A stretch of DNA of 64,000 nucleotides from the NCBI GenBank assembly GCA_025809375.1, contig CP099514.1, forward strand, positions 2,232,001 through 2,296,000. The letters are read 5' to 3'. The DNA comes from Bacillus zhangzhouensis (GTDB lineage Bacteria > Bacillota > Bacilli > Bacillales > Bacillaceae). The notes under the pieces are model-generated. The model searched no databases. It saw only the letters and a list, made by a program, of their open reading frames with translations, and was not told where the DNA came from. This document shows, piece by piece, positions 1 to 64,000 of this stretch. The position numbers were made by a program, and so were the translations under genes. Each line of letters opens with the position of its first letter. Positions within the stretch are counted from its first letter, which is position 1.

Positions 1-634
1 AATTTGATAAGGTCATGATGCCTCCAAAATCTTCAATAGCATAATTCATTTTTGTGAATTTTGGCTGATCAGACTCGGGTAATTCTTCTAATTCTTCAAG
101 ACGGGCAAACGGCACCATATCAGAATTCTTTTCTAACAAACGTGATCCTGAACGGCCCGTAACTGGTTCAACCGTTACATATTGCTCTAGTGGTTCATAA
201 GTTCGTTTAAGTTCATGGATTAGCCTTCCGATGTCTTCAGGAATCAAAATCCCGCCATCTTCATCATTTTTGCCTGACATTGCTCTGAATTCCTCACTAT
301 CCAAAAGGTCACGCTCTTCATCGGTAAGTCTTTTTCCTCTTAATTTCTTTAGAAAAGTCTTGCGGTATTGCTGCTGCCTTTCTTCTTTATCTCCCTCGGC
401 GCCTTTCCGTCCCTCCGGGTTACGTTCTAGCTCCGGCACAAAATTTTCACCGCCAGGTAAATCCGGCACGTTCAGCGAGCGACCTTCTACCATCAACTCA
501 ATTTGATTCTTAAGCTCTTTCACTTCATCGAGAAGCTGGCGCGCTTCCTCTGTTTTTCCTGCTGCTAGTGCCTTATCCGCATCTTCTTTCTTTTGTGTAA
601 ACTGCTGACGCAGTTCAATTTCTTTTTTTGTCAT
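1..634 (-). CDS. HK97-family phage major capsid protein (partial, N-terminal part)
   Basis: The gene starts at the ATG at 632-634 with an AGGAGG-type ribosome site just upstream and runs off the left edge. The first 60 or so residues are charged and rich in Glu, Lys and Gln (coiled-coil delta/scaffold region of HK97-type capsids). Next is a stretch with a likely cleavage zone, then the beginning of the capsid fold (GGILIPEDIGRLIHELKR). It follows the prohead protease, the standard portal-protease-capsid order. The protease is expected to remove the delta region during head maturation. Confidence 0.9.
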   Translation of the reverse strand, partial: MTKKEIELRQQFTQKKEDADKALAAGKTEEARQLLDEVKELKNQIELMVEGRSLNVPDLPGGENFVPELERNPEGRKGAEGDKEERQQQYRKTFLKKLRGKRLTDEERDLLDSEEFRAMSGKNDEDGGILIPEDIGRLIHELKRTYEPLEQYVTVEPVTGRSGSRLLEKNSDMVPFARLEELEELPESDQPKFTKMNYAIEDFGGIMTLSN

Positions 635-669
635 TTTTAATTTTCCTCCTCATAGAACGCAAAAAAGCC

Positions 670-1302
670 TTACTCTGGAAGATCAAGGCTTAAAAGTTCC
701 AATTCAATTTTTAAAGTTTCATCTGTTGGTGCGCTTCGTTGTTCTTTCATTTCTTCTACTTTCTCTAAGCTTCGGGCACCTACTACAGCTTCGGTATCGC
801 TATACGCAGGTGTCGTTACAAGAGATATGTCATATATGCGGTGAATGTTGTTTATTCTTCGTTCGTATATATCCTCGTTTTCGTTAATTCTCCATTCGTC
901 AGGCTCTTCACCGTTGTAATCCAACGAAAAGGCAAATGAACATTGATTAATAACGCCGCTGCGTATATTCTCCATGAGATCGCGCGCATATGACGTGTCT
1001 GACGGCTTAAATCTGAATTTAAGACCTATGCCATCTATTTCGAGTTCAAGCCGGCCTGACTCCCCTGAAACGGTATTTCTAGCTAGGGGAAAATCCTCTC
1101 GATGGTTAAAAAGTGCAATGACGTTTGATAGATCGGTAGATTCTAAAGCGTTCCTGCTTATGATTTCCTTGAACCACCCCAAACGCTCGGACCATTTTTC
1201 AAATTTCAAAGCATAGCCTTCCACATATTCGGCTTGTCCTTTACCTTCGGAACGTATCTCTATTGGCGTCGTGAGCAGCCGCACTTCTTTTTCTTTACTC
1301 AT
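670..1302 (-). CDS. HK97-family prohead maturation protease (peptidase U35)
   Basis: This 210-residue protein has the fold pattern of HK97-type prohead proteases: an N-terminal VEGYALKFEKWSE strand region, an ALFNHREDFPLARN segment containing the His of the active site, and a SLVTTPAY motif near residue 165. It processes capsid and scaffold during head assembly. The ATG at 1300-1302 is chosen because GGAGGTGA lies 8 bases upstream. A GTG twelve bases earlier falls inside that ribosome site and is unlikely to be used. The start overlaps the end of the portal gene, implying coupled translation. Confidence 0.9.
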   Translation of the reverse strand: MSKEKEVRLLTTPIEIRSEGKGQAEYVEGYALKFEKWSERLGWFKEIISRNALESTDLSNVIALFNHREDFPLARNTVSGESGRLELEIDGIGLKFRFKPSDTSYARDLMENIRSGVINQCSFAFSLDYNGEEPDEWRINENEDIYERRINNIHRIYDISLVTTPAYSDTEAVVGARSLEKVEEMKEQRSAPTDETLKIELELLSLDLPE

Positions 1303-2536
1303 TCTTGCTGTCACCTCCCTTCATGGCTGAACCAGCTTTAAGCCTCTGGTATTCTTCCATAAAGTCAAGTGATACATAGTTTAGACTTGCAAGATATTTG
1401 TCTCCATGTTCGATAGGGTTTCTTTCGAGTAAGTCACGAACTTCATTTTTATTTAATATTCCTGATTCGATCATAAATTTGAAATACTCGGCCTGTGTCT
1501 TACTATCGCCGCGCAACTCACTATCAACATTGAATTTTACATAATGACCCGCTTTTTGATCATTGTCAGTAAACAGCTTAATATTTAATTCTTGTTCAAA
1601 ATTCACGATCCACGGTTGCAAGGTGTTTTTCATGTATTCGATGGACTGGTGCTCAATATTTGAAAAAGTGGCTTTATCTAATTCATTGAGCTTATGCAAT
1701 GGAACTTTATATATCATTGCAATTTGAGCTTTGTTGAACTTCATCGACTCGACGAATTGGGCTTCTTGCAACGGCATGGCAATAGATTGATATTCTAGTC
1801 CATTGTCAATAATGGCTATGTTTTCACCTTGGTTGACCCGTTTCCATTCTTTTCTTACGTTTTCCTTGGGCTTCTCATCCAAGAAGGATGGAACCTTTAG
1901 GATGCCGCGCGGCGTGGCTTCGTTTTTATATAGTTTTGCGTTATACTTTGTGGCAGCTGCTTGAGCGCCTATGTGCTCTCTCACTACCCCGATAGGCGAC
2001 TTACCGTGTATGCCGTCCGTAGATAACCCTTTAAAGTGCAGCAATTGGTGTTCGTATAGTTCCATCATTCTTCCGTTAACAATGGTTTGATACCAAATCA
2101 TTCCTGTTTCGGGATGAATGTATGCGTTTGTCGCATCTGGCCGCAACGGGTAAAGATTTTCAGGGAAACCATGCGCCCCAAATTTAATCATCGAATAGGC
2201 ATTTCCCCATGTGAGGGCATGCGTCATCATCAGCTTTTTCCACACATAAGCTGTCATGTACGGGTTTGGCCTTGCGTAGATCATATAGGCTGATGGATGA
2301 TTAGGGTTTCTATTGACACCTTGACTCTCTTTTTTAAAAGTGTGTATCGGCAGCTTTGCGATGTCATCAGACAATACATTTACACAGGCAAAAATGTCCG
2401 GCTGCACAAGTGAATTACTTTCACTTACCCTTTCACCGCTTGCCGTTTCTCTACCTCCGAACAGATTGATCAATTGGCTGAAACCGTCTATTGTTGATGA
2501 GCTGGATCGTTTTTCAAAAAACTTATCTATAAACAT
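1295..2536 (-). CDS. HK97-family phage portal protein
   Basis: A 413-residue protein with typical portal features: an N-terminal VNVLSDDIAKLPIHTFKK segment, a LMMTHALTWGNAY helix, and a C-terminal half with LNELDKATFSNIEHQSIEYM and LQPWIVNFEQELN, which are conserved in HK97-type portals. Twelve copies should form the DNA entry channel at the capsid vertex. An AGAGGTGA ribosome site precedes the ATG. It sits between the small membrane protein and the protease in the standard packaging and head order. Confidence 0.93.
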   Translation of the reverse strand: MFIDKFFEKRSSSSTIDGFSQLINLFGGRETASGERVSESNSLVQPDIFACVNVLSDDIAKLPIHTFKKESQGVNRNPNHPSAYMIYARPNPYMTAYVWKKLMMTHALTWGNAYSMIKFGAHGFPENLYPLRPDATNAYIHPETGMIWYQTIVNGRMMELYEHQLLHFKGLSTDGIHGKSPIGVVREHIGAQAAATKYNAKLYKNEATPRGILKVPSFLDEKPKENVRKEWKRVNQGENIAIIDNGLEYQSIAMPLQEAQFVESMKFNKAQIAMIYKVPLHKLNELDKATFSNIEHQSIEYMKNTLQPWIVNFEQELNIKLFTDNDQKAGHYVKFNVDSELRGDSKTQAEYFKFMIESGILNKNEVRDLLERNPIEHGDKYLASLNYVSLDFMEEYQRLKAGSAMKGGDSKNE

Positions 2537-2541
2537 TTATT

Positions 2542-2724
2542 TCACCTCTCTTTATGCCGCACGTGACTTGACAGCAGGTAGGCATAAAACATAAAAAATA
2601 CACCCGTCAGAAATAGACCGATGTTTGTATTTACCCGATACGCTGCCAGCAGAATAAAGATGCACCCTCCGATAAACAGTAAGTCGTTTAGTATTAATTT
2701 CAGAAGTACAATAAATTTTTTCAC
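2542..2724 (-). CDS. Small phage membrane protein (DUF1056-like)
   Basis: Sixty residues with two predicted membrane helices (roughly residues 5-27 and 34-52) and a basic C-terminus. Small two-helix proteins of the DUF1056 type are common between terminase and portal genes in Firmicutes siphophages, and the position here fits. Assignment to that family rests on size, position and hydrophobic pattern only. Its function is unknown. Confidence 0.65.
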   Translation of the reverse strand: MKKFIVLLKLILNDLLFIGGCIFILLAAYRVNTNIGLFLTGVFFMFYAYLLSSHVRHKER

Positions 2725-2741
2725 TCTCTCACATCCTAATC

Positions 2742-4454
2742 CTAAAAACTGAAATTTCCTGAAAAGTGTTTGTTTAAGTCAACGTTTGCACCCATATCGT
2801 GATACATGGCCCTAGCAAAAGCATTCATAACGGCTGCAGCTGGATCTATTCTTTGTGGTGACTTCGCTTTGTCTAGCATGATATTTTCTTGAGCGTCTTG
2901 TTTAATAATGGCGTTATTATATGCAAAAGTTAGAAGTGGATCGTTCCCATGAACGACCTTTCCCTCGTATACCTTTTGTCTGTAATCCTTTGTGGGTAAA
3001 GAAAGATGCTGAATCCTTTGCGGCAGCTCAATCATATTAAATCCCTTACTCTCAAGCCGTTGTGCAAGGTGCAGCGCATTCCATTTGTCGTAAGCAGCTT
3101 CAATGACCCTTAATTTGTTGACATGGGCAAATTCAATAATCCACCTTTCAACAAATTGATAATCAACCGCCTCCCCTGGTGTGAATGTCATCCAACCTTG
3201 ATCACGCCATAAATCATAAGGCACTTTATCAGTAGCCATTTTCTCTTTTGCTTTTTCCTCTGGAATGAAAGAATGTTGGCCCACATAATAAAAACCATTA
3301 AGAACGCCAACCCACCCGACAGAAGTCAAATCCGTTGTCATAGATAAATCTAAACCAAGATAGATCGCCATTTCTTTTAGATCAGGTATTTCACCATGAC
3401 AGGCCCGCCATTTAGACATTTTCATATATCCGTTGTCTTTTTGATCGACCCATCCATTCATGTTTTTTGTAAGGAAACTTCTCATCTTTTCAGGCACATC
3501 TAATGCAACTTTTAACGCTGCCCTTAGTGATTCCATCCCCTCCGGGTAAGTTGCGACTATCGGATTTGCCTTGATCCAGTTCGATTCATCCTTTATATCG
3601 TCTTGTGGATCAAGCTCACAGATCATAACAAAATAATCATCGTTTTCAATTTCAATGTCGGGATCAAGAATCTTGGAAACATATTGATACTCTTTAAAAC
3701 ACGGCCCGTTTAAGTTGAAACCTGCAGTAGTAATGATAATCATCAAAGGACTACGACGGGCTACCATTCCGCTATCAATAACATCATATATTTCACTTGT
3801 TTCATGAGACATATATTCATCAACTATCCCTAGTGATGGGTTTTTTCCGTCTCCTACCTTTCGAGCTTCACGGGATAACGGTTTGATAATTGAATTTGTC
3901 GCGTATTTCGTGACCTGCCCGTTGGCGTCTGTGTATTTCCCCTCTAAAATAGGTGCGTGCTGTAGTTGCTCAAGGATTGCTTGATAGACTTCATCTGACT
4001 GCTCCCTCGACCAACCAGCAATAAACACACGATGTTTTTCCTTAGTGGGAAAGATTTCATATGAAGCCATGATAGCCAGTAATTGTGATTTCGCGTTTTT
4101 TCTCGCTAACTGAATATAAGCCTTTCTAAAACGCCTGGCACCATTGATCTTTTTGTAAAACCCATAGATATTAGCAGCCATGAATAGCTGAAAGTCTGTA
4201 AGCTCAATAGGTTTACCAGCCAATACACCTTCAACATGATTGAACTGTTTGGCCCATTCATAAAAATCAAGGACTGCTTCTGCGTCAAAATAATAAGGGC
4301 AATCTTCATCTGCTAACCGCTCTACGTCTTTAATGAACCTCTGAACCGCCCACTTATGCTTCTTTCCTGCTTTTATTTCCCCCGTTTGGATCTTTTCGCA
4401 ATATGACCATACACGCTCAATTAAAAGCTCTGCGGTCATTTCCTGCGTTAGCAT
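2742..4454 (-). CDS. terL: Phage terminase large subunit
   Basis: A 570-residue packaging motor of the HK97/P27-associated class. The ATPase domain shows an adenine-binding TDFQ segment near residue 86, a Walker A-like ARKNAKSQ at about 117-124 and Walker B LGIVDEY at about 208-214 with the Asp-Glu pair. The C-terminal nuclease domain begins near the GLDLS motif. It would pump phage DNA into proheads and cut it. Its ATG overlaps the small-subunit stop by one base (TAATG), so the two subunits are translationally coupled. Confidence 0.95.
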   Translation of the reverse strand: MLTQEMTAELLIERVWSYCEKIQTGEIKAGKKHKWAVQRFIKDVERLADEDCPYYFDAEAVLDFYEWAKQFNHVEGVLAGKPIELTDFQLFMAANIYGFYKKINGARRFRKAYIQLARKNAKSQLLAIMASYEIFPTKEKHRVFIAGWSREQSDEVYQAILEQLQHAPILEGKYTDANGQVTKYATNSIIKPLSREARKVGDGKNPSLGIVDEYMSHETSEIYDVIDSGMVARRSPLMIIITTAGFNLNGPCFKEYQYVSKILDPDIEIENDDYFVMICELDPQDDIKDESNWIKANPIVATYPEGMESLRAALKVALDVPEKMRSFLTKNMNGWVDQKDNGYMKMSKWRACHGEIPDLKEMAIYLGLDLSMTTDLTSVGWVGVLNGFYYVGQHSFIPEEKAKEKMATDKVPYDLWRDQGWMTFTPGEAVDYQFVERWIIEFAHVNKLRVIEAAYDKWNALHLAQRLESKGFNMIELPQRIQHLSLPTKDYRQKVYEGKVVHGNDPLLTFAYNNAIIKQDAQENIMLDKAKSPQRIDPAAAVMNAFARAMYHDMGANVDLNKHFSGNFSF

Positions 4455-4960
4455 TACATGCGTCCTCCAAAGCGTTCTTCTTCTTTTGACTTCGGTTTCC
4501 CATCATCTTTTTTCGGAATGACAAGTTTGCAGCGAGAGGAAATGGTTAATCCTAAATCACTTGATGCTTGTCTGCATTGTTTAAAAAGTTTGTCTTGATT
4601 TATAAGAAGATCACTATAAGCAGGATTCGCAATTTCAAACTTTTCACCATCTGAATTTTCGGTGAGTGCTGTAATCGGCGTATCTAATATGATTTCTGTT
4701 ATTTGTAAATATTGTTTTCTTGCAAACAAAAAACGGGCAAGCGCATCAACATCTAAATTTGTCATAATTCCGATGTTTTTTAGCTCGTCCGCTATCTTTT
4801 TGAATTCTCTTTTTAAGTCTTTTGGTAAGTAAGAAGGAGCTTTCACTTTGTCATCCGGTGCCTTTATTTCTTGCTCTCTTCTTTCTTCAATCTCTTTCTT
4901 GGTAAGGTTTTTCTTCCCTTTCACTAGCAACAAGTCAACTGGTTGTCTCGGCCTTGCCAT
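4454..4960 (-). CDS. terS: Phage terminase small subunit, P27 family
   Basis: 168 residues beginning MARPRQPVDLLLVKGKKNLT, the usual opening of P27-type small terminases, followed by APSYLPKDLKREFKKIADELK and a helical DALARFLFARKQYL region. It recognises the packaging site and recruits the large subunit. A strong AAGGAGGTGAGG ribosome site precedes the ATG. It lies directly upstream of terL. Confidence 0.92.
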   Translation of the reverse strand: MARPRQPVDLLLVKGKKNLTKKEIEERREQEIKAPDDKVKAPSYLPKDLKREFKKIADELKNIGIMTNLDVDALARFLFARKQYLQITEIILDTPITALTENSDGEKFEIANPAYSDLLINQDKLFKQCRQASSDLGLTISSRCKLVIPKKDDGKPKSKEEERFGGRM

Positions 4961-5046
4961 CCCCTCACCTCCTTCCGAATTTTCATTTAGGGAATTTCTC
5001 GCGATGTTGAGGGAGACGCGGTCTACGGCAAATCGTTTCTAGGGAT

Positions 5047-5367
5047 TTAAGGTAGGGGGGCTTCCATTTCCCGCCTTAGTTGATCCATGTCTTTTTGACA
5101 ATCCATTTGCGCTTCTTTGATTTTCTTTTTATACATTTCGAGTAACTTCTCTGATCTCGCACTCCGAAGGACAACGAACAGTTTTCTGATCCTGCTTTGC
5201 TTACGTCTGATCACTTCGTTTGTATAGTAAGATGTGTATTCAGTTAGACATCTAGGACATTTAATATAATGTCTTTTCACTCCATCACTTAACTTTTCAA
5301 TCTTTGAGTTACCTTGAATAAGAAGAGAGATGCCGCATTGATCACACACGCATGTTTGATTATCCAT
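5047..5367 (-). CDS. Zinc-ribbon phage protein of unknown function
   Basis: About 106 residues with an N-terminal four-cysteine zinc ribbon (CDQC and, about 30 residues later, CPRC) and a long charged C-terminal helix. The chosen start (MDNQTC) has GGAGG at a spacing of 8 and overlaps the HNH gene stop by 8 bases. An in-frame ATG 15 bases upstream has no ribosome site. Its location between the HNH nuclease and the small terminase suggests a packaging accessory role, but that is inference. Confidence 0.7.
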   Translation of the reverse strand: MDNQTCVCDQCGISLLIQGNSKIEKLSDGVKRHYIKCPRCLTEYTSYYTNEVIRRKQSRIRKLFVVLRSARSEKLLEMYKKKIKEAQMDCQKDMDQLRREMEAPLP

Positions 5368-5716
5368 TCCCAAACCCTCCATCTTTTTTGGCGGTCTTCC
5401 TACTGTGACAGGACGCGCACAGCGGCTGCCAGTTAGAAGAATCCCAAAATAGTTTTTTATCTCCCTTATGCGGTTTTATGTGATCTACTACTGTAGCGGC
5501 AATCCGTTTGCCCTGTAGCATGCAAGACTGACACAAAGGATGCTTTCTTAAATAGCCTTCACGCGCTTTACGCCATCGGCTGTTATACCCACGGCGAGAC
5601 GATGATTCACGGTGCAGATCGTATGAAGGCTTAGACGTCTTATGCTGCTCACAATATCCCGCGCGCGTTAGTTGAGGACATCCAAATTCATTGCATGGTT
5701 TCAATGACTTTCTCAT
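5360..5716 (-). CDS. Phage HNH endonuclease
   Basis: 118 residues. The N-terminal half carries Cys-rich zinc ligands (CPQL, YCEQH). The C-terminal HNH core reads VVDHIKPHKGD, then NWQPLCASCHSRKTAKKDGG, with the second CxxC zinc pair. HNH proteins beside terminase genes in HK97-type phages are known to assist DNA cleavage during packaging. A GGAGGT site lies 9 bases before the ATG. Confidence 0.92.
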   Translation of the reverse strand: MRKSLKPCNEFGCPQLTRAGYCEQHKTSKPSYDLHRESSSRRGYNSRWRKAREGYLRKHPLCQSCMLQGKRIAATVVDHIKPHKGDKKLFWDSSNWQPLCASCHSRKTAKKDGGFGNG

Positions 5717-5734
5717 TAGAGTCTACCTCCAAAC

Positions 5735-5758
5735 AAAAAAGCACCCTTTTAGGGGCGC
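5735..5758 (-). terminator. Rho-independent terminator of the 160-residue gene
   Basis: On the minus strand a GCGCCC / GGGTGC stem (one G-T pair) is followed by a run of six T. It overlaps the stop codon of the upstream minus-strand gene and would separate it from the HNH-terminase unit. Confidence 0.7.
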
Positions 5759-6240
5759 TAGAAAGATATATGATATTTTTTTAATGATGATTTAGCATCT
5801 TCAATTTTATCTTGATAAGCACCTAAGATGCGATCTTGGATATCCAATGTCTCTAACAAGCTTTCTAACAGTGTTTCAAATGAATGAACTGACAAAAAAC
5901 TACTTAATGCAATATTCGGTTTGGTTTTCTCATTAGAGTATATGTTGTATCCATTGATAATTCCATTAGAGCTTAGAACATAATATTCATCAATATCTTT
6001 ATCAACTCCAACTACTGGACCCTCATATGAATGAAATTGCAATTTTTTGTTGTTAAATGCGAACTTTTTATCTCTAAAATGATCTATTAAGGGCTTAATT
6101 TCTTTTAGAATTCTCCGTACTTCATTAATTTGAATATCTATTAAAGATTCATATTCCTCCTTTTTAGAATTAATTTCTTTATTCTTGATGTTCATTTTCT
6201 CTTTTACTAGTTGGATTTTTTCTGTTATTTGTTCACTCAT
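5758..6240 (-). CDS. Hypothetical prophage protein with N-terminal coiled coil
   Basis: 160 residues, family not recognised. The first 60 residues are strongly charged and predicted coiled coil (EKIQLVKEKMNIKNKEINSKKEEYESL). The rest is mixed with a GYNIYSNEKTKPNIALSSFL segment. Start chosen at the ATG preceded by GGGAGGGG; the longer frame upstream has no ribosome site. It is AT-rich, flanked by terminators on both sides and located in the accessory stretch between late regulator and terminase, so it is probably a cargo gene. Confidence 0.6.
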   Translation of the reverse strand: MSEQITEKIQLVKEKMNIKNKEINSKKEEYESLIDIQINEVRRILKEIKPLIDHFRDKKFAFNNKKLQFHSYEGPVVGVDKDIDEYYVLSSNGIINGYNIYSNEKTKPNIALSSFLSVHSFETLLESLLETLDIQDRILGAYQDKIEDAKSSLKKYHISF

Positions 6241-6308
6241 GAAATCCCCTCCCATCTTTATATCGACAGAAGATAGGTAATTAGAACCTTTCGCAAATTT
6301 TGTCGAAC

Positions 6309-6338
6309 GAAAAAGCGACCTCCACAATGGAAGCCGCT
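6309..6338 (-). terminator. Terminator downstream of the HEPN-like gene
   Basis: An 11-bp stem with two G-T pairs (AGCGGCTTCCA / TGGAGGTCGCT) and a 3-base loop, followed on the minus strand by a T run. It ends the transcript of the 6419-7687 gene. Confidence 0.7.
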
Positions 6339-6418
6339 CTCAATTTATCACCTAATACCATCATAATCGTTCTCAGACAAAACGCTTTGCCAAGATCGTG
6401 CCAAAAGTGTGCCAAAAA

Positions 6419-7687
6419 TTAAAAACCAAGTCGTTCTGGTGGTTGTTGCTCCAATGATTCGCTGATTCTTTTAAATTCTTCTTTTTTTATTGGATTTGTA
6501 AAGTATTTAGATAATTCTTTTCTCAGAGCAAACGGATGGCTTGTATAAACAAATGTTGTGTTAATACTTGTAACAATTTCTTCATTAAGACCTATATGAT
6601 CTAAATGTTCTGCTAGGGTAAACCGCGCTTCATCATTTGCCCAATCAAATGCTCTTATTAACCCCTCACTCTCGTTAAATACAAGATTTTGGTACGATTT
6701 AAAGTATCCATGAAATTCTAAATCAGAAATGACACTGTCGGATAAACTATTCCGTTCAGCTAATATATTTTTTATAAAATAATCAAAAACTTCTTCTTTA
6801 TCCTCATTAATTAGTCCATTTCGTAATAATGCTGCTAATATGGTAAATTTATGAGTGTACATATTTTCAAGTTTTGTTCTCCAAAAATATCTTACATCTT
6901 CAGGGTTAGAATAAAACAAACTTAAATGCTCAGGGTATGTCCCTAAATATGCTTCTTCTAAATGTGAACGTAATGGAGCTTGCTTTATTACCTCAATTAT
7001 TTTAGCAGATATAGGTGAATTTAATTTAATTAATTCATTATACAAAGAAATTCCTCTATCATAATAATCCTCATCTTCTAATCCAGCGATTATTTCATAC
7101 AATTCCTTTATAAAGGAATTTGCATCTTCTTCGTTTACTGCAAAAGGAACATCCTGAATTATATTTTTAAAATCAGCATTTTTGTTAGTATAATTTTGGT
7201 CAAAATATTTATCAATTTTTTGTAGTAATGCTTTAAAACCACCATCAACGAAAAATTTAGGTAAATTAGAAATCAAAAATAACCAGAATGACTCTACATG
7301 AGAGTAGCTAATAGTATTCGGTTTTGAATGAGCACAATCATTCCTTCTTCCTTTCCAATATAGTACTTGATCTCTTAAATCTTGTGTTATATTAAAAAGT
7401 CTTTTTCCCTCATTAATTATTTTTATACTTTCAATTACCTCCAAATCCCACCTATCTTCATTTCTAAGATTGTTTTGTATCCCACCCCATGTATGAGGAT
7501 TATGGTTTTTAGGCATTTCAGCTTTAAGAATTCTTTCCTTAATAACTGATTGGAAAGCTAAAAATGAAAAGAGAAAAGATGCTCTATATGCAGAAGCCTT
7601 GTAACAAGTAATTGATTCTTCAAATAAACTATTTATATCCTCTTTAAAATTTTGTTGATCTAGCCATTTTTCAATTTGCAACCTCAC
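6419..7687 (-). CDS. HEPN-like putative ribonuclease, prophage accessory gene
   Basis: A 422-residue protein of unrecognised family. Its N-terminal helical third contains R115-N-D-C-A-H120 (WKGRRNDCAH), which matches the Rx4H active-site motif of HEPN-superfamily RNases with the usual polar residue after Arg. The preceding segment (LFEESITCYKASAYRASFLFSFLAFQSVIKERI) resembles the helical hairpin of HEPN domains. The C-terminal two thirds are helical without a known motif. The start is a GTG with GGGAGGG upstream. Own terminator, AT-rich, neighbour to a PIN-domain gene. An RNA-targeting anti-phage role is inferred, not shown. Confidence 0.65.
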   Translation of the reverse strand: MRLQIEKWLDQQNFKEDINSLFEESITCYKASAYRASFLFSFLAFQSVIKERILKAEMPKNHNPHTWGGIQNNLRNEDRWDLEVIESIKIINEGKRLFNITQDLRDQVLYWKGRRNDCAHSKPNTISYSHVESFWLFLISNLPKFFVDGGFKALLQKIDKYFDQNYTNKNADFKNIIQDVPFAVNEEDANSFIKELYEIIAGLEDEDYYDRGISLYNELIKLNSPISAKIIEVIKQAPLRSHLEEAYLGTYPEHLSLFYSNPEDVRYFWRTKLENMYTHKFTILAALLRNGLINEDKEEVFDYFIKNILAERNSLSDSVISDLEFHGYFKSYQNLVFNESEGLIRAFDWANDEARFTLAEHLDHIGLNEEIVTSINTTFVYTSHPFALRKELSKYFTNPIKKEEFKRISESLEQQPPERLGF

Positions 7688-7870
7688 TATATTCCCTCCC
7701 TAATTCTAAAAGTATATCCTTATTTATCCACATAATCCACCAATTCACCATATCTATTATTGTGTCTAACTCAGGGAATCGCTGAATCCTTTACCCCTCT
7801 TGCTTTTCAGCCATTTCCTTAAAATGAGTTGGACATTTTCTCATTATGGTTAGTTGATGAAAAAGAGCGC
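7688..7870. other. Intergenic region between HEPN-like and PIN genes
   Basis: AT-rich gap with no convincing ORF. It should contain the HEPN-like gene's own promoter, because a terminator separates it from the upstream PIN gene. I could not place the promoter with confidence. Confidence 0.4.
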
Positions 7871-7908
7871 AAAAAAAGACCCATCTGCGACTTCACCTAA
7901 TGAGTCTA
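7871..7908 (-). terminator. Terminator of the PIN-domain gene
   Basis: On the minus strand AGACTCAT pairs with ATGGGTCT across a 15-base loop and is followed by seven T. It lies just after the stop of the 7935-9224 gene. Confidence 0.7.
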
Positions 7909-7934
7909 TTTCCCAAACAAGTTTACTTTTTTGA

Positions 7935-9224
7935 TTAATTAAGTAGTGCTACTTTGATAATACTGGAGTTATTTATCAATGCATCCTCTAATACATAGAA
8001 TATATCCTCAATCTCAGAATCGGTTTTAATATCTAAAAAGAACTGCGAAGTATATATTAAACCATCTTCTACTCTAGTAATGTTATGATAATCCCAAGTG
8101 ATTTTTGGTAAACCTCTAACGCGTTTACTTGATTGAAAGTATTTTTCTATTGAATTATTCACACGTGCACAGTTTATCTCACCAAAACTTTCAATACGAA
8201 TCCTTAACGTCTGGACTCTAGGTCGATTATTCTCCGTGAGATTTTCAGTTGTCATATCAGTATCCATATAGTAATTTGTGAGTTTAGATCTGTGTGCGAT
8301 TTCATTATGTATATTTTTTATATTATCTGCTAATTCTTCAACTTCGTTAGCTGCACTCTCATTTACAATATCTTCATTTCTATTTATGAATCCTATTGGA
8401 CTAAACATGTAAAGCTTCTTTTTGGTTTCATAGGAAAATTCATTGATTAATTCAATTCGCGGGCCAATAACCTTACCTCCTAACTTATACCACCAGTCTG
8501 ATTTTTGCTCATCAGTAATAAAAATTATATCTCTTTTTTCAACTGCGGCATATTCAATAATCTGCCTCCAAAGGATGTAATCTCCATATCTATTCTGTAT
8601 AATATATTTATTATAATATTTAAAGCTCCCATCCTTAGCTTTATCATCATCATATCCAGGAGGAATCTTTTTAGAAAAACGCTCTTCAGCAGTTTTTTCT
8701 AAGCTTTCAATTTCTTTTGCAGTAAAGGCAAGCCCTACCTTTTCAGAAAATAAATTTGTAACTTTCTCTTTAATAAAATCTTTTTTTAGATAACTGATTT
8801 CATTTTTCAACTGTTTTTCCAAACCCTCAATGTGGTTATCTCTTAATTTTTCTAAATCAGATATAAAATTATCTATATCTTTTCTATGTCTTTTTTTAAA
8901 ATCAGATAAATCCTTCAATAAAATTTTCTCTATTTCTTTCGGAACTTTACTGAAAGATTCAGAAATTTTCGTATGATATTCTTCTTGCTCCAATATTACT
9001 TTTTTTCTGTTAAAGTGATACTCCAATGCAACTTGATGCGGCATCCAAAGTTGATCTTGGTATTTATTAAGCAAATTAAGGATTTGTACTGTAGTATCCT
9101 TAGAATACCTGTATAAATTTAAAAGAACATTTGTATCCAATACAATTATTGAATCCTGCCAAATTCTTTGATCATTTTTTTCAATATAAAATTCCTTGAA
9201 AATCTTTTCCAAAAAAATTCCCAT
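7935..9224 (-). CDS. PIN-like domain protein (PIN_8 type), putative RNase
   Basis: 429 residues. The first 275 form a PIN-like nuclease domain interrupted by a coiled-coil insertion (about residues 75-185). Acidic residues are placed as in PIN RNases: Asp30 in VLDTNVLL, Glu68 in HQVALEYHF, Asp215 in YGDYILW, and Asp238 and Asp243 in FITDEQKSDWW. The C-terminal 150 residues are unrecognised. The ribosome site is poor: AAAGG abuts the ATG. Its place beside a HEPN-like gene in a prophage cargo region suggests a defence or exclusion function, which is inference. Confidence 0.82.
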   Translation of the reverse strand: MGIFLEKIFKEFYIEKNDQRIWQDSIIVLDTNVLLNLYRYSKDTTVQILNLLNKYQDQLWMPHQVALEYHFNRKKVILEQEEYHTKISESFSKVPKEIEKILLKDLSDFKKRHRKDIDNFISDLEKLRDNHIEGLEKQLKNEISYLKKDFIKEKVTNLFSEKVGLAFTAKEIESLEKTAEERFSKKIPPGYDDDKAKDGSFKYYNKYIIQNRYGDYILWRQIIEYAAVEKRDIIFITDEQKSDWWYKLGGKVIGPRIELINEFSYETKKKLYMFSPIGFINRNEDIVNESAANEVEELADNIKNIHNEIAHRSKLTNYYMDTDMTTENLTENNRPRVQTLRIRIESFGEINCARVNNSIEKYFQSSKRVRGLPKITWDYHNITRVEDGLIYTSQFFLDIKTDSEIEDIFYVLEDALINNSSIIKVALLN

Positions 9225-9343
9225 CCTTTAATCTTTTGATATTACCCTATATATCGACCATTTTTTCAAAACATACATGACAGACACTCATAATTTGTAA
9301 ATTAACAATAAGTCGACCTCTCTCAACCTTAATTAAAATCAAA

Positions 9344-9886
9344 CTATAAGCCAAAATCATCCATTGTTCTATCCATCGTGTCTTGTGTGATACCGATATA
9401 TCTCATTGTAATATCTGGGCTTGAGTGATTGAAGATTTCTTGCAGCAAGGCCACATCCTTGAATTTTTTATAATGCCAGTAGCCAAACGTTTTTCGAAGT
9501 GTATGCGTCCCAATACTATCAAGGCCCACATACTCCGCCGCTTCTCTCAAAATATTGTATGCACTGCTGCGGCTGATAGGCTTGTTTAGCCCCTCCCTGC
9601 TTCTAAATACATACTCTTGATCATCACGATCTTTAATATATTGATCTAGTGCTTTCCGAAGCGTCTTGTTTATCTTGATTCTTTTTTCTTTGCCTGTCTT
9701 TTTCTCTCTCAAAGACACATATTGTTTCTTAACATCTTTGACACGTAATTGAAGAAGATCAGATATTCTCAAGCCTAGATTGATTCCGGCCACAAAAAGC
9801 AGCAAGTTTCTTTTGTTCCGCTCTCCAAGATATTTCTTTATATAATGGATCTGATCAAGATCCCTTATCGGCTGAACAAAATTCAT
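9344..9886 (-). CDS. Minimal tyrosine recombinase (catalytic domain only)
   Basis: 180 residues with the tyrosine-recombinase active site: Arg40 (GLRISD), His128-Thr-Leu-Arg131, His154 and nucleophile Tyr163 (MRYIGI). It lacks the separate N-terminal arm- and core-binding domain of full integrases. Its ATG overlaps the ArpU-type gene stop (ATGA), so the two are co-translated. Such short recombinases next to late regulators are common in Bacillus phages. The location 10 kb from the attachment site argues against it being the integrase for gerE. Confidence 0.85.
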   Translation of the reverse strand: MNFVQPIRDLDQIHYIKKYLGERNKRNLLLFVAGINLGLRISDLLQLRVKDVKKQYVSLREKKTGKEKRIKINKTLRKALDQYIKDRDDQEYVFRSREGLNKPISRSSAYNILREAAEYVGLDSIGTHTLRKTFGYWHYKKFKDVALLQEIFNHSSPDITMRYIGITQDTMDRTMDDFGL

Positions 9887-10368
9887 GATTTATCCCCCTG
9901 CTTGTACACTTCTTCTCTCAAAGCAAAGGCCAGTCTATAATACGCTTTATTTTTAACACGATAATAATTCCTTTGACTGAGACCCATCTCCGCGTAAATT
10001 TCGTAATCAAACATTTCTTCATCTTGCATATAGAGCATAACCAAAATGCGGCGCTCTTTTTGCGTAAGACGATTGATACCCTTTTCAATTCGCTTTATAT
10101 ATTTTTCACGCTCAATCTCCCAATCCATCTTTTTAAGAGCTGCTTCTTCGGTGGATGAGTGGAATTGGTTCGAAAAGCTCGGTGGTGTAATCGTATAAGT
10201 TGTTGTGATCTTTGGAAGAAAGTCCTCTGGCGTTTGCAACCTAAGCATTCTATATTTTTTCATCATCTTTTCCATTTTGAATCTTGTTTTTTCCTCGTCG
10301 ATTTGAGGGATATCTAAATTCATTTGATCTGTTTGTTCGTTTGGTTTCTTATCATTTTTATTAGTCAT
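9883..10368 (-). CDS. ArpU-family phage late transcriptional regulator
   Basis: 161 residues from the ATG at 10366-10368, which has GGAGTGA at a spacing of 7. An ATG 27 bases upstream has no ribosome site. The C-terminal third (GINRLTQKERRILVMLYM through LSQRNYYRVKNKAYYRLAFALREE) resembles sigma-70 region 4, as in ArpU/RinA-type activators of late phage operons. It lies upstream of the packaging genes with the accessory island in between, the normal place for a switch to late transcription. Confidence 0.8.
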   Translation of the reverse strand: MTNKNDKKPNEQTDQMNLDIPQIDEEKTRFKMEKMMKKYRMLRLQTPEDFLPKITTTYTITPPSFSNQFHSSTEEAALKKMDWEIEREKYIKRIEKGINRLTQKERRILVMLYMQDEEMFDYEIYAEMGLSQRNYYRVKNKAYYRLAFALREEVYKQGDKS

Positions 10369-10417
10369 CCCAATCACTCCTTTTATTTTCGGCATATCGC
10401 CCCGCCTTTGGCTCTTT

Positions 10418-10480
10418 TTAACCGCTACATGTATTGCCCCTCTGTGTGTTCATTTTGGGCTTTTCCTTCTTCATCTTCAT
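10418..10480 (-). CDS. Tiny basic leader ORF before the late regulator
   Basis: 20 codons (MKMKKEKPKMNTQRGNTCSG), Lys-rich. GGAGG abuts the first ATG and stands 6 bases before the second ATG at 10472-10474, which may be the true start. It could be a leader peptide for the ArpU-type gene. Evidence is limited to the ribosome site and position. Confidence 0.35.
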   Translation of the reverse strand: MKMKKEKPKMNTQRGNTCSG

Positions 10481-10494
10481 CCTCCGTTCAGACA

Positions 10495-10546
10495 AATAAA
10501 AAACGGACACCGACCAGCACCCATAAAAGGTGTTGATCAGTGTCCG
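10495..10546 (-). terminator. Strong terminator after the HicAB operon
   Basis: A long stem (CGGACACTGATCAACACC with GGGTGCTGGTCGGTGTCCG, few mismatches) and a 6-base loop, followed by TTTTTTATTT on the minus strand. It ends the three-gene HicA/HicB transcript and insulates the late regulator. Confidence 0.85.
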
Positions 10547-10608
10547 CAGGCTCTCCGTTTTGGACTATATACTCATTTTTTAATTATTTGTTATGTTGTT
10601 TAATTTTT

Positions 10609-11208
10609 TTATAAATTACTTTGTATATCTTCTAATAATTCAACTAAATAATCAATTTTCTCTTCTATCAATTCTTTTTCACCTTGAGAATATTTAAGTT
10701 CCTCTTCTTTAACTACTTCTATAATATCTGTAGCAAATTTAATAACTTCCAAAGTTTCGTTCCTAGTAATTATTTTATCTCCATTTAAAAGTCTTATTTT
10801 AGTTTCGAATAAGGTATTTCCATCTAAAGTAACAACACTGTTTGTAACTTTATCTAGTTCTAGTTCGTTTTTAATCAAACGAACTTCTTTTTCGAACTTC
10901 CCACCATATTTAGCCTTTATAAATTTTAATTTTCTCAGCATAAAAGGATTAATAGTTTTTATATCATTATCTTCAGCATGAGATATCAATACTTTTTCTA
11001 AATCTTCAGAAACTAATGTAACACTAATTATTTTTGTTAAAGGTACACCTCCTAAGTTTCCCAAAGATTGTACAAAGTTACCAACATCAAAGTCAGCTAA
11101 TACATATTCTAAAACCTCATCAAGTTCCTGGAAAAGATCATTCAAATCAAAATTTTCTTGAATAACTTTGATTTCCTCAATTAAATTTTTTTCAAAATCT
11201 CTATTCAT
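10609..11208 (-). CDS. Hypothetical protein, third gene of the HicAB operon
   Basis: 199 residues, acidic, no recognised family. N- and C-terminal thirds are helical (EEIKVIQENFDLNDLFQELDEVLEYV; EEKIDYLVELLEDIQ). An AGAGGTG ribosome site precedes the ATG. It follows the HicB-like gene by 17 bases and ends at a strong terminator, so it belongs to the same transcript. It may be an accessory of the toxin-antitoxin pair or an unrelated passenger. Confidence 0.55.
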   Translation of the reverse strand: MNRDFEKNLIEEIKVIQENFDLNDLFQELDEVLEYVLADFDVGNFVQSLGNLGGVPLTKIISVTLVSEDLEKVLISHAEDNDIKTINPFMLRKLKFIKAKYGGKFEKEVRLIKNELELDKVTNSVVTLDGNTLFETKIRLLNGDKIITRNETLEVIKFATDIIEVVKEEELKYSQGEKELIEEKIDYLVELLEDIQSNL

Positions 11209-11225
11209 TAATTAACACCTCTAAT

Positions 11226-11918
11226 TTAATGACTATTTAAATAATCTTTCGGAAGAATTTCATTTAGAATGTCCATGTCAACATACTTTTCTTTATTTCT
11301 CTTTGTAGAATCTTTAAACTTAAATATATTTTTGAGATCGAAATCAAAATAATTTTCTTCAGATTTTTTCTTTATTTGATTAATTTTTAAAAAGCTTTCA
11401 ATTTTTCTATCCATCTTTTCTAATTTTTCATTTATTAATTCGTTAAAATTAACTTCCTCAACATTTCCTAACCCTTTAGTTATTAAAAAAATCAGTTCTT
11501 GATTCATACTAATATTATCTGACTTAGCTTTTTTAGCTACCAATGCATGCAATTGACTCGGAATTCTAAGTGATATTTTCCCTGAATATAATCGTTCTTC
11601 TGGTAAACGTTTTTCTGGTAAGGGTATATCTAAACCCAACTCTAATCTAGAATACATCCAAGAGTATTTAACATCTTTTAAATTTTCTCTAGCTTCATCC
11701 TCTGTCTCGCCCTCAGCCCTGCATCCAGGAAGATCTGGATGTTCAGCAATCCAAATTTGATCTTCACCATTTTCATAAGTCAATGTACCGTATTGTATTT
11801 CAAGAAATTGTTCTAACTCATCATTTTTTACTTTTTCATCGATTTCATGGTCATACTCTAAATCCTGATCAAATAAGTTGACGTCAACATTTTCTAAGTT
11901 GTATTTTTCTTCACTCAT
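11226..11918 (-). CDS. hicB: HicB-family antitoxin with ribbon-helix-helix domain
   Basis: 230 residues. The middle (about residues 40-105) is the HicB fold with WIAEHPDLPGCRAEGETEDEARENLKD. It is followed by a ribbon-helix-helix DNA-binding segment, YSGKISLRIPSQLHALVAKKAKSDNISMNQELI (about 112-146). It is longer than most HicB antitoxins because of an acidic N-terminal extension and a charged C-terminal tail. It should neutralise HicA and bind the operon's operator. GAGAGGATGA precedes the ATG. The gene lies 17 bases after hicA. Confidence 0.85.
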   Translation of the reverse strand: MSEEKYNLENVDVNLFDQDLEYDHEIDEKVKNDELEQFLEIQYGTLTYENGEDQIWIAEHPDLPGCRAEGETEDEARENLKDVKYSWMYSRLELGLDIPLPEKRLPEERLYSGKISLRIPSQLHALVAKKAKSDNISMNQELIFLITKGLGNVEEVNFNELINEKLEKMDRKIESFLKINQIKKKSEENYFDFDLKNIFKFKDSTKRNKEKYVDMDILNEILPKDYLNSH

Positions 11919-11934
11919 TTAAAATCATCCTCTC

Positions 11935-12189
11935 TTACTTTACTATACCTAGAAGTGTAATCAATTCAATAATCGCATTGATTTGGTATTTTCTAACACT
12001 CTTTTTATCATCAACCAAGACAATCGGATTGTTGGGATAGCTTTCGTGAGTAAATACACGATGGCTTCCTTTCCCCTTAACAACAGTGCATTTAATAGAC
12101 TTTAAAAATCGTGCAACTTCATCGTATCGTAAATCCTTTGGAGAGGGTTTTTTTAGTAATCTATCCAAAAACTTTTGAACTTTAGTCAA
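11935..12189 (-). CDS. hicA: HicA-family mRNA interferase toxin
   Basis: HicA toxins are small dsRBD-fold RNases. Here the catalytic His sits in KGKGSHRVFTHES, with the family's following strand and PIVLVDDKK segment. I place the start at TTG 12187-12189 with GAGGTG 7 bases upstream, giving 84 residues, the family's usual size. An ATG at 12202-12204 is an alternative. A GTG at 12250-12252 would lie inside the promoter and cannot be used from it. The toxin-first order matches classical hicAB. Confidence 0.82.
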   Translation of the reverse strand: MTKVQKFLDRLLKKPSPKDLRYDEVARFLKSIKCTVVKGKGSHRVFTHESYPNNPIVLVDDKKSVRKYQINAIIELITLLGIVK

Positions 12190-12230
12190 ATTTTTGCACC
12201 TCATTACCATGTCGCTATATATATATGATA

Positions 12231-12259
12231 ATGATATTGAATTTGATACCACAAGTCAA
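12231..12259 (-). promoter_or_regulatory. hicAB promoter
   Basis: TTGACT at 12254-12259, a 17-base spacer and TATCAT at 12231-12236 on the minus strand, with transcription expected from about 12224. An imperfect palindrome TGATATtatataCGATATCA just upstream (about 12275-12294) and a nearby ATGATATTGAA half-site are candidate HicB operators. Confidence 0.65.
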
Positions 12260-12299
12260 TAAATCGATCTTTAGTGATATTATATACGATATCATTATT

Positions 12300-12377
12300 T
12301 TATATACTCCATTTTTCTTCTTTTATAAATTCAACCGCTTCCCTAAGCGTTTCAAATTCCTTTAACACATCACTCAT
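12300..12377 (-). CDS. Tiny ORF upstream of hicA
   Basis: 25 codons (MSDVLKEFETLREAVEFIKE followed by EKWSI) with a good AGGAGG site 8 bases before the ATG. It is amphipathic and helical. It follows the methyltransferase gene in the early operon. Real expression is plausible from the ribosome site, but no homology is recognised. Confidence 0.4.
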   Translation of the reverse strand: MSDVLKEFETLREAVEFIKEEKWSI

Positions 12378-12396
12378 ATCGTTTCCTCCTAAGCCG

Positions 12397-13151
12397 CTAG
12401 GCTCTATTTGATATATCAACAATCGCTTTAAAAATTGGGTAAATTTGTTGTGGTACAACAGCGTTTCCTGAAGCTATACTTCTGTCCACCCGATTGGGAA
12501 ACCCATCATCCACTCCAATAGCTGGGGATTGATGTATTTGCCAATAAGATGGGGAAACCGTTGGCCTAATCCCCCCGGCAAGATCACCCCGTGTGTTCCT
12601 TTTACTTCCGAAGGAGCTAACGGCCTGATGGGCTTGTGATTTTGACTCGCGGCCGGAGTGGGCAACAACAAATGTCCTGTATCTTTGATGTGGTGCACCG
12701 ACACCGACAGCCGGTAATACGAATACCCTTTTTTGGTAGTCTTCACTTTCCAAGTCGGACAGCACTCTGTCCAAGCCCATTGTGACGTGTCCAGCAACGT
12801 TTTCTCCAACAACCCAATCGGGTCGTAATTCTTTTGTGAGCCGGAACATTTCGGGCCAAAGCCATCTATCGTCTTGGTCTCCTTTTCTTTTCCCGATAAC
12901 ACTTTCTCCTTGGCAAGGGTATCCACCTGAAAGAATTCCATTGTTTCATTAGGTTCGATAACTCCTTTTTCTTCTAAAATTCGTCTGTTCAAAGAACGTG
13001 CATCATCAAAGATGGGAACGCCCGGGAAATTCTTTCTTAAGACCCGCTGACAAAATTCGTTCTGTTCACAGAAGGCGACAGTTTCAATCCCTGCCCATTC
13101 TGCAGCGAGTGCAATTCCTCCTAACCCTGCAAATAGTTCAATTTTCTTCAT
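12397..13151 (-). pseudogene. C5-cytosine DNA methyltransferase, frameshifted
   Basis: The N-terminal part in one frame shows motif I, MKKIELFAGLGGIALAAEWAG. The catalytic PCQ loop (GGYPCQGES), ENV motif (VVGENVAGH), QRYRTF motif and C-terminal GNAVVPQQIYPIFKAI are in another frame. The frames must join near 12935-12950, where the downstream frame has an upstream stop and reads ILSGGYPCQ. A one-base loss around the AATGG there explains it. By chance the first frame stays open to 12474. As written, no active enzyme is encoded unless the ribosome shifts or the base is a sequencing error. Confidence 0.85.
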
Positions 13152-13396
13152 TGCATCAACCCAGCAATCGTTACAATTCCCATGAAAGCTAGTAGTGTGA
13201 AGATAACAGGTCCGTTTGATTCACGCTTCGCCATGACGACATTGCCCTCGATGACCAAGTCAGGGCAACTATCAGCAAGCACCGGTACGAAAAATTTCGG
13301 CACGCCTAAATATGCAGCTGCATCATCAATCGTCATTGCTTGGTTTTTGCAGGCTTTGACTGCCTGCGAAAGCTCGACATGTTTAGGTAAATTCAT
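13148..13396 (-). CDS. Small phage protein with C-terminal membrane helix
   Basis: 82 residues. The N-terminal 60 look like a small helical DNA-binding-type domain (MTIDDAAAYLGVPKFFVPVLADSCPDLV), and the last 20 residues form a hydrophobic helix. The family is not recognised. The stop overlaps the methyltransferase start (ATGA), and a GGAGG-type site precedes the ATG. Confidence 0.6.
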   Translation of the reverse strand: MNLPKHVELSQAVKACKNQAMTIDDAAAYLGVPKFFVPVLADSCPDLVIEGNVVMAKRESNGPVIFTLLAFMGIVTIAGLMQ

Positions 13397-13429
13397 GATA
13401 TTTCCTCCCCCGCAGGGGATAAACCCCTG

Positions 13430-13639
13430 CTATCGTTTAGTTTTATAACTGAAATCAAATCTAACTCGATCAAAACTCCCTTTAATCGTCTCAATGATTG
13501 TGTGACCATGTTCGGGAGCCTCTATGTAATGCGCTGTGTTGTTTATCCCGTCCAGCACGATCACTTGTACTTTTCCTTGTTCAACTAATGTTGTGAAAGG
13601 CTCGTTTTTTGTTAATGAGACAGTCTGTGGTCTATTCAC
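13430..13639 (-). CDS. XtrA/YqaO-like phage protein
   Basis: 69 residues with the core VQVIVLDGINNTAHYIEAPEHGHTIIETIKGSFDRVRF, which matches the XtrA (PBSX) / YqaO (skin element) family of small early phage proteins of unknown function. The GTG at 13637-13639 is preferred because GGAGTG lies 8 bases upstream. The GTG nine bases earlier overlaps that site. Confidence 0.72.
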   Translation of the reverse strand: MNRPQTVSLTKNEPFTTLVEQGKVQVIVLDGINNTAHYIEAPEHGHTIIETIKGSFDRVRFDFSYKTKR

Positions 13640-13709
13640 AATCTTCACTCCAATGTGATATAATTAAGGTTCCTAAGTTTAATTACTCACATTGAACTGA
13701 TGTGAATTC

Positions 13710-13883
13710 TTACCGCTGAGACTCGACGGGTTGATCTGTGCGCTTCCAACGCCAGTCTATACGTCTGAGTCTTTTTTTATATGGTTTTGGTGGATGTTGC
13801 TGCCTATAAGCTTCTAGTTCTTCCTCTGACATAACCCACTCTTTCACAGGGCCTGCTTTGTATGGATTCGTTACTGTTTCCAA
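13710..13883 (-). CDS. Hypothetical small phage protein
   Basis: About 57 residues, Pro/Lys/Arg-rich (HPPKPYKKRLRRIDWRWKR), probably nucleic-acid binding. The TTG at 13881-13883 is chosen as start because GAGGAGGTG sits 6 bases upstream. A GTG nine bases earlier is inside that site. It is part of the early operon. Confidence 0.5.
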   Translation of the reverse strand: METVTNPYKAGPVKEWVMSEEELEAYRQQHPPKPYKKRLRRIDWRWKRTDQPVESQR

Positions 13884-13898
13884 TATAACCACCTCCTC

Positions 13899-14033
13899 TT
13901 AATCGTCACGCTGCGGCACGTTGAGATTATAGATTCTTTCGAGTTCTTCGTCTGATAGTTTTTCGCAATATTCGCGACCAACATTAGTGAGGCTCAACCA
14001 CTCGATCATTAACGCTCTATCTTCACTGGTCAT
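13899..14033 (-). CDS. BH0509-like small phage protein
   Basis: 44 residues (MTSEDRALMIEWLSL..., then EKLSDEELERIYN). Short proteins with this LSDEEL pattern, the BH0509 type, are frequent in Bacillus prophages and have no known function. GGGGAGG lies 9 bases before the ATG, and the ATG overlaps the previous gene's stop by one base. Confidence 0.55.
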   Translation of the reverse strand: MTSEDRALMIEWLSLTNVGREYCEKLSDEELERIYNLNVPQRDD

Positions 14034-14173
14034 CACTTGATGCCTCCCCTCTGTTTAAGGTGGCGCACGGCTGCTGTCTTTAGCTGTTTCGGACAATCTT
14101 CATATCTCGCAATGACTTCGAGTTGTCTTGTCGTTGCTTTCTCAAATGGCAACAAGGTGCTCTTTTTCTTCAT
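14033..14173 (-). CDS. Hypothetical small basic phage protein
   Basis: 46 residues, basic (MKKKSTLLPFEKATTRQLEV... VRHLKQRGGIK). It starts inside the 3' end of the 175-residue gene (32-base overlap) and its stop overlaps the next start. The tight packing and an AAGGGGG ribosome site support it. The family is unknown. Confidence 0.5.
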   Translation of the reverse strand: MKKKSTLLPFEKATTRQLEVIARYEDCPKQLKTAAVRHLKQRGGIK

Positions 14174-14669
14174 GCTTGTCCCCCTTTCCTAAGACACCGC
14201 CTTTACGTGGTTGAATCTTTCCCAGCTCTGCTTGATCAAGTATCAGCAGCAGAATTTCAACGACATTGCGGGCCAAACGGCTTGCAATGTGTCTGATAGG
14301 CTCATGGTCCTGCCACATTCGTCTAAATAAAATGATGTCTTTTTCATCCCATATGAAATCGCTGTGCGGACAAGCGTAGTAAACCGGTTGTTGTTCGAAC
14401 AGCCTGCGTAAATCTCTTTTTTTGTAGCTCATTGCGCTTTTTTTGATATATATAGGCTCGTTTGCGCCGACACCGTTCGGACGCTCTTTGATCTTTCCTC
14501 GTTTGCTGAAATCAATCATCAAAAGCAAAACTTCTTCTGACGGTCGGTTAAATAACTCCGCCATCTCTTCGATTGACCTGCCTTCGTACCAGTAATCCAA
14601 AAATCGCTTGAGGCCAACAATCGTCCATTCGAAATTGAAATTTTCTAAAATGATTCTAATAGTGCTCAC
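14142..14669 (-). CDS. Phage helix-turn-helix protein of unknown role
   Basis: 175 residues containing two similar helical segments with HTH character: GRSIEEMAELFNRPSEEVLLLMIDFSKRGKI and HEPIRHIASRLARNVVEILLLILDQAELGKI. This looks like an internal duplication of about 85 residues. The GTG start overlaps the preceding stop (GTGA). It sits between the DUF6906-like gene and small early genes. A DNA-binding role in early regulation is inferred. Confidence 0.65.
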   Translation of the reverse strand: MSTIRIILENFNFEWTIVGLKRFLDYWYEGRSIEEMAELFNRPSEEVLLLMIDFSKRGKIKERPNGVGANEPIYIKKSAMSYKKRDLRRLFEQQPVYYACPHSDFIWDEKDIILFRRMWQDHEPIRHIASRLARNVVEILLLILDQAELGKIQPRKGGVLGKGDKHEEKEHLVAI

Positions 14670-14821
14670 TTTGCAATTTCCTTTCTGCGACCGACCTCTT
14701 TATGTACAACGTGCACAGATGTCGTCAAATTCTTTTCTACGAACCAATAAAGTGGGTTCAACCCATTTATTACTAGAATCTTCCTTTCAGCTCTTGTGGG
14801 CTTTCTACCGCCTTTTTTCAT
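14666..14821 (-). CDS. DUF6906-like small phage protein
   Basis: 51 residues opening MKKGGRKPTRAERKILVINGLNP and containing a Trp-Phe-Val core, the pattern of small DUF6906-type proteins in Bacillus phages. The ribosome site AAGGAGG is strong. The function is unknown. Confidence 0.55.
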   Translation of the reverse strand: MKKGGRKPTRAERKILVINGLNPLYWFVEKNLTTSVHVVHKEVGRRKEIAK

Positions 14822-14898
14822 GTTCGTTCCTCCTTGTGTTTTTCAGTCACTCAGACTTGCTTGCAGGTGTTCTATTAAACTATCAACCTTTACACTTC

Positions 14899-15762
14899 CT
14901 AGAATGGTAATTCCATCTCGCGTTTGTCTGATGTCTCTTTGAAAACAATGTATTGTTGTTTTTGCATTATCCGTGATACTAGCTTGCTGTCATACATTTG
15001 ATAAAGCTTTTCGCTAGTGAGGTTTGTTGTATAGATCGTCACTTTATCTTGCCGAGCAGATGTTACTTTGTAGATGAGACGATGAATGAAATCGCTGGCT
15101 TTACTATCCGAATGTTCTGACCCTGTTTCTGCACCGATGTCATCTATTACGAGATAATCAGCTTCACCCATCAACTGAGTCACATATGCTTCTGTGTACT
15201 TGCTCTCTTTGTTGCTGAATGAATCTTTAATTGCCGTAGCAGCATCTTCCATATTGATAAACAAACAGGATCTACCTTTGTCTTTAGGGTTGTCGGGATC
15301 AGGAGGCATATTAAGCTCTCTAAGTGCTGCATATGCAAGGTGACTCTTTCCCACTCCCGGATGGCCCTGCAGAAATATGTTGAACACTTCACCTTGTTGC
15401 AAGTGTTTAACAAGATCCATCATTCGTTTTTTATTCTTGGTCTCTTCTGGCTCAGATACATCGTAATTATCAAACGTTGCTCGTGAGACAGTTCGATCCC
15501 TGAACATGCTGCGTTTTTCCAACGTGTTATATTTTTTCTGCCGCTGGCTATATTCAATTTGACTTTCTAAGTCTTTTTGCAACTTCTTTGACTCTTCTTC
15601 CAGTTCACATCGAGGGCAAATAACTTTCCCATTCATCACCATCATTCGGACAGGCTTTACAACATCTTCACTGCCACGAGTGTATGTATGCTTATTACAA
15701 TAATCAGAATGGAAGGTCATTTTGTCGGTTACTTCGGCTGCCACCGCCTTTATGCTGTGCAC
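14899..15762 (-). CDS. DnaC/DnaI-type helicase loader ATPase
   Basis: 287 residues. An N-terminal Cys/His region (YCNKH, later CPRC) probably binds zinc. The AAA+ domain has Walker A GHPGVGKS at 133-140 and Walker B YLVIDDIG around 203-210. It would load the host replicative helicase at the phage origin, as YqaM of the skin element is thought to do. The start is GTG 15760-15762 with GAGGTGAT upstream. It overlaps the initiator gene by 59 bases, so the two are coupled. Confidence 0.9.
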   Translation of the reverse strand: MHSIKAVAAEVTDKMTFHSDYCNKHTYTRGSEDVVKPVRMMVMNGKVICPRCELEEESKKLQKDLESQIEYSQRQKKYNTLEKRSMFRDRTVSRATFDNYDVSEPEETKNKKRMMDLVKHLQQGEVFNIFLQGHPGVGKSHLAYAALRELNMPPDPDNPKDKGRSCLFINMEDAATAIKDSFSNKESKYTEAYVTQLMGEADYLVIDDIGAETGSEHSDSKASDFIHRLIYKVTSARQDKVTIYTTNLTSEKLYQMYDSKLVSRIMQKQQYIVFKETSDKREMELPF

Positions 15763-16549
15763 GCTTTATCACCTCATCACTGTTGTTTAAGTAACCTTCG
15801 AATTTTGTTCCGAAAAGTGTTTCGGGACGAAGGAATTTACTCATGTCAGGGTTATCACGCCATTCAAAGCATTTTGCTAAGATGACCTTTTTAAAATCAT
15901 CGAATCTGAATCCCTCGTTCCATCTTGCTTTTATTAGTTGCTGTGTCTTTGGTGTGGTGTGACGGTAATTTTTCTCTGACATTTGATTGAGAAGATCCGT
16001 TATGAGTTTGAATGGGATTTCCGATTCATCCGCAGTCGGGTTTCCCGACAATATATCTTTATTATTCTTCTTATTCTTCTTATTATTATTCTTATTGTCT
16101 ACTTGTCGTCGGCGTATCGTTGACGAGTCGTCGGCGTATCGTTCAAACAACACCTTGATACTGTCATTTTTCACGTATTCATAAACCAGTCGGATTAGCG
16201 ATTTATCTTTGATTTCTTTTAACTCCTTTGCAACACAATCCAGTACTGGTTTTCCACCTTTATTCAGGTTGTATTTAGCCCAATTTTTTATAGCTAATTC
16301 TCTTGTTTCGTTGTTATAAACAATTAGTTTATGGTGGTTTTCGAATCGATCCATAAGGCTGTTTATTGATTCGATGGAATACCCTAAATCAAAAGCCATT
16401 TGTTTTTTTGTAATTGAGTACACACCAATTTGAGTAGTATTTGGATTAGTAATGAGATACAAATAAAAGTACCTGTCCTCTGGTGTCATTTCTTCAGTAA
16501 CCTTCGGATCATTCCAAAATGTTGTATAGACTTGGCGAAATTTTGCCAC
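15704..16549 (-). CDS. Phage replication initiator (replisome organiser)
   Basis: 281 residues. The N-terminal winged-helix-like part (FRQVYTTFWNDPKVTEEMTPEDRYFYLYLITNPNT) resembles phage replisome organisers. A low-complexity Asn/Lys linker follows near residues 150-165. The C-terminal part, NYRHTTPKTQQLIKARWNEGFRFDDFKKVI... FLRPETLFGTKFEGYLN, is the conserved phage C-terminal domain found with DnaD-type initiators. The GTG start has GAGGTGA upstream. Candidate iterons lie within the gene. Confidence 0.88.
   Translation of the reverse strand: MAKFRQVYTTFWNDPKVTEEMTPEDRYFYLYLITNPNTTQIGVYSITKKQMAFDLGYSIESINSLMDRFENHHKLIVYNNETRELAIKNWAKYNLNKGGKPVLDCVAKELKEIKDKSLIRLVYEYVKNDSIKVLFERYADDSSTIRRRQVDNKNNNKKNKKNNKDILSGNPTADESEIPFKLITDLLNQMSEKNYRHTTPKTQQLIKARWNEGFRFDDFKKVILAKCFEWRDNPDMSKFLRPETLFGTKFEGYLNNSDEVIKRAQHKGGGSRSNRQNDLPF
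16054..16143. other. Candidate phage replication origin: iterons plus AT-rich tract
   Basis: Two perfect 17-bp direct repeats GTCGTCGGCGTATCGTT at 16105-16121 and 16127-16143, 22 bp apart, with GACGA-G-TCGTC symmetry between them. They abut a low-complexity TTATT/CTT tract (about 16054-16098) inside the initiator gene, the arrangement seen in lambdoid-type origins. Confidence 0.5.
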
Positions 16550-16609
16550 GAGTTACTCACCTCTTTTTATGATTAGGCTTGTCCTTCAAAAAAAGGAGAA
16601 ACAAAAGTT

Positions 16610-16756
16610 TCAAGCCTCTTTATTTTTTTTATTCTTCTCTTTTTTTACGGGTGTGTAATAAGGTGCCACAGCCTCGATAAAAAGTTTTTCTCTGTCTTCT
16701 GTTCCAAAGAAAACTTCTCCGAGAAACAGGTTGCTTTTTTTCTTTTTCTTAGCCAT
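16610..16756 (-). CDS. Small Lys-rich phage protein
   Basis: 48 residues, basic at both ends (MAKKKKKSNLFLG... VKKEKNKKNKEA) with a conserved-looking middle VFFGTEDREKLFIEAVAPYY. GAGGTGAT precedes the ATG. It is the first gene after the Cro-like regulator in the early operon. The family is unknown. Confidence 0.55.
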   Translation of the reverse strand: MAKKKKKSNLFLGEVFFGTEDREKLFIEAVAPYYTPVKKEKNKKNKEA

Positions 16757-16837
16757 AAAGATCACCTCGACACATAATATGCAATGTGGACAGTTGGACT
16801 ACCCACAAAATTATGGTTACTACAGGAAGCAATCACT

Positions 16838-17041
16838 TTAAAAAAAATATGCCGGTGGCAAATTTAGTTTTTCACATAGTTGGACTAATGTTGAATGCGA
16901 TGGGTTAACTTTTCCTCTCTCTAGTTTACATATATACGAATTAGAAAAGCCTGTCGCTATACCGAATTGCCGCTGAGTTTCTTTTCTTTCTGATCTTATC
17001 ATTTTTACTTTTTCTGCAATTGCATAATCAACATGATTCAT
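16838..17041 (-). CDS. XRE-family regulator, Cro-like
   Basis: 67 residues, essentially one helix-turn-helix domain (AEKVKMIRSERKETQRQFGIATGFSNSYICKLERGKVNPSHSTL). The ATG at 17039-17041 has GGAGGTG six to seven bases upstream; an earlier in-frame ATG lacks a site. It diverges from the CI-like gene across a repeat array and heads the early operon, so a Cro role is likely. Confidence 0.85.
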   Translation of the reverse strand: MNHVDYAIAEKVKMIRSERKETQRQFGIATGFSNSYICKLERGKVNPSHSTLVQLCEKLNLPPAYFF

Positions 17042-17059
17042 TTTTTTCACCTCCAAAAC

Positions 17060-17112
17060 GCTTCCTTTAGGAAGCATAAATAAAATGTATCAGCTTCTGC
17101 TTATTTGTGCAA
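17060..17112 (-). promoter_or_regulatory. Candidate early leftward promoter with palindromic operator
   Basis: Minus-strand TTGCAC at 17107-17112, 17-base spacer, TACATT at 17084-17089. Just downstream of the expected start site is a perfect palindrome-type element, GCTTCC-TTTA-GGAAGC at 17060-17075, a plausible operator for one of the two regulators. Confidence 0.5.
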
Positions 17113-17150
17113 CCATAATTTTCATAAATGTTTTCTTGTAGGAAACTTAT

Positions 17151-17162
17151 ACGTGTTATAAT
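17151..17162 (+). promoter_or_regulatory. Extended -10 promoter for the CI-like gene
   Basis: TG-T-TATAAT at 17154-17162 is a perfect extended -10 on the plus strand with a poor -35. Transcription from about 17169 would run through the whole 12-bp repeat array before reaching the CI-like gene. Confidence 0.55.
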
Positions 17163-17286
17163 TAGTAACAGTATTGTTAACAGTATTGTTAACAGTAATG
17201 TTAATAGTATTGATAACAGTATTGAAAACAGTATCAGTATTGTTAACAGTGTTGATAACAGTATCAGTATTGAAGTCAGTGTTAAT
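17155..17286. repeat. Array of 12-bp operator-like repeats between phage regulators
   Basis: About nine 12-bp units with consensus AACAGTATTGTT lie head to tail from 17167 to 17286, preceded by a degenerate unit. Two units carry an extra 6-bp CAGTAT insertion. Each unit is an imperfect palindrome (AACARTAYTGTT). The array fills the space between the divergent XRE genes, so repressor binding is the natural reading. The 12-bp period keeps reading frames open through it, creating spurious ORFs. Confidence 0.85.
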
Positions 17287-17311
17287 GGTGTAAATCGAGG
17301 TGACATTTTTT

Positions 17312-17743
17312 ATGGATAACAAAAAAATTGAATTAATCTCAATAAACTTAAAAAGACTAAGAAACGAGCAAAATCCTAAACTTTCTATACGGAAACTTGC
17401 TCAAGAAGTTGGTTTAAGTAACGGGTATTTATCAAAACTTGAATCTAAAAAAATTAAAAGCCCATCTTTAGATGCTCTGACAAAACTTGCGGATTTTTTT
17501 AATGTCGATCCAACTTATTTTGTCACCGACCCAAAGGAACTCGAAAAAATGGGTAAAGAAGCTGAGAAAGTAGTTTTCGCGAAAGAGCTAACCCTTGAAA
17601 ATATTAAAAATGCAAATATTATAGATGAAAATGGCAAGCAAATTTCAGATGATGAGCGAAATTTCATGCTGGATGCACTAAAAAATTACAGAGCTTCTAA
17701 GGCTAAATATCTTTCTGAAAATGATTCACTGGAAGAGGATTGA
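17312..17743 (+). CDS. XRE-family phage repressor, CI-like
   Basis: 143 residues. The N-terminal helix-turn-helix (LKRLRNEQNPKLSIRKLAQEVGLSNGYLSKLESKKIKSPSLDALTKLADFF) is followed by a helical C-terminal tail without an autocleavage domain. The ATG at 17312 is chosen because GAGGTGAC lies 7-8 bases upstream; a GTG at 17300 is inside that site. It is the only plus-strand gene of this prophage segment, divergent from the Cro-like gene, and its 3' end is overlapped by a convergent small ORF downstream of the arbitrium genes. Confidence 0.85.
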   Translation: MDNKKIELISINLKRLRNEQNPKLSIRKLAQEVGLSNGYLSKLESKKIKSPSLDALTKLADFFNVDPTYFVTDPKELEKMGKEAEKVVFAKELTLENIKNANIIDENGKQISDDERNFMLDALKNYRASKAKYLSENDSLEED

Positions 17744-17805
17744 TTTTGATCTTCTTTTTTTGTTGTTTCTATAATCTCCATTAATTCTTCATATTTAATA
17801 GCCAT
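17686..17805 (-). CDS. Small ORF antisense to the repressor gene, aimX-position
   Basis: 39 codons (MAIKYEELMEIIETTKKEDQ...) with GGAGGGAAG before the ATG. It overlaps the last 58 bases of the CI-like gene in antisense. It follows aimP, a terminator and an inverted repeat that covers the -35 of a possible promoter (TATAAC at 17841-17846). In SPbeta and phi3T the AimR-controlled transcript, aimX, lies in just this place after aimP. The equivalence is by position only; the product resembles nothing I recognise. Confidence 0.5.
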   Translation of the reverse strand: MAIKYEELMEIIETTKKEDQNQSSSSESFSERYLALEAL

Positions 17806-17840
17806 TTTCTTCCCTCCAAAGAAACACTCGTTGCGCTTTT

Positions 17841-17899
17841 GTTATACTCCATATTTTAAAATAATTTCCTATTTTCGTATTTTTTGAAAATAGGAAATT
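17841..17899 (-). promoter_or_regulatory. Candidate AimR operator and activated promoter
   Basis: A perfect 14-bp inverted repeat, AATTTCCTATTTTC (17863-17876) and GAAAATAGGAAATT (17886-17899), with a 9-base centre. The left arm covers the -35 position (GGAAAT, a poor match) of a minus-strand promoter with -10 TATAAC at 17841-17846 and 17-base spacing. A weak -35 under a dyad is the layout expected of an activator-dependent promoter. It is not followed by a T run, so it is unlikely to be a terminator. Confidence 0.5.
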
Positions 17900-17914
17900 T
17901 CCTCAAAAAACACG

Positions 17915-17951
17915 AAAGACGATACCCATTTTATAGGTAGCGTCTTTTTTA
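17915..17951. terminator. Bidirectional terminator between aimP and the CI-like gene
   Basis: Stem AAGACG-TACC with one mismatch and an 8-base loop (17917-17947). It is followed by TTTTTT on the plus strand and by a T-rich tract on the minus strand. It would end both the repressor transcript and the aimR-aimP transcript. Confidence 0.7.
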
Positions 17952-17960
17952 TTATCTTTA

Positions 17961-18095
17961 TTACATTCCTGGCCTTACATCTTTTGTTTCATATATCGTT
18001 TTTGGATCGTTAGTGATAAGTGAGTGAATTTCCGAAACAACTATTGTTGCTCCTAGTGTAATTGTTAAAATAATTACATTGAAACGTTTAGTCAT
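17961..18095 (-). CDS. aimP: Arbitrium peptide precursor, AimP-like
   Basis: 44 residues directly downstream of aimR, with a GGGGG-type ribosome site 7-8 bases before the ATG. It has the build of secreted arbitrium precursors: a basic start (MTKRF), a hydrophobic export segment of about 16 residues (NVIILTITLGATIVVS), a polar spacer and a short C-terminus ending TKDVRPGM. Known arbitrium signals are the last six residues (SAIRGA in phi3T, GMPRGA in SPbeta), which predicts DVRPGM here. The Gly stays at position 5, but Met replaces the final Ala. It is the right size and place, but the processing site is inferred. Confidence 0.75.
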   Translation of the reverse strand: MTKRFNVIILTITLGATIVVSEIHSLITNDPKTIYETKDVRPGM

Positions 18096-18114
18096 GTATA
18101 GCACCCCCTAACTC

Positions 18115-19218
18115 TTAGAGTGTATACCTAAATCCAACTCTATTCAATTCATTTTTTGGGAAACTTGCCCTGAAATAATCTTTGTTTTTTGAAAAATAAT
18201 GATGAGATAATAGCAACTTTTCTGATGACAACTCTTTTATTCCATCAAAAAGAAGCGCATATTTATTATACCTATCATCCTGATAAAATTTACTTAAATC
18301 CCCATCATGTTTTAATAACATGGTGAATTCACTCACGGCAAATTCATCATTAATTCTTTTATTCCAGTATTTTTGAAGGAACGCTATTTCTTCTTTATTC
18401 TCTATTATTTCTGCCTGTCTATCAGGGAATTTTGAATAAAGGTCAATACATTTAAGATAATAAGAAATTGATTGTTCATAGGATTCTAGAAAATATGAAA
18501 GACCTAAAATATGATAAGCAGTAATGTTGTGAGTTATGCTGAAATTTCTATCCAAAATTCTGTTAGCTATTTTTCTTGATTGGATTAATTCTGTTTTTTG
18601 CTTTAAGTAAATATTAACTTGAAGTTCATCTAACCTAGCACCGTATGCCATTTTTAGAAACGGATCACTAACCTGAAACAATAAGTCATTTATTTGATCA
18701 ATAGTATAAATAGTTAAATCATAAAGACCATTCAAATAATAATAATAAACCTGTAAGACCTTCACCATGATTTCAGTTTCCAAAAATGTGGTCTTAAAAT
18801 TTCTTAGGTTATCTAAAAAAGCGTTCCTTTCAAATGTAAACCTCGACTCAATCATTAGTGAATATAAAGCACATAACTCTTGAGACTTGGGATTCCTTTT
18901 TATCTTATATTCTCGTGTAATAACACTTGTATAATCGTACAATTGTTTGGAATAGCAATATTCTAAGGCAGCAGGAATATTTTTAGAACTAATGCCTTCT
19001 TTAAAATAATTTAAAATGAGTTCAATTTCGTTCTCTTTGTCAATGTAATTAATGATCTTATGAACAATCCAGAACGAGACATCCTTACCATTTAAAAATT
19101 TGCTTAAATAACTACTGCTTATGCCCAGCTTTATTGCAACTTGTTTTTGACTTTCCTTAGACATTTCTATTGAGTTTCTTAAATGTGTCCGTAAGTCTTT
19201 CGCGATTGCACTTGTCAT
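18115..19218 (-). CDS. aimR: AimR-type arbitrium lysis-lysogeny receptor
   Basis: 367 residues. The N-terminal helix-turn-helix (about 22-60: SQKQVAIKLGISSSYLSKFLNGKD) is followed by TPR-like helical repeats to the C-terminus. It has AimR-like marks such as NIPAALEYCYSKQLYDYTSVITREY, corresponding to the ALEYA region of the SPbeta protein, and EEIAFLQKYWNKR. AimR proteins activate a downstream transcript until bound by the secreted peptide, then lysogeny is favoured. AAGGTGAT precedes the ATG. It is immediately followed by an aimP-like gene. An Rgg or other TPR-peptide receptor is less likely given the context. Confidence 0.85.
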   Translation of the reverse strand: MTSAIAKDLRTHLRNSIEMSKESQKQVAIKLGISSSYLSKFLNGKDVSFWIVHKIINYIDKENEIELILNYFKEGISSKNIPAALEYCYSKQLYDYTSVITREYKIKRNPKSQELCALYSLMIESRFTFERNAFLDNLRNFKTTFLETEIMVKVLQVYYYYLNGLYDLTIYTIDQINDLLFQVSDPFLKMAYGARLDELQVNIYLKQKTELIQSRKIANRILDRNFSITHNITAYHILGLSYFLESYEQSISYYLKCIDLYSKFPDRQAEIIENKEEIAFLQKYWNKRINDEFAVSEFTMLLKHDGDLSKFYQDDRYNKYALLFDGIKELSSEKLLLSHHYFSKNKDYFRASFPKNELNRVGFRYTL

Positions 19219-19347
19219 ATATGATCACCTTACCATTGTTAAATTTATCATGAAGTACAAAAAAATGTTGTCGGAAATTGTCGCAGAAGTATGAATTTTT
19301 GCTCTAATTAATAAATCAATTCAATTATAATCCTATTGTGTAATTTA
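19219..19347. promoter_or_regulatory. aimR upstream region
   Basis: AT-rich region at the phage end. A minus-strand TATAAT at 19324-19329 with a weak TTAATA-type -35 is a possible aimR promoter. Two TTGTCG repeats 4 bases apart, near 19268-19283 on the plus strand, may be a regulatory site. Transcription from the gerE promoter could also enter from the right. Confidence 0.4.
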
Positions 19348-19560
19348 TTAACATAAGACTTTCGGAGTTATTTTGGTTGATTGAAGATTAAATTTGCAAA
19401 AGGTATGCTTATCATTCGAAATGTGATTCCGAACAGTTTTTTCGCTAATAAAAAGCTCGCTTGCAATTTCTTTTGTTGTTTTATCTTGGACGAGCAATTC
19501 GAATACTTCTCTTTCTCTTTTGGTTAATAGCGGCTTGGATTGAAACTCTTTCTCCTTCAA
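19348..19560 (-). pseudogene. gerE: gerE 5' part, interrupted by the prophage
   Basis: Residues 1-49 match the sporulation regulator GerE (LuxR-type HTH; MKEKEFQSKPLLTKREREVFELL... SEKTVRNHISN), including its TTG start with GGAGG upstream. Known GerE proteins continue with about 25 more residues (AMQKLGVKGRS...). Here the frame instead runs through 21 phage-derived residues (DKHTFCKFNLQ...) to a stop. GerE acts late in the mother cell on coat genes. The 3' part should lie beyond the left prophage end. Precise excision would restore the gene. Confidence 0.93.
19405..19440. other. attR region of the prophage within gerE
   Basis: The point where gerE coding leaves the known protein sequence falls in ATTTCGAATGATAAGC, minus strand, near 19408-19421. 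The attachment core must be here, but its exact extent needs the other prophage end, which is outside the window. Confidence 0.75.
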
Positions 19561-19628
19561 GTATTGTAACCCTCCTTGCTAAGGTGAGAGCTCTAGTCTC
19601 TATAGAATGGGATTCTTTATAGTCGAGA

Positions 19629-19656
19629 TATCATATGCTGTGTGCCTGAGGTAGGT
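19629..19656 (-). promoter_or_regulatory. Sigma-K-type promoter of gerE
   Basis: On the minus strand, AC at 19655-19656, 17 bases, then CATATGATA at 19629-19637 (consensus CATAnnnTA). B. subtilis gerE is sigma-K dependent, so this matches established regulation. In this lysogen it would transcribe the gerE stub and could continue into aimR. Confidence 0.65.
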
Positions 19657-19710
19657 GACGTTAAAATCAAGAAATCCCGCATATCAGCGTCCAATTTACC
19701 GCGCTTTCAT

Positions 19711-19760
19711 CCGCACAAAAAAGGACGAGTCTCCTCCGAGACATCGTCCTTTTTTGTGCA
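19711..19760. terminator. Bidirectional terminator between gerE and the transporter gene
   Basis: A long symmetrical stem, GCACAAAAAAGGACGA plus GTCTC, with loop CTCC, flanked by A and T tracts so that it works on both strands. It terminates the yraO-like gene. Confidence 0.85.
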
Positions 19761-19764
19761 GTAT

Positions 19765-21081
19765 TTAAAAGATAGAAATGGCTCCTGTTAACAAAGCAAT
19801 AAGGGTTGTAAAAAGGGCCGTTAACACGGTCCATAGCAGAGCGTATTTTTGCAAATCGCCAATATCTTTGTTCAGCATACTGACAAGCAGCAGCGTTGAG
19901 GCCACAAGCGGACTCAGTAAGTGGACAGGCTGCCCTATGATAGAGGCACGTGCAATCTCCACCGGATCAATACCGTAAGCTGCGCCGGCTTCAGCCAAGA
20001 TTGGCAGCACCCCGAAATAGTAAGCATCATTTGAAAGAACAAATGTAAATGGCATACTCGTCAAAGCAACAATCAGCGGGAAAAAGGAGCTGTAGGAATC
20101 CGGAATCATGTAAATCACCAAATTGGCAATGGCCTCAACCATTTTTGTTCCAGAAAAGATCCCTGTGAAAATCCCTGCTGCAAATACAAGTGTGATGACC
20201 GTTAATGCGTTTCCTGCATGAGATAAAATTCGCTCGCGCTGATCTTCAACCTTTGGATAGTTAATCATGAGAGCGATGACAAATCCAATTAAAAAGAGTA
20301 CAGAAATTGGTATGATATCTAGAATTAGTGTGACCATGACAGCAATTGTAAGGAAGAAGTTAATCCAAATCAGATTCGGTCTCTTGATATCGGCTACTCC
20401 ATCTTCAATTGACGCAGCCAATTCAGGAGAAATGGACACCTCCTCTTTGTACTGAATTTCTGCAATCCCAATCCGTTTTCTTTCTTTTTTCCCAAGAACA
20501 TAAGCAGTAAAAAGTATAAAAAGACAGCCTCCAACCATCGTTGGGAGTAATGGAATGAAAAATTCACCAGCATCTAATCCAAGCGCAGCGATTGCACGAG
20601 TAGCTGGACCGCCCCATGGCGTCATTCCGCTCATAATTCCTAATGATAATAATGAAATTGTTCCTAAAATTAATGGGTTCATCCCAATTCTTAAGAAAAG
20701 TGGCAGCATAGCTGATACGGTAATCATGTACGTTGTTGTTCCATCACCATCTAATGCAACAAGCATAGACAAAATCGCTACCCCATAAGCAATTTTGACA
20801 GGATCACCTTTTACAATACGTAGAATGAGTTTAATCAGCGGATCAAACAATCCAGCATCCAGCATGACACCGAAGAATAAAATTGCAAATAACAATAAAG
20901 CAGCTGATGGTGCAACAGTTTTCAGTCCATCAAGCATCATGTCCCCTAATCCTTTGTTAAAGCCACCGATCAAAGCAAATATGATAGGTACAATGGTTAG
21001 AGCCACCACCGGATGCATACGTTTTGTCATAATGAGAAATGTAAATGTCAAAACCATCAAAATCCCTAAAATAGCTAGCAC
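19765..21081 (-). CDS. yraO: CitMHS-family citrate/metal symporter, YraO-like
   Basis: 438 residues with about 11-12 membrane helices and family signatures ALDGDGTTTYMI and SGMTPWGGPATRA. Members import citrate complexed with divalent metal. In B. subtilis, yraO neighbours the LysR gene yraN and the PrpF-family gene yraM, and the same trio is present here. A cre-like site lies upstream. Substrate is inferred from the family. Confidence 0.85.
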   Translation of the reverse strand: MLAILGILMVLTFTFLIMTKRMHPVVALTIVPIIFALIGGFNKGLGDMMLDGLKTVAPSAALLLFAILFFGVMLDAGLFDPLIKLILRIVKGDPVKIAYGVAILSMLVALDGDGTTTYMITVSAMLPLFLRIGMNPLILGTISLLSLGIMSGMTPWGGPATRAIAALGLDAGEFFIPLLPTMVGGCLFILFTAYVLGKKERKRIGIAEIQYKEEVSISPELAASIEDGVADIKRPNLIWINFFLTIAVMVTLILDIIPISVLFLIGFVIALMINYPKVEDQRERILSHAGNALTVITLVFAAGIFTGIFSGTKMVEAIANLVIYMIPDSYSSFFPLIVALTSMPFTFVLSNDAYYFGVLPILAEAGAAYGIDPVEIARASIIGQPVHLLSPLVASTLLLVSMLNKDIGDLQKYALLWTVLTALFTTLIALLTGAISIF

Positions 21082-21148
21082 TTTCTATCCCTCCATCCTC
21101 TTCTTTACATGATCTGCATGCGCCCCCCTTGCACTTGCGATCTATATG

Positions 21149-21164
21149 ATGTTAGCGCTTTCTA
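21149..21164 (-). promoter_or_regulatory. cre-like CcpA site upstream of the citrate transporter
   Basis: TAGAAAGCGCTAACAT on the minus strand matches the cre consensus WTGNAARCGNWWWCAW with one mismatch. Carbon catabolite repression of a citrate transporter would be expected. Confidence 0.6.
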
Positions 21165-21238
21165 TTTTAAGGATATAATAGCTTTTTTTATAATGAAAAT
21201 ATCGATTTTTTCGTATATTCAATAAATTTATTTTATAA

Positions 21239-22099
21239 TCAGCCTTGCTGATTTCTTAAAAACTCAATGAACGCTTTTACAACAGACAAATATAGTGAGT
21301 CTGGCTGGTACATGAGCCATGTATCTCTTAGAACAGGCTGTCCATCTTTATACGAAAGACCTTTCACAAATAACTCATCACTTGGTCTTAGGCAAATTTC
21401 TGGGACAATGGCATAGCCTAAACCGTGCTTCACCATCTCTTTTGATGTATCCTGACGGTCTGTCTCCATCGTCACAAGAGGAGGCATTGTGAATGTTTCC
21501 TGCCACCATCTGTTAATCAGCCGCTTCAATGAACTGTCTGTATGATAGTCAATGAGGGGCAGATTCGGGAGATCCTTTAGCTGAATTTCTGATTTTGAAA
21601 TGATACAAAGCCGCTCTTTATCGAGCAAAAAACGCTCTCCATTCCAGTCATAATCGCCTCTTAAAATCCCTAAATGCACACTTGAAGTTCCTAATAAATC
21701 CATCACCTTTGTGCTCCAGCCTGTATTGACCATAAATTGTACATGTGGATACTGTTTAGAAAATCCTTTTAATATTTCCGGCAGTTTATACTGGGCAAAG
21801 TTACTTGAGACCCCTAATCGGATCGTTCCTTTGACCTTTTTTTGCATATTGAGCATGCCATCTTTCGTTTGCTGTAGCTGTTTGAGCATGTCATTTGCAT
21901 ATTTAGCCAAGTATTCACCCTCTGATGTAAATTCAATTCCTCTTTTTCTCTTAAAGAAAAGCTTCATATCAAATTCCTCTTCAAGCTGTTTCAATCGATA
22001 GCTTAAGGCAGGCTGAGAGACAAATAATTTTTCTGCCGCTTTTGTGATGTTCTTTTCTTCATAAAGTACCTTTAAAAAACGCCAATCTTTTTCATCCAT
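21239..22099 (-). CDS. yraN: LysR-family regulator, YraN-like
   Basis: 286 residues. The N-terminal winged HTH (WRFLKVLYEEKNITKAAEKLFVSQPALSYRLKQLEEEFDMKLF) is followed by a co-inducer-binding domain. It lies between the transporter gene and the divergent PrpF-family gene and probably controls both from the 22100-22234 interval. The inducer is presumably an organic acid, by inference. Confidence 0.88.
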   Translation of the reverse strand: MDEKDWRFLKVLYEEKNITKAAEKLFVSQPALSYRLKQLEEEFDMKLFFKRKRGIEFTSEGEYLAKYANDMLKQLQQTKDGMLNMQKKVKGTIRLGVSSNFAQYKLPEILKGFSKQYPHVQFMVNTGWSTKVMDLLGTSSVHLGILRGDYDWNGERFLLDKERLCIISKSEIQLKDLPNLPLIDYHTDSSLKRLINRWWQETFTMPPLVTMETDRQDTSKEMVKHGLGYAIVPEICLRPSDELFVKGLSYKDGQPVLRDTWLMYQPDSLYLSVVKAFIEFLRNQQG

Positions 22100-22234
22100 T
22101 GTATGTCCTCCTTTTTTACTAATTATAAAATATTTTTATTGATTTCTCTTAAAATAATGTATTTAACTTATTTCTTATTATACTTTACCATTTTGGTTAG
22201 ATAAACAGTTCATTAAAAATTGAGGGTGAGAGTC
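22100..22234. promoter_or_regulatory. Divergent control region of yraN and yraM
   Basis: A 135-bp AT-rich interval between divergent genes; LysR-type proteins normally bind such regions. I see no clean operator dyad and do not assign promoter elements. Confidence 0.4.
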
Positions 22235-23365
22235 ATGAGAAAAGTTCCAATCACAATTATGCGAGGCGGTACAAGCAAAGGAGTATTCATTCACGCTAAC
22301 AATACACCATATGAACACGACGAGCTCGAGGCATTTCTATTAGACATTATGGGCAGCCCTGACCGGCTGCAAGTCGATGGAATCGGCGGCGGTAATTCTT
22401 TAACAAGCAAAGTGGCCATTATCGATAAAGCCACACGCCCGGATGTGGATGTGAACTATACATTTGCACAAGTCAGCATAAATGAGAGATATGTCGACTT
22501 TAAAGGAAACTGTGGGAACATCTCATCAGCCGTTGGTCCGTATGCGATTATTAAAGGGCTTGTTCAAGCGGTTGAGCCCATTACAACTGTACGTATCCTC
22601 AATACCAATACAAATAAAGTCATCACGGCAGAGGTCGAAGTCGAAAATGGAGAAGTAAAATTTGAAGGACAGGCAGAAATTCCAGGAGTAAAAGGAACTG
22701 GTTCTCCCATTTATTTATCCTTTGAGAAACCTGAAGGCGCTGTCACAGGTAAAACCTTTCCGACTGGAAACAAAATGGATATGATTCAAACAAAGTTTGG
22801 GGAGATTCCAATCTCGATCGTTGACATTGCAAATCCAATTGCCTTTATTCGTGCCAAAGATATTCAATTAAAAGGAATTGAATTGCCTGAAGAGTTTACA
22901 GACGAATTACTGGATGATTTAGAAGAAATTCGTTCCCTCGCTGCTGAAATGTGTGATTTTGCACCAAAAGAAATGGCCACATTACAGTCTCCAGCTGTTC
23001 CAAAACTTGCGCTTATCAGCGAGCCTGCTGATTATGTAGATACAAATGGAATCTTGAGACGAGCAGCAGATATGGACATCATCGTTCGTATGCTGTCAAT
23101 GCAACGACCGCACCAAGCACTTGCCATTACCGGCTCTGTCTGCGTGACAGCCAGCTGTTTCTTAGATGAAACGCTTCCGGCTCAGCTGTTTCAAGGTCAA
23201 GATGACATACTTCGTATTGGGCATCCTGCTGGTATCATGCAAACGGAAATTGACACCTCTCAAAACAGAGTCAAAGTCATTCGAACTGCAAGAGAAATTC
23301 TAGACGGAGTTGTCTTCACAAAACAAGACTATGTGATTCAGCCTCATATTAAAAGAGAAGCTTAA
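22235..23365 (+). CDS. yraM: PrpF-family aconitate isomerase-like protein, YraM-like
   Basis: 376 residues of the PrpF family (2-methylaconitate cis-trans isomerase and 4-oxalomesaconate tautomerase relatives; diaminopimelate-epimerase-like fold). Diagnostic segments are ITIMRGGTSKGVF at the N-terminus, FKGNCGNISSAVGPYA with the catalytic-type Cys, and SVCVTASC later. The ATG at 22235 has GAGGGTGAG upstream; a TTG 15 bases earlier is in the ribosome site. Together with the transporter it probably handles a tricarboxylate. Confidence 0.85.
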   Translation: MRKVPITIMRGGTSKGVFIHANNTPYEHDELEAFLLDIMGSPDRLQVDGIGGGNSLTSKVAIIDKATRPDVDVNYTFAQVSINERYVDFKGNCGNISSAVGPYAIIKGLVQAVEPITTVRILNTNTNKVITAEVEVENGEVKFEGQAEIPGVKGTGSPIYLSFEKPEGAVTGKTFPTGNKMDMIQTKFGEIPISIVDIANPIAFIRAKDIQLKGIELPEEFTDELLDDLEEIRSLAAEMCDFAPKEMATLQSPAVPKLALISEPADYVDTNGILRRAADMDIIVRMLSMQRPHQALAITGSVCVTASCFLDETLPAQLFQGQDDILRIGHPAGIMQTEIDTSQNRVKVIRTAREILDGVVFTKQDYVIQPHIKREA

Positions 23366-23367
23366 AA

Positions 23368-23397
23368 GCAGACGAGAACATCGTCTGCTTTTTTTAA
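23368..23397 (+). terminator. Terminator of yraM
   Basis: GCAGACGA-GAACA-TCGTCTGC followed by eight T on the plus strand, at the convergent junction with the biotin ligase gene. Confidence 0.9.
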
Positions 23398-24113
23398 TGC
23401 TGGAGCGGTGCATCAATATCTCCGGCAGAATGAGCTTTTATCTTCCCTTTTTCATCTTTTAGCTGGAGATGACCGTAGCGGTTGACTCCGCAGCAAATGC
23501 CTTCTTCCCATGTTTGTTTTTCACGGTCTAGCGAAATCCGCAGCGGTTTATGAAGACTATATAACCGTTTGTTGTAGAGGGCCATGAGTGCTTCAAATCC
23601 TTCATTCTTCCAGCGTGTATGATATTTTTCAAAAGCCTCGGTAAGTTCCTTTACAAGCTGATCGGCTTTCACCTCTGTAAACTCTGATAGGCAAATGGTT
23701 TTGTACGGAACATGCTCCGGCTTTGTCTTCACATTGATGCCAACCCCGATATAAATGGCGGTACGGTCCGCTTCTATCAATGTGCCTGATATCTTTGCTT
23801 CATTAATAAGAATATCATTTGGCCATTTGATCGCCAGCTGATCCTCAGCCCTGATGAGAGGTTTGAGAACATCATAGATCGCTAGTGCCGTCAGTGGAGC
23901 AATCGTTGACTGGATAGAGAGTTCTTCTGGCGGCAAAACTGTCATGGTCACAGCGACATTCCCTTCAGGCGTTTCCCACAGTCTGCCTAGCCTGCCTCTT
24001 CCTGCTGTCTGCTGATGTGCATAGACGGCAAATGAGGGATTTTCTCCTTTTTGCATAAGTCTTTTTGCTTCATTATTTGTACTATCAATGATGTCATATT
24101 GAAAAATCTTCAT
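23394..24113 (-). CDS. Biotin-protein ligase without DNA-binding domain
   Basis: 239 residues with the biotin ligase catalytic domain: QTAGRGRLGRLW at 36-46 (biotinyl-AMP loop), KWPNDI at 96-101, and GVGINVKTKP. The C-terminal SH3-like domain ends HSAGDIDA. The N-terminal winged helix of bifunctional BirA repressors is absent, so it should attach biotin to carboxylases but not regulate transcription. B. subtilis has one bifunctional birA elsewhere, so this is probably a second, dedicated ligase. The neighbouring genes do not explain it. Confidence 0.85.
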   Translation of the reverse strand: MKIFQYDIIDSTNNEAKRLMQKGENPSFAVYAHQQTAGRGRLGRLWETPEGNVAVTMTVLPPEELSIQSTIAPLTALAIYDVLKPLIRAEDQLAIKWPNDILINEAKISGTLIEADRTAIYIGVGINVKTKPEHVPYKTICLSEFTEVKADQLVKELTEAFEKYHTRWKNEGFEALMALYNKRLYSLHKPLRISLDREKQTWEEGICCGVNRYGHLQLKDEKGKIKAHSAGDIDAPLQH

Positions 24114-24191
24114 GTGTTCTCCTTTTATTTCTTCTTGATATAGTCCTTTTATTCTATCAAAATGAAACTTACACGTTGATGAGGCTACATG

Positions 24192-24653
24192 CTATTTATT
24201 TCGCTGAGCTTGAAATGTTTCTTTTTCTTCCTCTGTAAATGGGACAGAAGTGCCTGTCTCTTTATTAATTTGCACCATAGTGACTGAGCCTGTAAAGCAT
24301 GGTTCCTGCTGCTCATTTTCTCCTAAATAATGAAGGATAAGTGAGCTTGATCCGACTTTTTCCGGCTTTACATACACACGAATCCGCTCCCCAATCTCCA
24401 CCTGTTTGATGTAATCACATTGCAGGTTTGCCACGACTGTAATCGTCTCTTTCACACGTTTCATTCGTTTATCCACAATTCCCGTCTTTTGAAAAAAGGC
24501 AATCCGCGCTTCTTCAAAATACACAACAGGGGTGACATTGTTCATATGGCCGAACATATCCGTTTCTGAAAAACGGACAGTCGTTTCGACATAAAATCGA
24601 AAGGATGCTCTCCACTCTTCAAACGGTTGTTCAATATATGACGGAAGTCTCAC
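24192..24653 (-). CDS. ysmA: 4HBT-fold acyl-CoA thioesterase, YsmA
   Basis: 153 residues with hotdog-fold signatures: VRFSETDMFGHMNNVTPVVYFEEARIAFF, containing the Asp-x-x-Gly-His-x-Asn active-site region. In B. subtilis ysmA lies between gerE and sdhB; here the yra genes and the ligase separate it from gerE. The natural substrate is unknown. Confidence 0.85.
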   Translation of the reverse strand: MRLPSYIEQPFEEWRASFRFYVETTVRFSETDMFGHMNNVTPVVYFEEARIAFFQKTGIVDKRMKRVKETITVVANLQCDYIKQVEIGERIRVYVKPEKVGSSSLILHYLGENEQQEPCFTGSVTMVQINKETGTSVPFTEEEKETFQAQRNK

Positions 24654-24674
24654 TTCATCATCTCCTTATTCATC

Positions 24675-24713
24675 AATAAACGCCTCTCCCATATTGGAAG
24701 AGGCGTTTATTCT
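24675..24713 (-). terminator. Terminator of the sdhCAB operon
   Basis: Thirteen-bp stem AATAAACGCCTCT / AGAGGCGTTTATT with an 11-base loop, 3' of sdhB on the minus strand. Confidence 0.85.
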
Positions 24714-24775
24714 GTGTTCCATCCAGCCTCTTGTAACACTCATCATGATTGGCAAAGAGGACTGAATGTGTGATG

Positions 24776-25540
24776 TTATTCTGCGTAATCGCTTCCGAAG
24801 AAGTTACGGAAAGCTTGTATTGTTGTATCTCGGTTGAGTGCTGCAATTGACGTTGTCAGCGGAATGCCTTTCGGACAAGCCTGTACACAGTTTTGAGAGT
24901 TCCCGCAGTTTGCAAGACCGCCGTCACCCATAATTTCTTCTAGACGGTCAGATTTATTCATCGCACCTGTCGGATGTGCGTTAAATAGACGAACTTGCGA
25001 AAGCGGTGCAGGACCCATAAAGGAAGACTTATCATTCACGTTTGGACAAGCTTCAAGGCAGACACCACATGTCATACATTTAGAAAGCTCATACGCCCAT
25101 TGACGTTTTTTCTCAGGCATTCTTGGGCCAGGTCCAAGATCATATGTGCCATCAATCGGCACCCATGCTTTTACTTTTTTCAAGGAGTTGAACATGCGGC
25201 TTCTATCAACCTGCAAATCTCTCACGACCGGAAATGTCTTCATCGGCTGGAGACGGATCGGCTGATCTAACTGATCAATTAGTGCTGTACATGACTGGCG
25301 CGGTGTTCCATTAATAACCATGGAACAAGCTCCGCACACCTCTTCAAGACAGTTCATATCCCAGTTGATCGCCGTTGTTCTTTTTCCTTGTTTATTGACC
25401 GGGTTACGTCTAATTTCCATAAGTGCAGAAATGACGTTCATATTTGGGCGGTAAGGGATTTCAAATTCTTCATCATAAGGCTTTCCATCTGGTGTATCTT
25501 GACGTGTGATTATGAATTGAATTGTGTTTTTTTCACTCAT
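24776..25540 (-). CDS. sdhB: Succinate dehydrogenase iron-sulfur subunit
   Basis: 254-residue class protein (about 253) with a 2Fe-2S ferredoxin domain (CLEEVCGACSMVING) and C-terminal 4Fe-4S/3Fe-4S cysteines (CMTCGVCLEACPN; CGNSQNCVQACPKG). It passes electrons from SdhA to the haem subunit in the TCA cycle and respiratory chain. The ATG at 25538-25540 has GGTGGAG upstream and sits one base after the sdhA stop. Confidence 0.97.
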   Translation of the reverse strand: MSEKNTIQFIITRQDTPDGKPYDEEFEIPYRPNMNVISALMEIRRNPVNKQGKRTTAINWDMNCLEEVCGACSMVINGTPRQSCTALIDQLDQPIRLQPMKTFPVVRDLQVDRSRMFNSLKKVKAWVPIDGTYDLGPGPRMPEKKRQWAYELSKCMTCGVCLEACPNVNDKSSFMGPAPLSQVRLFNAHPTGAMNKSDRLEEIMGDGGLANCGNSQNCVQACPKGIPLTTSIAALNRDTTIQAFRNFFGSDYAE

Positions 25541-25541
25541 C

Positions 25542-27302
25542 TTATTTCTCCACCTTTTTCTTCGAGTAATCTCGTTTACGAGGTGCAATTAACGATACAT
25601 CGACGTCCTCATAGTGGAATGCAGGCTTTTGATTTTTCCCTTTGAACGTAGCCATCGTTGTTTTAAGGAATTCTTCATCGTTTCTCTCTGGGAATTCCGG
25701 TTTATAATGTGCGCCTCGGCTTTCATTCCGGTTATATGCCCCGATCGTAATAACTCTTGCCAGCTGAAGCATGTTGTCAAGCTGACGCGTGAAGGTAGCG
25801 CCTTGGTTGCTCCATGATGCGGTATCGTTGATGTTGATCTTCTTGTAGCGCTCCATTAGTTCTTCGATCTTCTGATCTGTTTTTAAGAGTTTGTCATTAT
25901 AACGAACCACTGTGACATTATCTGTCATCCATTCTCCAAGCTCTTTATGAAGCACATACGCATTTTCTGTTCCGTCCATGCTGAGAATGTTGTCCCATTT
26001 CTCCTGCTCTTTCCTCACGGCGCTGTCAAATATTGCAGAAGATAGGTCTTCCGCAGATTTCTCAAGACCGCTAATATACTTCACCGCATTTGGTCCGGCG
26101 ACCATTCCGCCGTAAATCGCAGAAAGAAGTGAGTTTGCACCAAGTCTGTTTCCGCCGTGCATCGAGTAATCACATTCTCCGGCAGCGAACAGACCTTTGA
26201 TATTCGTCATTTGATCATAATCGACCCATAATCCGCCCATTGAATAATGAACAGCTGGGAAGATTTTCATCGGCAGCTTACGCGGGTCATCACCCATGAA
26301 TTTTTCATAGATTTCAATGATTCCGCCAAGCTTAATATCAAGCTCTTTTGGATCTTTGTGAGAAAGATCCAGATATACCATGTTCTCTCCGTTGATGCCA
26401 AGCTTCTGCTCGACACATACGTCAAAGATTTCACGCGTTGCAATGTCACGTGGTACAAGGTTCCCGTATGCTGGGTATTTTTCTTCAAGGAAGTACCAAG
26501 GCTTCCCGTCTTTATATGTCCAAACACGTCCGCCTTCACCACGAGCCGATTCACTCATAAGACGAAGCTTGTCATCTCCTGGGATTGCTGTCGGGTGAAT
26601 TTGAATGAATTCTCCATTTGCATAATGTGCACCTTGCTGATAGACGATAGATGCAGCAGATCCAGTGTTAATCATGGAGTTTGTTGATTTACCGAACACG
26701 ATTCCAGGTCCGCCTGTTGCCATGATGACTGCATCCGAACGGAAGGATTCAATTTCCATTGTCGTCAAGTTCTGCGCGACAATCCCGCGGCATACTTCCT
26801 CGTCATCTAAAACAGCGCCAAGGAATTCCCACCCTTCATATTTCGTGACAAGTCCTGCTACTTCATAGCGGCGAACCTGCTCATCAAGTGCATATAATAG
26901 CTGCTGGCCTGTTGTAGCTCCAGCAAACGCTGTACGGTGGTGCTGTGTTCCCCCGAAGCGGCGGAAGTCCAATAATCCCTCTGGTGTTCTATTAAACATA
27001 ACACCCATACGATCAAGTAAGTGGATAATGGACGGCGCTGCTTCACACATTGCCTTTACTGGCGGCTGGTTGGCTAAGAAATCTCCGCCGTATACTGTGT
27101 CATCAAAATGCTCATAAGGTGAATCCCCTTCACCTTTTGTATTGACCGCTCCGTTGATTCCGCCCTGTGCACATACAGAATGCGAACGTTTCACAGGTAC
27201 GATTGAAAATAGTTGAACAGCTGTTCCCGCTTCTGCTGCTTTAATAGTTGCCATGAGACCAGCTAAGCCGCCTCCGACAACGATGATGCTAGAATTACTC
27301 AT
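25542..27302 (-). CDS. sdhA: Succinate dehydrogenase flavoprotein subunit
   Basis: 586 residues. N-terminal FAD-binding GGGLAGLMATIKAAEAG, the FAD-linking His region (RSHSVCAQGGINGA), and the active-site region SARGEGGRVWTYKDG. It oxidises succinate to fumarate on the cytoplasmic side of the membrane. It is the middle gene of sdhCAB. Confidence 0.97.
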   Translation of the reverse strand: MSNSSIIVVGGGLAGLMATIKAAEAGTAVQLFSIVPVKRSHSVCAQGGINGAVNTKGEGDSPYEHFDDTVYGGDFLANQPPVKAMCEAAPSIIHLLDRMGVMFNRTPEGLLDFRRFGGTQHHRTAFAGATTGQQLLYALDEQVRRYEVAGLVTKYEGWEFLGAVLDDEEVCRGIVAQNLTTMEIESFRSDAVIMATGGPGIVFGKSTNSMINTGSAASIVYQQGAHYANGEFIQIHPTAIPGDDKLRLMSESARGEGGRVWTYKDGKPWYFLEEKYPAYGNLVPRDIATREIFDVCVEQKLGINGENMVYLDLSHKDPKELDIKLGGIIEIYEKFMGDDPRKLPMKIFPAVHYSMGGLWVDYDQMTNIKGLFAAGECDYSMHGGNRLGANSLLSAIYGGMVAGPNAVKYISGLEKSAEDLSSAIFDSAVRKEQEKWDNILSMDGTENAYVLHKELGEWMTDNVTVVRYNDKLLKTDQKIEELMERYKKININDTASWSNQGATFTRQLDNMLQLARVITIGAYNRNESRGAHYKPEFPERNDEEFLKTTMATFKGKNQKPAFHYEDVDVSLIAPRKRDYSKKKVEK

Positions 27303-27339
27303 TGTAGCCCCTCTCCCTCTTCTACTAATCTATTTCCTC

Positions 27340-27948
27340 TTAAACAAAAGCGAAAATTGCTCTTAGCCCTACATATGAAAGCGCTATAAATATACCTAAT
27401 GTCACATATGTGGAGATTTGTTGTGAGCGTGGTGAAACGGTAATTCCCCAGCTGACAGCAAATGACCACAAGCCATTAGCAAAGTGGAAAATAGTAGATA
27501 AAACGCCGACAATATAGAAGCCTAGCATAAATGGAGAGCTTAAAATATTCGCCATCATGTCATAGTTGACTTCAGCTCCAAGCTGAGCTTGAATTCGTGT
27601 TTCCCATACGTGCCAAGTGACAAAAATCAATGTGATAATACCTGAAATCCTTTGCAGTCTGAACAGCCAGTTTCTTAAGTAACTGAAGCGAGACGTGTTG
27701 TTTTGTGCCGTAAAGGCTATGTACACCCCATAAACAGCATGATAGATCAGTGGTAAGAAAATCACGAACAGCTCAAGTGCATATCTAAAAGGAAGCTGTT
27801 CCATAAAGTGTGCAGCTTTGTTAAACGCCTCTGGTCCATTCGTCGCAAAGTGGTTAACCACTAAATGCTGTACTAAAAATAGACCGACCGGAATGACGCC
27901 AAGCAAAGAATGCAATCTCCGATAAAAAAATTCGTTGTTCCCCGACAT
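27340..27948 (-). CDS. sdhC: Succinate dehydrogenase cytochrome b558 subunit
   Basis: 202 residues with five membrane helices and conserved His residues that ligate two b haems (for example in RRLHSLLG, FLVQHLVVNH and IYHAVYG). It anchors SdhAB to the membrane and reduces menaquinone. It is the first gene of the operon. Confidence 0.96.
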   Translation of the reverse strand: MSGNNEFFYRRLHSLLGVIPVGLFLVQHLVVNHFATNGPEAFNKAAHFMEQLPFRYALELFVIFLPLIYHAVYGVYIAFTAQNNTSRFSYLRNWLFRLQRISGIITLIFVTWHVWETRIQAQLGAEVNYDMMANILSSPFMLGFYIVGVLSTIFHFANGLWSFAVSWGITVSPRSQQISTYVTLGIFIALSYVGLRAIFAFV

Positions 27949-28047
27949 TACTTTACCCCCTAGTAAAAAAAGTGCAATTGCTTGAAAATTGTCTTACCCC
28001 CGCTTCTTTCAATTGTAAGCACTTTATTCAAATTTATTGACAATTTC

Positions 28048-28076
28048 ATTTTACTCCTATGTCAAAAAAGCGTCAA
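28048..28076 (-). promoter_or_regulatory. sdhCAB promoter
   Basis: TTGACG at 28071-28076, 17-base spacer and TAAAAT at 28048-28053 on the minus strand. The leader to sdhC is about 90 bases. Confidence 0.65.
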
Positions 28077-28231
28077 GAAACCGCGTACATAAATTAAAAT
28101 TTTCCGAAATTTAAAAGTTTTAAATCAAAATTCGTTTTACTACAATAAGAATTTCTTAGACTTCAGGGAAAACTCTGTCATCATGTGCCCACATAAGCTA
28201 TAATAAATTGTTGAAAGAGGGGAGCCGTACA

Positions 28232-28675
28232 ATGAATAAATTCGAATCTAACTTAGAACAGCTAAAAGAAATTGAAGTCAATGGGTTTGCCTACGAGCTG
28301 ATACGCGAAGTTCTGCTGCCTGATATTCTTGGTCAGGACCATTCATCTATGATGTATTTTGCGGGTAAACTGCTTGCTCGTAAATTTCCTCAAGAGTCAT
28401 GGGAGAAGATCCCCGAATTTTTCCATGATGCCGGTTGGGGGACTCTCACGATGGTCCATTCGAAAAAACAGGAAATTGAGTTTGAGCTCGAAGGTCCGCT
28501 CGTATCAAATCGACTCACCTATCAAAAGGAGCCATGCTTTCAGATGGAAGCAGGTTTTATTGCTGAACAGATTCAGCTTCTTAATGAGCATGTGGCTGAA
28601 TCCTATGAACAAGTGAAAAAGCGTGCTGAGAAAGTCATTTTAACCGTTAAATGGGATTTAAGAGACCCTAGCTGA
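28232..28675 (+). CDS. yslB: YslB, DUF2507 family protein
   Basis: 147 residues; a conserved Bacillus protein divergent from sdhC and next to lysC as in B. subtilis. The fold contains FFHDAGWGTLTMVHSKKQEIEFELEGPLVSNRL; related V4R/4-vinyl-reductase-like domains bind small hydrophobic ligands, but no function is established here. The ATG at 28232 has GAGGGGAG upstream. Confidence 0.85.
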   Translation: MNKFESNLEQLKEIEVNGFAYELIREVLLPDILGQDHSSMMYFAGKLLARKFPQESWEKIPEFFHDAGWGTLTMVHSKKQEIEFELEGPLVSNRLTYQKEPCFQMEAGFIAEQIQLLNEHVAESYEQVKKRAEKVILTVKWDLRDPS

Positions 28676-28684
28676 TACTCTTGA

Positions 28685-28717
28685 AAAGGGGCGGACTTCA
28701 GGTCACGCCTTTTTTAT
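28685..28717 (+). terminator. Terminator of yslB
   Basis: AAGGGGCG / CACGCCTT-type stem followed by TTTTTT on the plus strand. Confidence 0.75.
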
Positions 28718-28785
28718 ATGTCTTTCATCTATCATAGCATACTTAATGAATGGGTTTACGCATGTTTCAGCCGATTCCATATAGA

Positions 28786-28824
28786 AAAAAAGAGGCTCCC
28801 CTCTTTCATGAGATCACCTCTTTA
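28786..28824 (-). terminator. Terminator of lysC
   Basis: AAGAGG...CCTCTT stem with an inner G-rich pairing, followed by seven T on the minus strand, directly after the lysC stop. Confidence 0.7.
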
Positions 28825-28829
28825 CCTTT

Positions 28830-29330
28830 TTAAGAGTGAGCAGCTGCGCTCACCTTTGATAAATCAAACGCATCATGCAGTGCTTCAACTGCTTTGACCA
28901 TATCATCACGGCCAACCACTGTCGAGACTTTGATTTCAGACGTACTGACCATTTTCACTTGAATATCTTTTTGCGCTAACACAGCAAACATTTCAGCGGC
29001 TACGCCTGGATTTGAGGCCATTCCAGACCCCACAATGGATACTTTCGCTAATTGGCTTTCTGTCTCAATCTGCTCGTAGCCAAGCGCCCCTTTATATTCT
29101 TCTAATACTTCAACTGTTTTGGACAAATCATCCGTTTTCACAGAGAAAGAGATCGACGTCTGATTGGTGCTTGTGACAGACTGAATGATAATATCAACAT
29201 TGATATTCTGTTTCGCAAGCGTTGTAAAAATGGTCGATAATGTTGTTAAACCGCTTGAAAGCCCGCACACCGTCACACGTGTAATCTGATCTTCAAATGC
29301 GATGCCTCTGACGACTAAATTTTGTTCCAT
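28830..29330 (-). CDS. lysC: Aspartokinase II beta subunit from an internal start
   Basis: In-frame internal ATG with a clear GAGGAGG site 8-9 bases upstream gives a 166-residue product containing the two ACT regulatory domains. Production of the beta subunit from the same gene is established in B. subtilis; the ribosome site here supports it. Confidence 0.8.
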   Translation of the reverse strand: MEQNLVVRGIAFEDQITRVTVCGLSSGLTTLSTIFTTLAKQNINVDIIIQSVTSTNQTSISFSVKTDDLSKTVEVLEEYKGALGYEQIETESQLAKVSIVGSGMASNPGVAAEMFAVLAQKDIQVKMVSTSEIKVSTVVGRDDMVKAVEALHDAFDLSKVSAAAHS

Positions 29331-30065
29331 GGATGATTCCTCCTCAATTAATGTACCTGATTCACTTTCAATACTAGAACGGACTTCTAGTGGAACTTGA
29401 TAATTTTTCGCAAATTCAACGGCTCTCGGATGCAAGACGCCAGCTCCTAAATGAGCCAACTCCAGCATCTCATCGTATGAAATACATGCAAGTTTCCGCG
29501 CAGTCGATACATAGCGTGGATCTGTCGTAAACACACCTGGTACATCTGTGTAAATATCACATTTATCAGCTTTTAGTGCGGCAGCAAGTGCCACAGCTGT
29601 TGTATCTGATCCACCGCGTCCAAGTGTTGTGATATGTAAGTCATCTGCAATTCCTTGGAAACCTGCTACAACAACGACTTTCCCCGCACTTAATTCTTCT
29701 TTTATTCTTGATTCATCAATGTCCACGATTCTTGCATTTCCGTGTACGTGCTCTGTTTTCATACCAGCCTGCCAGCCTGTAAAGGAAATCGCATCATAGC
29801 CTCTTACTTGGAGCGCCATCGCTAATAATGAAATGGTCACCTGCTCACCAGTTGCGAGCAGCATATCCATTTCTCTTTTGCTTGGATCGTCTGTAAGTTC
29901 TTTCGCTAGGTCTACTAGAATATCCGTTGATTTACCCATCGCCGATACAACCACAACCACATCATGTCCTGCCTCGCATTCAGCAATCACTCTCTCTGCG
30001 GCATTGCGAATTTTTTCTGTAGATCCAACGGAAGTTCCGCCAAATTTTTGTACAATTAGTCCCAT
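28830..30065 (-). CDS. lysC: Aspartokinase II (lysine-sensitive)
   Basis: 411-residue class enzyme with kinase motif LIVQKFGGTSVGS at the start, GRGGSDTTAVALA, and two C-terminal ACT domains. It makes aspartyl phosphate for lysine, threonine and methionine synthesis. The ATG at 30063-30065 is preceded by GGGTGG and matches the B. subtilis start MGLIVQ. An internal start at 29328-29330 with GAGGAGG upstream encodes the beta subunit (MEQNLVVRG...), as known for this enzyme. The lysine riboswitch upstream controls it. Confidence 0.96.
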   Translation of the reverse strand: MGLIVQKFGGTSVGSTEKIRNAAERVIAECEAGHDVVVVVSAMGKSTDILVDLAKELTDDPSKREMDMLLATGEQVTISLLAMALQVRGYDAISFTGWQAGMKTEHVHGNARIVDIDESRIKEELSAGKVVVVAGFQGIADDLHITTLGRGGSDTTAVALAAALKADKCDIYTDVPGVFTTDPRYVSTARKLACISYDEMLELAHLGAGVLHPRAVEFAKNYQVPLEVRSSIESESGTLIEEESSMEQNLVVRGIAFEDQITRVTVCGLSSGLTTLSTIFTTLAKQNINVDIIIQSVTSTNQTSISFSVKTDDLSKTVEVLEEYKGALGYEQIETESQLAKVSIVGSGMASNPGVAAEMFAVLAQKDIQVKMVSTSEIKVSTVVGRDDMVKAVEALHDAFDLSKVSAAAHS

Positions 30066-30133
30066 GTCTACCACCCTTTTTCAAAAGATCACGTGTGAGA
30101 GAAGAGGCGGCTTTGGAGACTGCCCGCTCACTG

Positions 30134-30174
30134 CAAATAAAAAAGCAATGAGAGAACAAATCTCCCATTGCTTT
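30134..30174 (-). terminator. lysC leader attenuator terminator
   Basis: AAAGCAATGGGAGA / TCTCTCATTGCTTT stem with a TTTTTTATTT tail on the minus strand, between the lysine aptamer and lysC. Confidence 0.9.
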
Positions 30175-30199
30175 AAAACCATCATTAAACGATGCAAAC

Positions 30200-30375
30200 A
30201 ATGAGATAGCCCTCCAAGAAATGAATTCTTGACAGCCCTACATTTCTTCAATGTACAGCCAGCGAATAAAATGAGTGGATTTTATTCACTTCGGCGACGC
30301 TCCCCTTTCAGCCCTCTTCTTAGATCCCATCGATCTCCGAAAGCTTACTCTTGAAGTTCGCACCTCTATCTTCAA
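30200..30375 (-). promoter_or_regulatory. Lysine riboswitch (L box)
   Basis: Minus-strand leader with the canonical AGAGGTGCGAAC opening, GAGATCGATGGGATC, AGGGCTGAAAGGGGAGCG and a closing GGAGGGCTATCTC that pairs with the 5' GATAG of helix P1. Lysine binding should favour the downstream terminator and lower lysC expression. Confidence 0.93.
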
Positions 30376-30407
30376 CAAACAACACGTTCATTAATTAAAT
30401 TAGTCAC

Positions 30408-30436
30408 ATCTTAACAGACTTTTGGAAAAAGTACAA
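30408..30436 (-). promoter_or_regulatory. lysC promoter
   Basis: TTGTAC at 30431-30436, 17-base spacer, TAAGAT at 30408-30413 on the minus strand, just upstream of the riboswitch. Confidence 0.75.
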
Positions 30437-30437
30437 T

Positions 30438-32210
30438 CTATTTTTTTAATGCTTCCATTAAAAGTTCAGCCGTCAGTTTCGGAATGCCAGCCTCCTGAAA
30501 GTCTTGGATAGAAGCTTCTTTCATCTTTTTCACAGAGCCAAAATGTTTGAGAAGCTGTTTTTTACGCTTTTCTCCGATACCGGGCACATCATCTAAAATA
30601 GATTGGAATGCATTTTTTCCGCGGAGCTGCCGGTGAAAGCTAATCGCGAACCGGTGCACTTCATCTTGAATGCGCTGCAATAAATAAAAGGCTTGGCTAT
30701 TCCGTTCCAGCGCAACAATTTCAAGTGTATCGCCCATCATGAGGTTCGACGTTCTGTGTTTTTCATCTTTCACAAGACCTGCGACCGGAACAGACAAATT
30801 CAATTCATTTTCGAGCACATCAATGGCTGCGTTGATCTGCCCTTTTCCTCCGTCAATTAAAATTAAATCCGGCAGCGGCAGTTCATCCTTTAACACGCGG
30901 GTATATCTTCTTCTAATGACTTCACGCATGGATGCATAGTCATCTGGCCCTGAGACGGTTTTGATTTTGTATTTTCGGTATTCTTTTTTATAGGGCTTCC
31001 CGTCCTGAAAGACGACCATGGCAGAAACCGGGTCTGCTCCTTGAATATTTGAGTTATCAAATGCCTCGATTCTGTACGGCATATAAATATTAAGCGCCTC
31101 CCCAAGCTGCTTCACCGCACCAATTGTCCGCTCTTCATCACGCTCAATGAGCGAAAATTTTTCTTTTAAGGCGATTTTGGCATTTTGATGCGCAAGTAAA
31201 AGTAAATCCTTTTTCTTTCCTTTTTTCGGCTGGTGAACGTTCGTCTCAAGCAATTGCTCTATCATCTCTTGATCGACACTGTCCGGAACAAGAATTTCCT
31301 TCGGCAGAAAATGGTTGTTCTTTTCATAAAATTGTCCCATAAACGTGAGGAATTCCTCTTCAGGGTCCTGATACATAGGGAACAGGCTGACATCACGTTC
31401 GATCAATTTCCCCTGTCTGATGAAGAAGACTTGAACACACATCCAGCCCTTATCATAGGCATAGGCAAAAACATCTCGATCTGATAAATCATTCATCGTC
31501 ATTTTCTGTTTTTCCATCGTTGAGTCGATATAAGCGATTTGATCTCTCAGTTCTTTTGCCCGTTCAAACTCTAAATTTTCCGCGGCTTCCTGCATCTTTT
31601 CGGTGAGTTCTTTTTTGATTTGCTGATGTCCTCCGTTTAGAAACCTTGTGATTTCTTCCACGAGCTGTTTATTCGTTTCCTCTGAAATGTCATACACACA
31701 TGGCGCAAGACATTGTCCAAGGTGATAATATAGACAGACGCGGTCAGGAAGGGTGGCACATTTTCTCAGTGGATATAAGCGGTCGAGCAGTTTTTTCGTT
31801 TCTCTTGCTGCTTGTACGTTTGGGTATGGCCCGAAATATTTCCCTTTGTCCTTTTTTACATTGCGGGTGACGATCAGCTTAGGATGGCGTTCATTCGTAA
31901 TTTTAATAAAAGGATACGTCTTGTCATCCTTGAGCATGACATTGTATTTTGGGTCATATTTTTTGATTAAATTCAGCTCTAAAATGAGCGCCTCAATATT
32001 TGAAGAGGTGACAATGTATTCAAAGTCTTCAATTTCACTGACAAGCCGCTGCGTTTTGGCGTCATGTGATCCAGTGAAATAAGAGCGCACCCTATTTTTT
32101 AAGACTTTTGCCTTTCCCACATAAATGACCGTATTTTGTCTATCTTTCATTAAGTAACAGCCTGGTTGATCCGGCAGGACTGACAGCTTTTCTTTGATTA
32201 GTTTGTTCAT
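30438..32210 (-). CDS. uvrC: Excinuclease ABC subunit C
   Basis: 590 residues: N-terminal GIY-YIG nuclease ([32 protein letters not shown]), a central UVR motif, an RNase H-like 5' nuclease domain ([35 protein letters not shown]), and C-terminal helix-hairpin-helix repeats ([20 protein letters not shown]). It makes both incisions in nucleotide excision repair. Normal length; neighbour of trxA as in B. subtilis. Confidence 0.97.
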
Positions 32211-32282
32211 ATTTTCATCCGTCCTTGTTTTCCTCTTTCACTCCTTCTAGTGTATCACGAACATTTGTTTTATACCATGTTG

Positions 32283-32320
32283 AAAGAAAAGCGGCTCTCG
32301 TCTTTACGAGAACCGCTTCA
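32283..32320 (-). terminator. Terminator of trxA
   Basis: GAAGCGGTTCTCGT / ACGAGAGCCGCTTTTC stem with loop AAAG on the minus strand. Confidence 0.85.
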
Positions 32321-32349
32321 ATGATTATGCCGCTTGGACATAAATCGGT

Positions 32350-32664
32350 TTATAGATGTTTATTGACAAGCTCAGCAAGTGCTTCTTTTGGTTTGAAACC
32401 AACAGAAGTTTCTACCACTTCACCGTCTTTTAAAACAAGAAGTGTTGGGATACTCATAACGCCGTATTTACCAGCAGTTTCTTGGTTATCGTCTACATCA
32501 ATTTTTACAATTTTCATTTTGTCGCCCATTTCTTGATCAAGTTCTTCAAGAACTGGAGCAATCATTTTACAAGGGCCACACCATGGTGCCCAAAAGTCTG
32601 CAAGAACAACACCTTCTGCAGTTTCTTGTGAAAATGTTGCGTCAGTAGCTTTTACGATTGCCAT
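32350..32664 (-). CDS. trxA: Thioredoxin
   Basis: 104 residues with the redox motif [10 protein letters not shown] and the conserved cis-Pro segment [11 protein letters not shown]. General cytoplasmic disulfide reductant. GGAGG-type site before the ATG and its own terminator. Confidence 0.97.
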
Positions 32665-33218
32665 TATTCATTCCTCCAATGTAAATTATGCTTTTTAGTA
32701 TAGCATCTACCAATGTGACTTGCGAATGAAATGCTTAAGAGTCATTTTTAGGAAATGAATTAAAAAACAAACCGTATAATCGCACCAATGACAACAATCG
32801 CACCGATGATCATGAGAATGGTTCTAAGCATATGATATGACACCCTTTCCGCTTCATTTACCATGTATGATGCCCCAACATTCTTCTCATCAAACATCGA
32901 AATATGCAATCAAGCGAGGTCGACAGTTATCATGACCATTGACACTGGCGGCAGCTCTACCGTTCATTCGCCCGACTTTACAGTCATTTGCTGAAAGTCT
33001 TTTGGCTGAATAGAATGAGGAGGATCATCGAATGTATTATGCAGATTCATGTCATCAGCCGTCAGCACACATTTAGTGACTTTCGATTGTGCATCAACCC
33101 CTTCAATTCAACCGTACCACCCGGTGTGTATTTACCATCGGCTTTCGTTCTCTCAGATGTGTGTATGAATTACATACAAATAAACCCAGAATACATAGGC
33201 ATTCTGAGTGTTTAAGCG
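32665..33218. other. Intergenic region between trxA and etfA
   Basis: About 550 bp upstream of trxA and downstream of etfA. It contains a tiny membrane-peptide ORF (32760-32831). The rest (32832-33218) shows no convincing ORF, RNA or repeat; plus-strand frames there lack ribosome sites and family resemblance. Confidence 0.5.
32760..32831 (-). CDS. Tiny hydrophobic peptide ORF
   Basis: 23 codons encoding one membrane helix (MLRTILMIIGAIVVIGAIIR then FVF). The upstream AAAGGGTG site is weak and distant. Similar in style to the 25-codon ORF at 38953-39030. Whether it is expressed is unknown. Confidence 0.35.
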   Translation of the reverse strand: MLRTILMIIGAIVVIGAIIRFVF

Positions 33219-34196
33219 TTACGAGTGGATATTCATATTTTTTAACTCTTCATTTAAAAGCGGTACTACTTCAAACAAGTCACCAACGATTCCATAATCG
33301 GCGATTTTGAAGATTTCTGCTTCTGGGTCTTTGTTGATTGCCACAATGACTTTACTGTTAGACATTCCCGCTAAATGCTGAATCGCTCCTGATATCCCGC
33401 AGGCAATATAAAGGTCAGGTGTGACAACTTTTCCCGTTTGGCCAATTTGCAGGGCATAATCACAGTAGTCAGCGTCACAGGCGCCGCGCGAGGCACCGAC
33501 TGCTGCCCCCAGCGTCTCAGCGAGTTCATTCAGCGGTTCAAAGCCTTCCTTGCTCTTAACCCCGCGCCCTCCAGCAACAATAACCTTTGCTTCCGATAAA
33601 TCTACACCTTCTGACGTTTTTTTTATGACTTCCTTCACAATCGTCCGAAGGTTCTGAATATCGACAGAAACCGGTGTCATTTCTCCGCTTCGCGAGGCAT
33701 CCCGCTCAAGAGGTGCCACGTTGTTTGGCCGAATGGTCGCTAGAAGCAGGCGGTCTGTCGAAATGACTTTTTCGAAGGCTTTTCCAGAGTAAATCGGTCT
33801 AGTGAAAACAAGATGTTCTCCGGTAACGCTTACATCGACCGCATCTGAAATCAAGCCAGTCTGCAGACGTGCGGCTATTTTTGGCGACAAGTCTTTTCCG
33901 ATAGACGTATGGCCAAAGAGCACAGCATCCGGCTTGACCTGATCTAATATGGCTTGAAGCGCCTGCGCAAATCCATCTGACGTATAATATGAAAGATGCG
34001 GATGCTCCACAATCATGACATGATCCGCTCCATAGTAAAACAGTTCAGCCGCTAGACCTTTGACGTCATCCCCAATTAAGACGCCAATGACCTCACCGCC
34101 ACCTGCCACTTTGTGAGCGACAGCAATGGCTTCAAATGTCACATTTCTTAATTGACCGTCACGGCTTTCTCCAAGTACAACAACTTTTTTACTCAT
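33219..34196 (-). CDS. etfA: Electron transfer flavoprotein alpha subunit
   Basis: 325 residues. The C-terminal FAD-binding domain shows VAGGRGVKSKEGFEPLNELAETLGAAVGASRGACDADY and QIGQTGKVVTPDLYIACGISGAIQHLAGM. With EtfB it carries electrons from acyl-CoA dehydrogenases. The ATG at 34194-34196 has GGGGGAG upstream and lies shortly after etfB. Confidence 0.97.
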   Translation of the reverse strand: MSKKVVVLGESRDGQLRNVTFEAIAVAHKVAGGGEVIGVLIGDDVKGLAAELFYYGADHVMIVEHPHLSYYTSDGFAQALQAILDQVKPDAVLFGHTSIGKDLSPKIAARLQTGLISDAVDVSVTGEHLVFTRPIYSGKAFEKVISTDRLLLATIRPNNVAPLERDASRSGEMTPVSVDIQNLRTIVKEVIKKTSEGVDLSEAKVIVAGGRGVKSKEGFEPLNELAETLGAAVGASRGACDADYCDYALQIGQTGKVVTPDLYIACGISGAIQHLAGMSNSKVIVAINKDPEAEIFKIADYGIVGDLFEVVPLLNEELKNMNIHS

Positions 34197-34239
34197 CTTC
34201 AAGCTCCCCCTTGTTCTCGTGATATCGTAAAGTGGATGT

Positions 34240-35013
34240 TTAGATGACTTTTGCTTCATTTCTAAGTAAATCTGTCAGTTCTTTGACTTGATCCTGAAGC
34301 TCGCCGCTTAGCACCTTGCCACCCTCTTTTTTCTCCGGTAAGAAACGTTCAATTGCTTTGATTTTATATGGTACATCGTCTTCATCCAAATCTAAATCAT
34401 CAAGTTCCAATTCTTCTAAAGGCTTTTTCTTCGCCTTCATAATGCCTGGTAATGATGGATAGCGAGGTTCATTGAGTCCTTGCTGAGCTGTGACGACAAG
34501 CGGGAGCTCGGCAGAAATGACTTCCACATCACCCTCTGCATCTCGTTCAATCGACGCAGAGCCGCCATCAATTTGAATACTTGTTATCGTTGTCACATAT
34601 GAAAAGCCAAGTAATTCAGCAAGACGCGGGGCAACCTGTCCAGAGCCGCCGTCAATTGCTACATTCCCTGCTAAGATCAAGGAAGCTTCTTTGTCTTTTA
34701 AATAGTGATAAAGAATGATAGAAGCTGAATATTGGTCCCACTCTTCTAAGTCATCCTCCACATTTAATAAGACGGCCCTGTCACAGCCCATAGCAAGCGC
34801 TGTTCTCAGCTGTTTCTCTGCATCCTCACCGCCAACTGTCACAACGGTCACTTCTCCCCCGTGCTCATCGCGAAGCTGAATGGCTTCTTCAATGGCATAC
34901 TCGTCATAAGGGTTAATAATGAACTCTGCTCCATCTTCTTGAATTGCACCAGACTGAATCGAAATTTTCTCTTCCGTGTCAAACGTACGCTTCATCAAAA
35001 CAAATATATTCAT
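34240..35013 (-). CDS. etfB: Electron transfer flavoprotein beta subunit
   Basis: 257 residues, starting MNIFVLMKRTFDTEEKI, with the ETF-beta core DEYAIEEAIQLRDEHGGEVTVVTVGG and the signature region VVTAQQGLNEPRYPSLPGIMKAKKKPLE. It binds AMP and pairs with EtfA. Part of the fadR-fadB-etfB-etfA unit. Confidence 0.97.
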   Translation of the reverse strand: MNIFVLMKRTFDTEEKISIQSGAIQEDGAEFIINPYDEYAIEEAIQLRDEHGGEVTVVTVGGEDAEKQLRTALAMGCDRAVLLNVEDDLEEWDQYSASIILYHYLKDKEASLILAGNVAIDGGSGQVAPRLAELLGFSYVTTITSIQIDGGSASIERDAEGDVEVISAELPLVVTAQQGLNEPRYPSLPGIMKAKKKPLEELELDDLDLDEDDVPYKIKAIERFLPEKKEGGKVLSGELQDQVKELTDLLRNEAKVI

Positions 35014-35044
35014 TTATTTCTCCCCCTTGTGTCGTACTTATCCC

Positions 35045-35824
35045 TTATTCCCCTTTAAAGTTCGGTTTGCGCTTTTCGATAAAGGCCTGGATGCCTTCTT
35101 TGGCGTCATTTGATTGGAAAACCTCACCAAACTTTTTGGCTTCAAGCTTCATTCCGCCGTCATATGAATACAATTTTGTGGCGTTCAATAAATCAAGCAC
35201 ATATTCAAGTGATTTTGGGCTTTTCGCGGCAAATTTCCCCGCAAGTGTTTTAGCCGCTTCGAGCGCTTCTTCCTCTGTTTCTGCCAGCTTTGTAACAAGT
35301 CCGCAGGCAAATGCTTCATCACCTGAAATCGGTTCAGCTGTTCCCATCATTTCAAGCGCTTTAGCTGAACCAACATAGCGCGGGAGGCGCTGCGTGCCGC
35401 CGAATCCTGGAATAATGCCAAGGTTTAGTTCTGGCAGTCCAAGCTTCGCATCTTTTGTTGCGATTCGGATATCACAAGACATTGCTAGCTCAAGACCTCC
35501 ACCTAATGCTGCTCCGTGAATCGAGGCAATGACTGGTTTTGGACACTGTTCAATCCGTTCAAAGACTTGCTGTCCTCTATCTGCAAGGCTTGCATAATCA
35601 GACTCTTCCTGTAAAGTCGTAAATTCTTTAATATCAGCACCTGCTGAGAAGAATCTGCCTTTTCCGTGAATCACAATAGCTCTTACTTCTTCATTCTGTT
35701 CGAGCTGGTCGAACATATCATTAAGCTCGGTAAGCAGCTGAGAGGATAAGGCATTTGCAGGTGGGTTTTGAATCGTGATAAGCGCTGTCTGTCCTTCATG
35801 ATGTAAGCTGAGTATTTTCCCCAT
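35045..35824 (-). CDS. fadB: Enoyl-CoA hydratase
   Basis: 259 residues, crotonase fold: FSAGADIKEF oxyanion region and SIHGAALGGGLELAMSCDIRIA with the catalytic Glu region. Second step of fatty-acid beta-oxidation. The ATG at 35822-35824 has AAGGA at 8 bases; an ATG nine bases upstream abuts that site. It lies in the FadR-regulated unit. Confidence 0.93.
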   Translation of the reverse strand: MGKILSLHHEGQTALITIQNPPANALSSQLLTELNDMFDQLEQNEEVRAIVIHGKGRFFSAGADIKEFTTLQEESDYASLADRGQQVFERIEQCPKPVIASIHGAALGGGLELAMSCDIRIATKDAKLGLPELNLGIIPGFGGTQRLPRYVGSAKALEMMGTAEPISGDEAFACGLVTKLAETEEEALEAAKTLAGKFAAKSPKSLEYVLDLLNATKLYSYDGGMKLEAKKFGEVFQSNDAKEGIQAFIEKRKPNFKGE

Positions 35825-35849
35825 GTCAATCATCCTTTTTCACATGTCT

Positions 35850-36434
35850 TTAGGATTGATGTATTCCATTTAACAGCAGGTCATGTACATTTTCTGCGAG
35901 TGCAGGCAGATCATACTTTTGATCATTCATGACCCATGTTGTTGCGGTTTCATCAATCGTCCCAAATACCATTTGTCTCGCTAAGCGGACATCTAAATTT
36001 TGTCTAAATTCTCCTGTTTTCTTTCCTTCTGTTAAAATCGACTCGAGCATATTTAAATACCCTTTCAGCACCTCATTGATTTTTTGCCGCAGCTCAAGGT
36101 TTGACTGCCTGAGTTCAAGCTGTGTCACAAGAGCCAAATGTTGATTTTGCGACAGCATGCGAAAATGCTCCTCAATCAACAGTAGTAGCTTTTCTTTGGC
36201 AGACGGCTTCTTTTGAATATCTATTTCCATCCGTTCGATGAATTGTCCCATTTTTTCTTTGAACAATGAGATAAGAATATCCTCTTTGTTTTTGAAATAA
36301 AGATAAATGGTTCCGTCTGCGACCCCTGCTTGTTTCGCAATCTTTGAAACTTGTGATTGATGATAGCCGTTCTCTGCAATCACCACAACTGCTGCATCAA
36401 TAATTTGCATGTACTTCGGTCTTTTCTGCTTCAA
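35850..36434 (-). CDS. fadR: FadR, TetR-family fatty-acid degradation repressor
   Basis: 194 residues from a TTG start (LKQKRPKYMQIIDAAVVVIAENGYHQSQVSKIAKQAGVADGTIYLYFKNKEDIL), identical in length to B. subtilis FadR. The N-terminal TetR HTH binds DNA, and long-chain acyl-CoA releases it. An operator sits just upstream, implying autoregulation. Confidence 0.95.
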   Translation of the reverse strand: MKQKRPKYMQIIDAAVVVIAENGYHQSQVSKIAKQAGVADGTIYLYFKNKEDILISLFKEKMGQFIERMEIDIQKKPSAKEKLLLLIEEHFRMLSQNQHLALVTQLELRQSNLELRQKINEVLKGYLNMLESILTEGKKTGEFRQNLDVRLARQMVFGTIDETATTWVMNDQKYDLPALAENVHDLLLNGIHQS

Positions 36435-36456
36435 TGTGCTTCGTCCCTTTCTAAAT

Positions 36457-36474
36457 TGAATGAGCATTCATTCA
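36457..36474. promoter_or_regulatory. FadR operator
   Basis: TGAATGAGCATTCATTCA, a near-perfect 18-bp palindrome close to the published FadR consensus TGAATGAMTANTCATTCA. It lies at the start site of the fadR promoter. Confidence 0.9.
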
Positions 36475-36481
36475 TAACTTT

Positions 36482-36510
36482 ATGTTAAAAAGAAACGGCT
36501 GATTTGTCAA
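36482..36510 (-). promoter_or_regulatory. fadR promoter
   Basis: TTGACA at 36505-36510, 17-base spacer, TAACAT at 36482-36487 on the minus strand; transcription begins at the FadR operator and serves fadR-fadB-etfB-etfA. Confidence 0.8.
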
Positions 36511-36565
36511 GAGCGCTTCTGCTTTTTTTCAACTTTTATCATACCAGAGCAGACGGTTATCATTC

Positions 36566-36597
36566 AAATCATCCGGCTGTTGGACCGGATGATTTGA
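36566..36597 (-). terminator. Stem-loop after lcfA
   Basis: AAATCATCCGG / CCGGATGATTT inverted repeat (about 11 bp) with an 8-base loop, between lcfA and the fadR promoter. The T tract is weak, so termination may be partial. Confidence 0.55.
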
Positions 36598-36603
36598 AGG
36601 TCA

Positions 36604-38322
36604 TTATTTCTTCAATTGATCGACAGGTGTTTCAGATGATGAAGCGTGCTTTCTTTTTTCTTCTTCAATTAATACTCTCCGCAAAATTTTTCCGACGGCC
36701 GTTTTAGGCAGTGACTCTCTAAATTCATACACGCGCGGTACTTTAAATGAAGCAATTCTCGTTCTCACAAAGCGATCGAGTTCGTCCTCTGTTAAATAAG
36801 CATCCTTTTTTAGCACGACAAATGCTTTTACTGTTTCTCCTCTATAAGGATCTGGTATGCCTGCGACAACAACCTCTTGTACAAGCTCATGCTCGTAAAG
36901 GGCTTCTTCGACCTCTCTTGGATAAATATTATAGCCGCTCGCAATAATGACATCTTTTTTCCGGTCAACGATATAGAAAAAACCGTCCTCATCCATATAC
37001 CCAATATCTCCGGTGAAAAACCATCCATCCCTTAATACTGCTGCTGTCTCCTCTGGCTGATTCCAGTATCCTTTCATAATCTGCGGCCCTTTGACGATAA
37101 TTTCTCCGTGCTCATATGGCTCTTTAAGACCACCTGTTTCCTCGCAATAAATACCTGCGTCTGTCCCAGGCCACGGACAGCCAATGCTGCCTGTTTTGTT
37201 CGCTCCCCATAAAAAGTTAGAATGGGTCACTGGCGAAGTTTCTGAAAGACCATACCCCTCCACTAAACGTCCTCCTGTTAATTTCTCAAAGCTCTGTTTG
37301 ACTTCAACAGGAAGAGCCGCCGAGCCGCTTAAACATGCAGTGATGGACGACAGGTCATACTTTTCAATGTTCGGATGATGCAGCAAGGCAATATACATGG
37401 TGGGTGCACCTGGAAAGAGCGTCGGTTTCTGTTTTTCAATCGTTTTGAGGGTATCAGCTGCGTCAAATCGCGGAAGGAGAATCATTGAATGACCCTCTTT
37501 GACAGCAAGGTTTAATACGGCCGTCATTCCGTATACATGAAAAAACGGAATGATACCAAGGATTCGTTCTTTTCCTCTGGTCGTTTTATACATCCAAGAA
37601 GCGCACATTTCAGTATTCGCTAAAATATTTTCATGCGTTAGCATGACCCCTTTTGGTAAACCAGTCGTTCCGCCTGTATATTGCAAAACAGCGACATCCT
37701 CTTTCGGTTCAAAAGCAAGCTGCGGGATATGTTCTCCTGACGAATCTTTCATGATTTGTGAGAAGTGATGAATGGTATCACTTTTCTCCACTTGGATAAC
37801 CATTTTGTTTTTTCTTTTTTGGATAATAGGAAATAGAATGTTTTTCGGAAATGGTAAATAATCCTGTAGCTCGGTGATGATTAAGTGCTCCATGTTTGTC
37901 AGCGCTTTCATTTTATAGGCCTTTGGATACAATAAATCCAGTGTAATCAGCACTTTTGAGCCGCTGTCCTCCATTTGGTATGCCAGTTCTTTCTCCGTAT
38001 AAAGCGGGTTCGTTTGTACAACAATGCCGCCTGCAATTAAAACAGCATAATAAGAAATGACCGATTGAGGACAGTTTGGCAGCATGATCGCTACTCTGTC
38101 GCCTTTTTTCACGCCAATTTCCATCAGATGACCAGCTAGTTTCAATGCGTCTTCATGGAGCTGTTCATAGGTGATATTTTTTCCTAGAAAATGAATGGCT
38201 GTATGCTCAGGTGTAGCCTCTGCGGAGCTGAATAAATAAGATTGTAATGTCTCATTTGGGATGGTGAGTTCGTGGGGGATTTGTTTCGGGTAATGCAGAA
38301 GCCAACGTTTATCTGACTGCAT
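36604..38322 (-). CDS. lcfA: Long-chain acyl-CoA synthetase
   Basis: 572 residues of the AMP-binding family: LQYTGGTTGLPKGVMLTHENI (AMP-binding motif), YGLSETSPVTH, FTGDIGYMDEDGFFYIVDRKKDVIIASGYNIYPREVEE and the C-terminal catalytic Lys region TAVGKILRRVL. It activates fatty acids for beta-oxidation. The first gene of the degradation cluster in B. subtilis as well. Confidence 0.95.
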   Translation of the reverse strand: MQSDKRWLLHYPKQIPHELTIPNETLQSYLFSSAEATPEHTAIHFLGKNITYEQLHEDALKLAGHLMEIGVKKGDRVAIMLPNCPQSVISYYAVLIAGGIVVQTNPLYTEKELAYQMEDSGSKVLITLDLLYPKAYKMKALTNMEHLIITELQDYLPFPKNILFPIIQKRKNKMVIQVEKSDTIHHFSQIMKDSSGEHIPQLAFEPKEDVAVLQYTGGTTGLPKGVMLTHENILANTEMCASWMYKTTRGKERILGIIPFFHVYGMTAVLNLAVKEGHSMILLPRFDAADTLKTIEKQKPTLFPGAPTMYIALLHHPNIEKYDLSSITACLSGSAALPVEVKQSFEKLTGGRLVEGYGLSETSPVTHSNFLWGANKTGSIGCPWPGTDAGIYCEETGGLKEPYEHGEIIVKGPQIMKGYWNQPEETAAVLRDGWFFTGDIGYMDEDGFFYIVDRKKDVIIASGYNIYPREVEEALYEHELVQEVVVAGIPDPYRGETVKAFVVLKKDAYLTEDELDRFVRTRIASFKVPRVYEFRESLPKTAVGKILRRVLIEEEKRKHASSSETPVDQLKK

Positions 38323-38357
38323 AAAAACCCTCCTTCCTGAACTTTTGTACTATTTTA

Positions 38358-38395
38358 TTATAGCAAACTTTTCCTTAAGGAAGTTTGCTATTTTT
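38358..38395. terminator. Stem-loop between the Imm63-like gene and lcfA
   Basis: ATAGCAAACTT / AAGTTTGCTAT stem (38359-38391) with T5 on the plus side and an AT-rich tail on the minus side. Probably terminates the 38422-38877 gene. Confidence 0.6.
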
Positions 38396-38421
38396 CAAAT
38401 AGAGCTTGTTCCATAACATCT

Positions 38422-38877
38422 TTACTTCTTCGCCGGTGTTTCGATCGATGCTCTTTTTCCTTCATCATGCCACTGTTCATATAATCCACCGAATGCACGG
38501 AATGATTCATTTACTCTCTCCACGATCTGTTGATGGATACTTGGATCATTAGGTAAATGCGTCTGGATGTTGTCGACTTGATACTGTCTCATCATGTCTA
38601 TGTAGACTGTGAGAAAAATCGTGTCTTCTAGAATCCAGTATATGACTTCATCTGCCTCTTTTGTTCTTTTATGCAGCATTTGGATTCCTCGTTCATATTG
38701 AATGAGAATATAGCCGCTCGAATCGATTTGAATATAAGGGCTCAAATCATCAAAAAATCCAGTCGTCTGAAATGGACGTGCAATATACGGTTCATATATG
38801 TCTCTTGGGAGGGAGGTCATTTGGAGACAATTATCAATGCGCTTGATGAGTTCATCTTTTTGCAGAATTTGCTTCAT
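38422..38877 (-). CDS. Imm63-like immunity protein, orphan
   Basis: 151 residues beginning MKQILQKDELIKRIDN. The pattern YEPYIARPF... YIQIDSSGYILIQYERG... DEVIYWILEDTIFLTVYI... EQWHDEGKR resembles Imm63 immunity proteins, which protect against toxins of polymorphic toxin systems. No toxin gene is nearby. B. subtilis has no gene here, so it is an insertion between yshE and lcfA. The ATG at 38875-38877 has a GGCGG-type site; the longer frame upstream lies in a terminator. The family call is from memory of the motif order. Confidence 0.6.
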   Translation of the reverse strand: MKQILQKDELIKRIDNCLQMTSLPRDIYEPYIARPFQTTGFFDDLSPYIQIDSSGYILIQYERGIQMLHKRTKEADEVIYWILEDTIFLTVYIDMMRQYQVDNIQTHLPNDPSIHQQIVERVNESFRAFGGLYEQWHDEGKRASIETPAKK

Positions 38878-38904
38878 GTGATTTCCGCCTTCGGGTGAGA
38901 TAAA

Positions 38905-38934
38905 AGCTGCCAAGGGTCTCCTGACAGCTTTCTC
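38905..38934 (-). terminator. Terminator after the tiny ORF downstream of yshE
   Basis: AAAGCTGTCA / TGGCAGCTTT stem with a 9-base loop and TTTTATC tail on the minus strand; it separates the yshE unit from the Imm63-like gene. Confidence 0.65.
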
Positions 38935-38952
38935 ACTTTGTCTTCTTTCATT

Positions 38953-39030
38953 TCACAGGAACATGTAAACGGCACCAATAACCGCAAAAGTGCAGGCAAC
39001 TACGATTAAAACTTTTGCTAGCTTTTCCAT
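38953..39030 (-). CDS. Tiny membrane peptide downstream of yshE
   Basis: 25 codons, one membrane helix (MEKLAKVLIVVACTFAVIGA then VYMFL) with AAGGAGA six to seven bases before the ATG. It lies ten bases after yshE and before a terminator, so it is probably co-transcribed. No function known. Confidence 0.5.
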   Translation of the reverse strand: MEKLAKVLIVVACTFAVIGAVYMFL

Positions 39031-39039
39031 GTCGTCTCC

Positions 39040-39444
39040 TTAAATGCCGGCTGCTATTACGTAAGACAGCCCAACTGAAATAATGAGTGAAATAAACCCG
39101 ACCGCTCTATTATCATTCTCAATCTCTTTGTCTACTTTAAACCGTGGTGTTAAAAATTCAAAAATGAAATAGCTGACAAGCAGCATCACAAAGCCGTATA
39201 CGCCCCATCCAACCATTTGAAGAAGGGAATTGTGCTGTGCGATAGAATGCTGAAACACATTCGCAATCCCAAAGATCTTTCCGCCTGTTGCCATGGCAAC
39301 AGCTAAGTTCCCCCGCTGGATCTCTTCCCAGTTTTTATAGGAGGTGACGAGTTCAAAAATAGTTAGAAATAAGACAAGACATAGGACGGCCACGCTGTAA
39401 TAGGCGGCAATTTCCACAAGTTCATTTTCCCAAAAGGCTTTCAT
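39040..39444 (-). CDS. yshE: YshE, DUF350 membrane protein
   Basis: 134 residues with four membrane helices, consisting of the DUF350 arrangement (IFGIANVFQHSIAQHNSLLQMVGWGVYGFVMLLVSYF). Conserved next to mutS2 in Bacillus. Function not established. Confidence 0.88.
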   Translation of the reverse strand: MKAFWENELVEIAAYYSVAVLCLVLFLTIFELVTSYKNWEEIQRGNLAVAMATGGKIFGIANVFQHSIAQHNSLLQMVGWGVYGFVMLLVSYFIFEFLTPRFKVDKEIENDNRAVGFISLIISVGLSYVIAAGI

Positions 39445-39458
39445 GCGTTTTCTCCTTT

Positions 39459-41822
39459 TTACTTTAATTCGACGATGGTGACGCCTGATCCTCCCTCGCC
39501 TTGTTCCCCAAAACGAGCATTTTTCACACTTCGGTGCTGTTTCAGTAATTCCTGAACCCCTTTTCTAAGGGCGCCCGTTCCTTTTCCGTGAATGATCGAC
39601 ACACGCGGATAACCAGCTAAGACAGCGTCATCTAAATATTTCTCGACTCTGCTTAAGGCATTTTCATAACGCTCTCCCCTTAAGTCGAGCTCAAGTGATA
39701 CATGATAGTCTTTTCCTTTGACTGCCGTAATGGCTTTCTCCTGCTTAAATTCAGGTGCTGATTTGATAAATTCCATGTCTTTTTCTTTTACTTTCATTTT
39801 CAGAATGCCCATTTGGACACTCCATTCTTTGTCACCTGTTTGTTCAAGCAGCGTTCCTTTTTGCCCGAAGGTGAGCACTTTCACTTCGTCGCCTGATTTT
39901 AGCTGTCTGGCTGCTTTTTTCACCGGCTCTGGTTTTTTCTTCTTCCGGTCAAACTCAGGGACTGCTTCTTTAAGACGCTTTCTCGCATCGATGAGTTCAT
40001 GCTCTTTGAATGAGCGATGCTCATTTTTTATCGACCGAAGCTCTTGAATGATGTCTTCTGCTTCTTTTGAGGCTTGTTCCATTTTTTCTGCCGCTTTTTG
40101 TTCAGCTTCTTCAAGCAGTTTGTCCTTTTGCTCATTCCATTCAAGAATTTGCCTCTGCAATTCTTTATGAAGCTTTTCTGCTTCTTTTCTATAGACTTCT
40201 GTCTCATGCAGCTCTTCTTCAGCTTGTTTCTTGCTGTCTTCTAATGAAGCAATCATTTGGTCTACTTCATTATGCTCGGCATGCATATCCGCTTTTGCCC
40301 GGTCAATAAGGTGATCTGGCAAACCAAGACGTTTAGAAATTTCAAATGCGTTACTTCGTCCGGGCACACCGATGAGCAAGCGGTAAGTTGGTGATAAGGT
40401 TTCAATGTCAAACTCCACGCTCGCATTTGTGACACCTTCTCGGTTATATCCGTATGCCTTCAGCTCAGGATAGTGAGTCGTTGCGATGACGCGTGCATTT
40501 GTTTGATGCACCTCATCTAAGATGCTCATGGCAAGTGCTGCACCTTCAGCAGGGTCTGTTCCTGCCCCTAATTCGTCAAATAACACGAGTGAGTTAGATG
40601 TCAAATTCTTTAAGATATCCACAATATTGACCATATGAGATGAGAACGTACTCAAGCTTTGCTCAATCGACTGTTCATCTCCAATATCAGCAAAGACTTG
40701 GTCAAATACCGCCACTTCCGAGCCTTCTTCCACTGGAATATGAAGGCCTGCCTGCGTCATAAGCGTAAGTAGACCAAGCGTTTTTAAGGTAACTGTCTTC
40801 CCGCCTGTATTTGGTCCAGTAATAACGATGGTTGAAAAATCTTTGCCGAGCTCAATATCATTTGCCACAACCTGATCCCTAGGCAATAGAGGATGCCTTG
40901 CCCGCTTTAAATAAATCTCTCCTTGATCATTCACAGCAGGCTTTGTGGCTTTTTCTGCCTTTGCATATTTGGCTTTAGCAAAAATAAAATCTAGCGTCTG
41001 AAGCTCCTTTACATTGTGCAGCAATTCCTCAATGTGTTCTGACACGCTCGCTGTCAGCATTTGCAGAATCTTTTCGACCTCTTGTTTTTCTTTTAAACGG
41101 GTTTGCTGCAAGGTGTTATTTAAATCGACGACCACTTGCGGCTCGATAAAAAGGGTTGCCCCAGATGATGACTGATCGTGAACAATTCCGCCGTAATTCG
41201 AGCGGTACTCCTGCTTTACTGGAATCACGAACCGGTCATTCCGAATGGTAACAATTGTGTCTGACAGCATTTTTGAAGCAGATTGTGAACGAATCATGGA
41301 TTCTAATTTATCTCGAACTTTTGATTCTAATGAACGTAATTGGGTCCGTATTGTTCGAAGCGCTGGAGTTGCGTGATCAAGCACTTCTCCATTATCACCG
41401 ATACAGCTTTCGATTTCTTTTCTGAGTTCAGGCAGTAAAATCAGCGTCTCTGCGTATGTATGAAGGCGCGGTATGTCTACACCATCTTCATACAGGGACG
41501 TGAGAAAGTGCTTCATATTTTTCGCAGTGTATAATAGCGATGCAATTTCCATGAGCTCAGATGGGCTTAATGTACTGCCGATTTCTGCCCGTTTGATCCC
41601 GCGTCTAATATCCGTTAGCCCGCCAAATGGCGCAGATCCCTTTAAACGGATGACATCCTGTGCTTCTGCTACCTCGTCCAGCAAATGCTGAATGGTTTCT
41701 ATATCCGTCAGCGGCGTTACATCCTGCGCTCTTTCTTTTCCTAATGAGGATGCGGTATAGGACATGACTTTTTCTTTTACTTTATGAAATTCTAATGATG
41801 CTAACACTTTTTGTTGCAGCAT
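39459..41822 (-). CDS. mutS2: MutS2 (MutSB), ribosome-splitting/recombination ATPase
   Basis: 787 residues. MutS-type ATPase with Walker [18 protein letters not shown] and Walker [14 protein letters not shown], a long coiled coil (about 515-630), a KOW-like segment, and a C-terminal Smr nuclease domain ending in [19 protein letters not shown]. Lacks the mismatch-recognition domain. Family members act on recombination intermediates and in ribosome rescue. Confidence 0.96.
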
Positions 41823-41840
41823 GGTCCAGCCTCCTAACGA

Positions 41841-43553
41841 CTACCTGTCACACGTTAAAAACTTTTTTATCTCGTTTAGAGAAAAAGTATTCACGACATT
41901 TGCTTTTGGTGTCCAGCCTTTTCTTGCAGCTGTTACACCAACTTCCATATGATTCAGCATGGCGATATTGTGTGCATCTGTATTGATCATGATGTTCACA
42001 CCTGCTTCGTTTGCTTTCATTAAATGCTCTGTTTTCAAATCAAGTCTTGACGGGTTGCTGTTGAGCTCTAGTGCAGTTCCCGTTTTCTTCGCAAGCTCTA
42101 TGAGCTGATCTATATTTAAGGCATAGCCATCTCGTCTGCCGATCAAACGACCTGTTGGATGTGCAATTAAATCCACATGCTGATTCCGCAGAGCATTTTC
42201 AAGGCGCTCCATTATGACTTCCTCCGGCTGAGAAAAGCTAGAATGGATAGACGCAATCACAAAATCCATGTCTGCCAGAAAGTCATCATCATAATCTAAT
42301 GATCCATCCGGGAGAATATCCATTTCAACCCCTTTGAAAATGTGAAAATGCTCGAATTCTTGATTCAGCTTGTCAATTTCTTTTGCTTGCAGACGTAAAC
42401 GTTCTTTTGTTAAACCGTTTGCTACTTTTAAATATTGCGAGTGGTCTGTAATGGCCATGTATTCATAGCCTTTTGCGATACATGCCTCTGCCATTTCGCG
42501 AATAGAAAATGCGCCGTCACTCCATGTCGAGTGCATATGAAGATCGCCTTTGATATCTTTTAACTCGACAAATTGCATACTTTCTTTATACGCATCAATC
42601 TCCGCTCCGGTTTCACGAATTTCTGGCGGAATGTGCGGAAGTTGAAAATGCGCATAAAAAGCAGCCTCGTCTTCAAACGTTTTTATTTCTCCAGTTTCAA
42701 TTGTTTCCACACCATATTCACTAATGCGCTCTCCGCGTTCCTTGGCAAGCTGGCGCATTCGAATATTGTGATCTTTTGAGCCTGTGAAATGATGCAGCGT
42801 TGTTGCAAATTGATCTTTTGTCACAAGCCGGAAGTCTACACTGATCTCAAAATCAAGGGAAAGAATGACAGATACCTTCGTATCACCGCTTGCAATGACG
42901 TCTTTGACATCTTCAAGTGCAACGAGCTGCTCTCTAACTTGCTTAGGATCACTGGTCGCAATGATATAATCTAGATCTTTGACGGTTTCCCGTGCACGTC
43001 TTAGACTGCCAGCTCTTGAAAAACGAAGAATACCCTTCATCTGTTCAAGCGCATGATCAATCCGCTCTGCCACATCTAATGCAAAGCCAATTGGCAGTCG
43101 TTCCGGCTGCTTTCCGGCCTCCTCAAGAGCAGCGAGAATCTTTTCTTCTGTTTTTTTACCGAAACCAGCAAGCGCTTGTACTTTTTCCGCTTCACATGCT
43201 TCCTTTAACGACTGTGCATCATGGACACCAAGCTCTTGGTAAAGCTTAGCAATCTTCTTCCCGCCAAGTCCTTGTAATTTTAAGAGCGGGACAAGTCCTT
43301 CAGGCACTTCCTTTTTTAATTGTTCGAGTGTTTCTGATTGTCCTTTTTCGATATACTCTGTGATCACAGCAAAGGTTCCTTTTCCAATGCCGGGTAATGC
43401 TAATAGATCATCTATTTGAGAAAGGCTGCGGTCGTCTTGTTCCAGTGCCGCTGCTGCTTTACGAAAGGCAGAAATTTTAAAAGGATTATCTCCTTTTAGT
43501 TCCATATATACTGCAATTGTTTCAAGAAGTTTGATAATATCTTTTTTATTCAT
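41841..43553 (-). CDS. polX: Family X DNA polymerase/3'-5' exonuclease PolX
   Basis: 570 residues: N-terminal polymerase-X domain (helix-hairpin-helix LLALPGIGKGTFAVI; catalytic-type VKDLDYIIAT) and C-terminal PHP exonuclease domain (DLHMHSTWSDG; LIAHPTGRLIG; NTDAHNI). Base-excision repair gap filling. Same length as the B. subtilis protein. Confidence 0.96.
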   Translation of the reverse strand: MNKKDIIKLLETIAVYMELKGDNPFKISAFRKAAAALEQDDRSLSQIDDLLALPGIGKGTFAVITEYIEKGQSETLEQLKKEVPEGLVPLLKLQGLGGKKIAKLYQELGVHDAQSLKEACEAEKVQALAGFGKKTEEKILAALEEAGKQPERLPIGFALDVAERIDHALEQMKGILRFSRAGSLRRARETVKDLDYIIATSDPKQVREQLVALEDVKDVIASGDTKVSVILSLDFEISVDFRLVTKDQFATTLHHFTGSKDHNIRMRQLAKERGERISEYGVETIETGEIKTFEDEAAFYAHFQLPHIPPEIRETGAEIDAYKESMQFVELKDIKGDLHMHSTWSDGAFSIREMAEACIAKGYEYMAITDHSQYLKVANGLTKERLRLQAKEIDKLNQEFEHFHIFKGVEMDILPDGSLDYDDDFLADMDFVIASIHSSFSQPEEVIMERLENALRNQHVDLIAHPTGRLIGRRDGYALNIDQLIELAKKTGTALELNSNPSRLDLKTEHLMKANEAGVNIMINTDAHNIAMLNHMEVGVTAARKGWTPKANVVNTFSLNEIKKFLTCDR

Positions 43554-43640
43554 CTCTCATCCTCCAGCCGCTTTGGCATCTTCCTATATAAATATACAAA
43601 CTTTCCCTTCATCCTACAACTTTCTGTCATGGAATGAGAA

Positions 43641-43672
43641 AAAACTTCTCCAGGAAAGGAGAAGTTTTTAAA
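43641..43672 (-). terminator. Terminator of cvpA
   Basis: AAACTTCTCC / GGAGAAGTTT stem with a 6-base loop followed by TTTTTTC on the minus strand. Confidence 0.85.
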
Positions 43673-44201
43673 CTCCATACGTCGACCATAGGTCTTTGAC
43701 AAGACCCGACAGGTAAGGGGTGTTGTTTACGATCACATCTGCTAACATTGATTTGCTCATCATTGTTTGAAGCGCATCTACTGGAAGTAATGCCGCGACA
43801 AACAATAGAATAAACACAAATAAATAGGTTTCAAGAAATCCTAAAACACCGCCAAGCAGTTTGTTCACCTGTTTAATCACAGGTATACTTGCAATGGTTG
43901 TGAGCAATCCGCCAATGATGGCGAGCAGGATTTTGGTCAAGATAAACAGAATGATAAACGCAATGGTATTATAGTAAGCTGTTTCTAGATTCCCACTAAA
44001 GAAAGCGAGCTGCGGTTGACCGCCGCTAAAATGAGGTGCCGGAATCCACGTAAGCTGTGGTGCAAGTGACTGATAAAACATGGAAGCCACTAAGATAGAA
44101 ACAACAAAGCTGATCAATTTAATAAATTGAAGAATAAACCCGCGTTTTAGACCGACAAGCGTTCCCATAAGAAGCAAAAACAAAATGATGATATCGATCA
44201 C
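43668..44201 (-). CDS. yshB: CvpA-family membrane protein
   Basis: 177 residues with four membrane helices and the family pattern MIDIIILFLLLMGTLVGLKRGF... GGVLGFLETYLFVFI. CvpA relatives are linked to envelope integrity and, in E. coli, colicin V export. It follows zapA by seven bases. Confidence 0.9.
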   Translation of the reverse strand: MIDIIILFLLLMGTLVGLKRGFILQFIKLISFVVSILVASMFYQSLAPQLTWIPAPHFSGGQPQLAFFSGNLETAYYNTIAFIILFILTKILLAIIGGLLTTIASIPVIKQVNKLLGGVLGFLETYLFVFILLFVAALLPVDALQTMMSKSMLADVIVNNTPYLSGLVKDLWSTYGV

Positions 44202-44208
44202 GGTAATT

Positions 44209-44466
44209 TCATTCCTTTTCTTTTAGCTGAATCTCTAATTTTTCGTATTGCTCTTTTAATTTCAAGTAGTCGTGGACGACATTGACTGCTGTCAGTACAG
44301 CTAATTTGTTTATATCAAGGTATGGATTTTTTTCATTTATTTCTCTCATTTTATCATCAACAATTGACGCAACATGCCGCATATGCATCTTCGTTTCTTG
44401 ACCGATGATCGTATAGGACTGTCCGTATATCTCAACTGTTGTTTTCGTTTTACCGCCGTCAGACAA
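44209..44466 (-). CDS. zapA: Cell division protein ZapA
   Basis: 85 residues with [36 protein letters not shown] and a C-terminal coiled coil. It bundles FtsZ at the division ring. Confidence 0.93.
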
Positions 44467-44600
44467 CGTTTCTCCTCCATTCCACGAGAATCCTAGTCTC
44501 TATCATAACATGTTTGGACATTGAATGGAAAGACGAGCCCTTCCCTGTTATGGTACACTTTAGAAATCAATGATATCAAGGTAAAAAGGAGTTATCCACT

Positions 44601-45524
44601 GTGCCCCAATCCGTTTTAAAAGCAACATCAGAAGACCTCAAAAAGATGAAGAGCGCGTATGCGCAACATTTAACAGACACTTTGCCTCCAGGCGCCCTCT
44701 TTCAAGCAAAAGTCCCTGGCTGTACGATTACAGCCTATCGATCTGGGAAAGTGCTTTTTCAAGGACAAAAGGCAGAAACTGAAGCCAGTCAATTCAGCCA
44801 CTTGCAAGCAGCTGATACGAAAAGTCAAAAATCACCTGCTGTCACAAAATACAGTCCGCCGCCCGGCATTGCTTCTATGTCAGTCGTCGGTTCAGATGAA
44901 GTAGGTACAGGTGATTATTTCGGACCGATCACAGTCTGTGCGGCTTATGTTGATGCCAGCCAGCTTGCTTTAATGAAAGAACTTGGCGTAAAAGACTCAA
45001 AAGGATTAAAGGACCCGCAAATTATCAACATTGCCAAAGATCTCATCCAAACCATTCCGTTCAGTCTTCTCGTTCTCCGAAATGAAAAGTACAATACGAT
45101 GCAGGAAAAGGGCATGAGTCAAGGAAAAATGAAGGCACTGCTTCATAACCAAGTCATCACCTCTGTGCTAGAAAAACTCAACGGAAAGCAGCCTGAGGCC
45201 ATTTTGATTGACCAATTTGCAGAACCAGGCATTTATTTCAAGCATCTTGCGGGGAAAAAAATCATTCGGGAGCGGACGTATTTTAGTACAAAAGCAGAAG
45301 GCATCCATTTGTCCGTCGCTGCAGCTTCCATTATCGCAAGATACGCGTTTTTAATTGAAATGGACAAATTATCACAGGCTGCAGGCTTTGACATCCCAAA
45401 AGGAGCCGGCCCTCATGTAGACAAGGCCGCCGCCAAACTCATCAAACTGCATGGTGAAGATGCTTTACGTCAATTTACAAAGCTGCATTTTGCCAACACA
45501 CAAAAAGCGAAAAAAATGTTATAA
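44601..45524 (+). CDS. rnhC: Ribonuclease HIII
   Basis: 307 residues. The N-terminal TBP-like domain, DUF3378, is followed by the RNase H fold beginning SVVGSDEVGTGDYFGPITVCAAYV (catalytic Asp/Glu) and LIDQFAEPG. It removes RNA from RNA-DNA hybrids. GTG start with AAGGAG upstream, divergent from zapA. Confidence 0.95.
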   Translation: MPQSVLKATSEDLKKMKSAYAQHLTDTLPPGALFQAKVPGCTITAYRSGKVLFQGQKAETEASQFSHLQAADTKSQKSPAVTKYSPPPGIASMSVVGSDEVGTGDYFGPITVCAAYVDASQLALMKELGVKDSKGLKDPQIINIAKDLIQTIPFSLLVLRNEKYNTMQEKGMSQGKMKALLHNQVITSVLEKLNGKQPEAILIDQFAEPGIYFKHLAGKKIIRERTYFSTKAEGIHLSVAAASIIARYAFLIEMDKLSQAAGFDIPKGAGPHVDKAAAKLIKLHGEDALRQFTKLHFANTQKAKKML

Positions 45525-45532
45525 AAAAGCTA

Positions 45533-45906
45533 GGGTCCAGGGACTGACCCCCGATTTTGAGGGCAGGGATCAAAACACCTTTAGACAGCCAATTGCCGAT
45601 CGTTTATCGGTGATTGGTTGTTTTCTACAATGGTCGTTGTAGTCTTGAACGTTTCAGACTTTAGCGTGGAATGAAACGATTCGATGAAGGCATGATCAGC
45701 GGGCGTCCCTTTACGAGATAGCTCATGGTAATGCCTTTTATATGAACAGCTTTCTGTTTGACTTCAACCGAATAACTTATTCTTGTCCCCATAGAAAAAA
45801 CACCTCCATGTTTTTTATTTCGGATCACAACGATCCGTTTTCAAAATTGAAGGTGTTTTTTATTTGGCTCATCTTATGAGGCCAGTTCCCCCATGGGACC
45901 ATAGCT
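45533..45906. mobile_element. IS3-family insertion sequence relic
   Basis: An internally deleted element. On the minus strand an OrfA start at 45790-45792 (MGTRISYSVEVKQKAV) with GGAGG upstream runs into a fragment of the OrfB integrase end (ELSRKGTPADHAFIESFHSTLKSETF) in another frame, ending near 45583. The ends carry related GCTAnGGTCC sequences in inverted orientation. Neither protein can be functional. It sits between rnhC and pheT. Confidence 0.75.
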
Positions 45907-45914
45907 TTTTTTCT

Positions 45915-48329
45915 TTAACCGCGTAAGACGGCTTGATACGTATCTTCTAGTGCTTTTAATACTTTTGTATGAACAGCTGTGACTTCTTCCTCGGTTAACG
46001 TTTGTTCAGGATTTAAATATTGAAGAGAGAATGCAACAGACTTTTTGCCTTCTTCCATATGTTCGCCTTCGTACACATCAAATACGGATAAATCTGTGAG
46101 TAAATGACCACCTGCTTCATAGATGACTCGCTCCAGCTGTCCGCTTGAGATATGCCGATCGACAACAAGTGCAATATCTCTTGTTACAGCAGGGAATCTC
46201 GGAATCGCTGTATATTTCATATCCTTCGTTTTTGACGTCATCACATCTGTTAAATCAAACTCGAACACATACGTTTCGTTTAAATCCAATTCTTTTTCAA
46301 CGACTGGATGCAGGGCGGCAACAAAGCCAATGACTTGTCCATTTAAGTGAACATCTGCTGTTCGCCCTGGGTGAAGGCCTTCACGCTCTGCTTGAACATA
46401 TGTGATTTGGTCTGACACACCAAGCTTTTCGAATAATCCTTCAGCAATTCCTTTCACTACATAAAAATCGACGGCTTTTTTCTCGCCTTGCCAAAGATTT
46501 TTATGCCATAATCCTGTCAGCACCCCAGCGACATGTTCTTTTTCCACTGGTTTTGCTCCTTCAGCTTCTGCTAAGAAAACTGATCCCGTTTCATAAAATC
46601 CTAATGAATCAGCTTGTCTTGCCAAGTTATATGCTACACAATCAAGTAAGTTTGGCAGAAGACTTTGTCTTAGCACACTGCGTTCCTCACTCATTGGCAG
46701 AGAAAGCCTCGTTTCATAAGCTGGATGCAGGGCAAAAGCTGTGGACTTATGCTGATTCGTCAATGAATACGTAATCGCTTGAGAAAGTCCTGCACCCTCT
46801 AAGAAACGTCTTACCTTTCTGCGCTTCACTTGGTATGGCGTGAGACCGCCAACGGTTCCAGCTGTCGCAGGCAGTGTAGATGGAATATTGTCGTAGCCGT
46901 ATAATCTTGCGACTTCTTCAATGAGGTCTTCTTCAATCGTAATATCCATTCTGCGGGAAGGAACCGTCACGACAAGAACTTCATTTGATTCGCCCACTGT
47001 GAAGCCTAGTTTGTTGAAAATCTGAACCATATCTTCTTTTGAAATGCTCATTCCAAGCACCTTGTTCACACGCTCAGTTGATACGTGGATGGTATTCATA
47101 CTTGTTTGAAGGTGATTTTCCTCAACTGTACCGCTAAGCACTTCACCGCCTGCATACATGCTGATCAATTGAGCTGCTCTTTCTGCTGCCGGCTTCGTAC
47201 GCTGCGGATCGAGTCCTTTTTCAAATCGTGTGCTTGATTCACTGCGAAGCCCTAAGTCTCTAGATGCTTGACGGACTGTTTGACCGTTGAAATATGCCGC
47301 TTCTAAAAGAATCGTCGTCGTCTCATCACGCACCTCTGATTCAAAGCCGCCCATAACGCCTGCTACTGCGTGCGCTTTCGTTCCATTCGTGATGACAAGA
47401 TGCTTTGATGACAATGTACGCTCTTGCTCATCAAGTGTTTGAATGATTTCGCTATCAGACGCTTGACGAACGACCACCTGTTTTGAACCAAAGCGGTCAT
47501 AATCAAAGGCATGAAGCGGCTGACCGTATTCAAGCAGTACAAAGTTTGTAATATCCACGACGTTGTTAATTGGACGGATGCCTGCATTCATCAATCTTGT
47601 TTGCATCCAAAGCGGTGCTGGTCCAACTTTTACATTTTTAATGATCTTCGCTGCATAAAGTGGATTCGCTTCTTGATCCTCAATTTTAACAGAAATATAG
47701 TCTGCTGCTTTTTCGGAAGAAGTGTCATGTGCTGTATCAGGAAGCTTGATGTCTCTTCCTAAAATGGCGGCAACCTCATAAGCAACGCCTAGCATATTCA
47801 GGGCATCAGCACGGTTTGGTGTTAAGCCAAGCTCAAGAACCGCATCATCTAATTGAAGTGCTTGAAGGGCATCATCCCCTGGTTTCACGTCATTCGGGAA
47901 AACAAAGATGCCTTCTGCATATTCTTTTGGTACGAGCTTGCTCTCTACGCCTAATTCTTGCAGAGAACAAATCATGCCATGAGACTCTTCACCGCGCAGT
48001 TTTGCTTTTTTAATTTTGAAGTTGCCAGGAAGGATTGCACCAACCGTTGCGACGGCCACATGCTGTCCTTTCTCCACATTCGGAGCTCCGCAAATAATTT
48101 GCACCGGTGCGTCTTCGCCGATATCAACAAGACATTTGTTTAATTTATCTGCATTCGGATGCTGTTCACGTTCAATGACGTGTCCAACGACAACCCCTTT
48201 GATGCCTTCCCCTTTATATTCAACGGCTTCCACTTCAATTCCGCTTCTTGTGATTTTTTCTGCTAATTCATCCGGCTTGATGCCTTCTAAATCGACATAG
48301 TCTTCTAACCATTTATAAGAAACAAACAT
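45915..48329 (-). CDS. pheT: Phenylalanyl-tRNA synthetase beta subunit
   Basis: 804 residues from the ATG at 48327-48329 ([14 protein letters not shown]), preceded by GAGGAGG. N-terminal tRNA-binding OB domain, B3/B4 editing domain, B5 domain and C-terminal anticodon-binding domain ([21 protein letters not shown]). Forms the alpha2-beta2 enzyme with PheS. Confidence 0.97.
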
Positions 48330-48345
48330 GTTGATTTTCCTCCTC

Positions 48346-49380
48346 TTAGTCCTGCTTGAATTGCTTTGTGAATCTAATATCATTTGTGTAGAAATGGCGA
48401 ATATCATCAATTCCGTATTTCAGCATCGCAATCCGTTCCACACCCATTCCAAAAGCAAAACCTTGGTACGTTTCTGGATCAAATCCGCTCATTTTCAGGA
48501 CATTTGGATGAACCATCCCTGCACCTAAAATTTCAATCCAGCCTGTTCCTTTACATACAGAGCAGCCCTTCCCGCCGCATTTAAAGCAAGACACATCGAC
48601 TTCGACAGATGGTTCTGTGAATGGAAAAAAGCTTGGACGCAGTCTAATTTCACGATCTTCCCCAAACATTTTTCTTGCGACTGTCTCCAGCGTTCCTTTT
48701 AGATCGCTCATGCTAATATTGTGATCGACAACAAGCCCTTCAATTTGCATAAATTGATGTGAATGAGTCGCGTCATCACTGTCACGTCTATATACTTTCC
48801 CAGGACAGATGATCTTCACAGGACCTTGTCCTTTATATTTCTCAAGAGTACGTGCTTGAACTGGTGATGTTTGTGTTCTCATCAGTGTATCTTCGGTAAT
48901 ATAGAAGCTGTCTTGCATATCGCGTGCCGGATGCTCCTTTGGAAGATTCAATGCTTCAAAGTTATAGTAATCCGTTTCCACCTCAGGACCTTCCTCAACG
49001 GTATAGCCCATTCCGATAAATAGATCTTCAATGTCTTCGACAACGATCGTTAATGGATGTCTTGCCCCCATTTTGATTGGACTTGCCGGCAAAGTAACAT
49101 CGATCGTTTGAGAAGCAAGTTGTTTCTTCACTTCTTCTGCTTCCAGCTGTTCATTTTTTTCAGCAATGGCACTAGCAATCTGCTCTCTCACTTCGTTTGC
49201 GAGTGCCCCCATTTTCGGTCTTTCTTCTGCGGAGAGCTTGCCCATTCCGCGAAGTACTTCTGTAATCGGTCCTTTTTTTCCTAAGTATTGAACCCGAATG
49301 TCATTGACCTCTTTGAGCGAGCTAGCTGCTTCAACCTTCGCTATCGCCTCTGTTTCAAGCTGTTTTAACGTTTCTTGCAT
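48346..49380 (-). CDS. pheS: Phenylalanyl-tRNA synthetase alpha subunit
   Basis: 344 residues from the ATG at 49378-49380 with AAGGAGG upstream. Class II catalytic core: [28 protein letters not shown], and the [14 protein letters not shown] motif 3. A four-Cys zinc knuckle ([16 protein letters not shown]) is present, as in Bacillus PheS. Controlled by the upstream T-box. Confidence 0.97.
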
Positions 49381-49449
49381 GAGTGTAATCCTCCTTTTGA
49401 TATACAAAACCGCTCGGATAAACGGCTGTTTGATCGTTTGAAGACAATA

Positions 49450-49719
49450 AAAAAACCCGTTCCTCCATAAAAGAAGGGACGAGTTGTGGTCGCGGTACCA
49501 CCCTTGTTAAGCACAAATGCATGTGCGAATAAGCTTCATTGACATAACGGAATCAAACGAATCCGGTTCACCTTTACGCAAAGCCTGCGGTCCCGGTGAC
49601 AACTCCAGAGGTGAATTCCTGTTTCAGCATTCCTTAAATGCACTTTCAGTCTACGATGCATTCTCCCTATAAGGCCGCTTTTTGAAACAATCTTCCTCTA
49701 TCATGGTTTTTAAAATATT
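49450..49719 (-). promoter_or_regulatory. T-box riboswitch of pheST (Phe)
   Basis: Minus-strand leader with T-box core AAGGGTGGTACCGCG at 49491-49505, a terminator (ACTCGTCCCTTC with GGAGGAACGGGT then T7, 49450-49486), and a probable specifier loop with TTC (Phe) at 49613-49615 in GGAATTCACC. Uncharged tRNA-Phe should antiterminate. Confidence 0.93.
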
Positions 49720-49725
49720 AGTTTC

Positions 49726-49754
49726 ATTATAGTGAAAATGAACGCATGTTGCAA
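49726..49754 (-). promoter_or_regulatory. pheST promoter
   Basis: TTGCAA at 49749-49754, 17-base spacer, TATAAT at 49726-49731 on the minus strand, just after the ysgA stop. Confidence 0.8.
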
Positions 49755-49756
49755 CA

Positions 49757-50500
49757 TTATCTACGCAAATGATAGACAAGAACAGCTGCTGCAACAGCTA
49801 CATTTAATGATTCTGCCTGCCCATACATGGGCACATATAAATTTTGGTCTGTCATTTGCAGAATCGCTGGATCAATACCTGCTCCTTCATTTCCAACAAT
49901 TAATGCAAACGGACCTTCTGCCGTTACGCTTCTATACTCTTTTGCATCTTTTAAGGCACTTCCGTATACAGGTATGCCTCGTTCTTTCAGTTCCGCGATC
50001 GCTTGTTGAAGGGTTTGCTTTAAGATAGGCAGGTGGAAATGAGACCCTTGTGCGGAACGGAGCGTTTTTCCATTAAACGCATCAACCGTTCCTTCTCCTA
50101 AGATCACAGCATCAAGACCAGCGGCATCTGCTGTCCGAATGAGTGTGCCTAAATTCCCCGGATCCTGCACTGCGTCTAATAAAAGAAGCCGTTCATATTT
50201 CTTTTCTTCAAAAATAGGAACTGTACAGACCGCGGCAATGTGCTGAGGTGTTTCTGTTTCTGTCATGGCAGAAAAGGCCTCTTCGCTCAGTTCATAAAGC
50301 TCAATGTCAGCCTGGATATGAGAAGGAAGCATATCGGGCGAGGTGACCATTAATTCCTTCACACTCCCGCTCTTTAATGCTTCTTCGACTAAATGTATTC
50401 CCTCAACGAGAAACAGCCCCGTTTTCGTTCGTTCTTTTTTCATATGGAGCTTTTTCCACTGTTTAATGTTTGTGTTTTTAGCTGATTCTATATATTTCAA
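49757..50500 (-). CDS. ysgA: SpoU/TrmH-family RNA 2'-O-methyltransferase YsgA
   Basis: 247 residues with the SPOUT knot motifs: [45 protein letters not shown] and [21 protein letters not shown]. The N-terminal substrate-binding domain is present. Likely a 23S rRNA methyltransferase; the target base is not evident from sequence. Confidence 0.93.
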
Positions 50501-50613
50501 GCGACGTTAACTCCTTTAATTATCATAAATTTATTATATCTCATGCACACTACATAATAAACCTGTCTTTGAGACAGAATAGGGCTATGACCATCAAAAA
50601 AGGAGTGTGGGCA

Positions 50614-50835
50614 ATGGATTTTAATTTAAGAGGCGCAGTCATTCAAAACATTACTGGCCATAATCAAGAGCAGCTTGAACATACGATTTTAGATGCTATT
50701 CAAAGCGGCGAGGAAAAAATGCTGCCGGGCCTTGGCGTGTTGTTCGAGGTGCTATGGCAAGAAGCATCAGAAAACGAGAAAAATGAAATCCTTGAAACAT
50801 TAGAGCAAGGCTTAAAGCCTCAGCAGCAGCAATAA
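50614..50835 (+). CDS. sspI: Small acid-soluble spore protein I
   Basis: 73 residues ([48 protein letters not shown]), the SspI family. A minor spore core protein. The ATG at 50614 has AAAGGAGTG upstream; upstream in-frame codons have no site. Divergent from ysgA. Confidence 0.95.
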
Positions 50836-50837
50836 AA

Positions 50838-50876
50838 GAAACCGGTTTGTTTATAAAAGCAAGCCGGCCTTTTTCA
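50838..50876. terminator. Convergent terminator of sspI and cstA
   Basis: CCGGTTTG / CAAGCCGG stem with TTTTTC on the plus strand, lying between the two stops. Confidence 0.8.
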
Positions 50877-50877
50877 T

Positions 50878-52674
50878 TTAGCCAGTGATAGGTGTTTCCA
50901 TTCGAATCGCTGGATCACGCCAGATCTCAACCCATTTTTTGATCGCAAACACAATAATCACAAATCCTAAGATCAGCATAATGATCGAAAGCACCGCATT
51001 CAGCACGCTGTAACCGGATGCTTCAGGATTGAGATATACTTTCGCTACCATCCAATAGCCTGCATAATTCACCGTCACATATAAGTAAGCAAGCGGAATG
51101 AAACAAGTCAGCATATATCGTCTTTTATCTGCAATTTTTAAAACAACGGTTGCCCCAATGATTAACCCAACCGAGGCCATTAACTGATTTGAAACCCCAA
51201 ACAGCGCCCAAATAGACCCGATATCCCCGGAGTAAAGTAAGTATCCCCACATAAAACAAGCAAGCGCACTTGCAAACACCGAACCAGGTACCCAGTCATT
51301 TCGTTTAAGCGGTTTATATGCTTCACCTAAGAAATCTTGAATCAAATAGCGTGCCACACGTGTTCCCGCATCAATAGCGGTTAAAATAAAGACAGCTTCA
51401 AACATAATGACGAACTGGAAGAAATAAGAAGCCAAATGACTAAAGAACGGAATCCCCGTAAAGATATATGCCATTCCTACAGCTAATGTTACGGCACCAC
51501 CTGTTCTTCCTTCTAAATCAAGACCGATTTCCTTACTCAGCTGCGGAAGGTTTTCAACACTCATACCGAGTGTACGAAACACTTCTGGCGTACTGTTTAT
51601 CGCAAAATAATCTCCTGGATGCAGGGCCGTAGCCGCAATTAAAGCCATAATCCCAACTAAGCATTCCACCAGCATTGCACCAAACGCAACAGGCTTCATA
51701 TCACTCCAGCGGTCCAGCATCTTTGGCGTTGTGCCTGAACCAACAAATGCGTGGAAACCAGAGATGGCACCGCAAGCAATAGTAATCGAAATAAACGGCC
51801 AGACAGGACCAGCTAAAACAGGCCCTCCTCCATTCACAAACTCTGTAAACGCCGGGAATTGAATGGAAGGATTCACCATAAAGATTCCGGCAATCAGCGC
51901 AATGAATACACCAATTTTCATAAAACTACTTAAATAGTCCCTCGGTGCAAGCAGCAGCCAAACTGGCAGAGCCGCAGCAAAAAAGGCATAGATCGGCAGG
52001 GCAAGAGCAAGCGTTTTTGTATCAAGGGTTAAAAAATTACCTAGTGCCGTTCCTTGAATATTTGGACCAAGGAATACACCAAACATCAGCAAAATAAATC
52101 CCGCAGATGTCGCCAGCTTTAAATTGCCTGTTTTTTTATAATACAGACCAACCCCCATCGCAATTGGAATCGTGATTCCAACTGCAAATGTCCCCCAAGG
52201 GTTACGTTCTAAAGCATGGAGCACAACCATAGACAAACCTGCCATTGTGATCGTAATAATAAACAGCATCGCAAGCCCTGTACAAAACCCAGCAACAGGT
52301 CCCAGCTCTTCCTTCGCTACCTCTGATAATGATTTCCCCTTTTTTCGCATCGACGCAAATAAGACGACTAGATCATGTACAGCTCCGCCTATTACTGCAC
52401 CAATTAAAAGCCAAAGGAGACCAGGTAAATACCCAAATTGAGCGGCTAAAATCGGACCCACTAACGGACCAGCAGCTGCAATTGCAGCAAAATGATGGCC
52501 AAATGTGACCCATTTATTTGTCGGCACATAATCTTTCCCGTCCTCTAGTGTATGAGCCGGTGTAGGATGATCATCTGTGACCTTTAATACCTTGACCATC
52601 ATAAATGTGCCATAAAGACGATAGGCAATCGCTAAAATACACATAGATCCTATTACAATTGTAACCGCATTCAT
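50878..52674 (-). CDS. cstA: Carbon starvation protein CstA
   Basis: 598 residues with about 16 membrane helices and the family's DGKDYVPTNKWVTFGHHFAAIAAAGPLVGPILAAQFGYLPG signature. Homologues act in peptide or pyruvate uptake under carbon limitation. It is a single-gene unit. Confidence 0.94.
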   Translation of the reverse strand: MNAVTIVIGSMCILAIAYRLYGTFMMVKVLKVTDDHPTPAHTLEDGKDYVPTNKWVTFGHHFAAIAAAGPLVGPILAAQFGYLPGLLWLLIGAVIGGAVHDLVVLFASMRKKGKSLSEVAKEELGPVAGFCTGLAMLFIITITMAGLSMVVLHALERNPWGTFAVGITIPIAMGVGLYYKKTGNLKLATSAGFILLMFGVFLGPNIQGTALGNFLTLDTKTLALALPIYAFFAAALPVWLLLAPRDYLSSFMKIGVFIALIAGIFMVNPSIQFPAFTEFVNGGGPVLAGPVWPFISITIACGAISGFHAFVGSGTTPKMLDRWSDMKPVAFGAMLVECLVGIMALIAATALHPGDYFAINSTPEVFRTLGMSVENLPQLSKEIGLDLEGRTGGAVTLAVGMAYIFTGIPFFSHLASYFFQFVIMFEAVFILTAIDAGTRVARYLIQDFLGEAYKPLKRNDWVPGSVFASALACFMWGYLLYSGDIGSIWALFGVSNQLMASVGLIIGATVVLKIADKRRYMLTCFIPLAYLYVTVNYAGYWMVAKVYLNPEASGYSVLNAVLSIIMLILGFVIIVFAIKKWVEIWRDPAIRMETPITG

Positions 52675-52753
52675 TTAACCATCCCCTTTTACATAAACAA
52701 TTTGTTACAAATATAACATAAATTGATTGATTTTTCTTTCTTTTAAAACCAAG

Positions 52754-52850
52754 TTGACAAATAAGAATAATATGTTTATTCTTAAGGTAGCTTCACCTAC
52801 TTCCATAAACTCTCTTTTGACAGGGCATTCTCAGGCTCTGTCCTTTTTAT
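52754..52850 (+). ncRNA. Possible small RNA with operator-like dyad
   Basis: Plus-strand TTGACA (52754-52759), 17-base spacer and TATTCT (52777-52782). The spacer and -10 contain AAGAATAA-TATG-TTTATTCTT, an inverted repeat. A hairpin GACAGGGC / GCTCTGTC (52819-52842) with a CTTTTTATT tail follows about 30 bases after the expected start. Transcription is a guess from these elements. Confidence 0.35.
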
Positions 52851-52984
52851 TGCTTTCATCTTACAAAAATAAAAGCCCGATCACATGTGCCTTATTCACT
52901 AGAAAACGTTCTCTTCTTTTGCCGAAAACAGTTCTTTTGACGTATCTTGAAAAACACCGTTCATTTCCTGGGAAATTCAATAGA

Positions 52985-53022
52985 ACAAAAAACCTTTCCC
53001 CTGTACTGAGGAAAGGCTTTTT
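52985..53022 (-). terminator. Terminator of ysdC
   Basis: GCCTTTCC / GGGAAAGG stem with a 9-base loop and TTTTTTG tail on the minus strand. Confidence 0.85.
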
Positions 53023-53025
53023 TAC

Positions 53026-54114
53026 TTAAGAACCGTACGTAATCTGTTCGACGGTTTTTTGATCTAGTCTTTTGATCACTTCTGTTAAAAGCTTCACTGC
53101 ATTTTCATAATCATCTCGGTGAATCATTGCAGCATGGGTATGAATGTATCTGCTCGGAATCCCGATAGATAGTGATGGAACACCATGACCCGTTAAATGG
53201 ATACCGCCAGCATCTGTCCCCCCGCCAGGCATTGAGTCATATTGATAAGGAATGTTCAGTTCATCCGCTGTTTGGATAACAAAATCACGAAGTCCTTTAT
53301 GAGATACCATGGAAGCATCAAATACAACAATCGTTGGTCCTTTGCCAAGCTTGCTTGTTGCTTCTTTCTCAGTGATGCCCGGTGTATCTCCTGCTACACC
53401 TACATCAATGGCAAATCCAATATCAGGCTGAATTGTAGCCGCTGCTGTTTTGGCTCCGCGCAGACCTACTTCCTCTTGTACAGTTGCGACGCTGTAAGCA
53501 ATATTCTCATGCTGTGCATTGTGTAAGTTTTTCATGACATCAATGGCTACTGCACAGCCAATGCGGTTGTCCCATGCTTTTGCAAGGAGCATTTTTTCAT
53601 CATTCATGACTGTAAATTCAAAGTAAGGAACGATTTGATCTCCAGGCAGCACACCCCACTCCATTGCCTGTTCTTTGCTTGACGCCCCAATATCAATAAA
53701 CATATCCGTAATCTCAATTGACTTTTTGCGAGCTTCAGGTGACAAGACGTGTGGTGGTTTTGAACCAATTACCCCTGTGATCTCTCCCTTATTCGTCACA
53801 ATGGTGACACGCTGGGCGAGCATGACCTGTGACCACCAGCCGCCGACTGTTTGAAAACGAATGTAGCCTTTGTCATCAATTTTTGTCACCATGAATCCTA
53901 CTTCATCTAAGTGACCAGCGAGCATAATTTTAGGTCCGTTTGCGTTTCCTTCCTTCTTAGCGATCAAGCTGCCAAGGCGGTCTGTAGAGACTTCATCTGC
54001 ATATGATTCTATGTATGTCTGCATGACTTTTTTGACATCACGTTCATTTCCTGGAATCCCTTTTGCATCCGTTAGGTCTTTCAGCATAGTTAATGTTTGA
54101 TCAAGTTTTGTCAT
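53026..54114 (-). CDS. ysdC: M42-family metallo-aminopeptidase YsdC
   Basis: 362 residues with the M42 motifs: [44 protein letters not shown] and [17 protein letters not shown], supplying the two-metal site. Forms TET-type dodecamers that trim peptides. B. subtilis order is preserved. Confidence 0.94.
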
Positions 54115-54229
54115 TCCATTTTTCCTCCTTTATCTTCATGGTGCATTCTTATTATACAAAACCTCTTTCGTTCAATACGATCTTTTTATGCATATTTTTT
54201 CGTTTTACGAAATATTTTTTAAAAAAAGT

Positions 54230-54255
54230 TGAAACCTTTTACGTTTTCATTCGTA
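54230..54255 (+). promoter_or_regulatory. Sigma-W promoter of ysdB
   Basis: TGAAAC at 54230-54235, exactly 16 bases, CGTA at 54252-54255: a full match to the sigma-W consensus. ysdB is a known sigma-W regulon member in B. subtilis. Confidence 0.9.
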
Positions 54256-54291
54256 GTACATCAGATAACGGTATTGGAGGTGCATCCTGTC

Positions 54292-54696
54292 ATGTTTGTA
54301 ATCCTCATGAGACTAGCTCTTGTTGCACTGCTTGTCTACATCTTCTACATGGCGGTAAAATTCTTCTCAAATCCGAGAAGAAAGCTAAAACAAGCACAAT
54401 TAAAAGAAGGCTTTTATTTTATGGATGAACAGCAAAATGCGCGCAAAAATTTTAATTTCGTCTATAAAGGTGTCTTGTTTGAAGGGGAGAAGCATGTTCC
54501 TTCTAAGGATCATCCTCTGTTTGTCCACTCCATTTACGTTTGGACGGAGTCACCTGAGAAGCTGAGTGAATTTACATTAGATGACTTTGAAAAACTGGAG
54601 AAAAACATTATCGAGCGTTATCCTCAAACAAAAATTGATTGGGATCAGCCCATTAAAAAAATCAAACAAAAAAAAGGAGCAGACACGCCATCCTAA
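54292..54696 (+). CDS. ysdB: YsdB, sigma-W-controlled membrane-anchored protein
   Basis: 134 residues: one N-terminal membrane helix (MRLALVALLVYIFYMAVKFF), then a soluble cytoplasmic domain. GGAGGTG lies 10 bases before the ATG. Envelope-stress regulation is indicated by the promoter; the molecular function is unknown. Confidence 0.88.
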   Translation: MFVILMRLALVALLVYIFYMAVKFFSNPRRKLKQAQLKEGFYFMDEQQNARKNFNFVYKGVLFEGEKHVPSKDHPLFVHSIYVWTESPEKLSEFTLDDFEKLEKNIIERYPQTKIDWDQPIKKIKQKKGADTPS

Positions 54697-54716
54697 TGGC
54701 GTCTGCTCCTTTTTCA
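54674..54716. terminator. Convergent terminator of ysdB and ysdA
   Basis: GGAGCAGACACGCCAT / ATGGCGTCTGCTCC stem with a 4-base loop and TTTTTC on the plus strand. Confidence 0.9.
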
Positions 54717-54980
54717 AATAACTTGGATATATCCCAATAGGATCAACTGCAAAATAATGAATACAGGCATGCCGATTTGAAAGGCAGGATGCTTTGTTTT
54801 ATGCCGGAAATACTGCATTCCTAGATACGATCCAGCAGCGCCAAAAAGCACCGCAATACTCCATAAATGCGCCTCTGAAATTCTCCATTTATGTGCTTTG
54901 GCCCGGCGTTTGTCCTCTCCCATAAGAAAAAAGCCATAGCCATTCACCAACATAAGCAGCAGGATCAAAGCCATATTCAT
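54714..54980 (-). CDS. ysdA: YsdA, DUF1294 membrane protein
   Basis: 88 residues, three membrane helices, with the DUF1294 pattern NGYGFFLMGEDKRRAKAHKWRISEAHLW and GAAGSYLGMQYFRHKTKHPAF. Function unknown. Confidence 0.88.
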   Translation of the reverse strand: MNMALILLLMLVNGYGFFLMGEDKRRAKAHKWRISEAHLWSIAVLFGAAGSYLGMQYFRHKTKHPAFQIGMPVFIILQLILLGYIQVI

Positions 54981-55000
54981 TCATTTCACCTCACATGATG

Positions 55001-55038
55001 AGAAAAAAAGATCACCCCTAGAAGGAATGATCTTTTAT
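55001..55038 (-). terminator. Terminator of the infC-rpmI-rplT operon
   Basis: AAAGATCA / TGATCTTT stem with an inner CCTT/AGGG pairing and TTTTTTT tail on the minus strand. Confidence 0.85.
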
Positions 55039-55043
55039 AAAAT

Positions 55044-55415
<372 letters not shown>

Positions 55416-55434
55416 CTATGATTCCTATTCCAAA

Positions 55435-55659
<225 letters not shown>

Positions 55660-56175
55660 TTACTTTTCAACTTTTGGTGCAAGCATGAGGAACATGCTGC
55701 GTCCGTCCATCTTAGGTTTTGTTTCTACTGTTGCTACTTCAGCGCAAGCTTCAGAGAAACGGTCTAACACGCGCTGTCCGATTTCTTTATGCGTAATCGC
55801 ACGGCCTTTAAAACGGATAGAAGCTTTCACTTTATCTCCCTTTTCAAGGAATTTGATTGCATTACGGAGCTTCGTGTTAAAATCATGTTCATCGATTGTC
55901 GGGCTCAACCGAACTTCTTTTAAGCTAATGATTTTTTGATTCTTACGTGCCTCTTTTTCCTTCTTCTGCTGTTCGAATCGGAACTTACCATAGTCCATGA
56001 TTCGGCAAACAGGTGGTTTTGCATTTGCAGCAACTAACACAAGGTCAAGATTAGCTTTAGCAGCAATTTCCAGAGCTTCCTGGCGGGTTTTAATCCCAAG
56101 CTGATCGCCATTTTGTCCGATCAAACGAACTTCACGCGCACGAATACCTTCATTAACTAATTGATCTTTGCTAAT
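55660..56175 (-). CDS. infC: Translation initiation factor IF-3 (AUU start)
   Basis: 171 residues. The family's N-terminus ([26 protein letters not shown]) begins at an ATT codon (56173-56175) with GGAGGTGG seven bases upstream. No ATG, GTG or TTG in frame gives the full N-domain; the first is a TTG 51 bases later. AUU-type starts in infC allow IF-3 to limit its own synthesis. N- and C-domains are otherwise complete. Confidence 0.95.
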
Positions 56176-56395
56176 AGTGAGCCACCTCCATGAGATTTTG
56201 AATTGAGTTCACAATTCATTTTGACCATTTCGTTGTATGTTTTACAGGCAAACAAAAAGTGCGGGCATATAAAACACCCACACTGCGAACATTTGCATGA
56301 AAAAATAAATGTACGGTCAACCTGTCAACTACAAACATGTGTCAATCAGGTGAGAAGCGGGTGCTTCTGCTTGTGATATCTATTCAATTCGTTAA
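56176..56395 (-). promoter_or_regulatory. infC operon leader with attenuator
   Basis: About 215 bases from the promoter to infC. The terminator AGTGTGGG / CCCGCACT with TTTTTG tail at 56252-56286 matches the L20-responsive attenuation known for this operon in B. subtilis. Confidence 0.8.
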
Positions 56396-56397
56396 CT

Positions 56398-56426
56398 ATT
56401 CTACACAATTTTCATTTGTCCGTCAA
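56398..56426 (-). promoter_or_regulatory. infC operon promoter
   Basis: TTGACG at 56421-56426, 17-base spacer, TAGAAT at 56398-56403 on the minus strand. Confidence 0.8.
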
Positions 56427-56506
56427 GTAACCGAACTCTTGAAACAACTTTTTCAGTCTAACATGATGAGACGAATTGGGCAAGACTTTTTCACACCATG
56501 ACACCA

Positions 56507-57202
56507 TCAAAGAATCAACTGCATAAAGATTGGGATGACGATAACGGTCACAACTCCTACGACTACAACGGCGATACTTGCCATCGCTGCTTCTACTTCT
56601 CCCATCTCAATTCCAACAGAAACCCCAAGCGCATGTCCTGATGTACCAAGTGCAAGACCTTTTGCCACTGGGTTTTTAATGCGAAACCATTTTAAGAAGA
56701 AGGCACCTAGTGCATAGACAATGACTGCGTTAAATATGACCGCAAAGGCTGTGATATCTGCGATTCCTCCAATATCCTTTGCAATTGGAAGAGCAATCGC
56801 TGTTGTCGCTGCTTGTGGAAGCATGCTTTTCATCACAGCCGCATCTAAATGAATTCCTTTTGCTACGAGATATACGATCGTAATGGAACAAAGTGAACCT
56901 ACAAAAATAGCAGATAAAATTTGCCACCAATATTTTTTAAGCAAAGCTCTCTGCTTATAAAGCGGGATAGCGAAAGCAATCGTGGCAGGCTCTAAGAAAA
57001 ATTTGATTATCTTGCCGCCCTCATTATAATCTGCGTAGGAAAAACCGCCAACTTTCAAAAATAAAATGCCTAGTACCATCGCCACAAACAGCGGGGTGAA
57101 TAAGAAGAAGCCTTTTGATTTTTTAAATAAGAATGTCCCTATTCCAAAAGCGACCAATGAGACGACAATGCCAAAATAAGGGCTCATCGTACTTGTACCC
57201 AT
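56507..57202 (-). CDS. pftB: LrgB-family protein, pyruvate transporter subunit PftB
   Basis: 231 residues, about seven membrane helices, LrgB pattern ([61 protein letters not shown]). In B. subtilis PftA and PftB form a pyruvate transporter induced by LytST. It follows pftA by 14 bases. Confidence 0.92.
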
Positions 57203-57216
57203 TTTGCATCTCTCCT

Positions 57217-57660
57217 TTAATGCGTACTTGAAGCTGATTTATTTGAATGAGAAGGAGCAGATTTACTCTCCTTTGTCTCTTTACGTTTCTGCGGTCTTTC
57301 TGATAATTGCATGAGAAGCTGCGAAAACAGCCCTGTCGCTGCAAGTAGCATAATGGTTGCAATGATAATGACACCGACGACTTGCACTCCTACTTCTTGC
57401 ATGACACCTAGTGATTGAATAACTGAGATCCCAGAGGGAACAAACAGAAAGCTAATGAGTCCTGTCAATGATGTACCTAATTGCTCCACCTGCTCCAATT
57501 TAACGATTTTCGTTGTTAACAAAACAAATAATAGAACCAAACCAATGACGGATGCGGGGATCGGAATCGGTAAATACATTGAAATGAGATTAGAAACGAA
57601 CATTACAGTTGCAAAAATAAATGCTTGAGATAGAAATCCATATACTTTCGTGGCACTCAT
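57217..57660 (-). CDS. pftA: LrgA-family protein, pyruvate transporter subunit PftA
   Basis: 147 residues, four membrane helices, LrgA/holin-like pattern ([36 protein letters not shown]) and a basic, Ser-rich C-terminal tail. Partner of PftB; directly upstream lie the lytT terminator and a cre-like site. Confidence 0.92.
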
Positions 57661-57710
57661 GCCCCTTCACCTCTTTCTTCGACTGCCCTCAGTATAAGGC
57701 ATGAAATAAA

Positions 57711-57729
57711 TGAATGAAGCGTTTACAAT
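57711..57729 (-). promoter_or_regulatory. cre-like site upstream of pftA
   Basis: ATTGTAAACGCTTCATT on the minus strand resembles the CcpA cre consensus (13 of 16 positions by eye). CcpA repression of pftAB is known in B. subtilis. It lies about 55 bases before pftA. Confidence 0.5.
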
Positions 57730-57785
57730 AAAACTCGCTGGATTCAATGACTGAAATGCAAAAAACGAGTATTGAAATACAAACA

Positions 57786-57816
57786 AAAAAGCCCTCCTAC
57801 TCTAGCAGGAGTGACT
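57786..57816 (-). terminator. Terminator at the end of lytT
   Basis: CTCCTGC / GTAGGAG-type stem with TTTTTT tail on the minus strand, overlapping the last lytT codons. Confidence 0.7.
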
Positions 57817-58531
57817 TCTTTAATTCTTTGGCATATGTGCGGCTGACAGGAATGATAGACCCGTCTGTCATATGCAGATTATACGTCGAATTAAACCACG
57901 GCTGTACTTCTTTCATATGAGAGGTATTCACGATATAGCTGCGATGGACCCTCATAAAGTAAGCCTCAGGTAGTTTCTTTTCAATGACCACAAGCGGTTC
58001 TGAGACCTCATACATGTGAGTCTTTGTTTTCACGACCTTTTTCCCCTCGCTGAGTCCTACATACATGATCTCTTCAACTTGCAGGATCACAATTGAGTCA
58101 TCGACTGAGATCGCTAATTTTTGCTGGTGGGGCGCTTTCTCATCTGACAGTTGGTGCTCTTGCGTCTCAACAGATTTCCACTTTTTAAACTTTTGAATGG
58201 TCTGCAAAAGCCGCTCTTCATCAAATGGTTTTGTTAAATAATCAAGGGCACTTACCTCAAACGCCTTCAGCGCGTATTGATCAAAGGCTGTCGCAAATAC
58301 AACCGCTGGCGGATCAGACATCCGGTTGAGCCTTTTGGCAATATCAAATCCGTTCTCACCAGATAAATCAATGTCTAAAAAGAGCAGATCCGGCTTATGG
58401 TCGACCATCCGGTCAAAAGCAGATTCTATATTTTCTGCTTCCTCTATTTGAACATCCTCTTTCGTTCTTCGTAATAAGTATTTTAATTCATCTCTTGCTA
58501 ACACTTCATCATCTACGATTAATACCTTCAT
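57797..58531 (-). CDS. lytT: LytT response regulator
   Basis: 244 residues: receiver domain with phosphoacceptor Asp in LLFLDIDLSGENG (about residue 53) and a C-terminal LytTR DNA-binding domain (FMRVHRSYIVNTSHMKEVQPWF). The ATG at 58529-58531 overlaps the lytS stop (TGATG). Activates pftAB in response to pyruvate. Confidence 0.95.
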   Translation of the reverse strand: MKVLIVDDEVLARDELKYLLRRTKEDVQIEEAENIESAFDRMVDHKPDLLFLDIDLSGENGFDIAKRLNRMSDPPAVVFATAFDQYALKAFEVSALDYLTKPFDEERLLQTIQKFKKWKSVETQEHQLSDEKAPHQQKLAISVDDSIVILQVEEIMYVGLSEGKKVVKTKTHMYEVSEPLVVIEKKLPEAYFMRVHRSYIVNTSHMKEVQPWFNSTYNLHMTDGSIIPVSRTYAKELKKSLLLE

Positions 58532-60297
58532 CAACGAGAATCATCCTTTTTTACATAGTTCATCGGAATGCGAAATGAGATGTCAGTGCCTTGGTCACTA
58601 TGAATGGATAAAGCGGCTTGTCTGCCAAAAATTCCTCTTAACCGCTGATCTAAATTAAAAAGGGCTGTCCCTGTTCCTTCTAGTGATTTGACAGGCGCTT
58701 TTAATAGCTGAGCCATCTTATCCTCTTCAATCCCCTGTCCATTATCTGTCACTTTCATATAAACATGCCCATCTTTCATCAAAGCGGATACGATGACTTC
58801 ACAATTCGTTTGATGTTTAGGAAAAGCATGTCTCACTGCGTTTTCAACAAGCACCTGAAGCACAAAGGGCGGAATCATCACCTGCTCCAGCTCCTTTTCA
58901 ATTTGAAAGGTCACATGGTACTTATTTGGAAACCTTGCTTGTTCGAGTGATAAATATGCCTCCACATGCTGAATCTCTTTATGCATTGGAATCAGCAGCT
59001 GGCGGGCACCTTGCATATTTGAACGAAAATAAATACTTAGCTGCAGCAGCAGCTTCCTTGCCATCTCCACATTGGTTCTGCATAAAACAGAGATGGTATT
59101 AATAGCGTTAAATAAAAAGTGCGGGTTCACTTGTGCTTGAAGTGCTTTGATCTCTGCATCTTTTAGCAGGCGGCTTTGAGTTTCCGCCTCCCCAAGCTCA
59201 AGCTGTGTGGAAAACAGCATCGCCAAACCTTCTGCAAGCTCCTCTTCCACCCTGCTTAATCCGACCGGAGAATTGAAATACATTTTTAACGTTCCAATCG
59301 TTTGACCGTTCAAAGTGAGCGGCAGCACGATTGCGGCTTCAAGAGGGCAATGGGCGACTGAACAATTGATTTCGTCCTTCGAATGTGCCTTCATAATCTT
59401 GCCGCTCATCAAGACTTGTTTCGACAGCCCTGTAATCAAGCTTTTAGATGGAATATGATGATCTGTTCCATCTCCAACATGCGCTAAAATCTTTTCTGTG
59501 TCTGTTAAGGAGACCGCATCTGTTTCAGTCAACCGATGAATGATCTCCGCCACACTTTTACAGGACTGTTCATTTAACCCTTGGCGGAAAAAAGGCAGTG
59601 TTTGATCGGCGATCGAAAATACTCGATGTGTCTGCATCGCTTTTGCCTGCTCTTCTTGCCGAATGACTGACTGTAAAATAGATAAAAAGATAAAGCTGCC
59701 GATTCCATTCACAAAGATCATCGGCAGGGCAATGATACTGACAAGCCCCCATGCATCCGCAAATGGCCTTGCAAACAGAAAGATAATGATCATCTGCAAT
59801 GATTCCATCGCTACACCAAAAAGGGCTGCTTGGCGAGGTGTCACCATTCGATTCCTCCGCTTAAATCTGCTGCCGACATAGCCTGCAATGACACCGGCTA
59901 AAATGGAAGAAATCGCACAGCTGAGCGCAGTGCTTCCTCCTAGGGAATAGCGATGAATTCCAGCTAAAAGCCCTGCACCAATCCCTACAAACGGCCCCCC
60001 GATCAAACCACCCATTTCGATCCCCATAATTCTCGTATTGGCGATAGAGCTGGACGAGCCAAGATGATATGAAAACTCATGATTCATGACAATTTGCTGC
60101 TGGATTTCAATACCTGTGTAATTGCTGATCATACTAAAAGAAGCAAAAATGAAGACAAGGATTGCCTTTTTCCGAAACCCTTGATTATGTAGCAATAGAT
60201 TGCGAAAGCCCTTCACATGAGCAAGCACAAATCCTAAAATAACGATGATCCCCACACGCTCGATCATCATAATAATTAAATGAAGCAAACCGGCCAC
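58531..60297 (-). CDS. lytS: LytS sensor histidine kinase
   Basis: 588 residues: six membrane segments of the 5TMR-LYT domain (about 1-210), a GAF-like domain (about 225-365), and a HisKA-7TM-type kinase with His393 in [12 protein letters not shown], and ATP-binding [13 protein letters not shown] and DNGQGIEED. Senses extracellular pyruvate. Translationally coupled to lytT. Confidence 0.95.
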
Positions 60298-60464
60298 CTC
60301 AAATGATATATGTCATATCTACTGTCTTTCTATTCTATCATGTGCGGTCAATGATCAAAGATCTCTCAAATCTTTTCTTTATTGGCCTCTTCTTCTATTG
60401 TAAAATGAACATGAGCCTGTCACTTGCAGTTGAAGGTAACACATACATAACAAGGGAGAAGATC

Positions 60465-61244
60465 ATGAAAGCCGTATTTTTCGATTTAGATGATACTTTG
60501 CTTTGGGACGAAAAAAGCATTCACACAACTTTTCAGGAAACTTGCCGGGAAGCGGAAAAGAAATATGGACTTGATCCAGAATCGTTTGAACAGACTGTAC
60601 GTGAAGAAGCAAGAAAGCTGTACTCTTCTTATGAAACATATGATTATACTGTCATGATCGGCATTAACCCTTTCGAAGGACTGTGGTCCAATTTTAGTGA
60701 ACCGATTAGCGAAGGCTTTCAAAAGCTGAACGCCCTTGCACCAGAGTATCGCAAAAATGCTTGGACCAACGGCTTAAAGACAGCGGGAATTGACGATGAG
60801 GCATTTGGACAATATTTGGCTGATTTCTTTGCAGCAGAGCGCAGAAAACGTCCATATGTCTATGAAGAAACATACCCTGTTTTAGACCGACTAAAAGGCA
60901 GCTACGAATTGCTCCTTTTAACCAACGGAGATCCTAGCCTTCAAAAGGAAAAACTGGCAGGTGTTCCTGAGCTTGCACCTTATTTTAACGAAATTGTGAT
61001 TTCAGGAGATTACGGGAAAGGCAAACCTGATCCGGGTATCTTTGAGCACTGCCTTCAGCTGTTAAACTTAAAAAAAGACGAAGTGATCATGGTTGGAGAT
61101 AATCCCAAAACAGATATTCTCGGCGCATCTCGCGTTGGCATCCAAACCGTTTGGATCAATCGCCATGGCAAGAAAAACGAAACAGATGTGATGCCTGATT
61201 TTGAAATCAAAGACTTACATGAATTGTTTGATATATTAAAATAG
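60465..61244 (+). CDS. ysaA: HAD-family hydrolase YsaA
   Basis: 259 residues with HAD motifs: [13 protein letters not shown] (nucleophile Asp), [11 protein letters not shown], and [10 protein letters not shown] followed by [13 protein letters not shown]. Probably a phosphatase of small metabolites; substrate unknown. The ATG at 60465 has AAGGGAG upstream. Divergent from lytS. Confidence 0.92.
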
Positions 61245-61247
61245 AAA

Positions 61248-61288
61248 AAAGAAACACCCTTCTCCTGACGAGATTGGGTGTTTTTGTA
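61248..61288 (+). terminator. Terminator of ysaA
   Basis: AAACACCC / GGGTGTTT stem followed by TTTTTG on the plus strand. Confidence 0.85.
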
Positions 61289-61331
61289 TTCTCAGAGCTA
61301 AATAATTGCCGCTAGACTTTGCGCTTGCCGG

Positions 61332-61600
61332 TCAAGTGAATTCCTTGACTGCTTCACAAGATTCCGTTATAAACACGATTGTCTTCGCCCGGCTTGTTCC
61401 GCTGCTGCCCCTCTCTACTTCTGCATGGATCGCCTTCCCATATTGATCTACCTTGACGATCGATTCTTTTGAATTTGTCGCAGGCTTTCGATTTTCTGCT
61501 GCCACCATGCTAAAGCCATTTTCATGGAATCCGCATGTGCCGCTTCTATTGCTAAACGTCTCTTTTTAGGAATTGAATCACTAATGGTGGATGTTTCCCA
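61332..61600 (-). pseudogene. Relic or small-gene locus after thrS
   Basis: Two overlapping minus-strand frames both read like protein. One (about 61448-61600) contains SIPKKRRLAIEAAHADSMKM and ALAWWQQKIESLRQI but has no start. The other (61332-61508) begins MVAAENRKPATNSKESIVKV and contains RGSSGTSRAKTIVFITES. No ribosome site is visible. Probably a frameshifted remnant; alternatively the second frame is a real 58-residue protein. The family is not recognised. Confidence 0.4.
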
Positions 61601-61605
61601 AAAAG

Positions 61606-61642
61606 AAAAAAGCCAGTGATCTAAAGAGAATCACTGGCTGCT
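61606..61642 (-). terminator. Terminator of thrS
   Basis: GCCAGTGAT / ATCACTGGC stem with a 9-base loop and TTTTTTC tail on the minus strand. Confidence 0.9.
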
Positions 61643-61645
61643 TCA

Positions 61646-63586
61646 TTATTTTTTCGCTTCTGCTACTGCATGTTTCACAAAGGCTTCGAGATCCATTGTT
61701 TCTGAATCTTGTTCCCCGTATTTTCTGACATTGACAGCACCATTTTCTGCTTCTTGATCTCCGACGACAAGCATGTACGGAATCTTTTGCATTTGCGCTT
61801 CTCTAATTTTGTATCCAATTTTTTCATCGCGGCTGTCAAGCTCTACACGAAGGCCTTCAAGCTGCAATCGTTCTTGCACTTTTTTCGCATAGTCTAAATG
61901 AACAGACGGTGAAACCGGGATCACTTGGAATTGTACAGGTGCCAGCCATGTTGGCAGAGCTCCTTTGTATTCTTCAATTAAGAAGGCAACGAAGCGTTCC
62001 ATTGTAGAAACAACACCTCTATGAATCACGACTGGACGATGGTGCTTTCCATCTTCTCCAATATATGTGAGATCGAAGCGTTCTGGAAGTAAGAAATCAA
62101 GCTGTACAGTGGATAATGTCTCTTCTTTTCCAAGAGCTGTCCTCACTTGTACATCAAGTTTCGGACCATAAAATGCCGCTTCGCCTTCCGCTTCATAATA
62201 GTCGTGACCAAGCTCGTCCATTGCATCCTTCAGCATCGATTGTGCTTTATTCCACATCGCATCATCATCGAAATACTTCTCAGTATCTTCTGGATCACGG
62301 TAAGATAAGCGGAATGTGTAGTCATTCAAGCCAAAGTCTTGATACACTTCTTCAATTAAGCGAACTGTACGGATGAACTCGTCTTTGATTTGATCTGGAC
62401 GAACAAAGATGTGTGCATCGTTTAATGTCATACCGCGAACACGCTGAAGGCCGGATAACGCACCTGACATTTCATAGCGGTGCATTGTACCAAGCTCTGC
62501 AATACGAATTGGCAATTCACGGTAGCTGTGCAGCTCGTTTTTGTAAATCATCATATGGTGCGGACAGTTCATCGGACGAAGAACAAGATCTTCGTTGTCC
62601 ATTTCCATCACTGGGAACATGTCTTCTTGATAATGCGCCCAGTGTCCTGATGTTTTATACAGTTCAACACTTGCAAGAACTGGTGTATACACATGCTCAT
62701 AGCCAAGACGCACTTCTTTATCGACAATGTAACGCTCAATGACGCGGCGGATCGTTGCGCCTTTTGGCAACCAAAGCGGAAGTCCTTGACCAACCTTTTG
62801 GGAATGCGCAAACAGCTTCAGCTCTTTTCCAAGCTTACGGTGATCACGTTCTTTCGCTTCTTCAAGCAGACGTAAATGTTCCTTTAAATCTTCTTTGCTG
62901 AAGAAAGCTGTTCCATAAATACGCTGAAGCATTTGGTTGTTACTGTCACCTCTCCAGTATGCACCTGCAAGGCTTAACAGTTTAAACTCTTTGATTTTTC
63001 CTGTAGACGGCAAGTGAATCCCGCGGCAGAGGTCAAAGAATTCACCCTGCTCATAAATCGTCACAGTTTCACCTTCTGGAATCGCCTCTAACAGTTCAAG
63101 TTTCAATTCATCACCAATCGCTTCAAAGCGCTTTTTCGCTTCTTCTCTTGATACTTCAATTCGCTCAATTGGCAGATTGCTGTTAATGATTTTCCTCATT
63201 TCTTTTTCAATCTTTGGTAAGTCTTCAGGTGTGATAGCAACATCGATGTCCACATCGTAGTAGAAGCCATTTTCGATGACAGGACCGACACCAAACTGAA
63301 CGTGATGCTCTTTTCCATAAAGACGTTTAATCGCCTGTGCTAGCAAATGTGCTGTACTGTGGCGCATAATGTCGAGTGCTTCTTCACTTTTATCTGTGAT
63401 GATCTCGATTGTCCCGCTTTCTAACAGCGGCGTACGAAGATCTATTTCTTTACCGTTCAATTTACCGGCAAGTGCTTTTTTCTTTAGGCCCGGGCTAATT
63501 GATGCCGCGATGTCTTCTGTTGTAGCTGTTTTGTCAAACTCCTTGACTGCTCCATCTGGAAATGTAAGTTGAATGTGTTCTGACAT
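61646..63586 (-). CDS. thrS: Threonyl-tRNA synthetase
   Basis: 646 residues: N-terminal TGS domain, editing domain with [18 protein letters not shown], class II core ([65 protein letters not shown]) and anticodon-binding domain. AAAAGGAGTGA precedes the ATG. Under T-box control. Confidence 0.98.
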
Positions 63587-63612
63587 CTTTGGTCACTCCT
63601 TTTTTTGGCATT

Positions 63613-63890
63613 ATAAAAACCCCGCCCCCTGGAAAGGGACGAGGTTGAATAAACGGAATCGTGGTTCCACCCTTTTTCCCGTATTTGCAGCTTGCTTTTT
63701 CATAAGCAAATACGGCTTGCGGTTCGATAACGGGAATTCCCGTCAGCCATTACTAAAAAGTTCACAGCTGATGTTCAAAGGTGGTAAAGCAAATGGTCCT
63801 CTGCTAGGAAGCTTTCAGCCGCGGCTTCCCTCTCTTTAAGCGGGTGTTCATTTGTTCATGTCCTTATCAATACGGTCTCTGTATGAAGTT
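63613..63890 (-). promoter_or_regulatory. T-box riboswitch of thrS (Thr)
   Basis: Minus-strand leader with T-box core GGGTGGAACCACG at 63660-63672 and a terminator (AACCTCGTCCCT with AGGGGGCGGGGTT then T5, about 63615-63647). The specifier is probably an ACC in the 5' stem-loop near 63780-63800, which I could not fix exactly. Confidence 0.9.
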
Positions 63891-63897
63891 ACACCGT

Positions 63898-63926
63898 ATT
63901 ATAAAACGTTTTTGCATGAAAATCAA
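63898..63926 (-). promoter_or_regulatory. thrS promoter
   Basis: TTGATT at 63921-63926, 17-base spacer, TATAAT at 63898-63903 on the minus strand. Confidence 0.85.
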
Positions 63927-64000
63927 GAAAGCTTTTCACTTTTCTTGTTGAAATGAGCATGTACAAATTGTACATTCTGCTCTTGGAAAGAATGAGACGG

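Follow-up and report, generated by a model that had tools for sequence, protein, structure and literature searches.

A real and probably complete arbitrium system, the type of system in which a receptor and a secreted hexapeptide let phages decide between lysis and dormancy, lies in the 64,000-nucleotide stretch of Bacillus zhangzhouensis DNA analyzed here (the window). We hold with fair confidence, reading from the DNA, that it is the arbitrium switch of a 40-kb prophage, composed of receptor, signal, operator, and effector, in which peptide-free AimR would activate a small antirepressor. At the sequence level, the support consists of the identities of AimR and AimP, a conserved dyad, a conserved small open reading frame (ORF), and a convergent repressor. 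A preliminary description of this DNA had proposed an arbitrium cassette of receptor and propeptide, and these two parts hold; the rest of the system, namely, the dyad, the ORF in the aimX position, and the convergent repressor, had been overlooked.

The counts given below derive from a signature search that started from 121 loci and yielded 76 rows with the downstream signature of the clade. These rows are redundant, with several phages present twice, and comprise 39 distinct pairs of propeptide and small ORF and 36 distinct propeptides. The 45 loci without the signature are L091, an unrelated chance match; L101, which has the same layout and was missed by the signature through a base change in the hairpin described below; and 43 other AimR-family loci taken as other clades, 19 of which were placed in the tree, all outside the clade.

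The receptor belongs to a distinct AimR clade

Both ORFs of the cassette are present on the minus strand where they had been placed, 367 amino acids (aa) at 18115 to 19218 and 44 aa at 17961 to 18095. The preliminary description had suggested searching AimR collections with the longer product, an HTH and TPR protein, and it groups with AimR, matching the NCBIfam AimR equivalog NF038310 with 221.4 bits against a cutoff of 70 over positions 1 to 365 of 365, and the Pfam AimR model with 115.4 bits. None of the Rap, Rgg, PlcR, and NprR models was listed for it in Pfam and NCBIfam up to an E value of 1, a range in which most matches with values over about 0.1 are removed by the HMMER filters. A profile built from the 17 rows of the clade matched ten chains among solved structures named arbitrium receptor, AimR, or YopK (E values from 9.5e-26 to 2.5e-17), including 6S7L, reported as the Katmira AimR. 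The profile was required for these matches, since a search of the solved structures with the single sequence of the window AimR returned designed TPR proteins and unrelated matches only, without any AimR chain. Maximum-likelihood analysis of 38 rows places the window receptor inside the 17-row clade with support of 100/100 and SPbeta AimR in a separate 10-row clade with support of 100/99; the midpoint root of this tree serves for drawing only, and long branches were flagged among the outside rows. The curated cutoffs, the structure matches of the profile, and the tree placement uphold the earlier assignment of this protein to AimR and not to Rap or Rgg.

In our own reading of the profile alignment, the Asn that contacts the peptide backbone in SPbeta AimR (N202) aligns with N202 of the window receptor and is conserved in at least 90% of alignment A1. 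The window residue aligned with the carboxylate clamp of SPbeta, R228, is not Arg in a region where this alignment is uncertain, so the window AimR may hold its peptide in another manner. A phage collection searched with the window AimR gave no match, and the same collection searched with the AimR of L051 gave 10 records, every one of them below 60% identity. A promoter-like site of aimR (TTAATA-16-TATAAT; 19324 to 19351, minus strand) comes from a consensus promoter scan in which this class of sites is no better than chance (11 observed, 13.1 in shuffles).

The propeptide carries a code that is ordinary for its clade

The gap between aimR and aimP measures 19 nt and contains a GGGGG Shine-Dalgarno stretch. 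The aimP product (17961 to 18095, minus strand) opens with a basic segment (MTKR), continues through a hydrophobic stretch, and closes with a polar tail whose last six residues are the predicted hexapeptide DVRPGM, encoded at 17964 to 17981 on the minus strand; the export signal was judged by eye. The propeptide is kept in close relatives, with a pN/pS of 0.33 in the pumilus-type group (summed over pairs), and the six DVRPGM codons show synonymous differences only across the 7 sequences compared. Because the receptor passes the AimR cutoffs and the propeptide is conserved in close relatives, the aimR-aimP cassette is, on sequence grounds, more than chance. The proposal of an AimP-type propeptide is borne out by a short ORF just 3' of aimR with a conserved C-terminal hexapeptide and a predicted export signal. 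A similar search on SPbeta returns GMPRGA, given as the signal of that phage in PMC6458997.

How unusual is the code? Among the 36 distinct propeptides of the AimR clade, we found DPPVGM, in an internal position, in 9; DVRPGM in 8, with the window included; EVRVGM in 5; DVKVGM in 4; EIIVGA and EIRVGM in 3 each; EIRVGA, EIKVGM, and EIKVGA in 1 each; and one odd multicopy arrangement in L042. The idea of a distinct code stands insofar as DVRPGM differs from SAIRGA and GMPRGA, but the code is not divergent, being shared by those 8 propeptides. Met at position 6, which had been read as a departure from the known signals, is ordinary, because positions 5 and 6 are Gly-Met in 30 of the 36 propeptides and Gly-Ala in 5; the candidate of an unusual code marked by Met-6 is thereby ruled out. 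The retention of Gly at position 5 had been noted correctly: this residue, together with Asp or Glu at position 1, is common to 35 of the 36, with L042 as the exception, and the acid at position 1 supports the six-residue frame. Thr occupies position -2 in all 26 propeptides with a C-terminal code.

L042, a basal relative, encodes a multicopy DPPVGx propeptide, with DPPVGK twice and DPPVGL once in the printed stretch. In L051, L052, L053, and L058, the internal DPPVGM hexapeptide is followed by a tail of 17 to 25 residues ending in FY, meaning that a second cleavage would be needed. Phage phi106 reportedly uses DPPVGM, the code also found in this AimR clade. Receptors with Gly-Ala signals (all 8 rows) differ from those with Gly-Met signals (38 rows) at window positions 127, 143, 172, 249, 252, 271, 283, 303, and 357, as well as at positions 2 and 26 on the N-terminal side and in some end-gap columns; since the Gly-Ala rows are close kin, no conclusion is drawn from these residues. 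No paper printing DVRPGM, DVKVGM, EVRVGM, EIRVGM, EIRVGA, EIKVGM, or DPPVGM was found in the open-access literature; the survey by Stokar-Avihail (2019) lies outside this scope, so these codes may be published. That survey distinguished nine AimR clades with preferred codes, according to PMC9232636.

A conserved dyad follows aimP

Behind aimP lies a 33-bp dyad, TTTCCTATTTTC-N9-GAAAATAGGAAA (17865 to 17897), whose conservation and linkage to aimP point to an AimR operator. It matches once in the window, with 0.00 matches expected, and once in its own 3.28-Mb genome. Scanning viral contigs with the dyad alone retrieved 45 stretches, 44 of them with the dyad directly behind an aimP. AimR is encoded in 36 stretches, each with aimP upstream of the dyad; the remaining 9 comprise 8 with aimP directly upstream, 7 of which begin at the aimP start codon, and the chance match L091. 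The dyad spans 33 bp in 39 of the 44 linked stretches and 32 bp in the other 5, and its center is free. The dyad is present as a single copy in 12 of 44 genomes of the genus, each time beside an AimR; L045, a clade member among these genomes, has a diverged dyad that the pattern missed. The reversed pattern, used as a control, matched in 16 of the 44 genomes, so the background of the dyad pattern is not zero, and no forward match lies away from an AimR.

PMC9232636 describes a dyad in the equivalent position that is bound by the AimR proteins of SPbeta and Katmira; it differs in sequence and has a 25-bp spacer (ATCACT-N25-AGTGAT). The SPbeta-type operator pattern, ATCACT-(22-28)-AGTGAT, has 0 matches in the window. 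From these data, we infer that the window AimR binds the dyad at 17865 to 17897. A weak terminator-like hairpin (17915 to 17947), kept in the clade, lies between aimP and the dyad; its U-tract in the direction of aimP is broken by CG, and the consensus scan does not list it.

A LexA-type box is common in the leaders and degenerate in the window

The putative aimX promoter of the window is a weak -10-like TATAAC (17841 to 17846, minus strand), read by eye and not listed by the promoter scan. TATAAT is present in 20 of 37 distinct leaders, located 36 to 38 nt after the dyad in 18 of them and at 26 nt in 2. Only 27 to 41 nt separate the dyad from the ORF in L048, L049, and L050, which leaves little room for a promoter, and the dyad may act differently there.

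GAAC-N4-GTTC is the core of the Bacillus LexA site. A perfect copy is found between the dyad and the ORF in 22 of the 37 distinct leaders (the window is among the 37), preceded by TATAAT in 19 of the 22; the leader of L003 has an intact core. Between its -10-like site and the ORF, the window has a degenerate box, GCAACGAGTGTTTC (17821 to 17834, minus strand), with 11 of 14 consensus positions and CAAC replacing GAAC, and it is weak in view of its shuffle P value of 0.034. The leaders of L001, L048, L049, L050, L054, and L061 have just 7 to 9 of the 14 positions. SOS control is thus likely in many relatives of the clade, given their intact cores, and doubtful in the window, given its degenerate box. 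The Shine-Dalgarno sequence of the aimX-position ORF follows at 17809 to 17817 on the minus strand.

A small ORF in the aimX position faces a cI-like repressor

The ORF in the aimX position (17686 to 17805, minus strand; 39 codons) is a candidate small antirepressor on account of its position, its selection, and its covariation with the repressor. It lies tail to tail with the cI gene, the 3' end of which it overlaps by its final 58 nt. In all 76 rows, the dyad is succeeded by a ribosome-binding site and a small ORF of 23 to 39 codons, both features having been required by the search itself; in each of the 30 distinct pairs examined, this ORF ends -2 to 58 nt past the stop codon of the convergent cI. 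Over codons 2 to 19, outside the cI overlap, pN/pS is 0.15, 0.15, 0.28, 0.36, and 0.22 in five groups, values that are sums over pairs and hence not independent. By this codon measure, the small ORF is under purifying selection.

The covariation was measured on 24 nonredundant loci drawn from 37 distinct loci with all parts. Distances between small ORFs correlate with those between the C-terminal 60 residues of cI (r = 0.577), and the correlation stays at 0.484 with AimR and the cI N terminus removed (P = 0.0005, the floor of 2,000 permutations). Uncorrected correlations of the small ORF are 0.453 with AimP, 0.316 with the cI N terminus, and 0.240 with AimR (all P < 0.01); with the cI C terminus removed, those with AimR and the cI N terminus are 0.059 (P = 0.19) and 0.038 (P = 0.27), respectively. 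The small ORF tracks the C-terminal domain of the repressor better than it tracks AimR. L071 and L062 are mosaics, in which aimR-aimP of one type is joined to a small ORF and cI of another (types judged by eye). Both the covariation and the mosaics fit an antirepressor matched to its own repressor; plain linkage also fits, as genes that adjoin or overlap could give such a correlation by linkage alone.

SinI-like mimicry, in which the small protein would copy the C-terminal helix of cI, was rejected: local alignment over the 24 loci scored 23.2 for a locus's own cI, 22.6 for that of another type, and 23.2 for shuffled sequences. When five small ORFs were compared with PHROGs, none of the five matched a family below an E value of 0.1.

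Repressor, early region, and prophage

The convergent repressor is a cI-like HTH protein of 142 aa (17315 to 17743, plus strand) identified by Pfam. Its Pfam matches above the cutoff include no peptidase family, and the prophage has no Peptidase_M78 (ImmA-type) gene, the two of this genome lying elsewhere, which implies that another inactivator would be needed. A cI-like repressor is found within 330 nt, in the convergent layout, in 72 of the 76 loci. No cI ORF was found in the other four, L057, L058, L061, and L078; the stretches of the last three end less than 0.5 kb from the dyad. Beyond cI, a cro-like gene for a 79-aa HTH protein (16838 to 17077, minus strand; Pfam) probably heads the early lytic transcript, judging from its position. 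The interval between cI and cro holds an unusual array (17160 to 17290) built from AACAGTATTGTT units of roughly 12 bp, in which repeat comparison found 8 register copies of a 45-nt reference spaced by 12 to 18 nt; these units are probably cI operators forming a cooperative array.

The prophage ends about 0.2 kb beyond aimR, on its right side. There, the ORF at 19348 to 19560 matches Pfam GerE with 60.8 bits, and we take it to be the 5' portion of gerE, which encodes a late sporulation regulator. The prophage splits this gene, leaving the 3' portion at a distance of 40 kb, at genome positions 2211277 to 2211354 (L056), beside a large recombinase; precedents exist for sporulation genes split by prophages. 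The recombinase (510 codons; genome positions 2211389 to 2212918) is, from its sequence, presumably a serine recombinase, and an alignment with its counterpart in a relative covers 510 of 510 residues of the latter. The recombinase gene adjoins aimR in L004 and L005, as expected for the circular form of the phage. The frames of aimR, aimP, the small ORF, cI, portal, and terminase are all open.

Several other genes of the region were recorded. A C-5 cytosine methylase gene is apparently split over two overlapping minus-strand frames (12397 to 13151; the frame at 12474 to 13151 was scanned), and Pfam identifies a HicB-like and HicA-like pair at 11226 to 12252. A 429-aa PIN_8-domain protein (7935 to 9224; Pfam, 207 bits) adjoins a 422-aa protein (6419 to 7687) that has no Pfam family and a weak PADLOC match to AbiTi (17.8 bits); together, these two genes (6419 to 9224) are a possible cargo pair.

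A proposed switch and its alternatives

How would these parts work together? In the switch that we propose, peptide-free AimR would bind the dyad at 17865 to 17897 and activate the small gene at 17686 to 17805. Its 39-residue product would inactivate the cI-like repressor (17315 to 17743), perhaps with help from antisense transcription that runs into cI from its 3' end, which would release cro and the replication genes and make the phage lytic. AimP would be exported and trimmed to DVRPGM, which would accumulate, reenter the cells, and remove AimR from the dyad; the small protein would then not be made, cI would hold, and lysogeny would win. The LexA-type core before the small gene, where present, would add a requirement for DNA damage, and arbitrium control may dominate in the window, where the box is degenerate.

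A broader proposal for the AimR clade, put forward more tentatively and with somewhat less than even confidence, is that its effectors constitute an antirepressor family of very small proteins, every member being tailored to the C-terminal domain of the cI that it meets tail to tail. The dyad would serve as an exchange joint at which aimR-aimP-dyad modules and small gene-cI modules are swapped, allowing any signal code to be wired to any repressor, and the optional LexA box would be an SOS gate that is being lost in the lineage of the window.

The third element could instead act as RNA, with an aimX transcript that is antisense to the cI mRNA, or collides with its transcription, lowering the repressor and with the small ORF mattering little. 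The convergent arrangement would permit this, as the ends of aimX and cI meet or overlap in every distinct pair examined, and aimX of the SPbeta group is termed a noncoding RNA in the literature consulted. We consider this unlikely, since codons 2 to 19 of the small ORF, which lie outside the overlap, are constrained (pN/pS of 0.15 to 0.36), and an open frame with a ribosome-binding site is present throughout the 76 rows, subject to the search requirement noted above. It seems still less likely that the dyad is an RNA hairpin, an attenuator or antiterminator governing read-through from aimP into the small ORF, rather than an operator of AimR. The transcript of the aimP-aimX interval, including both hairpin and dyad, is much more stably folded than shuffled versions (z = -4.92), the weak terminator-like hairpin stands just before the dyad, and L049 and L050 have hardly any promoter space after it. 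These points are opposed by the fixed span of 32 to 33 bp with a free center in 44 of 44 linked stretches, by the phasing of TATAAT to the dyad in 18 of the 20 leaders with this element, and by the dyad that SPbeta and Katmira AimR bind at the equivalent place, as described in PMC9232636.

That the cassette is a decayed remnant or an eavesdropper, having lost its control over the prophage, is a reading that we regard as very improbable. Although the SOS-like box is degenerate and the cytosine methylase gene of the prophage is apparently split, the frames of the switch and of portal and terminase are intact, the recombinase is full length against its relative, and both aimP and the small ORF are under purifying selection.

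Comparison with known systems

The proposed antirepressor switch shares with SPbeta, phi3T, and Katmira the order aimR-aimP-dyad-small gene, the receptor family, and a hexapeptide with Gly at position 5. It differs from SPbeta in having its AimR in a separate clade and in lacking the ATCACT-type operator, and from all three in that a cI-like HTH repressor stands where the accounts consulted place YopR, that the peptide does not end in RGA, and that, in our alignment, R228 of SPbeta is not conserved. The survey of Stokar-Avihail (2019) already contained a repressor gene beside a viral quorum-sensing pair, as mentioned in PMC10075063. In phi106, aimX is possibly under joint SOS and arbitrium control (PMC12768286, citing Aframian et al. 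2022). Many relatives described here, with a LexA-type core and the dyad, would share this logic, a likeness drawn from the published description only; the window differs in its degenerate SOS-like box and its DVRPGM code.

A further parallel is found in the TF-smORF antirepressor modules of Vibrio and Aeromonas phages, including Qtip, where the protein turned on by a regulator is small, changes rapidly, and disarms the cI of the same phage, as outlined in PMC10432266 and PMC11323111. Like the switch proposed here, which is read from DNA, these modules have a regulator, quorum responsive in some, that drives a small anti-cI protein. In those accounts, the smORF is divergent from a regulator that is not AimR, and any known quorum signal is made by the host, whereas the small gene of the window is tail to tail with cI.

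Biological implications

Possible joint SOS and arbitrium control of aimX has already been reported, with phi106 as the published example; the new part is a candidate, the repressor-matched antirepressor suggested by sequence. The code is ordinary for its clade, and the layout of the effector is the interesting and testable part. The action of phi3T AimX has been worked out, on the host MazEF system according to the published accounts consulted; for phages whose repressor is of the cI type, a different answer is needed. A direct and cheap test of one is offered by the layout of the window, with one small protein, one repressor, and one reporter. If the proposal is true, it would connect communication between phages with the antirepressor logic of Vibrio phages, and the dyad would be a DNA signature by which such systems can be found without a protein search. 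It would also explain how phages exchange signal codes without rewiring their repressors.
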